A stretch of 34,940 bases of DNA from Planctomycetota bacterium (GTDB lineage: Bacteria > Planctomycetota > Planctomycetia > Pirellulales > Pirellulaceae), in assembly GCA_027619595.1 (NCBI GenBank), contig JAQCHP010000045.1:1-34940 (forward strand). The letters are read 5' to 3'. Within the stretch, counting starts at the first letter, position 1. The number at the start of each line of letters is the position of its first letter. The notes below the pieces were generated by a model. That model was not told where the DNA came from. It worked only from the letters and a program-made list of their open reading frames with translations, and did no database searches. Positions 1 to 34,940 of this stretch are shown here, in pieces. Made by a program: the position numbers and the translations under genes.

Positions 1-64
1 GTGTCCAAGTTGCGCAGCACAGTGTCCAAGTTGCGCAGCACAGTGTCCAAGTTGCGCAGCACAG
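1..64 (+). repeat. 21-bp perfect tandem repeat, three copies
   Basis: Three identical 21-bp units fill 1-63, and the next unit begins (gtgtcc) before diverging at 70. The unit length is a multiple of three and lies in frame with the Cys-rich CDS, giving CPSCAAQ each time. Identity at every base, including third positions, suggests recent expansion by slippage or unequal recombination. The array runs off the left edge, so total copy number is unknown. Confidence 0.85.
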
Positions 65-412
65 TGTCCGACCGGTGGTAAGCTCCCCGGTGCCCTTTTT
101 CGATGGGCCAACGGACGCATGAGCTGCGGGTCTGGATGCGGCGAAGTGTACTGGAATGAATGGATGATCGACCCACCCGACCCCTGTGACCCTTGCGATG
201 CCTGCGGTGAATGGACGGGGCAGAGGGATTGTTGCGAGCCGCGTCGCCCCGCCAGGAACATTGTTATGGGGCTCTTTGCGCGTCGTTACCGCCGCGACGA
301 TTGTGCGCCTTGCCAATCAGCCGGGGCAGTTCTGAGTTCGCCCGACGTGGCCTGGGACGGTCTCGCCATGGGATCGAATCTCACCCCCAGCTGCAGCCGG
401 TGCGGCCACTAG
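1..412 (+). CDS. Cys-rich repeat protein, 5' end outside the window
   Basis: The frame ending at the TAG at 410-412 stays open to the left edge (codons start at base 2), so this is the 3' part of a longer gene rather than a small ORF starting at the ATG at 119. Read this way, the tandem DNA repeat at 1-64 encodes three copies of the heptapeptide CPSCAAQ and the start of a fourth (CP). The rest has many Cys in CxxC, CxC and CC arrangements (CGSGCGEVYW, DPCDPCDACGEWTG, DCCEP, CAPC, CSRCGH) and a run of Pro/Asp. No membrane segment is visible in the part present. I do not recognise a named family. Small Cys-rich proteins with a similar VYW...DPPDxCDPC stretch are familiar to me from planctomycetes, where a surface or disulphide-linked wall role is often supposed. 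That role is inference, and export cannot be judged without the N-terminus. Confidence 0.6.
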   Translation, partial: CPSCAAQCPSCAAQCPSCAAQCPTGGKLPGALFRWANGRMSCGSGCGEVYWNEWMIDPPDPCDPCDACGEWTGQRDCCEPRRPARNIVMGLFARRYRRDDCAPCQSAGAVLSSPDVAWDGLAMGSNLTPSCSRCGH

Positions 413-499
413 TCGCCTTGCCCGCAGCGCCCCAATGTGCCACGATTTAGCAGTCGGATCGAGAAGAACGGAACCCTAGGGGCACGGGAAGGGCACAAC

Positions 500-1276
500 A
501 TGTTGCTGTTTGGATATTGGCGGTATCCACGCTTAATCGCGAAAATACCTGTCTGCATGGTTGGATTGGTCTTTCTCGTAGCCTACCCAGCGGCTCCCAC
601 AGCGGCAGCGGAAGACTTGCCAGCCGCCACGCCGAAGGCATTGGAAGGTGCCGACCATCCTTTGCTGGAGTCGGCTCGCGGCAAGGCCAGTTATGGGATC
701 GGCATGAGCATCGGACGCCAACTCAGCCAAGAAGGTGTCGCGGTCGACGACCTCGAGAGCCTCTTGCTGGGGATCCAAGACGCTCTGGAATCGCGTGACC
801 CGCGCATCACCGAGGCCCAATTCCAGGCTGCCATGCTCGTCATGCGCCAACAACAACAAATGAAGCTTAATGATGTTGCCAAAGCCAACCAGCAGGAAGG
901 GAAGGCATTCCTGGAAAAAAACGCCACTCGTAAAGAAGTCAAGACGCTCGCCAGTGGACTTCAGTACGAAATCCTCAAGGCGGCTGCCAAAGGAGCAAAA
1001 AGCCCCAAGGCTACTGACCGTGTAAGTACCCACTATAAGGGGACTCTGTTGTCGGGCACGGAATTCGACAGTTCCTATAAGCGCAATGAACCTGCCGAGT
1101 TTGGAGTCGGTGAAGTTATTGCGGGATGGACGGAAGCCCTCCAACTCATGAAGGTTGGCGAACACTGGAAAATCTATATTCCGTCCGAACTTGCCTACAA
1201 GGAGGCAGGCAGCCCACCCGTTATTGGCCCAAATGCCACGTTAATCTTTGAACTCGAGCTATTGAGCATCAAATAA
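500..1276 (+). CDS. Exported FKBP-type peptidyl-prolyl isomerase (FkpA/Mip-like)
   Basis: A 258-residue protein with the layout of FkpA/Mip isomerases, which catalyse cis-trans isomerisation of X-Pro bonds in exported proteins. After a signal-like hydrophobic stretch ending near PTAAAEDLP comes an N-terminal dimerisation-type helical domain (roughly residues 45-140, with SYGIGMSIGRQL). A C-terminal FKBP domain follows, with THYKGTLLSGTEFDSSY, the VIAGWTEALQLMKVGEHWKIYIPSELAY core and a final LIFELELLSIK strand. I chose the ATG at 500 because GGGAAGGG lies at 486-493, six bases before it; the frame is also open from an ATG at 437, but those 21 extra residues are not signal-like. An internal ATG at 557 would also leave a signal peptide. 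The next gene encodes another envelope protein-processing enzyme. Family call is firm; substrate unknown. Confidence 0.88.
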   Translation: MLLFGYWRYPRLIAKIPVCMVGLVFLVAYPAAPTAAAEDLPAATPKALEGADHPLLESARGKASYGIGMSIGRQLSQEGVAVDDLESLLLGIQDALESRDPRITEAQFQAAMLVMRQQQQMKLNDVAKANQQEGKAFLEKNATRKEVKTLASGLQYEILKAAAKGAKSPKATDRVSTHYKGTLLSGTEFDSSYKRNEPAEFGVGEVIAGWTEALQLMKVGEHWKIYIPSELAYKEAGSPPVIGPNATLIFELELLSIK

Positions 1277-1477
1277 CGTCGTCCAGTAAGTAACCCGGCA
1301 AGTAATGCTGTCCAGCTCAGGGCAGTACGACAGCGTGTTTGCATCTAGCGGGTTACAAGAGTGCGGATCGATCCCGCTCGGAGGCGGTCGGTTTACCGTA
1401 CATCACGGGGTGAACACGAAACGCTCGAAGCGGGTCGACTGGCGGCTCCGTGGTTAGACATTGACCACCCTCTTTTT

Positions 1478-1496
1478 TCTTGAATTGAATTCAAGA
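1478..1496. promoter_or_regulatory. Perfect palindrome abutting a -35 box (candidate operator)
   Basis: TCTTGAATT-G-AATTCAAGA is a perfect 9-bp inverted repeat with a one-base centre. It ends two bases before the -35 hexamer proposed for the protease promoter. Position and symmetry suit a dimeric regulator, but no candidate regulator lies beside it. Confidence 0.45.
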
Positions 1497-1497
1497 T

Positions 1498-1526
1498 TTG
1501 CCCCCGATCTGCCGTGCGCGTAGAAT
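1498..1526 (+). promoter_or_regulatory. Sigma70-like promoter, S41 protease
   Basis: TTGCCC (1498-1503), a 17-bp spacer, then TAGAAT (1521-1526). Expected start of transcription is near 1533, giving a leader of about 345 nt to the chosen ATG at 1878. Confidence 0.45.
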
Positions 1527-1877
1527 CCTCTGAACCGCTTACTGCTTGGCTTAGGGATGAGGCCACGAACGAAGTCGGCAAGCCGAAGTGCTTGCCAGAC
1601 TTACTCTTGCGTGCGATCTGCAGGTGTGGTCGCCCTAATAGTTCACAGGTCCCTTACGATCGGACCTCGCCGCGAAAAATGTAGGGGTGACGACAGTCAC
1701 GCCAGCACAATTTTTGTGGTGCTTTTTGACCTCACCCTATCTGTGGAATATGTTTGCGAGGCACTGAAGCCGCTCGTACGAATCTTCCCGCCACAACGGT
1801 ATCACCTGAGACCGTACTTGGCAGAACGATCGTTGCGAGCCCACCGACTGGGACATTTTGCTGGGACGGGATCGCGT

Positions 1878-3629
1878 ATGCTTGCTTGGACGCTCTCTAT
1901 CAAGAATCCGAAACTGGCTGGTTCGGCGACAAGGCCGACAGCGGTGACCCGACGCGGTCTGCTCGGATGGTTCCTCTGTGCAGGATGGCTTGCCCTGCTC
2001 GCTGCAAACGCGTCCCGCGCCGCGGATCGATCGACGCTCCCACAAGATTTTCGCCATTCTTCAGCACAGTTTGTGGCGGAGATTCTCCATCAAGCGGTTG
2101 ACCTGGAAGATAGCCAGCGATGGGGAGAAGCCCTTTCGCTGTACGAAGATGCCATCCGTCACCAGCCCGAGTCCCCGCAACTCAAGCAGAGACTGCAGGT
2201 GGCACGATTTCACTACGATGTTCGTCGCCGATACGCCGACAGCACTTTTTTGCAATCGGTGGCCGAGATGACCGACCAACAAGCACTCGATTTGTACCAA
2301 GAGGTATTGCACAAAATCGATGCGAACTACGTAGAATCCCCCGACTGGTCCCAGATTCTTCAGCGTGGGGCAGAAGATCTCGTCATCGCACTCCAGGAAA
2401 CCTCTTTCCGGGCGCACCGGGTCAGTGTTTCGGACGCACAGATGGATGCGTTTGCCGCACGGCTGGCGAGTGCCGTACCGTCCCTCAGCGCGACAAATCG
2501 CCGGGGCGCCGTGGAAGAAGCGGAGCGTGTGGCATTATGGGCGGCCCAAGAAATCCGCTTGCCGGTCGCTCGCACGCTGCTCGAGTTCCTGTGCGGTGCA
2601 TCGGCAAGTCTTGACACCTATTCTACGTTCCTTACTTCATCGCAATTAAATGAGGTCTACCAACAAATCGAGGGAAACTTCGTCGGTTTGGGCGTGGAGC
2701 TCAAGCCTCGGGATCACGACTTGCTGATTGTAGACGTGATCGCCGGTGGACCGGCGGCACTCCGCGGATTTCGTCCCGGAGATCGGATTGTAGGTGTCGA
2801 TCAATCCTACACCCAAAATGTTCCCCCGAATCAAGTGGCTGACTTGCTACGGGGCCCCGAGGGGAGCACCGTAGAGGTCCATTTGATACATGCCGACGGA
2901 CAACCCCAAAGCATTACCGTACAGCGCAAGCGAGTCGAGGTTCCTAGCGTTGACCAGGTCCAGATCGTCGACCGTTCCCACGGCATCGGCTACTTGCGAA
3001 TCAACAGTTTTCAGAAGACGACGAGCCGCGACATTGATTCGGCCCTGTGGAAGCTGCATCGACAAGGAATGCGTGGATTGATCATCGACGTGCGTAAGAA
3101 TCCCGGCGGCTTACTGGAAGAGTCGGTCGAGGTCGCCGATCGGTTTGTCGACAAAGGTATGATTGTCTCGACCCGCGGTAGAAGCGCGCGTGAAAACCGT
3201 CAATACACTGCGAATCGCACCGGGACATGGCAAGTCCCCTTGGTGGTGTTGATCGACGGCGATTCAGCCAGTGCAAGTGAGATTTTTGCGGCGGCGATGC
3301 GCGATCATGGCCGCGCAATCGTCGTCGGTGCACAAAGCTATGGCAAGGGTTCCGTACAGGGTATCTTCCGGCTCGCGGGGGCCGACTCGGGCTTGCGGCT
3401 CACCACAGCGAAATTCTACGCCCCTTCGGGACAACGCATCAGCGGAGAAGGGGTCCGACCCGACGTGCTCATACCAGCCACTCACTTGAAACCGGCCATC
3501 CCGGAAGCGGCAGACACAACCTCAACTGCCCAGATTGACGTTGGAATGTGGACTGCCATCGAAGTGGCCCGCAAGCAAATCGAAAAGGTAGAGATCGCTC
3601 AGAAGCAGACTGCGACCCGGGCATCCTGA
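1878..3629 (+). CDS. C-terminal processing peptidase (S41 family, CtpA/Prc-like)
   Basis: A 583-residue exported serine protease of the tail-specific/CtpA type, which trims or degrades envelope proteins from a C-terminal tag. The N-terminus has a signal-like segment (GLLGWFLCAGWLALLAANASRAAD), then a TPR-like stretch (QRWGEALSLYEDAIRHQPESPQL). A PDZ domain follows (NFVGLGVELKPR to LRGFRPGDRIVGVDQ), then the S41 core with GLIIDVRKNPGGLL. Aligned by eye to known CtpA enzymes, the catalytic Ser is Ser465 in DSASASEIFA and the base is Lys490 in SYGKGSVQG, 25 residues later as expected. The ATG at 1878 is preceded by GGGACGGG at 1863-1870 with good spacing and gives an immediate signal peptide. 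An in-frame ATG at 1557 would add 107 unconvincing residues. The TPR-like N-terminal part could recruit partners (inference). Confidence 0.9.
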   Translation: MLAWTLSIKNPKLAGSATRPTAVTRRGLLGWFLCAGWLALLAANASRAADRSTLPQDFRHSSAQFVAEILHQAVDLEDSQRWGEALSLYEDAIRHQPESPQLKQRLQVARFHYDVRRRYADSTFLQSVAEMTDQQALDLYQEVLHKIDANYVESPDWSQILQRGAEDLVIALQETSFRAHRVSVSDAQMDAFAARLASAVPSLSATNRRGAVEEAERVALWAAQEIRLPVARTLLEFLCGASASLDTYSTFLTSSQLNEVYQQIEGNFVGLGVELKPRDHDLLIVDVIAGGPAALRGFRPGDRIVGVDQSYTQNVPPNQVADLLRGPEGSTVEVHLIHADGQPQSITVQRKRVEVPSVDQVQIVDRSHGIGYLRINSFQKTTSRDIDSALWKLHRQGMRGLIIDVRKNPGGLLEESVEVADRFVDKGMIVSTRGRSARENRQYTANRTGTWQVPLVVLIDGDSASASEIFAAAMRDHGRAIVVGAQSYGKGSVQGIFRLAGADSGLRLTTAKFYAPSGQRISGEGVRPDVLIPATHLKPAIPEAADTTSTAQIDVGMWTAIEVARKQIEKVEIAQKQTATRAS

Positions 3630-3712
3630 GCCAGCTTGGATCGGCGGCCAACTATCGATATGATAAGGTCCGTCATTGGACCCGATTCAATTCCTGATGT
3701 CGCTCTTCAGAC

Positions 3713-6394
3713 ATGTTTCTTCGCCTGGGCCAGTTTGTCGCCCGATTTTGGTGGGCTGTCATCGGCGGTTGGATGCTCCTGGCATTCCTCTCGTTGTGGC
3801 TCGCTCCCCGTTGGGAAGATGTGACGTACGATGGCGATTTGGCGTATCTGCCAGCCGACACATCGACCGCACAAGCCGAACTGCTGCTCGACCAGGCTTT
3901 CCCGGACTCCCGCGTACGTAGCCAAATCGTTTTCGTTTTGGCCCGCGACGGGGAGTCGCTCACAAGCGACGACCGATCGTATGCGGACCGTTTGGCAAGA
4001 CACTGCCTCAACATGGCCGGCGTCGCCCGGTGGAACCAGTCTCTGGAATTCCAAGCATTGGCGGAGAAATCCGCGACATCGACCGCAGATGTCGCGACGA
4101 CCCAGCGGTGGGCACGTCGCGCCGAGCTTTCACGCGAGGATGCATTAGAAGCGTTTGATAACGCAATCGCTTTGGATAGCTCGTTTGCAGCAGCTTTGCA
4201 TAACCGTGCCATCGTGTGCGCGGCGGTCGGCGATACGGCTGAGGCGGAGGCAGATCGAGTACGGGCATGGGAATTGTCGCCAGACCTGGAAAAATTGGAA
4301 AACCAACTGGTGCCGGAGGCCACCGACCTTCGACCACTGCGGCAGGTCTGGTCGTATGACACGCCAGTGATTGGCAAGAAGATGGACAGTCGAGACGGCC
4401 AAGCCACGCTTGTCATGCTCCAGCTATCGAGCGAATTCATGGCCACGGAAAACATCGCGCTGTTGCAAAGACTCGCTGCGATGCTCAAGGAATCTCCCGA
4501 TTTGCAACAGCGCCCGGCAGGGCTGCAACTGGCGATGACCGGATCCGCATCGGTCGGCGGAGACATGCTTCAGTCGGCCGCGGAGAGCATCAAGCACACG
4601 GAGTTGTATACCGTCGTGATTATTTTGGTGATACTTCTGTTCGTTTACCGTGCACCTCTTTTGATCGCGGTACCGCTTGTTACGATTTTCGTCTCGCTAA
4701 TCATCGCCACTCGCTTGCTCGCAGCCCTTACGCAAGTCCATCTCCTTCCTGGCATGGAATGGTGGGACTTCAAAGTATTTACGACCACGAAGATTTTTAT
4801 CGTGGTCATCCTGTTCGGTGCAGGCACCGATTTTTGCCTGTTTATCATTGCACGGTATCGAGAGGAACTGGAAACCGAAAAGGATCGCCTTCAAGCGCTC
4901 ATTCGAGCTTCGGCGGCGGTGGGGGATGCCTTGACCGCCAGTGCCTTCACAACGATCCTGGGGCTGGGCACGATGTTCTTCGCCGAGTTCGGCAAGTTCC
5001 GTAATAGCGGTCCCGCGATCGGTTTCTGTTTATTGGTAACACTCCTTGCGTGCCTAACTTTCGCTCCGGCCATGTTAGTGGCCGTGCGCAACATCGTCTT
5101 TTGGCCGCAAACAGTGGCAAAACAAGCTCAAGCATTGCCGTCACGAACCATGAGATTTTGGGAGCAGGCCGCCGACTGGATCATGTGCTATCCCGGTCGG
5201 ATCTTGGCCTGTTCGATCCTGGCCATGCTCCCCCTGGCCTGGGTTGGACTGCATGTGGACGTAACGTATGACTTTCTCAGTGAACTCGAACCGAACCGCC
5301 CAAGCAAGATCGGTTCCGATCTATTGAGACGGCATTTTCCGATTGGCGAAAGCGGCCCTGTAATCGTATTGGCACAAAAAGCCTCCGGGGGATTTGACTC
5401 GCACGACGGCGAAAAGGCGATCACCGATTTGACGCGACTACTGCGTGAGCAAAGCGGCGTGGCAATCGTCCGGAGTCTGAGCCAGCCGATGGGTGTGGAA
5501 CCAACGCGTGCGTCGGTGATGAATTCTGCTCGCATTGTGACCAAGAACCACCCACTCGTACGTGCCATCTATTTGAGCGACGTCCCGGCACTGGAAGGTC
5601 ACGTCACCCGTTTCGAATTAGTTTGCGACGCCGATCCTTTTTCGGTCGCAGCGATCGACATGGTCGACAACATCGAACACGTCCTACAAGACGTATCACA
5701 GAACAAGAAATCCTTTTGGGCGGATACAAAGTTCTTGGTCGCCGGAACCACCGCGGGAATCCGCGACCTTCGACTCGTCACAGAAGCTGACCAAGTTCGC
5801 ATTCAAGTGCTGGTTGTCTTAGCTGTTTTTGCTGTGCTAATCGTGATCTTAAGGCGCCCCATGGTGTGCCTGTATATGACCGTCAGCGTACTCTTCAGCT
5901 ACCTGGTGACGATTGGCGCCACCGAGATCTTTTTTCAGCACCTCTACGGCGATACCTTTCAAGGACTCGACTGGAAAGTACCCCTATTTCTGTTTGTCAT
6001 TTTGGTTGCGATTGGCCAAGACTATAATGTCTATCTAGCGACACGCGTCTTCGAAGAACAGGCCAAGTTAGGCCCGATGAAAGGACTTCGCGAAGCGATC
6101 AGTCGCACGGGCGGTATCATTACCAGCTGTGGTGTGATCATGGCCGGTACGTTCGTCTCGATGATGAGTGGTAGTTTGCGGGGCATCGCAGAACTTGGAT
6201 TTGCCCTGTCATTGGGCGTGATACTCGATGCATTTGTGGTCCGGCCCATATTAATGCCAGCCTTTTTGACCATCTTGTTCCGTCGACAGGAGCGGATCGA
6301 ACACCGCAAGTCACGAGTCCCCAACCTACATTTCCCCCCACGTTCCGGCGAAGAGACTACTTTATCTACTCAAGTCGATTCGGTCGGCCGTTAG
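3713..6394 (+). CDS. MMPL/RND-family exporter with TPR-like insert in the first periplasmic loop
   Basis: An 893-residue inner-membrane transporter of the MMPL group of RND permeases, which move lipids or hydrophobic molecules using the proton gradient. TM1 is at about residues 12-32, followed by a large extracytoplasmic loop, a helix bundle (about 297-480), a second TM/loop repeat from about 500, and a final bundle (about 700-865). Charged TM residues expected for proton relay are present in both halves: Asp373 in GAGTDFCLF and Asp770-Tyr771 in [10 protein letters not shown]. Residues ~137-196 of the first loop read as a TPR-like helical pair ([25 protein letters not shown], continuing to [13 protein letters not shown]), unusual for this family. 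No strong ribosome binding site precedes the ATG. It lies 83 bases after the S41 protease on the same strand. Substrate unknown; hopanoid or lipid export are only guesses from relatives. Confidence 0.85.
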
Positions 6395-6462
6395 CCGCCG
6401 ACCCAAGTGGTACCCAACGACATGCGGTCAGCCCAATACCTCGATTTCGTTTAGGAGAACTA

Positions 6463-7875
6463 GTGACCCCACGAGAAGTCTTGGCGTTTTGTCGCGAGAA
6501 AGATGTAAAGGCAGTTGATATCCGCTTCACCGACTTTCCGGGAGCTTGGAAACACTTCACGATTCCCGTCGGTAAACTCGAAGAAATCACCTTCGAAGAC
6601 GGATTGGGATTCGACGGGTCGAGCGTTCGAGGTTGGCAATCGATCAATGAAAGCGACATGGTCGTGGTGCCACAGCCCGACACGGCCTTCCTCGATCCCT
6701 TCGCGGACCTTCCAACTCTCGCCATGATCGGAAACGTGCAGGATCCTATCACCCGTGAAGACTACTCCAGAGATCCTCGCAATATTGCGCGCAAATCGGT
6801 CAATTACCTGCTGAGCACCGGCATCGCGGACACTGCGTGTTTCGGACCCGAAGCCGAGTTCTTTATATTTGACGAAGCCCGCTTCGACCAAAGAACCAAC
6901 GAAGGCTTTTACCATTTGGATAGTATCGAGGCGGAATGGAACCGCGGTCGACAGGAAAACCCCAACCTGGGTTACAAACTTCGTCAGAAGGAAGGATACT
7001 TTCCCGTCCCACCGTCGGATCAAATGCAAAATCTTCGTAACGAAATGATGCAGTGTATGATCAACTGCGGGCTCGATGTGGAATGCCACCATCACGAAGT
7101 TGCCACGGCCGGACAGTGCGAAATCGACTTGCAATTCGGCCAGCTTGTCGACATGGCCGACAAGCTGATGATCTACAAATATGTCGCAAAGAATGTGGCG
7201 CATCGCCACGGGAAGACCGTGACGTTCATGCCCAAGCCACTCTTCGGAGATAATGGCTCTGGTATGCACATACACATTTCATTGTGGAAAGCGGGCGAAC
7301 CGTTGTTTGCGGGGAGTGGCTACGCCGGCCTGAGCGATATGGCATTGCACGCTATCGGAGGTATTCTTCGACACGCGCCTGCACTCTTGGCCATTACCAA
7401 TCCGACCACCAATAGCTACAAACGGCTCGTCCCTGGCTACGAAGCCCCCGTTCACCTTGCGTATTCGCAACGTAATCGGTCGGCCGCTTGCCGCATCCCT
7501 ATGTACAGTCCTAGCCCAAAATCCAAACGAATCGAGTTTCGCTGTCCAGACCCCAGCAGCAATCCGTACCTCGCGTTCTCGGCCATACTCTTGGCCGTAA
7601 TCGATGGCATCCAAAACAAACTAAGTCCCGGCGAACCGCTTGATAAGGACAACTATGACTTACCACCCGAAGTGACTTCCACTGTCCCCAAAACGCCTGC
7701 CACCTTGGACGAATCACTGCGATCTCTGGAAGACGATCACGAATTCCTGTTGCGTGGCGATGTCTTTACATCGGACGTGATTGAAACCTGGATATCCTAT
7801 AAGCGTGAACATGAGGTGGACGCGCTGCGACTCCGACCCCATCCATTCGAATTCTGCCTGTACTACGACGTCTGA
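6463..7875 (+). CDS. glnA: Glutamine synthetase type I
   Basis: A 470-residue GSI enzyme making glutamine from glutamate, ammonia and ATP in the cytoplasm. Visible signatures are [11 protein letters not shown] (beta-grasp domain), [11 protein letters not shown] (metal ligands), [63 protein letters not shown] (ATP/glutamate site) and [20 protein letters not shown]. The adenylylation loop is present as DNYDLPPE with Tyr398, so control by an adenylyltransferase as in the GSI-beta subtype is plausible. Length matches the family. Translation starts at GTG 6463, with AGGAG at 6453-6457 five bases upstream. The gap from the MMPL gene is only 68 bases. No regulator such as glnB or ntrC lies within view. 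Subtype assignment rests on the tyrosine loop and length. Confidence 0.95.
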
Positions 7876-7929
7876 CCGCGACGCGGCACAACTTGTGTCT
7901 GGCACTAGGCTTCCGCCAAACGCGACTGA

Positions 7930-7966
7930 CGGCAGAGCGACTTTTCCGACGGAAACGACTTTGCCG
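7930..7966. terminator. Interrupted hairpin after glnA
   Basis: CGGCA/TGCCG outer arms and TTTCCG/CGGAAA inner arms around a one-base loop, separated by an imperfect internal loop. It sits 55 bases after the glnA stop and just before the next promoter, as a terminator should. The T-run (GTTTTTCC) starts only about 11 bases downstream, so termination is uncertain. Confidence 0.4.
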
Positions 7967-7969
7967 TGC

Positions 7970-7999
7970 TTGACTCGTTTTTCCGTCCAGCAGTAGAAT
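7970..7999 (+). promoter_or_regulatory. Sigma70-like promoter, ispE operon
   Basis: TTGACT (7970-7975), 18-bp spacer, TAGAAT (7994-7999): five of six matches in each hexamer. It sits between the hairpin after glnA and the GTG of ispE, predicting a leader of about 160 nt. Confidence 0.55.
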
Positions 8000-8166
8000 T
8001 GCCTGAGCAACCGGCTGGACGTCCCTTTGGCTGTCGGGGCGCTCGTCCCGAAATATCACGGTTGTGCGACAATTGGGCACTCATAGATCATCGATGCGAC
8101 CGGCTGCACGTACATAAGTTCCGAAACGAAGTCGCCACTCATCGACCAAAAAATGGATGAGACGGC

Positions 8167-9276
8167 GTGAATGACCTTTTCCGCAATGCTTCGGCGTCCG
8201 GTACCGGGAAGCCCCATCAGGGCCGGACAAGCATTTCATGTCTAGGGAAGCGGGGAGTTGTTTCTTTCAGCGATCTTGGCAACGGGGATTTTGGGGCCGG
8301 CAAATTCGGCACCTGGGAAGCTTGGACGCCCGCTAAAATTAACTTGTTCCTGGAGATACTTGGGCGGCGGTCGGATGGTTACCACGAGCTGGAAACCGTC
8401 ATGGCGGCGGTAGCGATCTACGATAGTTTGCAGTTTAGAGTACAGACGGAGCCCACAATTGCACTCCACACGACCTGGACATTCGGAATTCGCAGTAAAT
8501 TCCAAGCAGTTCCCCATGTCGTAGGAGACATCCCAAGCCCTGCCACCAACATTGTCACACGAGCCCTAACACTTTTCCGCGAACGAGCCGAAGTGAGATT
8601 AGGTGCTACCGTGCAGCTTCGGAAGCGGATCCCTTCCGCAGCGGGGTTGGGCGGTGCGTCAAGCGACGCGGCGGCAGCGTTGGCCGTGGCAAACTTGGCT
8701 TGGAATGTAAATTGGGCACCCGAACGACTTGAGTCGCTGGCAAGTGAACTGGGAAGTGATGTCCCATTTTTCTTGTCGGGGGCCCCAGCGGCGGTTTGCC
8801 GTGGCCGAGGTGAACAGATTTCGCCGTTGGAATGGAAGTGGCGGCCGGCCGTGGTGCTGGTGCGGCCACCGGAAGGCTTGTCGACACCCGAAGTTTATCG
8901 GCGATTGATTCCGCCGTTGAACCCGCTCGACTGCCAACCGTTGGTCCAGGCAATTGGTCGCGGAAATCAACGTGTGTGGAAAAACCTATTGGCCAATCGA
9001 CTGCAGGAACCCGCGGGGCAACTGACCTGCTGGCTGCAACGATTGAAACATGAGTTTTCACGACGAGGCGTCTTGGCGCATCAGATGAGTGGAAGCGGAA
9101 CCTGTTATTTCGGATTGTGTCGCAATTTCAGGGAAGCGCAACGAATTGCCAACTGTTTGCATGCCGCCAACATCGGCCATGTGATCGTGGCTACAACAAC
9201 TCGTGCCTATCCAACCATGCGTTGGACGCGCGAAGGAGCCGAACCGTGGAAATCACCGAAGTCCGCATCAAGCTAA
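8167..9276 (+). CDS. ispE: 4-diphosphocytidyl-2-C-methyl-D-erythritol kinase
   Basis: A 369-residue GHMP kinase that phosphorylates CDP-methylerythritol in the non-mevalonate isoprenoid pathway. Motifs in order: [28 protein letters not shown] (substrate-binding N-terminus of IspE), the GHMP ATP loop [26 protein letters not shown], and the C-terminal [11 protein letters not shown] motif. About 54 residues precede the conserved start of the family, longer than usual. They contain no in-frame ATG, GTG or TTG, so GTG 8167 is the only normal start that covers the domain. The ribosome binding site is weak (GAGACGG). The gene overlaps spoVG by 31 bases, suggesting coupled translation, and is probably driven by the promoter at 7970-7999. 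Confidence 0.92.
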
Positions 9277-9869
9277 TGGAAAACAGTGACGATCGCCTCC
9301 AAGGGTTTTGTTCCATTACTTTCGATAATTGCTTCGTCATTCGTGACCTCAAGATCATTGAGGGCACGAACGGACCGTTCGTCGCGATGCCCAGCCGTAA
9401 GCTGACTTCGCATTGCACGACTTGCAACTATAAGAACCACCTTCGGGCACAATTTTGCAACCAATGCGGTACCCGTCAATCCGAAGAGATCCCGATCAAG
9501 GAAGAAGACGGGCGTACGAAATTGTATGCAGATATCGCACACCCCATCAATTCGGAATGCCGAGAAATGATCCAGCGCCGCGTTATTGAAGAATTCCATG
9601 CGGAAAGGATCCGAGCAAAGGAACCGGGGTACGTTTCACGCTACGATCTTGAAGACCACTATCCCGAACCTCACGCAGCATCGCATGGCTCGCACGTCCA
9701 TCGTGTACACAGCGGTGAAGAGCGTCACAACCCCAGCCAACGGCACTCGAAACGCATTCAATCGCCGTCTGCGGAGCCCCGTGCTCCCCACCAGGCGACC
9801 GCACGTGAAGCATCCCAACGTTCTCACACGACCGATCGCAAAGACGATTTTGGCGCCGGCATCCTCTAA
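9246..9869 (+). CDS. spoVG: SpoVG-family regulator with zinc-ribbon insert and long C-terminal tail
   Basis: A 207-residue relative of SpoVG, a small nucleic-acid-binding regulator. The start [21 protein letters not shown] and [23 protein letters not shown] match the SpoVG core, which resumes at [22 protein letters not shown]. Between them sits a four-Cys zinc ribbon, Cys57-x2-Cys60 and Cys71-x2-Cys74, absent from the Bacillus protein (about 97 residues). After residue ~130 the chain is a low-complexity His/Arg/Ser-rich tail, likely disordered. I chose GTG 9246 because it opens the conserved [10 protein letters not shown] start; the frame upstream is open but lies inside ispE. The ispE/spoVG proximity recalls the ispE-purR-yabJ-spoVG order in Bacillus. 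RNA or DNA binding is inferred from the family. Confidence 0.85.
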
Positions 9870-9883
9870 CGAGCTGATTTCGT

Positions 9884-10900
9884 ATGGCGGATCCGAACGG
9901 CATATTTGCAGGACGCTTTCCGAGTACTCGCTTACGCCGCAGTAGGCGGTACGAGTGGTCGCGCAACCTCGCGCAAGAACACCGACTCTCAAAGCATGAT
10001 CTGATCTGGCCGCTGTTTGTGCACGATCAATCGACGGCTGAACCGATCGCTTCCATGCCAGGAATATTTCGGTGGCCCATTGCGGACGTCGTCCGGCAAG
10101 CACAGGAGGCCTGTTCGCTCGGCATTCCAGCCATCGCCATTTTTCCTGCCACCCCTCCGTCGCACAAGACAGACGACGCGAGGGAAGCACTCAACCCCGA
10201 AAATCTCGTCTGCCGGTGTGTACGTGCTGTTAAGAAGGCAGTCGGAGATCAACTAGGTGTCATCTGCGATGTGGCCCTCGATCCCTACTCCAGTCATGGG
10301 CACGATGGACTGGTGCGCAACGGAGATGTTGCCAACGATGAAACTGTAGTTGTCCTATGTCAGCAAGCAGTCGTACAGGCAACCGCCGGCTGCGATATCA
10401 TTGCTCCCTCCGACATGATGGATGGTCGAGTCGGAGCTATTCGCCAAGCGCTTGATGCACACGGCTTTCAGCACGTAATGATTCTTGCGTATGCGGCCAA
10501 ATACGCCTCGGCATTCTATGGTCCATTTCGGGACGCCGTCGGATCGGCCCATTCGCTTGGCTCTGCCAACAAAAATTCCTATCAAATGAATCCAGCGAAT
10601 GGGCTGGAGTCGCTCCGCGAGGTAATACTCGATATCGATGAAGGGGCAGACTGGGTGATGGTCAAACCGGGCCTCCCGTACCTCGATATCGTCTATCGAG
10701 TCAAGGCGTCCTTGGGTGTCCCAACTTTTGTCTACCAGGTAAGCGGGGAGTACTCGATGGTTGCGTTTGCTGCGCAACATGGATTGATCGACCGTCGCCG
10801 CGGTGCCCTCGAAAGCCTACTGGCCATGAAACGGGCCGGCGCGGACGGGATCTTAACCTACTTCGCTCCAGAAGTTGCAAACTGGCTCGCGGAAGCATAG
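9884..10900 (+). CDS. hemB: Delta-aminolevulinic acid dehydratase (porphobilinogen synthase)
   Basis: A 338-residue HemB that condenses two 5-aminolevulinate molecules to porphobilinogen for haem synthesis. The two active-site lysines are Lys206 (LAYAAKYASAFYGPFRDA) and Lys261 (WVMVKPGLPYLDI). The metal-site region reads CDVALDPYSSHGHDG: Ala and Asp stand where zinc enzymes have the Cys triad, so this is the magnesium-type enzyme. Other markers are RRSRRYEWSRNL at the N-terminus, DIIAPSDMMDGRV and FVYQVSGEYSM. The ATG follows the spoVG stop by 14 bases, so the three genes ispE-spoVG-hemB are probably one transcript. Confidence 0.95.
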   Translation: MADPNGIFAGRFPSTRLRRSRRYEWSRNLAQEHRLSKHDLIWPLFVHDQSTAEPIASMPGIFRWPIADVVRQAQEACSLGIPAIAIFPATPPSHKTDDAREALNPENLVCRCVRAVKKAVGDQLGVICDVALDPYSSHGHDGLVRNGDVANDETVVVLCQQAVVQATAGCDIIAPSDMMDGRVGAIRQALDAHGFQHVMILAYAAKYASAFYGPFRDAVGSAHSLGSANKNSYQMNPANGLESLREVILDIDEGADWVMVKPGLPYLDIVYRVKASLGVPTFVYQVSGEYSMVAFAAQHGLIDRRRGALESLLAMKRAGADGILTYFAPEVANWLAEA

Positions 10901-10927
10901 GCATCGCTTGCCAGAATTTGCGAGTTA

Positions 10928-11905
10928 TTGGGCAACGCTGTGAAACCGATAAACGATTCGAATTTGGTCCAGATCGCGAAACAAAGAGCCGCCGGCACCT
11001 ATTGCCATCGATTCAACCGATGCATCGCCGTCGCTATTCTGTCGGTGACGGTACTCAACGTGCACGGAAGTTCAGCGGAAGAGGCGCAACTGTTTGTCCT
11101 TCAAGCCGATGGCACAAAACTTCGCCCTCTTACCTTCGAACCTGAAACAAGCTACCGCTCTCCCAATTGGTCAAGCGACGGCAAGTGGCTGGCGTATGAG
11201 CGACATCGCCTCATCAATGGCCAGCGCCAAGGCCACATTTGCTTGTCGAATTCGGACGGAACGGAGGTACGTGATATTGGGCCCGGTGAGTTGCCATGCT
11301 GGTCACCGGACAATCAGCATATCGCCTTTGCGTCCGTGGTCGATGGCCAACCCACAACAGATGTGGCAATCATGACAACCGATGGACGTAACCGTACACT
11401 GTTGGCATCCGCGGCCACCAATCCACGCTGGTCCCCTGACGGACAGCATTTGGCTCTGATCGATTTCCAGGTCAAGAACATTTCCTTACTTGATGTCGTG
11501 ACCATGGAACGTCAATCGTGTCTTCCCGACGGCTGGCAACCAGACCGAGGACTGAGCTGGTCCAAAGATGGCCGTCGCGTCTGTTTTCGACTGCCAGGCT
11601 ACCGGGACGAACCGTCGTCTCTCGTTCTTTGTGATATTCGCGAGCGGGTGCCTCAAGTTCTTTTGCGAGGCAACTTCGGAATTTCCACAGCCTGGTCCAG
11701 CGATGGCCAGTCGATTCTCGTCTCCCTGCGTAAGAACGAAGCATCTCCTTACCAAATGATGCTCGTACCTGTCGATGGCAGCAGACCTCCAACAGCCGTC
11801 CCAGGGCAACCCGTCGACCGACACAACACCGATCTGGATTGGAGTGCGGATGGTGCGCAGATTGTATTTTCTAGCCAAGCTTTACAATCCGGTCCCACGA
11901 AGTAA
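10928..11905 (+). CDS. TolB-like beta-propeller (PD40 repeat) protein, probably exported
   Basis: About 325 residues with six PD40/TolB-type blades, each marked by a W-S-x-D-G-x-x motif (NWSSDGKWLAYE, CWSPDNQHIAFA, RWSPDGQHLALI, SWSKDGRRVCFR, AWSSDGQSILVS, DWSADGAQIVFS). A hydrophobic stretch (CIAVAILSVTVLNVHGSSA) about 32 residues in looks like a signal peptide. The start is uncertain: TTG 10928 or GTG 10940, neither with a clear ribosome binding site. It follows hemB by 27-39 bases on the same strand and may be the last gene of that operon. It is not TolB itself: the N-terminal TolB domain is missing and no tol/pal genes are near. Function unknown; propellers of this type usually bind proteins or small ligands. 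Confidence 0.75.
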   Translation: MGNAVKPINDSNLVQIAKQRAAGTYCHRFNRCIAVAILSVTVLNVHGSSAEEAQLFVLQADGTKLRPLTFEPETSYRSPNWSSDGKWLAYERHRLINGQRQGHICLSNSDGTEVRDIGPGELPCWSPDNQHIAFASVVDGQPTTDVAIMTTDGRNRTLLASAATNPRWSPDGQHLALIDFQVKNISLLDVVTMERQSCLPDGWQPDRGLSWSKDGRRVCFRLPGYRDEPSSLVLCDIRERVPQVLLRGNFGISTAWSSDGQSILVSLRKNEASPYQMMLVPVDGSRPPTAVPGQPVDRHNTDLDWSADGAQIVFSSQALQSGPTK

Positions 11906-11920
11906 CACGTGCCCTGTGGC

Positions 11921-13024
11921 TCAGGCGAACGGAGTGACCTTCATCCCAAACGTCTTGGCTACGGCGGAATTGACAACACCGCCCTGATAGATATTCAGCG
12001 CTGCACGAAGCTCAGCAGAAGCACTGAGGGACTCGTAAATTCCGTGTTCAGCGAGTTGCTGTACCCACGGTAACGTCACATTGCAAAGTGCGTAGGTGCT
12101 GGTACGCCCCACCGCACCGGGCATATTGGTGACGCAGTAGTGCACAACGTCTTCCTCGACGTAGGTCGGATGGCTATGGCTGGTCGGCTTGCTGGTCTCC
12201 ATGCACCCTCCCTGATCAATGGCCACGTCGATGATGACGGAACCTGGCTTCATCAACTTGAGATCACTGCGGTCCACCAATCGTGGCGCAAGGGCGCCGG
12301 GAATGAGCACGGCTCCAATCACCAGATCGGCGAGTTTCAGTTGTTCACGAATCGTATGGCGATCGCTAAACAGTACGTTGACGTTGGCCGGCATAATGTC
12401 GTCGAGATACCTTAGTCGGTCCAGATTGACGTCCAGAATCGCCACGTCGGCTTGAAATCCCGCCGCGATGCGTGCGGCGTTGGCACCGACAATTCCACCT
12501 CCGAGAATCGTAATATGTGCAGGCGCGACCCCGGGCACCCCTCCCAACAAGATACCGCGTCCCATTTGCGGCTTCTCCAAGTACTTCGCACCCTCTTGGA
12601 TACTCATCCGCCCAGCTACTTCGCTCATCGGTGTCAGCAACGGAAGCCGTCCATGACTATCACGGAGCGTTTCGTAGGCCAAGCACGTCACGCCGCAGGC
12701 AAGCATCGCCTCCGTCAACTCTTGACTGGCGGCAAAATGAAAGTAAGTGAAAAGCGTCTGTTCCGACCGCAATAGAGCGTATTCAGCTCGTTGAGGCTCT
12801 TTGACTTTGACGATGAGTTCTGCTTCGGCGAAAATTTCAGCAGCGCTCTCCACCAGGCGAGCCCCGCAGGCGTGGTAAGCATGGTCCGGCAGTCCGGAAC
12901 CTTGTCCAGCGCCGCATTGAACGAGGACTTGATGACCGCGCCGGGTGAGCTCTTCCACTCCAACGGGCAACATGGCCACGCGGTACTCGTCTTTCTTTAT
13001 CTCTTGGGGTACACCAATGATCAT
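11921..13024 (-). CDS. ald: Alanine dehydrogenase
   Basis: A 367-residue NAD-dependent alanine dehydrogenase (L-alanine + NAD+ to pyruvate + ammonia). The N-terminus MIIGVPQEIKKDEYRVAM is typical. The pyruvate/catalytic residues lie in VKVKEPQ (Lys) and YFHFAAS (His), the Rossmann loop is ILGGGIVGANAARIA, and VAIDQGG carries the catalytic Asp. C-terminal NMPGAVGRTSTYALCNVTLP also fits. I start at 13024, where MIIG begins after an AAAGG site; the frame is open further upstream but those residues are not conserved in type. The gene is convergent with the PD40 gene, with only 15 bases between stops, and lies downstream of the FHA gene on the same strand. Confidence 0.95.
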   Translation of the reverse strand: MIIGVPQEIKKDEYRVAMLPVGVEELTRRGHQVLVQCGAGQGSGLPDHAYHACGARLVESAAEIFAEAELIVKVKEPQRAEYALLRSEQTLFTYFHFAASQELTEAMLACGVTCLAYETLRDSHGRLPLLTPMSEVAGRMSIQEGAKYLEKPQMGRGILLGGVPGVAPAHITILGGGIVGANAARIAAGFQADVAILDVNLDRLRYLDDIMPANVNVLFSDRHTIREQLKLADLVIGAVLIPGALAPRLVDRSDLKLMKPGSVIIDVAIDQGGCMETSKPTSHSHPTYVEEDVVHYCVTNMPGAVGRTSTYALCNVTLPWVQQLAEHGIYESLSASAELRAALNIYQGGVVNSAVAKTFGMKVTPFA

Positions 13025-13123
13025 TGCGATACGACCTTTCGTCGAGCAAAACGTTAGGGTGAGTAAGCCGACAACCTGGCGTGGCATCCGTGAATCAGAA
13101 TTACACGGCGAGCAGACGTAACT

Positions 13124-13807
13124 CTACGGCTCGCCAATCCTTCGTAGGTATTCGGCGGAACGCGCTTGTAGGTCGACCAAGTCTTGCCACACTTTTGTTG
13201 GCACCTGGATTAGATCTTCTTCATCGGAACGGGCTTGAGCTAGAATCCGGCGGATGCGAATATGAAAGAATTCGATAAGTTCGGAGAGCTGTGCAGCCTG
13301 GCCGGGCGAAAGTCTTTCCGGCACATCGGGAGGGGTCAGCAGGTGAAGCGTCTGCGGTAGTTCATTGTCATGGCTGTCGCTCCAATTTAATTCTTCCGCC
13401 AGTCGATCCCTCAATTCCGCGAAATCGACCCGCTCGGCAGTGCCAAAATCGTCATCACGGTGCGTCTTAGCGACATCGCTTCCACGCAGGTCGGCCAGTC
13501 GATCGGCGATTTCGTCACGGGAACCCACGAGCAGAACGGAGCGTCCAACACTGATCAAGTCGCCGTGTCGCAGGATTCGGAGCTGAATATCTTCGCCGTT
13601 GACGCGCGTGCCGTTGGTACTTTCCAAATCGGTGAGCACCAATTTTTCGTGGTCTTCCTGGATTTTCAGGTGATATCGGCTGACGCGGTCGTCGTTGACT
13701 TGGATTGTATTCCCTTCCTCACGACCGATGGTAACGGGCGGAATAAGGTCATCAAAGTTTTTGCCGCGTCCTGCACCGTCGAGAATTCGAATCGTGACCC
13801 GTACCAT
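13124..13807 (-). CDS. FHA-domain protein
   Basis: A 227-residue protein with an N-terminal forkhead-associated domain (residues ~5-95), which reads phosphothreonine on partner proteins. The signature residues are present: IGREEGNTIQV, SRYHLKIQ and LTDLESTNGTRVNG. The C-terminal half (about 100-227) is charged and helical with no domain I recognise; DLVDLQARSAEYLRRIGEP near the end may be a short coiled coil. No signal peptide or membrane segment, so it is cytosolic. No kinase or phosphatase gene is adjacent, so its partner is unknown. It precedes ald by 99 bases on the minus strand. Confidence 0.85.
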   Translation of the reverse strand: MVRVTIRILDGAGRGKNFDDLIPPVTIGREEGNTIQVNDDRVSRYHLKIQEDHEKLVLTDLESTNGTRVNGEDIQLRILRHGDLISVGRSVLLVGSRDEIADRLADLRGSDVAKTHRDDDFGTAERVDFAELRDRLAEELNWSDSHDNELPQTLHLLTPPDVPERLSPGQAAQLSELIEFFHIRIRRILAQARSDEEDLIQVPTKVWQDLVDLQARSAEYLRRIGEP

Positions 13808-14112
13808 ATCGAAATCGCTCTTGAACTCAATGTATGCCAGTTTGTAAGGTTATCGGACCCGACGAGCTCACGGCAATGCCGGTGAATTCCCTGCCCATTC
13901 CCGGAAAGCTAGTAATTGGCTTTGCCGACGAACCGCTGGTGATCCGACGCCGAGTTGTTTGCGTCCAATTCCTGCTCCGTCGGGAGAAATCCGAAACCGA
14001 GCGAGAAAACGCAACGCCCCACGGCTTATAGCACCCACAGGAGAAGGGGGTCAAGTCTCTGTGGTCCACGGGTTGCCGAAGTGGGGTACGTGGAGTTAAA
14101 GTGTGGCCTGCC
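13808..14112. other. Gap before tRNA-Arg
   Basis: About 305 bases between the start of the FHA gene and the tRNA. A 65-codon plus-strand frame at 13834-14031 has no recognisable features and no ribosome binding site. A possible tRNA promoter lies at its right end. I see no repeats. Confidence 0.5.
14073..14102 (+). promoter_or_regulatory. Possible promoter of tRNA-Arg
   Basis: TTGCCG (14073-14078), 18-bp spacer, TAAAGT (14097-14102), ending 10 bases before the mature tRNA 5' end. Match to consensus is moderate. Confidence 0.35.
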
Positions 14113-14186
14113 GCGCCCGTGGCGCAACTGGATAGCGCATCGGTCTTCGGAACCGAGGGTTACAGGTTCGAATCCTGTCGGGCGTA
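14113..14186 (+). tRNA. tRNA-Arg (anticodon TCG)
   Basis: A 74-base cloverleaf. The acceptor stem GCGCCCG pairs with CGGGCGT (one G-T pair), with A at 14186 as discriminator. The D stem is GCGC/GCGC, the anticodon stem TCGGT/ACCGA with loop CTTCGGA and anticodon TCG at 14147-14149, and the T arm ACAGG-TTCGAAT-CCTGT. The 3' CCA is not encoded. The anticodon reads CGA arginine codons. An integrase gene starts 184 bases downstream in the same direction, a common arrangement at tRNA integration sites. Confidence 0.95.
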
Positions 14187-14370
14187 CTATACGGCGTAAG
14201 GACTTACAACAAATCGCATCAATCCAAAACCGCCTCTGTACGAGAAGTTGTCCGAGAAGTAAGTTGTGAGATGAAAACGGCCCCGGTTGGCGCCAACCAA
14301 CCGGGACCGCGAAGCGAGCCTTTCGGTCGCCTCTGTCAGTTCCTTTGAACTCGATTGGAGGGCTCGTACG

Positions 14371-15567
14371 ATGCCGCACTTTCCCAAGCCGTTTTTCAAG
14401 AAGTCCCGTGGTCTGTGGTACGTCCAGATCAACGGCAAGCAAGTCAATCTCGGACCAAACTCGGACGAGGCGCACCACAGATACCACCAGCTCATGCTGG
14501 AACCGCGCACTCAGACTGTCTCGGACGACGCGCTGGTGCAGATCGTCGACGTCTTTCTCGACTGGGTGCAGAAGCACCGCTCCCCCGATACCTTCGAGTG
14601 GTATCGCTATCGCCTGCAGCGCCTTTGCGACCGCTACCCCGAAATGCGAGTGAGAAACCTCCGCCCCTTCCATGTCCAGGAGTGGGTCGATAGCTATCCC
14701 AAATTCACCCGCACTTCGAAGCGCAACTACGTGCGGACCATCAAACGTTGCCTGAAATGGGCGACGCAGCAGGGCTATATCGATAAGAACCCAATTACAC
14801 AGCTGGAAGTCCCCGGCGCCGATCGCCGGGAAACCACGATCTCGGCGGAGGAGTACACCGCGCTCTTGAGCCACATCCGAGATCCCGACTTTCGCGATTT
14901 GGTCATCGTTACCTGGGAAAGCGGTTGTCGGCCCCAGGAGTCGCTGCGTGTCGAAGCCCGACATGTGGAGCTCACCAAGCAGCGTTGGATCTTTCCGATC
15001 TCCGAAGCAAAGGGGAAACGCAACCCACGCGTCGTCTACCTGACCGATGTCTCGCTCGAAATCACACGGCGACGCATGCAACTGTACCCCACGGGTGCGC
15101 TGTTTCGAAACTCTCGCGGTCAGCCTTGGAAGACGGGAGCTGTGAAATGTGCGTTTGACCGACTGCGTATTCGCATGTACCACGCTCAAGCCAAATCGAG
15201 CGGCGAAACACTCGACGAAAAGGAAGTGAAGCGCATCATGCACCGACTTCGCACGACCAAAAGGGTGAAAGGAACATCGATGCAACGCACCGAAGCCGAA
15301 ATTCGTCAAGATGCTCGCCGAATTCTGATTTGGCAGCGGGCAAGTGCCACGACCGCACGATACTCCCTCTACGCCATTCGCCATTCGTGGGCCACGCGAG
15401 CCTTGCAATCGGGGCTCGATGGTTTGACCGTGGCAATCTTGATGGGACACTCCGATCCCAGCACGTTGGCTCGCGTCTATCAGCATCTTGCGCATCAGCC
15501 CGAACATTTGCTGTCGCAAGCCAAGAAAGCCGTGGGTGGGGAGACAAGGTCCGCTCACGGCTCATGA
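14371..15567 (+). CDS. Tyrosine recombinase (phage-type integrase)
   Basis: A 398-residue site-specific recombinase. The N-terminal part (KSRGLWYVQINGKQVNLGPN) looks like an arm-binding domain and residues ~55-150 form the core-binding SAM-like domain (FLDWVQKHRSPDTFEWY). The catalytic domain has Arg187 in SGCRPQESLRVEARHV, a Lys in the SEAKGKRNPR hairpin, a box II YAIRHSWATRAL, GHSDPSTLARVYQHL, and the nucleophile Tyr370. The first His of the usual HxLRH box II is Tyr here, a known variant. ATG 14371 follows GGAGGG at 14357-14362. It lies downstream of tRNA-Arg and convergent with an excisionase-like gene, with a 6-base overlap of the tails. The gene looks intact. Confidence 0.92.
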   Translation: MPHFPKPFFKKSRGLWYVQINGKQVNLGPNSDEAHHRYHQLMLEPRTQTVSDDALVQIVDVFLDWVQKHRSPDTFEWYRYRLQRLCDRYPEMRVRNLRPFHVQEWVDSYPKFTRTSKRNYVRTIKRCLKWATQQGYIDKNPITQLEVPGADRRETTISAEEYTALLSHIRDPDFRDLVIVTWESGCRPQESLRVEARHVELTKQRWIFPISEAKGKRNPRVVYLTDVSLEITRRRMQLYPTGALFRNSRGQPWKTGAVKCAFDRLRIRMYHAQAKSSGETLDEKEVKRIMHRLRTTKRVKGTSMQRTEAEIRQDARRILIWQRASATTARYSLYAIRHSWATRALQSGLDGLTVAILMGHSDPSTLARVYQHLAHQPEHLLSQAKKAVGGETRSAHGS

Positions 15568-15825
15568 CCGCCGAATGTGTTTTAGTGCAAAACGCAGCGC
15601 CGGTCGCACTTGCGGCGCTGCGTTTCGGACTTGCTGCTTGCGGTCAGAGATGAACCGATCGATGTCCTCGCGATCAATGCGGTAACCCTTTCTGCGGCCA
15701 ACGCGCACATAGGGCAACTCTCCCGAACGAATCAGCCCATATACATTGGCCTGACCACATCCCAAGTAGCTGGCTGCCTCCGAGATGCTGAGTAGACGCG
15801 GCTCAGAGCGATTGTCATCGGCCAT
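15562..15825 (-). CDS. Excisionase-type helix-turn-helix DNA-binding protein
   Basis: An 87-residue protein with a MerR/excisionase-type winged HTH: LLSISEAASYLGCGQANVYGLIRSGELPYVRVGRRKGYRIDREDIDRFIS (quoted to show extent in two parts: the helix pair SISEAASYLGCGQANVYGLI and the wing with VGRRKGYRIDREDIDRFI). A basic tail follows. In this family such proteins act as recombination directionality factors or small regulators. The start at 15825 (MADDNRSEPRLL) gives a compact protein; the frame extends upstream but without a domain. Its tail overlaps the integrase tail by six bases, so the two form a convergent int-xis pair. Role as excisionase is inferred from fold and neighbour. Confidence 0.8.
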   Translation of the reverse strand: MADDNRSEPRLLSISEAASYLGCGQANVYGLIRSGELPYVRVGRRKGYRIDREDIDRFISDRKQQVRNAAPQVRPALRFALKHIRRS

Positions 15826-16111
15826 GGTGAACTCAAGTCGCCTTGAAAACGGACAACAGACAGAAATTCCGAATGAACCCATCATGGATCGGATGGGCAC
15901 TGACTTCCGACCGAATGTGACGCGATTTTGGGGCGGCGCTATCGTGCCCGTATTCGTGGTCGAAATGCGAACCTTCGGCGCTCGATTGAAAGCCAGAGCC
16001 AAATCGCATAGATTGGCGGTTTCCTTTCCTGGGGAAGTTCCGTGACGCCACGAATTCGAGGATCGCATGAATCAGCCGGAAATGACCCCCGAGCGCCGAC
16101 CCGACTGGAGG

Positions 16112-16235
16112 CCCCCCGTCACTACCCGAGCTTGCCTCGGTAGGACGATGTTCACAACCAGAACGCGCACCGTGAATTCCCCCCGTCACTACCCGAGCTT
16201 GTCTCGGTAGGAACGATGTTCACAACCAGAACGCG
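16112..16235. repeat. Two ~56-57 bp direct repeats, each carrying a hairpin
   Basis: Copy 1 is 16112-16167 and copy 2 is 16179-16235, nearly identical apart from one C/T change and one inserted A. Each contains CTACCCGAG followed by a short loop and CTCGGTAG, a stem with one bulged C. In copy 2 GTGAA (16172-16176) and TTCAC (16219-16223) could extend the stem. They lie between the excisionase-like gene and ssrA, so they could be recombinase or directionality-factor binding sites, or an unrelated mobile repeat. Confidence 0.7.
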
Positions 16236-16260
16236 TGTGAATCGAACGGCGCAAAGAAAG

Positions 16261-16379
16261 AGAGAGTAGAAAGTAGACCGAGCAGAAAAGAGAGCGCCAT
16301 ATCGCGGGCGAAGCGTTCAATACTAGAAAATCGCTCGGCCCGCAGCGCACTACTTTCTACTTTCTCTTTTCTACTCTCT
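16261..16379. repeat. Imperfect inverted repeat with purine/pyrimidine arms
   Basis: Left arm 16261-16297 begins AGAGAGTAGAAAGTAG and ends GCGC. Right arm 16345-16379 begins GCGC, contains CTACTTTCTACTTTC and ends CTACTCTCT. The arms match after small shifts; about 47 bases lie between them. It could form a large stem-loop. It sits just past the 3' end of ssrA. Confidence 0.55.
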
Positions 16380-16400
16380 ATTTGGGCCAGTGGCCCAAAT
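16380..16400 (-). terminator. Perfect palindrome at the 3' end of ssrA
   Basis: Ten-base arms ATTTGGGCCA and TGGCCCAAAT around one central base. On the minus strand it begins at the discriminator base of tmRNA and runs downstream, as a terminator or 3' processing hairpin would. There is no T-run after it, so classic intrinsic termination is not shown. Confidence 0.4.
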
Positions 16401-16760
16401 GGAGGCGGCGGGAATCGAACCCGCGTCCCGAGACATTTCCGGGTAAGCTTCTACGTGTGTAGCCGACTCATTGATTTTCGCTCACCCCACCCCTGTCGAC
16501 CGGGTTGTGGGTGAACTAGCCAAGAACGCTGTTTAGCAAAGGGCATACCCGGCAGTGACCCATCGCGATTCGGATTTGGCGACCGACTTTTGGACCTCTC
16601 CGAAAAAGATCCTCAATCGGGGCTACCGTACTTTACTAGGCAGCCAGTGCAAAGTTGCCTTTGGCACATAAATTTTTTGATCAGCTTTTTACGTGGACCG
16701 CCAATCAACCACGACACGCCACTCACACTTCATCTATCCGGTCGAATCCAGTTCGCCCCC
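16400..16760 (-). ncRNA. ssrA: Transfer-messenger RNA (tmRNA)
   Basis: A one-piece 361-base tmRNA that rescues stalled ribosomes. On the minus strand the 5' end GGGGGCGAACTGGATTCGAC (16760 downward) is diagnostic, and GGGGGCG pairs with CGCCTCC at the 3' end, followed by discriminator A at 16400. The T arm is GCGGG-TTCGATT-CCCGC. The tag frame (16665 down to 16636) is GCC AAA GGC AAC TTT GCA CTG GCT GCC TAG, encoding AKGNFALAA, with the usual -LAA protease-recognition end. CCA is not encoded. The RNA is not permuted into two pieces. ssrA 3' ends are frequent integration targets, and the int-xis module lies directly downstream. Confidence 0.97.
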
Positions 16761-17109
16761 GTATTTGCCCGCCGCGTACCCAACGCCAACGACGTCCGTC
16801 ACGCTCGCGCAACACGTGATTATATCGCCCGTAAGTCGATCAGCCAATCCACAAACGCCATTTTTGTCGCGGCATCGCCGCCCCCCCGACGATTCCCGTC
16901 GTTTCGCGGCCAGGGCGCGCCTCCGTCGCGGTTTCCCCCGATTTTTGGCTTGCCGATCCCGCGTCCCAGGTCCGACACAGCCCCCAACCGGCAATTCCCT
17001 GGTTTCGAAGCCCACTTGGAGCCATTCCTTGTGTCTGCCATACTACGTGGCTTCACGCAATCCAGTCCACAGGCGAGGTGGATGCGATACCAATCTCGGG
17101 GAGTTGCCG
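16761..17109. other. Gap between ssrA and the isomerase-like gene
   Basis: About 350 bases holding the divergent ssrA promoter (16819-16847), a GC-rich stretch near 16870-16960 and the ribosome binding site of the following gene. A long plus-strand frame runs through this gap and through ssrA from 16693, but its residues there are Pro/Arg/Ser-rich with no domain; I treat it as noncoding. Confidence 0.5.
16819..16847 (-). promoter_or_regulatory. Promoter of ssrA
   Basis: On the minus strand TTGGCT (16847-16842), exactly 17 bases, then a perfect TATAAT (16824-16819). Transcription would start near 16812, giving a precursor with a leader of about 50 bases removed at the mature 5' end at 16760, as RNase P does for tmRNA. 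Confidence 0.6.
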
Positions 17110-18048
17110 GTGTTTCGAAATCTCAATAATCAGTGCCTGCGTGTTTCTGGGCGACAAAGCGAACTCATTGAACTTGCTCTGACGTACCGATTTAAAGGAC
17201 TTGACATCGATGTGGCTCAGTTCCACAAACATGCCATTGCCCGCGGGTTCGATCATGCTTACCGGTTCTTGCAGAGCGCTGAAATGCGTGTGGGCAGTTT
17301 CGCATTGCCCGTCCGTTGGGAAACCAATGAGTTTTACCAGGACGACCTCAAGGCCCTCCCAGGGATCGCCGAAACAGCTCAAAAAATAGGGGCTCCTGTA
17401 TGTGTCGCACATGTGCTCAAGACCGGAGCCGGTAAGCCCTATCATGAAAATTTTGAATTCCAAAGGTCGCGATTGTCGGAGATTGCCGATCAACTCGCGC
17501 CACACGGAATTCAACTCGGCATTAGCTTTACCTACGCCTCCCATAATGCGGACCCATCGCTCATCAATTCCGTGGACGCCCTAACAACCCTCGTGAAAAC
17601 GATTGTTGCTAAGAACGTCGGTGTCGTCGTTGATCTGTTCGAATGGCATTTTGGCGGTGGCAAGGCGTCGCATCTGACGGACCTCGGTGCCGAGCGAGTA
17701 GCCTTAGTCCGAGTCAACGATGCTGGCACCGACGCCACGACGAGCAATGCCTCGGCCGAAAAACACCGGAAGTTGGGCATGTCGACGGGAGTCATTGATG
17801 CTACCCAATGGGCAGATGCGCTGCGACAAATCGGTTACGATGGGCCGCTCACTCCTTTTCCGCATCCCGCTCAACTGCGTGGAATGACTCGCGATCGGAT
17901 CGTCAAGGCCGCCAGCGAGTCGCTCGACAAGATGCTGCGTGAATCGCTCGTCGTTGAACCGATCGAAACGGTCCCAGCCAACGGTCATCTTGACGACGAT
18001 ATTGATGAAGATGCAATCGCAGCCTTCGGTACCGAAGTGGTAGAGTAA
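17110..18048 (+). CDS. Sugar-phosphate isomerase/epimerase-like TIM-barrel protein
   Basis: A 312-residue protein resembling the xylose-isomerase-like TIM-barrel group (sugar phosphate isomerases/epimerases, AP endonuclease 2 fold). Supporting segments are FKGLDIDVAQFHKHA near the N-terminus, IGAPVCVAHVL, GIQLGISFTYA, NVGVVVDLFEWHFGGG, RVALVRVNDAG and IGYDGPLTPFPHPAQL, which follow the beta/alpha order with acidic and His residues at strand ends. The usual Glu and His metal ligands are only partly recognisable, so catalysis is not certain. I chose GTG 17110 because GGGGAG at 17098-17103 lies six bases upstream; TTG 17104 is an alternative. The last ~40 residues are acidic (DDDIDEDAIAAFG). No sugar pathway gene is adjacent. 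Confidence 0.72.
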   Translation: MFRNLNNQCLRVSGRQSELIELALTYRFKGLDIDVAQFHKHAIARGFDHAYRFLQSAEMRVGSFALPVRWETNEFYQDDLKALPGIAETAQKIGAPVCVAHVLKTGAGKPYHENFEFQRSRLSEIADQLAPHGIQLGISFTYASHNADPSLINSVDALTTLVKTIVAKNVGVVVDLFEWHFGGGKASHLTDLGAERVALVRVNDAGTDATTSNASAEKHRKLGMSTGVIDATQWADALRQIGYDGPLTPFPHPAQLRGMTRDRIVKAASESLDKMLRESLVVEPIETVPANGHLDDDIDEDAIAAFGTEVVE

Positions 18049-18117
18049 GAACACTTCGTCGCCAGACCGTACACCAACGATTCGCCACAGAAGATGTGCT
18101 GCAACGTCTTTTTGTGC

Positions 18118-21100
18118 CTAACGCTTTTTAATTTGCGATTGCGTAGCGGCCCGACCGGCAACGCGATGCGATGCTTGTGAAGAGCTGCTTAGATACGCCA
18201 CCAGTTCGTAGACCTCTTGCACGGTCAGCGAGTCCAGAAGTCCGCTTGGCATGACTGACGTCGTGCTGGGAACGATCTCTTCGACTTCTTCCCGCGGAAT
18301 CCGTACCTTTGTGCCGTCTGACTTGAGCACCACGTAGTCACGACGGCCACCTGAGCCAACGATCCCCGTATGTGACTTGCCAGACGCGTCTACCAAGGTC
18401 TTGGACACGTACTGATCGGAGATGGCACGGGAGGGCTCTAGAATCGACACGAGAAGATCGCGTTGCGTAAATCGCTGGGCGACTTGACTGAGATCGGGCC
18501 CCATCGACTCACCGCGGCTACCAAATCGGTGGCACTTGCCGCATTGCGCCTTTTCGAAAACGGCTGCGCCATGCTGTACATCCGCCGGCGTGGCAGGTGG
18601 ATGACTATTCAAATACGACAGCAACGAATCCAACGTGTGGTGTTGCGACGGAGTTGCCGTCGCCAGCGATGCCAACTGCGGGCCGCGTGGGTATTGTTGC
18701 ACGTACCACTGTCGCCATTTTGCTACGGCCTGCGGCAGTGACACGTCGGTGCCGCGGGGGGGAATGCTCTGCCATTTCTCCAGCAGCGCAATGGCCGCCT
18801 CAGCAGTTTCACCCGTATACTTCCCTACGACATCCACCACGTCGTGGTAATAACCAACTGAAGCCGCATCATTCGCCGCTGGTTTCTGCGCGACGGAGGA
18901 AAGCTGCTGCAGAACCTCGCGGCAAGTCGCTTCGTCCAGAACAGGCAAACTCCGCAACAGATAGGCCCAATTGGGCCCCTTGGCATTCTGAGCCAGCCCG
19001 ATCGCGATCGTCGGGCGACGTTCTACATCCCGATCATACGCATAACGTAGATATTCCATGGCACGATCGTCGGCACCTCGTGCTAGTACCGCCACAATTC
19101 CAGCTCGTAGTCGGTCCGCTGAAGGCCCTGGTACGTTGATCAATCGCCGATCGAGCACTTGCAGCTCTTGAATCTGTTCCAGTGACAGATCCGCCGGTAG
19201 CTCGTACAAGACCGCCAATGCGGCTTCAGGATAAATCGAACCACCTGCCAAAATGACTCGGTGCTCATCCGGGCTCAACAAAGAGGCCAGATCACGCCCA
19301 ATATTCTGAATGTACGGCGGCAACGACTGTTCTTCGTCATCGTCGCGATGGATCGCCCGCAGTAATTTAACTTTGTCTTCCGTGTTCCATGCGTCTCCTA
19401 ACAGACGAAGATGTGCTACCACATGCAACCGGTCGGCAGGCGATAGGTCACTGTCTAAGTATTTCAAGTACCGATTCTTAATCGACGCCTCGCGAAGGTA
19501 CGACAGAATTCGAATCAATTCCCGATTCATGTTCGGATTGTCCGCGGGAAATTCTTCCGCAATAATTTCACCCAAACGTGGCATGTCCTCTGCGGTTACG
19601 TTACCGCGAATCATTGCCACTTGGACCAACCTCATCATGTCCGTGAAATCTCGGTCACTTACGTATTCGTTCAGGAGTTCCGTCACGCGCGCAATGGCCT
19701 CAACTGAAAACTCTTTGTCGGGATCGACAATGAGCCGCGCCAGAGCCAATTGCAGGAATTCCCGGGGTACGTCGGTCTTGAGAATAAGCGGATACCAAGA
19801 ATCCGCGGGCAGGGTCTCTAGTTGGCGTCTCGCGCTCCAAGACTCGAACCGATCGACCGTCGAGAGTGATCGGATTAAGCCGTTGGTAGCAATCTTGTAG
19901 TTACCACGGCGCAGAGACTCCAACGCGCGACGACGAACATGTGCGTCTCCGTCCGCGACGAGTTCTACCAAGCGGTCCGCGATTGCATCGTCCGACTCCA
20001 ATTGTCCCAAGTGCGTGCAGGCAGCCGCTCGAACCGCTGGCTGCTTGTCGACGGACAATTCCAACAAGAACTCCTTCGAAAGCGGAGGTCCGTACCAACC
20101 CATGGTGCGCAGGGCAGAAACACGATCTGCTTCCGTGGCTTTCGTGTCCCGCACGAGCAACGGTAGTTCGGCGTTCCATTTGCCCCCGACCTGTTGTTTG
20201 ATCGCAGCGACCCGCTGCCGTGACCAAGCGCTCGACGGTTGCGGCTGCCGAATGGCCGACAACAGGGGCGTAACGTTGACCGGTTTCGTTTGCGGTCCAA
20301 TCCCCGCATAGCGCACACGATAGAGAAGCGTCTTAGTACCACGTCCTCCAGTAAACATGTACAGCCCACCATCGGGACCCACTTCGATATCCGTGGCATT
20401 CAGCGGCTTGCCCTTTAAAAACACCTCACTGGACGCTCGGTACGATGCGCCGTCAGGTTGCATCTTGATCGCCCATATGCGACCTTCCGACCAATCGCAG
20501 GAGAACATCACATTTTGATATTCCACCGGAAAATGATCGTGCTCGTAAAAGACTAAGCCTGCGGGTGACCCGCGATCGGTGTCGCAAATTCCTGGAACGC
20601 TATCGACATAATAGTCGGGCCATTTCGCCCATCCACTACGCCAGCCGAATTCAGCGCCCGGGATGACGTGATTTACGCGAGTTGGTCGATACCATGTTGT
20701 ACCGATATCGGATTCCATGTCGGCATCGTGCGTGAAAAGATCCCCTTTAGCGTTGAAAGCGAGATCGTACGGATTACGCAACCCTCCGGCAAACAGTTCA
20801 ACTTTCTTTCCTTCCGTGTCGGTCCGCACGACCATCCCGCCCGGTGCACGAACCCCCATTGCATGGCCGCTCGGGTCCTCGTAACGGGGCTGCACGAGGT
20901 CACCCTCGTAGTAGTTTTTATGAGGACTTGAGTCCGCATACCCAGCGGCGACACGGCAATGGTTGCCGAGCATGATATACAACAGACCATCGTGCCCGAG
21001 CACCAAACCATGTGCCCCATGCTCCAGCTTTTCTTGTTCAAATTTCACCAAACATTGCGCAACTTCCGCTGATCCATCTCGATCTAGGTCTTGCAGGCGA

Positions 21101-22140
21101 TAAAGACCTGCTCCTTGTTCGCCGATGGCCACTGCGAACACATCTCCGCTCAAGCAGAGCAACCCCTGGCAATTCTTGACTTTGTCACTATAGGTTCTCA
21201 CGGAGTCTACGACGCTGTCGCCATCTGCATCGTGAATCAGCAACAAAGGCCCTTCTTCTTGTGAGGCCACGATGTCACCAAACTCATTGAACGTCAGAGC
21301 GATAATCGAACCGGTCTGTGCATGGCAATCGATTTGTTCAACGATAAAGTCACGTGGCCGTTCGATGGCCGATTCAGGTACCGGGACAAAAGGACTTAAC
21401 TTAAGCACGGCGGCAGGGGGCGCAGTAACGCGACTGGTAGCTGAAGGTGTTGCGGACTGTGATGCATCTTGCGGTGCATCGCTTGCCTTGGTGACATCGT
21501 TCGCCGCGACCGACTCAGTTGCATCACTCGATTCGTCGGCTTCGTCATTCCCATCGTCGGGGGAACCGCCCGCAGTATCGTCACCCATGACGCGCGCCCG
21601 CGGCCAACGAAAGTCGTTGAACTGGGCGACTTGCCAGAGCGGCAACGGGCTCACGGAAGTACGCCAGGTGTGGTCGGTTCGTACCAAGCCATCTTTGGTG
21701 CCTTGCCGCACAACGATTTGTGCAGCCAACCCTGCGTAGGCATTTTCGCGGTTTGTGACGCGCACAGCCACAACATTGCGACCCGGTACAAGCCATGTAG
21801 AAATATCATGGCGGTCAAACCGTCGCCAAGCGTCACCGGTGGCCACCTTTTTTCCATTAATATACAGTTCATAGAAGTCGTCGGCTGCAATATCGATGTG
21901 CCCCGAGCCTGGCGTCGATGCCGTGAACGTCTTGCGAAAATAGACCGATCCCTTAGGGACGCGGCCTTGTTCGTGCTGCGGCGTCCAGATCCAAGTCGGA
22001 GAATCATCTGCGGCATACGATTCGGAGCTGCCGAACGATCCTAAGATACTGACCCAGGCGAACAAAACTCGAATACCCAACCTGCGCACCCGCCATCCAA
22101 CTGTGCCTTGCATGCCGGGAGATGCTAACGCTGTCAACAT
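18118..22140 (-). CDS. PVC-type membrane-bound dehydrogenase / HEAT repeat / c-type haem fusion protein
   Basis: A 1340-residue exported multidomain protein of a type common in planctomycetes and verrucomicrobia. A signal peptide (residues ~1-43) is followed by a beta-sandwich resembling the N-terminal carbohydrate-binding domain of some rhamnosidases (FRKTFTASTPGSGHIDIAADDFYELYINGKKV). A Ser/Thr/Asp-rich linker (~185-245) leads to a six-bladed propeller of the Pirellula/Verrucomicrobium dehydrogenase type (~255-640; GNHCRVA, GGLRNPYDLAFNAKGDLFTHDADME, CDWSEGRIWAI). HEAT-like helices span ~665-1000, and a C-terminal cytochrome c domain carries Cys1200-Gly-Lys-Cys-His1204 and a likely Met ligand in SVMPSGLLDSL. 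ATG 22140 follows AAGG by eight bases. It probably oxidises a sugar or sugar alcohol and passes electrons to its haem in the periplasm (inference). No partner gene is adjacent. Confidence 0.85.
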   Translation of the reverse strand: MLTALASPGMQGTVGWRVRRLGIRVLFAWVSILGSFGSSESYAADDSPTWIWTPQHEQGRVPKGSVYFRKTFTASTPGSGHIDIAADDFYELYINGKKVATGDAWRRFDRHDISTWLVPGRNVVAVRVTNRENAYAGLAAQIVVRQGTKDGLVRTDHTWRTSVSPLPLWQVAQFNDFRWPRARVMGDDTAGGSPDDGNDEADESSDATESVAANDVTKASDAPQDASQSATPSATSRVTAPPAAVLKLSPFVPVPESAIERPRDFIVEQIDCHAQTGSIIALTFNEFGDIVASQEEGPLLLIHDADGDSVVDSVRTYSDKVKNCQGLLCLSGDVFAVAIGEQGAGLYRLQDLDRDGSAEVAQCLVKFEQEKLEHGAHGLVLGHDGLLYIMLGNHCRVAAGYADSSPHKNYYEGDLVQPRYEDPSGHAMGVRAPGGMVVRTDTEGKKVELFAGGLRNPYDLAFNAKGDLFTHDADMESDIGTTWYRPTRVNHVIPGAEFGWRSGWAKWPDYYVDSVPGICDTDRGSPAGLVFYEHDHFPVEYQNVMFSCDWSEGRIWAIKMQPDGASYRASSEVFLKGKPLNATDIEVGPDGGLYMFTGGRGTKTLLYRVRYAGIGPQTKPVNVTPLLSAIRQPQPSSAWSRQRVAAIKQQVGGKWNAELPLLVRDTKATEADRVSALRTMGWYGPPLSKEFLLELSVDKQPAVRAAACTHLGQLESDDAIADRLVELVADGDAHVRRRALESLRRGNYKIATNGLIRSLSTVDRFESWSARRQLETLPADSWYPLILKTDVPREFLQLALARLIVDPDKEFSVEAIARVTELLNEYVSDRDFTDMMRLVQVAMIRGNVTAEDMPRLGEIIAEEFPADNPNMNRELIRILSYLREASIKNRYLKYLDSDLSPADRLHVVAHLRLLGDAWNTEDKVKLLRAIHRDDDEEQSLPPYIQNIGRDLASLLSPDEHRVILAGGSIYPEAALAVLYELPADLSLEQIQELQVLDRRLINVPGPSADRLRAGIVAVLARGADDRAMEYLRYAYDRDVERRPTIAIGLAQNAKGPNWAYLLRSLPVLDEATCREVLQQLSSVAQKPAANDAASVGYYHDVVDVVGKYTGETAEAAIALLEKWQSIPPRGTDVSLPQAVAKWRQWYVQQYPRGPQLASLATATPSQHHTLDSLLSYLNSHPPATPADVQHGAAVFEKAQCGKCHRFGSRGESMGPDLSQVAQRFTQRDLLVSILEPSRAISDQYVSKTLVDASGKSHTGIVGSGGRRDYVVLKSDGTKVRIPREEVEEIVPSTTSVMPSGLLDSLTVQEVYELVAYLSSSSQASHRVAGRAATQSQIKKR

Positions 22141-22362
22141 AATTGCGACCTTTAGTTGGCTTTCCTGTTCGACAACCGGTGTACATGCAACTCAGCACAC
22201 AACACACCCAATTTGGTTGGATGCGAGCACCATTTCGTCGACCGAATAGACTTGCGCGAGAGAGTACCGGCAAGTCGACCGCCCAATCAAGAGAGGTTTT
22301 CGGCAACGCCAGCTGATGGACAGCACGTCATCTGATAGCAAGTACTGGCGACTTACGCTCGC

Positions 22363-24261
22363 CTAGTGCTTTTCGCGGATAAATTGGGACGCGTAGCTGC
22401 GTACCTTCTTTCCGTTCAGGACGTGTACCGTCTTAAGTCGTTCAATGGTCGACTCACTAAATTGGGATAGGGGCACATGCACCCATTTCTTGCCAAATCG
22501 GCGGGCCAACGCTCGCCAGCCGGCACCCGGCGGCAGCGACGACAGTAGGGCGATATTCTTGCTGGCGCTGTGCATGCAAGCGGCAGCAAGCAATCTCTCT
22601 TCCAAGGTCTCCGTAAAATCTAGGCGAGGGTCGAACCAAATGTCTGGCACCAGTATTGGCGGGAACAAGAACATAGCACCGCCGTAATTCGCCATACCGA
22701 TGCCGGGCCCGATCATCTCTGCACGGTAGTTGGTCGCGAAAAAGGATAGCGTGGACTCATTTTGATGTTCTGCATACCAGGTCGACCGCCACGGATAATC
22801 GCGCGGATCGGCCGGCGAATCGAACAACATGACGACGGCATTCAGGTGGCCGCGACTCGGCGGCATTACCTTGACGTAGATATCACCTGTGTGCCAATTG
22901 CGCAGCGTGTCACGAATATCAATGCCGTCTTTCACACTGGTGGTGAACTTTTCCGTCCGAGCAAGATCAGTCCCCAAGATCGCTTTGGCACGATCGGCTA
23001 CGTGCGTGCGAAAATTTTCGATCAACTTGTCTTCGGGTGGCCAACTGCATTGTGACTGTGGATTCCAGCTGACTTGCCATCGTTTCTGGTCGTCTCGCGG
23101 CGGTCGCCGCTGGAGTGTACTGCGTCGCCATTCTACTGGTGGACCTGGCAGTCGATTTACAAGACGCGCAACACTACCGTCGGCGAATCTGCCTTTTCGC
23201 ACACCTAGCTCCATCGCTGGAATGTCTAAGGGAATGGCTAGTGGGTATTCGCGTGCTGTTTCAGCGACCGACAGCGCAAACCCGTCACCGACGACCTGCC
23301 GGGCCGCAGTAATGAGGGTATACAGATCGGGACTCATTCGTCGTTCGATCAGACTTAGATTCCGCGCGTAGCGTAAGCAAGACGAAAGCCTCATCGGTGT
23401 CACAGACAAAGCGCGTCGCCGGTATTCTCTCTTATAGTCGGCTCTGGCCGCAATCAACAATTCTTTGACGCCGTCAATTGTCAGATTCTCGTCGCATGAT
23501 AGATCTGCCCGAGCTTGTTCATACAGTGACGTTACGAAGGGGAACTCCCCCAACAGAAAGTACAAGGACGCCAGTGTCGGTTGATGCAATTCCGGAGATT
23601 CGACCGAATCGGCTACGGGCAGAGTGACTTTCGGCAGTGTGGACGAATTCAGCATCTGGTACGCTTCGCGCACGTAGGGCCATTCACACATCGAACAGAC
23701 AAACAGGATGCTCCGATACCTTTGTTGCAGCTCGCTCAACTCGTTAGCCATGTGCAGAACTCGCATCCGAGTTTGTTCCAACTGCGGCCGCCGCATGCTC
23801 GGCAGAATCGCGGCCGCAAAGCGAGCTAATGAAGTTGCCTTGAGCGCATAAGGATCGGGAGAAACAAACTCTTCGGGTCGAAACTGATCGGTTTCCAAAT
23901 CGACGAAACGAATAGGCAAACGTTCGCCCAAAGCGGTGCGGATCGCCGCAATCACACTTTGGCAGGGGTCGATCGGAACAAAGCTGGCTTCGGCCGCAGG
24001 TCCAAACTCGTCCTGGCCGGCGAACTCGCCCACACTTGCCCACCGAGTGCGTTGTACAACAATTGTGGGCGTCGGTAAAAGACCGATGGCTTCGGTGACC
24101 AACGGCTGGAAGGAAGCAGGAAGTGCCACCGCCAAGCAATCAAAGCGGTGGGAGAGCATAAGATGCCGAACTGCCAGCGAGCAATCGCCACTACCGTGAA
24201 CGATCGGCGCCGCGATGATATGTGGCCCGATGCGAAGAATTTCGAGATCCGATTCCGACAT
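22363..24261 (-). CDS. Protein of unknown function, ChaN/DUF5682-like N-terminus, partner of the AAA+ gene
   Basis: A 632-residue, probably cytosolic protein without a signal peptide or membrane segment. The first ~60 residues (IAAPIVHGSGDCSLAVRHLM, then FDCLAVALPASFQPLV) follow the pattern of the ChaN/TIKI-like DUF5682 group, in which a strand ends in a conserved His and the next strand in an acidic residue; here the His is kept and the acidic Glu is not. RSILFVCSMCEWPYVREAY (about 185-205) matches the later 'VCGxxHA' strand, again with the His replaced. The C-terminal part (~420-632: NWHTGDIYVKVMPPSRGHLN, AEMIGPGIGMANYGGAMFLFP) is unknown to me. It starts 16 bases after the AAA+ stop, so the pair is surely co-transcribed. 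DUF5682 genes often accompany MoxR ATPases, which supports the reading. It may have lost hydrolase activity (inference). Confidence 0.55.
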   Translation of the reverse strand: MSESDLEILRIGPHIIAAPIVHGSGDCSLAVRHLMLSHRFDCLAVALPASFQPLVTEAIGLLPTPTIVVQRTRWASVGEFAGQDEFGPAAEASFVPIDPCQSVIAAIRTALGERLPIRFVDLETDQFRPEEFVSPDPYALKATSLARFAAAILPSMRRPQLEQTRMRVLHMANELSELQQRYRSILFVCSMCEWPYVREAYQMLNSSTLPKVTLPVADSVESPELHQPTLASLYFLLGEFPFVTSLYEQARADLSCDENLTIDGVKELLIAARADYKREYRRRALSVTPMRLSSCLRYARNLSLIERRMSPDLYTLITAARQVVGDGFALSVAETAREYPLAIPLDIPAMELGVRKGRFADGSVARLVNRLPGPPVEWRRSTLQRRPPRDDQKRWQVSWNPQSQCSWPPEDKLIENFRTHVADRAKAILGTDLARTEKFTTSVKDGIDIRDTLRNWHTGDIYVKVMPPSRGHLNAVVMLFDSPADPRDYPWRSTWYAEHQNESTLSFFATNYRAEMIGPGIGMANYGGAMFLFPPILVPDIWFDPRLDFTETLEERLLAAACMHSASKNIALLSSLPPGAGWRALARRFGKKWVHVPLSQFSESTIERLKTVHVLNGKKVRSYASQFIREKH

Positions 24262-24277
24262 ACGTTACCATTCCGCT

Positions 24278-25336
24278 CTAGTGGCGACCACTGTCGTCGA
24301 ATTCATCCTCGTCCTCATCCCAGTCCCCTTCGATATCATCGTCGTCGATATCCTCGTCGCCGGCAAAATCGGGATGCAACGGGTCATTGGTGTCGTAGAA
24401 CAAATCGCCTAGTCCCAATGGTACCGATTCACCGCCCAGGGTTCTTTGACGACGTTCGGCCTGCGACTGCAGATCCAGCGCTTCAGGACCTAGACAAGCA
24501 CATAAGGCTTCCTGCCACGTTGCATCATTGTTGACAGGATGATCGGGAAATTGGCGCAAGCGTTTCATGGCGTAGCGCAAAATGTGGATTCCATCACGAG
24601 GTGAGTAATCCAACTTCAGTGAATGTGCTCGCTGTAGAAAATCTACAGTCAACGACAACATATCAAGTTCAGCGAACGGCAAATGGTACTTGAGGATCTC
24701 CATTTCTTCGTGCTTTTGCGGGAAGCCAACCGTCAGAGTCGGCTGTAAGCGACTCATGATGTAGTCGGGAATCTCGTAGGTCGACTCGTCTTGATTCATC
24801 GTCACGGCACAACGGAAATTGGCGTGAGCCGGAATGGAGATCCCGGCGACGATCGATTCGACATAACGTCGATGGTCGAGCAGTGGCGCCAAGCTGGCCC
24901 AAGACTTTTCGTTCATACGATTGCCTTCGTCCAGGAGACAAATACCACCGCGAATCATGGCAGTTACAAGGGGCGACGCGTGATAAGCAATTCGTCCATT
25001 CTCCGCCAAGACGGGGGTCACCAACAAATCTTCGGGCCGCGTATCCGCCGTGCACTGGTAAATATAAATCGACTGCCCCAAAGCGCGCGCAGCGGCCATA
25101 CCCAGCGCCGTCTTGCCGATTCCAGGTGGACCTACCAGCCTTGGAGCGAGTGGCAGATCACTCTTGTCTACCACCAGCCAACAAGCCAACAATTGCTGCA
25201 GTACTTCCTGTTGTCCTATCCATTCACCCGGTACTTCGTGAGGGTTCGCGAGCCGCAGACACACGCCATCGATGATCTTCATATGGCCGGCAGCGGCGGT
25301 CGCGTCCGTATCGGCGTTCTCTGGATTGCCTGTCAT
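24278..25336 (-). CDS. MoxR-type AAA+ ATPase with acidic C-terminal tail
   Basis: A 352-residue AAA+ ATPase of the MoxR/CbbQ/NorQ kind, which remodel or load cofactors into partner proteins. Walker A is GPPGIGKT (69-76), Walker B is [10 protein letters not shown] with Asp136-Glu137, sensor 1 is Asn181 in AVTMNQDE, and an arginine-finger-like Arg196 lies in [22 protein letters not shown] and the helical lid follow. Residues ~320-352 are extremely acidic ([20 protein letters not shown]), unusual for MoxR proteins and perhaps a docking tail. MoxR ATPases normally pair with vWA proteins; no vWA gene is in the window, and the neighbour is instead the ChaN-like protein. Start ATG 25336 has AGGG upstream; ATG at residue 19 ([11 protein letters not shown]) is an alternative. 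Confidence 0.85.
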
Positions 25337-25347
25337 GTGGCCCTGCT

Positions 25348-25512
25348 TTACGTCGCCAATAGAAACGGTCCGAAAGGGCTAACTTTAGCACATTTCCGCT
25401 CTGTCTGGGCAAACCTCCGACCTACGGCAGATGTACTGATCGAACGGATAACGGCGAATGATTCGCCTGAGTGGTCCCCCGGGCACGCGTCGGTTCGCCC
25501 CGGCGCAATCAT
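25348..25512 (-). CDS. Possible 54-residue ORF leading the AAA+ operon
   Basis: The ATG at 25512 is preceded by TTAAGGAGAAGG, the strongest Shine-Dalgarno-like site in this neighbourhood, and the frame ends 11 bases before the AAA+ start. The product ([20 protein letters not shown] at the N-terminus) has no recognisable domain, signal or membrane helix. It could be a short gene or a translated leader that feeds ribosomes to the AAA+ gene. Amino acid make-up is unremarkable, so coding status is open. Confidence 0.3.
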
Positions 25513-25604
25513 CCTTCTCCTTAAATTTAACGCGAGTTGCGGCAAGTTCCTGGTGAATATCCGGCAAAATCGGTCCTAGCCCTGAATTGCAAGCCAGAAT
25601 TGCA

Positions 25605-26570
25605 ATGGAAGGATCCGCCCCCCTTTTTCAATACCATCAGACCGCTGGGTATACGCCGATGACCGCAGAAAGTTTGGCCATGAAGTGGACAGCCGTTCCT
25701 GAATCGCCGGGCGTTCCCGACCCAACAACAACGAATGCAAGCCAAGAAATCGTTACTGCACGTTGTATTGAGGAACGATGTATTGAGGAACGATTCAAAG
25801 AACTCGAACTCTTGACTGCGGAACTTAATCGCTTAGATGGCTACGAAGTGGATGAAAAACTGCCATTTGCCGTCCCGACCGATTTTTGTCTATCGATTGT
25901 CATACCGGTATTCAATGAGTCGACAACGATTCAGCGAATTTTGGCTCGAGTGCGTTCCCTTCCTCTGCGCAAGGAAATCATTGTTGTTGACGACGGCAGC
26001 CAAGATGGAACACGCGATTTACTCAAGACGTTCGCGGATCTTCCCGACTTGCGGGTCCTCTTGCAGCCGAAGAATCAAGGAAAAGGGGCCGCTGTCCGCA
26101 CTGGATTGCAGGCAGCGCGCGGGAATATTGTCGTCGTTCAGGACGCCGACTTGGAATATGACCCGCGCGACATCCTCACCTTGCTCGAGCCAATTCTACT
26201 GGGCGATGTGGATGTGGTTTACGGATCACGATTCTTGAACGATACGTTCTACAAGAATTCCTCACCAGTCCATCGGTGGGGAAATCGCATGCTGACGGTA
26301 CTCTCGAATTGTTGTACCGGACTTCGACTCACCGACATGGAAACCTGCTATAAGGTAATCCGCCGTGATAAATTGGACGGAATCGCACTACGGCAGGACC
26401 GTTTCGGATTCGAACCGGAGATTACGGCGAAACTCGCACGAAAAGGTTGCCGCATTGCCGAACTGCCGGTCCATTATGAAGCGCGGGATTGGTCGGATGG
26501 AAAAAAAATCGGGGTCTGGGACGGCATCAAAGCCGTCTATTGCATCCTGCGCTATGCAATGTGCGACTAG
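25605..26570 (+). CDS. Family 2 glycosyltransferase, dolichol-phosphate mannose synthase-like
   Basis: About 321 residues. The catalytic GT-A domain starts near residue 100 with LSIVIPVFNESTTIQRILARV, the nucleotide-binding EIIVVDDGSQDGTRDLL, the NQGKGAAVRTGLQAARG segment and the metal-binding QDADLEYDPRDI. The acceptor region VYGSRFLN...HRWGNRMLTVLSN and DMETCYKVIRRD resembles bacterial DPM1-like enzymes that transfer a sugar to a polyprenyl phosphate. No C-terminal membrane helices are present, so it is the soluble type. The start is uncertain: ATG 25605 has no ribosome binding site, and ATGs at 25659 and 25680 are alternatives within the poorly conserved leader. A 15-bp tandem duplication in the leader repeats CIEER. 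Acceptor and donor unknown. Confidence 0.85.
   Translation: MEGSAPLFQYHQTAGYTPMTAESLAMKWTAVPESPGVPDPTTTNASQEIVTARCIEERCIEERFKELELLTAELNRLDGYEVDEKLPFAVPTDFCLSIVIPVFNESTTIQRILARVRSLPLRKEIIVVDDGSQDGTRDLLKTFADLPDLRVLLQPKNQGKGAAVRTGLQAARGNIVVVQDADLEYDPRDILTLLEPILLGDVDVVYGSRFLNDTFYKNSSPVHRWGNRMLTVLSNCCTGLRLTDMETCYKVIRRDKLDGIALRQDRFGFEPEITAKLARKGCRIAELPVHYEARDWSDGKKIGVWDGIKAVYCILRYAMCD
25764..25793 (+). repeat. 15-bp perfect tandem duplication inside the glycosyltransferase leader
   Basis: TGTATTGAGGAACGA occurs twice in direct succession and in frame, encoding CIEER twice in a charged, probably helical, leader segment. It does not disturb the reading frame and looks recent. Confidence 0.8.
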
Positions 26571-26688
26571 GTGCAGGAAAGATTTTCCCAACCCGTGCGA
26601 AAACCTTTCGCACCATGAAGGCCTTCGAATCGGCTGAACCCTCTCGAAATGGCGGTATTTGCTAGCTCTTCGTGCCATGACAGCGTAA

Positions 26689-26704
26689 TGGCATGATACT
26701 TGCT
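26689..26704 (+). promoter_or_regulatory. Sigma54 (RpoN) promoter of the flagellar hook operon
   Basis: TGGCATGATACTTGCT matches the -24/-12 consensus TGGCAC-N5-TTGCW: GG at 26690-26691, exactly ten bases, then GC at 26702-26703. Transcription would start near 26715, 26 bases before fliK. Sigma54 control of hook genes is common in other flagellated bacteria. Confidence 0.75.
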
Positions 26705-26740
26705 TGCTTACGACAGCAATCAAGTCCCTGGGAGCAAGTA

Positions 26741-28300
26741 ATGAGCCTGATCGCATTCACCCCTCCATCCATGGGGCCGTCATCCTACGACGCGACCGAG
26801 GCGTCTGGTCGTCAATCCGACCGTGGTGCCGACGGCCCGTTTGGTGCAACACTCGATCAATTCGACCATCAAACTGCTCGATACAACGCTTCCGAGGAAA
26901 CGCCAGCCCGCGAATCGACTCCACAACGCCCCGACAATGATGATCGCTTCTTGAAGAGGATCAACCACGACCGAAATCGGGAAATCTCCGACTCCTCCTC
27001 GTCCGAAAAAACGCGTGAGGCGGAGGAGGTGGACGGCGAATTGATAACGCCGGAGGGACAACAATCCAGCACCACCGAGGTCGAATCGCTTCTCGAACCG
27101 ATGAGCGGACCGCTCGTCGAACCGCTCATCGAATCGCGAAAGCAGGATCTGGAAGGCGACCCAACGTATGTATCTGTTGTTTCTGGATCCCTAGATCCTC
27201 TCACGCAACTGGCCACCTTATCACCGGTTGCAACGTCAAATGGGAATTACCCAACTCCGTCTACGCAGTCTGAAATTACCCCATCGGCACTCAGCGATGA
27301 CAAACGACTGTTGGCAGAGTCGCCCTTGCATTCAAAACCACTCTCCGCGCCAGGTACGAACGACCCCCACGTAGGGCCACCCCAAAAACTCGACGGTCCA
27401 ATCGACCGTATTGCGGGCCCTTCACCGAATGCCACCGGAAATCCACCGGCAAGCGGTACACCGTCGTCTACAAACAGTCCAACTCGGCAACCCGCAAATG
27501 ATTTGGAGCTTGTCGCTGAACCGGCCACACCAACGACTACGATCGAAGACACACCCAAGTCAGCGGCCCCCAGCAATAAACTTGCCCCTACGACCTTCTC
27601 CGCGATCACTGAGTTGTCACAACCCGATTCAGACGCATCCACCGCCCAAGATACGAAAACTTTGTCTACTTCAGCCGAGTCCGTGGAAGCAGGAATTGCT
27701 GATCCGGTGACCGGTGTTCCACTTCCCGCCGCAAGAACGGGTGTGCCAAGTGGCGGATCCGGGGATCAAGATCACGATCAATCCTCGGGAATGGGGGACA
27801 GCGATTCGCACGTCTCTACCGTCACAACATTCGCGCACAGTGCACAGTCCAAATCGCAAATTGATCCCACAACATTGCCACCGTCCCGTGCAACGCACCA
27901 AATTACCGACCTGACGAGAACGGCAATCGTGCTGCGTGATCGCGGTCAAGGGCCGCGCTTGGAGGCGACCCTTTCACCGCCCGACCTCGGCCGAATTCGT
28001 ATCGAACTGCAAGGGAATGGCGACTCACTAACTGTCCGCATCCAAGTCGCGGAATCCCAGACATTGCAAATGCTTCAGAACAGTCTGTCCGATTTGCGAC
28101 AACAGCTACAGTCGTTAGGCCTGGACTCCGGTTCAATCGCAATTACGGGTTGGACCGAACATACGACCGCTGGCCAACCAGATTCTCGCGACAACACCGC
28201 AGATCGCTTCACTCGAGAAGAATCACATCCGATGTTCAAATCGAGATCGATGTCGATTCCGCTACGGAAGTCTACACAGATAGTAGACGTAATTTTGTAA
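26741..28300 (+). CDS. fliK: Flagellar hook-length control protein
   Basis: A 519-residue FliK-type protein that measures hook length and switches export specificity. Most of the chain (~1-390) is low-complexity, rich in Ser, Thr, Pro, Asp and Glu, as usual for FliK rulers. The C-terminal hook domain spans about 395-475 (LRDRGQGPRLEATLSPPDLGRIRIELQ, then LTVRIQVAESQTLQMLQNSLSDLRQQLQSLGLDSGSIAIT, given as two parts). The conserved 'L.P..LG.I.I.L' motif is clear. ATG 26741 follows GGGAG at 26730-26734. It is the first gene after the sigma54 promoter and is followed by flgD and flgE. Name given from domain and context, since the N-terminal part is not alignable. Confidence 0.85.
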   Translation: MSLIAFTPPSMGPSSYDATEASGRQSDRGADGPFGATLDQFDHQTARYNASEETPARESTPQRPDNDDRFLKRINHDRNREISDSSSSEKTREAEEVDGELITPEGQQSSTTEVESLLEPMSGPLVEPLIESRKQDLEGDPTYVSVVSGSLDPLTQLATLSPVATSNGNYPTPSTQSEITPSALSDDKRLLAESPLHSKPLSAPGTNDPHVGPPQKLDGPIDRIAGPSPNATGNPPASGTPSSTNSPTRQPANDLELVAEPATPTTTIEDTPKSAAPSNKLAPTTFSAITELSQPDSDASTAQDTKTLSTSAESVEAGIADPVTGVPLPAARTGVPSGGSGDQDHDQSSGMGDSDSHVSTVTTFAHSAQSKSQIDPTTLPPSRATHQITDLTRTAIVLRDRGQGPRLEATLSPPDLGRIRIELQGNGDSLTVRIQVAESQTLQMLQNSLSDLRQQLQSLGLDSGSIAITGWTEHTTAGQPDSRDNTADRFTREESHPMFKSRSMSIPLRKSTQIVDVIL

Positions 28301-28392
28301 TGAATCCGATTGGGCGAAACCGACCGATGTTTGTTCAGATAAAGATGCTTACCCCGCGTTTTGCCGTGTTTCACATATAAGGAGATGGAACT

Positions 28393-28893
28393 ATGGATGG
28401 AATATCTTCTCTTACAACAGGCGGTGAATTGCGGAACGATTTCTTACTGCTCCTCACGGAACAAATCCGAAATCAGGACCCACTTTCTCCGGCAGACTCG
28501 AATGAATTTATTGGCCAGTTGTCACAATTCACCCAGCTTGAGCGAATGGAATCACTCAACGGAAAAATGGACAAATTGGTAGACCTGTCACAGAAGCAGC
28601 TGGACCAAGGCAAGCCGACCGACAAAGCCACGCCAGCCGACCTCACACAATCTGCGTTATTGCTCGGAAAACAACTTGACTACCTCTACCAGCCGACGTC
28701 AGCGGATCCGAAAGCACCGCCCCTAGCAAGTCTATCCAAGACAGGGACAGTAGAATCGGTGACACTCAAGAACAATAGTGTCTACATGATCATGAACAAC
28801 GGTGACCAGATACAGTTAAAAGATGTTAAATCGATTACAACGCCATCACCCACCGGAACGCTGTCAGAAACTACGCCGTTACTTGCGGCTTAA
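28393..28893 (+). CDS. flgD: Flagellar hook capping / scaffold protein
   Basis: A 166-residue FlgD, the cap on which hook subunits polymerise. The conserved N-terminal region is evident: LRNDFLLLLTEQIRNQDPLSP, then EFIGQLSQFTQLERMESLNGKM. The C-terminal part (LGKQLDYLYQ, TGTVESVTLKNNSVYMIMNNGDQIQL) matches the short form that lacks the FlgD Ig-like domains of the E. coli protein. ATG 28393 has AAGGAG eight bases upstream. It follows fliK by 92 bases and precedes flgE by 31. Confidence 0.9.
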   Translation: MDGISSLTTGGELRNDFLLLLTEQIRNQDPLSPADSNEFIGQLSQFTQLERMESLNGKMDKLVDLSQKQLDQGKPTDKATPADLTQSALLLGKQLDYLYQPTSADPKAPPLASLSKTGTVESVTLKNNSVYMIMNNGDQIQLKDVKSITTPSPTGTLSETTPLLAA

Positions 28894-28924
28894 AGTTGCC
28901 ATCTGGCATCCTAGGGAGAATCCA

Positions 28925-30580
28925 ATGCCCAATGCACTGTATACCGGAGTCACCGGACTCGTCGCACACCAACGATTACTTGATGTAACGGCTAACAACA
29001 TCGCTAACGTCAACACGGTTTCTTATAAATCGGAACGGATGCTATTCGATGATTTGATTTATGAGACGCTCCGTCCCGCGACAAGTGCCAGTAGCGATGA
29101 CATTGGTGGTGTTAATCCCAACCAAGTGGGAAGTGGCGTCAAGATGGGACAGATCGATCGTCGTTTTACTGGCGGGCCGTTGGAACTTACCGGCGAACAG
29201 TTCGATTTTGCGGTTCAGGGCGAGGGATTTTTTGTCGCATCCGACGGGAATAGACAACTTTACACACGAGCCGGTGCATTCACGCTGGACGCGAACGGCT
29301 ATCTCATCGATGCCACAACGGGCTACTATGTCCAACGATTTGGGGAATTTGGCGAACCCGACGGCGTCAGTCCTGCATTTCAGGTCGAGGGGGACAACCG
29401 GATACGCATACCGCTAGGTGCGGCAGTCCCCGGTGCTCAAACTACCGAGATTCTACTGGAGGGGAACCTGAGTTCCTCACTAAATCCCGACACCGCGGAA
29501 GAACTCATGACCAGAAATTCCTTCCGCGATGCTGCGGGAAATCCTGCCGTAGCGGGAACGCTGCTGAACAACTTGCAAACGAACTCCATCGACTACGTCA
29601 CGGGCGATATCGTTCGTATCACTCTTAAGAATCCCGATGGCAGTTCGCCGCCAACTCCTGTGGAGGTGAATGTTGACGGAACGACTACGTTGGGCGACTT
29701 GCTTACCGCAATCAACGCCAACCTGACCGGCGCTACGGCAACGATCGACAATGGGAAAATCAAGATTACGTCGGCCACGGTTGGCCCCGCGACTTTGGCT
29801 CTTGGATTTAACGACATCGTGGCATCTGGGTCCTCCAAGACCGATTGGGCACTCCATACGGGTACCATCACGAAGAACGGTCAGCTAGCGGACACGATCG
29901 TGAAGACGTTCGATGTCTACGACGTACAAGGAAACGCACGCCGTATTACGCTAACTCTAACGAAAGAAACGACGAACGAATGGTCCGGGGAAGTGTCGAT
30001 ACAGCCAGAGGACGGAGCCGTCCTAGACGGAACCATTGCGCAAATTCGATTTGACAGTAGTGGTAAATTTCAGAGTTTCGGCGACAACTCGATTTCACTC
30101 GTTTTTGCCGGTATGGACGCGCCGCAAGCGATCGATCTCTCTTTCACAGATGCGAGTGGCATCGGGCTCACCCATCTCGGATCGGACACATCGTTAGTTC
30201 CAGCACAGGATGGTTTTGGCCCCGGTGCGCTAACGAGCGTCCTCGTGAATCCCGACGGCACATTGACGGGCGTTGGTTCCAACGGCACGGCATTGAAGTT
30301 GGCGCAGTTGGCGTTGGCTGGATTTACGAACAGTCGCGGGCTCAAGGCGATTGGCGACAACATGTATGAAGCGACTCTCAACAGTGGTGCGGCCCAAATA
30401 GGGGCAGCCGCCAGCAGCGGTCGGGGTGCCGTCCTCAATAGCCAACTGGAAGGTTCCAACGTTGATCTCGCGCTAGAATTTACGCGGCTGGTAGTAGCAC
30501 AGCGTGGATTCTCGGCCAACGCGAGAACCATTACCATCGCCGACCAGATGCTCGAAGAGCTGACCAACGTGATCCGATAG
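28925..30580 (+). CDS. flgE: Flagellar hook protein
   Basis: A 551-residue hook subunit. The N-terminal rod-type motif reads MPNALYTGVTGLVAHQRLLD followed by VTANNIANVNTVSYKSERM. The FDFAVQGEGFFVASDGNRQLYTRAGAF segment is typical of FlgE/FlgF/FlgG. A middle region (~230-310) includes a stretch like the hook-IN motif (TTLGDLLTAINANLTGATATI). The C-terminal basal-body motif is LEGSNVDLALEFTRLVVAQR followed by GFSANARTITIADQMLEEL. ATG 28925 follows AGGGAGA; the frame is open upstream inside flgD but without homology. Size is larger than the E. coli hook protein (about 400 residues) because of the extra middle domains. Last gene visible in the sigma54 operon. Confidence 0.92.
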   Translation: MPNALYTGVTGLVAHQRLLDVTANNIANVNTVSYKSERMLFDDLIYETLRPATSASSDDIGGVNPNQVGSGVKMGQIDRRFTGGPLELTGEQFDFAVQGEGFFVASDGNRQLYTRAGAFTLDANGYLIDATTGYYVQRFGEFGEPDGVSPAFQVEGDNRIRIPLGAAVPGAQTTEILLEGNLSSSLNPDTAEELMTRNSFRDAAGNPAVAGTLLNNLQTNSIDYVTGDIVRITLKNPDGSSPPTPVEVNVDGTTTLGDLLTAINANLTGATATIDNGKIKITSATVGPATLALGFNDIVASGSSKTDWALHTGTITKNGQLADTIVKTFDVYDVQGNARRITLTLTKETTNEWSGEVSIQPEDGAVLDGTIAQIRFDSSGKFQSFGDNSISLVFAGMDAPQAIDLSFTDASGIGLTHLGSDTSLVPAQDGFGPGALTSVLVNPDGTLTGVGSNGTALKLAQLALAGFTNSRGLKAIGDNMYEATLNSGAAQIGAAASSGRGAVLNSQLEGSNVDLALEFTRLVVAQRGFSANARTITIADQMLEELTNVIR

Positions 30581-30644
30581 TCGAGCGGAGTGACTTAGGG
30601 CACGCAGACGCTTTCGTAGAACCAACTTAGTTCAAGTTACGCGT

Positions 30645-31937
30645 TTAGGATCTACAAAACTGCGATTCTTGGACCGGCTGGTAGCGAACCTCCAAGTGAG
30701 GCGTTTCAAGACGTTTGTGGCCTTGAAACGCCGACTCCATGCCCGCGGCTGTCATTCCCGTTGTTAATAACGTGCGTTCGATGGGATAGGGTGAACGCCC
30801 TGTCTTGAAGAGCGTTTCGATATGATGCACTTGCGGACTAAAAAAGTTTCGTAGCGTCGCAGGTGGCAAGAAGAACAACAGAGAGAAAATTTCATCGTCT
30901 TTCAGTCGTACCGCCACATTCACGTCGCCCACCATGCCCGGACCGTCACCCGTAAATTGAATGATCGTGGCCTTCAACCCATCCTGGTATTCGAATCGAT
31001 AGGCGTAGGAATCGGGTGCCAGTCTTTTCATGTCGTCGTAAGTGGGAAAGACATGATTGTAGGTATCATGTGCCGGGCTTAACTTATGACTGCGGGCTAA
31101 TGCCGAGTTGAGCAGTTCAGGATCCCATCCGCCAGCGTCCCAAGATCCGGCCTCCATCGCGGTCCAGAAGCGATCACCCCGCAGTGCTTCGACCGACCGC
31201 ACGCCCGTTTCGCCACCGCGGCGTCGTTCCACCAGCGCCTGCATGGCCTCGATCACGTGAATGTCACCGCCGTCCGGCGAGTTACCCCAAATGCCAAGAG
31301 CTTCTTTGATTTCAGTCCCCCAGGGCAGGTCGACCGAAGGTTGACGCCAAGTAACTGGCAGCGACGATCCCGCCATGAATCCAAAATTCATGGCGCGAGA
31401 CGTTTCGACCATCTCCAACGCGTAGTCCCAGTTCCATGACAAGTGCTTATCATTGAATACCGGAGCCGTCCGTCCGCTCTTGCGGTAGACGTCCACGATC
31501 TGTTGAAAATATTCATAGCGAGGATACAGTGTCTGTCCCTTCTCGTTGCTCGGATAGGCACCCTGTTCGCCAATCAACAATACGCCATCGACGTCCAGCT
31601 CACTACCACCTTGCGTGAGGGCCTCAGCGATCGTGGGATAGATCTTCATTCCGGCATGGCGACTGGCACGCTCGCGACTCAGATCCCCTTCGCGCACTTG
31701 TTCGACGTACAGCGATACGACATCCATCTCGGGACGATGGTGACGACCTTCCCAACCGTACCCCTCGAGAAATCGGTCGACGATGTGCTGCGCGTGAGAG
31801 TCCTTGTAATAAATCGTCGCCAGTGCCGCTATCCGCGGACGTCGCTCGGCCGCTCGTAGCGGCGTGCAAAGCATCGCGGGCCCCAGTGTTACGGCCGATG
31901 CCACTCCTCCCAGGAAATCTCGTCGCGTGCAATTCAT
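30645..31937 (-). CDS. Tat-exported planctomycete protein of unknown function
   Basis: A 430-residue protein starting MNCTRRDFLGGVASAVTLGP, a twin-arginine signal, so it is folded before export. After the signal comes RIAALATIYYKDSHAQHIVDRFLEGYGW, with strand-helix order loosely like Gfo/Idh/MocA oxidoreductases, but no clear GxGxxG nucleotide-binding loop. Other conserved-looking parts are DGVLLIGEQGAYPSNEKGQTLYPRYE, PVFNDKHLSWNWDYALEMVE, FMAGSSLPVTWR and IIQFTGDGPGMVGDVNVAV. ATG 31937 has AGGGAA upstream; the frame is open further but without a signal. It is divergent from the secreted glycoside hydrolase. A role in sugar or carbohydrate handling is only suggested by the neighbour. Its tail faces flgE with 64 bases between stops. 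Confidence 0.65.
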   Translation of the reverse strand: MNCTRRDFLGGVASAVTLGPAMLCTPLRAAERRPRIAALATIYYKDSHAQHIVDRFLEGYGWEGRHHRPEMDVVSLYVEQVREGDLSRERASRHAGMKIYPTIAEALTQGGSELDVDGVLLIGEQGAYPSNEKGQTLYPRYEYFQQIVDVYRKSGRTAPVFNDKHLSWNWDYALEMVETSRAMNFGFMAGSSLPVTWRQPSVDLPWGTEIKEALGIWGNSPDGGDIHVIEAMQALVERRRGGETGVRSVEALRGDRFWTAMEAGSWDAGGWDPELLNSALARSHKLSPAHDTYNHVFPTYDDMKRLAPDSYAYRFEYQDGLKATIIQFTGDGPGMVGDVNVAVRLKDDEIFSLLFFLPPATLRNFFSPQVHHIETLFKTGRSPYPIERTLLTTGMTAAGMESAFQGHKRLETPHLEVRYQPVQESQFCRS

Positions 31938-32256
31938 CGAATTCCCTGAGTTGAAGAGGTCCAGTACGGAATCGGTCGCCACAATGTCCGGGCCGAAGCG
32001 CCGATCGGGGACGTCGGAGGCCTCCGACGCGAACCCAATTATGGTTCGATCCGGTGGCGCGTCAACCCGAAGTATCAGCACTTCATCAGAGATACGATCG
32101 ATCGGAGCTAGACGATGCATTGAACACCGATGCGACACACGGTACGTTAACAATACCCGTCGCGCCCGAGCGACAATGGTGTCAAGTCACAGGTGTGTCA
32201 TTTTCATTGCCGCCGGCTTCGAATCCAAATGGTCGTAACCCCGAAGGAGATCTTTA
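31938..32256. other. Divergent intergenic region
   Basis: About 319 bases between two divergent genes for exported proteins. It holds an 18-bp palindrome at 32012-32029 and the ribosome binding site of the right-hand gene (AAGGAGA at 32244-32250). The minus-strand frame of the Tat gene stays open through much of it but has no good start. I see no clear -35/-10 pair. Confidence 0.5.
32012..32029. promoter_or_regulatory. Perfect 18-bp palindrome, candidate operator
   Basis: CGTCGGAGGCCTCCGACG is its own reverse complement, centred about 83 bases upstream of the left gene and 236 bases upstream of the right gene. It could be a dimeric regulator site serving both divergent genes. No regulator gene is adjacent. 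Confidence 0.4.
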
Positions 32257-34461
32257 GTGATACGCTCAAACTATTTCTGTCTCTTTGCGGCCGCCATATT
32301 GCTACTGAGCACTTTATCGCTCTGCCAGGCCGACGCGCCGCCCCGGGGGCGCCGAGTACTCTATAACTTCGACGGTGATTCGTGCATGTACACCCGTGCC
32401 CATAGCAAAGGGCCGGTTGCCACAACAGCCGACGATGTGCGGCATTTGATCGAAGAAGTCGCCTATGACGGCAGCCAAGTGGATACCGTCTTGGTTTGTA
32501 TCAATGCTCAGGTGATGTATTATCCGACAAAGATTGGCACGATGCGAGGCGCCCTGTCGACCGCCAAGGAGCGCGACAATTGGCCAGCTTCGGAAAAACA
32601 GCGATTCAAGAATCTGCAGAATTTTTTGGAAAAGGGTGACGACCCCTACGCGATGATGTTGACGGAAGCAAAACGGCGTGGACGCGAGGCGCTACTTACC
32701 TTTCGCATGAATGATGATCACGGCAACGACTTTCTCCGCACGCAATTTCTCGCCGATCATCCCGATTGGCGATTAGGGACCGAACCACACCGTGGCCTGG
32801 GGGCAATGGACTTTAGCCGAGACGAAGTACGCAACTACACATTTCAGCTCATTGAGGAAGCCGTGCGGCGTTATGACTGCGACGGAATCGAATTGGACTT
32901 CAATCGCTTTCCAGCATTCTTCAAGCATGGAACAACCAAGGAGCGTGTCTCGCAAATGAATTCGCTCGTCGCACGTATTCGCAAGATGCTCGATCAGGTA
33001 GGAGACCAACGTGGGCGGCGATTAGTGCTCGCGGTGCGAGTGCCGTCGAATTATGGAGAAACTCCACCGACCCCCGACACGGCTCGAGAACGTGGCTGCG
33101 ATGTTCCCGCTTGGACACATAACGGATGGGTCGATTTTGTGACCGTCAGCGAGTTCCTCAATGAGCGGGGTGATCTGCCCATCGACCTGTGGAAGCAGGC
33201 CATTACGACCGTACCCGTCTACGGAGGAATTGAATGTACGCGGGGAAGTGGCCAGAAAAACCTCACGGCCGACGAGTATCGCACCGCGGCCGAAGGGCTG
33301 GCGAAGTCGGGCGCGGATGGCGTCTATCTCTTCAACTTCTTTACTTCGCGCGAAGAGGGAGAGTCGGCCTATGAACCTCCCTTCGAAGTGTTTCAAAATC
33401 TGATGTCAGCGGATACCGGCTTGCACAATCAGCATCGGCTTGCGCGTCCGGACGTCGAATTCAGAATCTTTCAATTCCCCGCCGATCGAATCCCCCGGAT
33501 TGATGGCAACTCCGAAGACTGGTCCCTTGTACCGGAATCATACGCGATTGGTGTCGACGAACTGCAAGAGACCGTCATCGGGACGAGCGATCACCCTGAT
33601 CGGGCCAACTTGGATGTGCAGGTAAAAGTTGGATGGGTGAACGGCCAGAACCATCTTTACTTTTTGTACGAGGCGAGCGACAACTATTGGGACTTTGCGC
33701 GTCGCGACCTGCACAACGATATCTTCGAAGTTGTGATCGACGGCGACCTTTCGGGCGGGCCGCTGATCCGTCAGATGCATCCTGACCACGATCTACGCAA
33801 CAAGATGAGCACCCACTTCCTCTTTCATGGTGTCCACGCGCAAAACTACCACATTTTTACCCCCGCTGAAGGAAAAGACTGGGCCATGGCATGGGGGTGC
33901 CAACCATGGATCAAAGACTTGCCATTTGCCAATGCGGCGTACAAATACAGTTTTAGACCGGGCGAAAGCGGCAAACTCGTGTTGGAGTTTTTTATCACCC
34001 CCTTCGACTACGCACCAGCCACGCGTGCTGACGCGGTACAGACACCGCTCGCCGAAAACAAAGTGATCGGAATGTCGTGGGCGGTCCTCGACTACGACGA
34101 CAAAGATGCAGAGCAATATGTCGGCTTCTGGAATCTCTCGCACAAGACCACCATGTACGGGAACGCCTCCGATCTCGTCGCGTTTCGTCTCATGCCGATC
34201 GAAAAGGAATTACGTCCAGCGGTCGAAGCGAACTGGACTTTTCAAGTGGTCAGTCAGGAGGACCGCGTGGTGGCGTTTCGCGACCTTTCCTACGGCAATA
34301 TCAACTCGTGGCATTGGGACTTCGGTGACGGTACGACGTCGGCCGAACGTCATCCTACGCATCGCTACAATAAGGCGGGGGAATTTATCGTAACGCTCCG
34401 CGCAGAGGGTCCCGCAGGGCAATCCGAACGCACGAAGGTGTGGGACGTAACGCTGCCGTAA
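32257..34461 (+). CDS. Secreted GHL10-type glycoside hydrolase with CBM9-like and PKD domains
   Basis: A 734-residue exported protein. A signal peptide (MIRSNYFCLFAAAILLLSTL, ending CQADA) is followed by a TIM barrel (~30-385) like the glycosyl-hydrolase-like 10 family, with EALLTFRMNDDHG, MDFSRDEVRNYTFQLIEEAV, the strand YDCDGIELDFNRFPAFF carrying candidate acidic residues, and WVDFVTVSEFLN. A CBM9-like sandwich follows (~410-640: IPRIDGNSEDWSLVPES, VGWVNGQNHLYFLYEASDN, DIFEVVIDGDLSGG). The protein ends with a PKD domain (~655-734: INSWHWDFGDGTTSAERHPT). GTG 32257 is preceded by AAGGAGA. No lipobox or anchor is visible, although the signal ends LSLCQAD and a lipoprotein is possible. Likely acts on a polysaccharide outside the cell; substrate unknown. 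Confidence 0.8.
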   Translation: MIRSNYFCLFAAAILLLSTLSLCQADAPPRGRRVLYNFDGDSCMYTRAHSKGPVATTADDVRHLIEEVAYDGSQVDTVLVCINAQVMYYPTKIGTMRGALSTAKERDNWPASEKQRFKNLQNFLEKGDDPYAMMLTEAKRRGREALLTFRMNDDHGNDFLRTQFLADHPDWRLGTEPHRGLGAMDFSRDEVRNYTFQLIEEAVRRYDCDGIELDFNRFPAFFKHGTTKERVSQMNSLVARIRKMLDQVGDQRGRRLVLAVRVPSNYGETPPTPDTARERGCDVPAWTHNGWVDFVTVSEFLNERGDLPIDLWKQAITTVPVYGGIECTRGSGQKNLTADEYRTAAEGLAKSGADGVYLFNFFTSREEGESAYEPPFEVFQNLMSADTGLHNQHRLARPDVEFRIFQFPADRIPRIDGNSEDWSLVPESYAIGVDELQETVIGTSDHPDRANLDVQVKVGWVNGQNHLYFLYEASDNYWDFARRDLHNDIFEVVIDGDLSGGPLIRQMHPDHDLRNKMSTHFLFHGVHAQNYHIFTPAEGKDWAMAWGCQPWIKDLPFANAAYKYSFRPGESGKLVLEFFITPFDYAPATRADAVQTPLAENKVIGMSWAVLDYDDKDAEQYVGFWNLSHKTTMYGNASDLVAFRLMPIEKELRPAVEANWTFQVVSQEDRVVAFRDLSYGNINSWHWDFGDGTTSAERHPTHRYNKAGEFIVTLRAEGPAGQSERTKVWDVTLP

Positions 34462-34480
34462 CGGAAGTCATGAGCCCACT

Positions 34481-34891
34481 TCAATAACGCTTCGTTCCGC
34501 CAGGGAAAATCCACCGAAGGATGGTCACAGCATCCATACTTTCTTGTCTGTATTGCGGTGGAACACCGGAAATTTGAGGCCCGTAAAGTGCGGCATTCGA
34601 ACACGCTCGAGCTTCTTTCCCGATAACTTCATAGCCGAACGGCTGCCCACGTACGGCATTCCAATCATCCGATGAAAATTCAATACGTATTAGACAATTC
34701 AAATTTGCAGGCCAGTGTCCGAATTGCTGCTGGTACAGTTTGGTTCCAACCGTCGTGCTGGCGAAGCGTCGCGCATCTTCTGCTACGAAATAGGCGGCGG
34801 CAAGGGACTGAAAATCAGGAAAGACGAGATTGTCTATTGTGCGCCACGGAAGCGAGCAACCCGAGTGCGGGTACTTGCGTCGCTGGTATCG
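34481..34891 (-). CDS. Unrecognised reading frame at the right edge, no clear start
   Basis: The frame ending at 34481 is open for 136 codons up to a TGA at 34894-34892. It has no ATG or GTG; the first plain alternative is TTG 34702, giving 73 residues (MNCLIRIEFSSDDWNAVRG). Residues upstream of that TTG (for example DFQSLAAYFVAEDARRFAST, then VGTKLYQQQFGHWPANL) look as protein-like as those after it, which hints at a longer gene broken by a frameshift, or at a remnant. Another minus-strand frame enters from the window edge and stops near 34815. No domain recognised. It is convergent with the hydrolase gene, 19 bases between stops. Confidence 0.3.
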   Translation of the reverse strand, partial: RYQRRKYPHSGCSLPWRTIDNLVFPDFQSLAAAYFVAEDARRFASTTVGTKLYQQQFGHWPANLNCLIRIEFSSDDWNAVRGQPFGYEVIGKEARACSNAALYGPQISGVPPQYRQESMDAVTILRWIFPGGTKRY

Positions 34892-34940
34892 TCATGTTGG
34901 CTTCGCGTAGCCGACACTTTACACGCCGACGTAATCGCAG

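Follow-up and report, generated by a model that had tools for sequence, protein, structure and literature searches.

MoxR-group ATPases are ring-shaped remodelling ATPases that work with a vWA adaptor, as in the pairs NorQ-NorD, CbbQ-CbbO and RavA-ViaA. The available part of one source gives a helix-2 insert as a named feature of MoxR-group AAA+ proteins and describes MoxR-vWA ternary conflict systems (PMC7159879). A second relevant arrangement is E. coli yehL-yehM-yehP-yehQ (YehLMPQ), encoding an AAA_5 ATPase, a DUF5682 protein, a vWA protein and a SWIM protein; our literature search found no paper naming “DUF5682”, and at least two of YehL, YehM and YehP were found together in only two papers, one announcing a genome and the other describing a strain resource, within the portions of text available. 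A third point of reference is the TIKI/TraB/ChaN/erythromycin esterase superfamily, whose 2His/2Glu set comprises four residues, all essential for Ras cleavage by RRSP in vitro, and is absent in PMT, according to the accessible part of PMC6254334. Here we describe a two-gene locus from a Planctomycetota bacterium of the Pirellulaceae whose closest known counterparts are YehLMPQ and the MoxR-vWA systems. It lies within a stretch of 34,940 nucleotides, the whole of which is called the window below. Like YehLMPQ, it has an AAA_5 ATPase directly upstream of a DUF5682-related protein (here called the partner) with N-terminal homology to YehM; like NorQ-NorD, CbbQ-CbbO and RavA-ViaA, it has an ATPase of the same group with the same motifs. 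Unlike in YehLMPQ, no vWA or SWIM gene lies beside the pair, the two ATPases are pairwise similar only at the Walker A stretch (E 0.29), the C-terminal halves of the partner and its DUF5682 counterpart are unrelated, and the clade of planctomycete partners to which this one belongs (the core clade) has lost the catalytic-type residues. Judging from sequence comparisons, we give even odds (a probability of roughly 0.5) to the reading that the pair would be an AAA+ remodelling machine in which a dedicated pseudo-hydrolase partner takes the role of the vWA adaptor.

The gene pair and its ATPase

The preliminary description had reported an ATPase gene and a partner gene separated by 16 bases, and both ORFs were found as claimed: the ATPase (352 aa, 24278..25336) lies upstream of the 632-aa partner (22363..24261), both on the minus strand and 16 nt apart. 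Because both frames are open and strongly conserved in relatives, each with a strong match in 45 of 98 genomes (its own included), we regard them as real genes. They are bounded, as also described, by genes unrelated by Pfam, a GSDH/HEAT/cytochrome-c protein on one side and a divergent GT2 glycosyltransferase on the other. A suggested 54-residue leader ORF (25348..25512, minus strand), with an ATG start and an SD-like AAGGAG, is left as an unsupported candidate: among the loci compared it has no homologue, the best match, the window's own copies apart, being no better than E 0.2. The idea of co-transcription holds in so far as the two genes are recurrently adjacent (20 of 45 genomes), which is the basis of the operon reading; it drew nothing from the consensus promoter scan, which gave no site (0 promoter-like sites vs 2.1 expected by chance), and terminator-like sites numbered 4 vs 3.6 expected.

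The ATPase matches Pfam AAA_5 at 3.7e-21 and, more weakly, AAA_3 at 2.4e-7, and its nearest PDB sequences are midasin, CbbQ and NorQ, so that the label “MoxR-type” given to it earlier is fair in a wide sense. Walker A, Walker B, sensor 1 and the Arg finger, which we take to be represented in the last three cases by LDEGNR, TMN and SRLQP, are conserved across roughly 70 aligned unique sequences, and an AAA_5 domain with these motifs intact places the protein among MoxR-group AAA+ ATPases. Many homologues begin near Met19, which may be the true start. At the other end lies an acidic tail (residues 322-352; 24281..24373, minus strand), noticed previously and real, Asp/Glu making up 18 of its 31 residues; among 56 core orthologues the tail, defined as what follows a DxLHP motif in 41 and as the last 25 residues otherwise, is a median 65 % acidic with a median of zero Lys/Arg. 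Residues 342-471 of the window partner are basic (pI 10.2; whole partner, pI 8.5), a stretch whose sequence would allow docking of the acidic tail. The charge evidence on such docking is mixed, core partners having a median pI of 5.7 (n=64) and the ATPase of a Neochlamydia copy, described below, being without an acidic tail.

Fold, pocket and C-terminal region of the partner

The partner escaped routine annotation. It has no family match in Pfam (to E 1) or NCBIfam and none among PDB sequences by phmmer, and its matches in PADLOC (E 0.027 at best) and PHROGs (0.04) are at chance level; profile searches of the PDB reached no better than E 0.058 with the whole protein and 0.014 with its C-terminal half, and at the curated cut-off of PF18934 (DUF5682) there is no match in the genome that carries it. 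Profile-profile comparison nevertheless aligned residues 13-327 of the partner family with DUF5682 at 97.7 % (E 1.9e-12, a single comparison of 41 vs 20 sequences), the former being 41 of 156 partner ORFs and the latter E. coli yehM with 19 of 23 matching ORFs, planctomycete members. N-terminal halves alone gave 98.0 % (E 1.4e-13) and core partner sequences alone 96.2 % (E 2.6e-9), and the controls (one reversed and six column-shuffled whole alignments) 0.1-0.2 %. The earlier call of a divergent ChaN/DUF5682-like protein is thus right for residues about 13-330, on profile comparison and fold matches, and four family libraries had missed it. By sequence, the window partner is homologous to DUF5682 over its N-terminal half, and is not a member of that family by cut-off, catalytic residues or C-terminal half. 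PF18934 matches occur in 24 genomes, and because eight of these also carry the partner (G121, G168, G186, G229, G233, G276, G286 and G289), the latter is a lineage separate from DUF5682 rather than a replaced copy.

An AlphaFold2 model of the partner (mean pLDDT 84.1) bears out the predicted relationship at the level of fold. Residues 1-212 (23626..24261, minus strand) are modelled as a parallel-sheet alpha/beta domain of ChaN/TIKI-like type. In VIA-align, residues 1-211 matched ChaN (2g5g) with Z 8.7 over 145 residues at 4.0 A, followed by EreC (Z 7.1), HopBA1 (6.7) and 6a7h (6.1), the last of which we take, from its residue numbers, to be RRSP. These stand at ranks 4, 5, 6 and 9, the first unrelated row having Z 6.4 and tying with the last two, and the top three rows all belong to one complex IV subunit from Tetrahymena (Z 9.4-10.6); ChaN, in a structure titled haem-binding, is the best-labelled match. 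The best viral structure match, a TraB-family protein (probability 0.98, E 8.5e-3), belongs to the same superfamily. Since Foldseek against the PDB returned no E under 0.001, the fold claim leans jointly on the sequence profile and VIA-align. The helical domain that follows (residues 213-341; 23239..23625, minus strand), aligned with DUF5682 to about residue 327, has weak AAA-lid/histone-fold-like matches (Z about 5).

The putative active site of this domain is where the core clade departs from its relatives. Four positions of the DUF5682 motifs were scored, namely the Glu of IEGP, the Glu of REAxM, and the Gly and His of GxxH, equivalent to residues 46, 168, 190 and 193 of the window partner, in the DUF5682 set and in 134 of 156 partner ORFs retained after removal of near-identical sequences; with the window's own copies out, the partners form 133 rows (112 core, 18 distant planctomycete sequences, and L188, L189 and L043). 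Glu46, Glu168, Gly190 and His193 are present in 20, 19, 20 and 20 of the 20 DUF5682 sequences, in 18, 17, 18 and 17 of the 18 distant partners, and in 1, 0, 3 and 16 of the 112 core partners. The window partner has Ala46, Val168, Ser190 and Glu193 in their place and keeps His22. All four of His22, Glu46, Glu168 and His193 persist in 16 of 18 distant partners, while Glu46, Glu168 and His193 occur together in no core member, and both glutamates are lost in 111 of 112 core sequences, the sole one with Glu46 being L128, which is absent from the partner tree. The statement that the partner keeps one His and lacks others was therefore correct, and can now be placed on a tree. Unlike in the TIKI superfamily, the 2His/2Glu set is not kept: by the column mapping that we infer, the window partner has His22 only, and DUF5682 is without the first Glu.

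In the partner tree, built on the first 345 residues (420 for DUF5682) of 80 rows (49 core, 21 others and 10 of the 20 DUF5682 sequences), core partners together with L188 form one clade (100/100), with distant partners and DUF5682 outside; the tree carries warnings of long branches at L178, L189 and L043 (in L043 the contig ends within the partner ORF), and of long branches that join one another. The core is likewise one clade in an ATPase tree of 45 rows (98/94), where the distant sequences do not fall into one clade and the core has L170 as its sister. Because core partners are one clade and the others fall outside it, the sampled sequences call for no more than one loss of both glutamates, and on the sampled tree these two residues were probably lost once, in the core clade. 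His193 has a different history: of the 112 core sequences, 16 have His and 88 have Asp/Glu at position 193, and, as the five with His193 that were placed in the tree sit together within the core in one Rhodopirellula-type group, this residue was either regained or lost on more than one occasion.

Other positions are near-invariant in the core clade: Gln101 in all 112 sequences, Asp121 and Arg167 in 111 each, and Asp98 and His22 in 110 each. With positions 98, 101, 121 and 167 conserved at 98-100 %, the pocket appears remodelled rather than decayed, and, the history of position 193 being mixed, some chemistry could remain in core partners. One alternative takes this further and has the partner still be an enzyme or cofactor protein, with a site rebuilt from His22, Asp98/Gln101, Asp121, Arg167 and Asp/Glu193, which the ATPase would activate or load with cofactor. 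Its strength lies in the near-invariance of these positions, 193 less so, and the haem-binding title of the ChaN structure fits it too; to our knowledge, no site is built of such a set of residues, and the loss of Glu46 and Glu168 throughout all but one of the core sequences weighs against it. For the ATPase half of this alternative there is precedent in NorQ- and CbbQ-type ATPases, which the available parts of three sources connect with metal insertion and rubisco activation (PMC9976466, PMC13036017, PMC4660213). On balance we consider a rebuilt enzyme unlikely, while giving it real weight beside the pseudo-hydrolase adaptor that we favour.

The C-terminal region (residues 342-632; 22366..23238, minus strand) is not common to DUF5682, the C-terminal halves of the two families being unrelated by hhalign (0.8 %). 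Across 64 sequences it has 56 invariant columns in 289 (residues 342-630), vs 32 in 334 for residues 8-341; this better conserved domain had gone unmentioned in the preliminary description. Its model (pLDDT 78.9) has weak structure rows only, and neither structure comparison nor the PDB profile search gave a convincing fold match: the N-terminal domain of PepQ (Z 5.2), HIV integrase (3.5) and RuvX (3.4) all fall below the noise of the tool. Many of these weak rows are presumably RNase-H-like folds, which we offer as a lead only. Its conservation suggests that the C-terminal domain may be the output, or working, end of the partner.

Distribution of the pair and its neighbours

Among 294 genomes of the phylum, 45 carry both genes, none the partner only, two the ATPase only and 247 neither, at presence cut-offs of E <= 1e-3 for the partner (45 genomes) and E <= 1e-30 for the ATPase (47); Fisher's test, which ignores shared ancestry, gives p 4e-51. 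In the set of 98 genomes, the strong partner and strong ATPase sets are the same 45, and two further partner matches (G040 and G059) are remote paralogues, one of them with an ATPase. The two genes are adjacent in 20 of these 45 close relatives, with gaps of 18-269 nt between matches. Among named loci, taken as the best 80 of 454 relatives, they are adjacent in 40, or in 39 when the count is limited to the 75 loci whose upstream sequence exceeds 1200 nt. The ATPase lies in the same locus in 14 of 18 distant loci, once with an intervening ORF. Measured against the objection that they might rarely be adjacent, the genes stand side by side about half the time but co-occur in 45 of 45 genomes in both surveys. 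The ATPase and partner are a real unit, found nearly always in the same genomes, and because they almost always share genomes they are probably one machine. Against this count the 25 of 45 genomes, some of one contig, in which they are not adjacent, and two genomes in which the ATPase occurs without a partner even at E 10, namely G248, a single contig, and G103, which is 66 % complete.

From the named loci, we take the genome set to be Planctomycetota, with Pirellulaceae and Planctomycetaceae as its two relevant families (f1 and f21); the core clade includes named members of both. The strong partner is patchy, occurring in 44 of 60 Pirellulaceae genomes vs 1 of 38 genomes elsewhere in the order; 15 of 16 Planctomycetaceae genomes have one match apiece. 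Restriction of the partner to Planctomycetota was considered and set aside, the comparison covering the best 80 of 454 relatives and a Chlamydiota copy being present: on a plasmid of Neochlamydia sp. S13 the two genes lie 5 nt apart, the partner there sharing 27 % identity across 97 % of the length and keeping all the residues lost in the core, and the ATPase 55 % identical to that of the window.

This plasmid-borne copy is one reason to ask whether the pair is kin to the MoxR-vWA ternary systems and serves against phages or in conflict between bacteria. Another is the distant copy L043, which, with its own ATPase, adjoins a protein with DUF4062 and FGE-sulfatase domains, FGS effectors being known from ternary systems in the available part of PMC7159879. 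Unlike those systems, the window pair itself has neither a vWA gene nor one for a third core protein or an effector at its side; the PADLOC families gave nothing at E 0.01, the phage collection gave no match, and the single match in nearly all Planctomycetaceae genomes is also contrary to it; a conflict role is, in our estimate, very improbable. As the pair is single-copy in most core-family genomes, the remodelling machine proposed here would rather have a housekeeping or stress role than one in defence.

The preliminary description had also stressed the lack of the usual vWA protein. This stands for the immediate neighbours, none of which is a vWA protein by Pfam, and, unlike for MoxR-vWA pairs, no CoxE-type vWA was found in the genome (96.4 % complete); it does not extend to the genome at large, which holds other vWA proteins (18 VWA_2 matches), so that a vWA co-factor encoded elsewhere is conceivable. 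A VIT-vWA-type gene, present kilobases off and on the opposite strand at 5 of the 80 loci (best 80 of 454), with Pfam VIT and VWA shown for the L079 copy only, counts against a vWA-free reading. The GT2 gene, which tblastn places upstream on the opposite strand in 7 of the 80 loci and clustering in 5 (best 80 of 454), was judged a matter of synteny rather than function.

A TerB-like protein could be a regular third component, making the module three-part. A small same-strand gene lies just downstream of the partner in 13 of 80 loci (best 80 of 454), one such gene tested being TerB by Pfam; among Pirellulaceae it is found in 36 of 44 strong-partner genomes vs 5 of 16 others (p 4e-4), and the genome studied has it on another contig (G000:C52:26905-27222). 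It was not found in 8 of those 44 partner genomes, nor in G064, and the genes annotated around the Neochlamydia pair do not include it; we hold a three-part module to be doubtful, keeping the ATPase and partner as the unit.

A proposed AAA+ machine with a pseudo-hydrolase adaptor

The remodelling machine we favour would work as follows. The ATPase, like its relatives, would assemble into a ring and use ATP to reshape a bound protein or complex. Given that its group consists of remodelling ATPases with a vWA adaptor, the partner is most likely an adaptor or co-factor, dedicated to this ATPase and composed of a ChaN/TIKI-fold domain and a DUF5682-type helical domain followed by the conserved C-terminal domain. 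In the core clade, the former active site would be a pocket that binds a client or regulatory ligand rather than cleaving it; the partner would present the client to the ATPase, as vWA proteins do in MoxR-vWA systems, and its C-terminal domain may carry the output.

A broader version, which we advance tentatively as possible rather than probable, sees in these genes a vWA-free class of AAA+ systems, in which a hydrolase that lost its glutamates once became an obligate adaptor and spread as a housekeeping device in Pirellulaceae and Planctomycetaceae, with the second domain as its output. If so, the catalytically complete sister modules in other planctomycetes and on the Neochlamydia plasmid would represent the ancestral enzymatic state.

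The analysis gives an uncharacterised family a likely fold and a constant companion gene; its loss of catalytic residues can be traced, and forms from before and after that loss exist in nature for comparison. The remodelling machine, if real, would show that a pseudo-hydrolase can stand in for the vWA protein beside MoxR-group ATPases, and the pair also opens a way into the related YehLMPQ system.

A partner loop that is acidic in many core orthologues, and other genes in the window

Within the ChaN-like domain of the partner, the loop formed by residues 72-89 (window 23995-24048) is extended in many core orthologues, that is, those of the clade holding the window partner, into an acidic insert with a median length of 23 residues and an Asp/Glu share of 35 %; the window's own loop is shorter and less acidic. 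Divergent from the ATPase gene lies a GT2 glycosyltransferase gene (25587-26570), an arrangement found again in locus L025 (GT2 by Pfam), where the partner sits on a different contig. Other genes in the window include flagellar ones at 26693-30580, assigned by Pfam to hook-length control (FliK-type), FlgD and an FlgE-type hook protein, as well as a tmRNA (16397-16760, tag AKGNFALAA) and a tRNA-Arg (14113-14187).

Recurrent neighbours and related ATPases

Among the loci of the best 80 of 454 partner relatives, a TerB-like gene lies directly 3' of the partner in 13, as at L065:11981-12325, and five hold a gene from one protein cluster of VIT-vWA type, represented in L079 (15680-18154) by a VIT-vWA protein encoded on the opposite strand, some kb away from the partner. 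The sole plasmid match for the ATPase-partner pair in 72,556 records searched was that of Neochlamydia sp. S13 (L193:6102-8815). In E. coli YehL (L192:97-1185), the Walker A stretch is an atypical GEPGTAKS, whereas the window ATPase has GPPGIGKT.

Bridging and distant partner copies

A bridging member of the partner family (L189:3000-4937) matches DUF5682 weakly (E 0.008) and has the catalytic-type residues complete; an SHD1-domain gene comes after it. These residues are likewise all present in a distant partner whose ORF is cut by the contig end and which, with its own ATPase and a DUF4062/FGE-sulfatase protein, occupies L043:1-6264, all on one strand. This locus may represent a conflict-type sister module.
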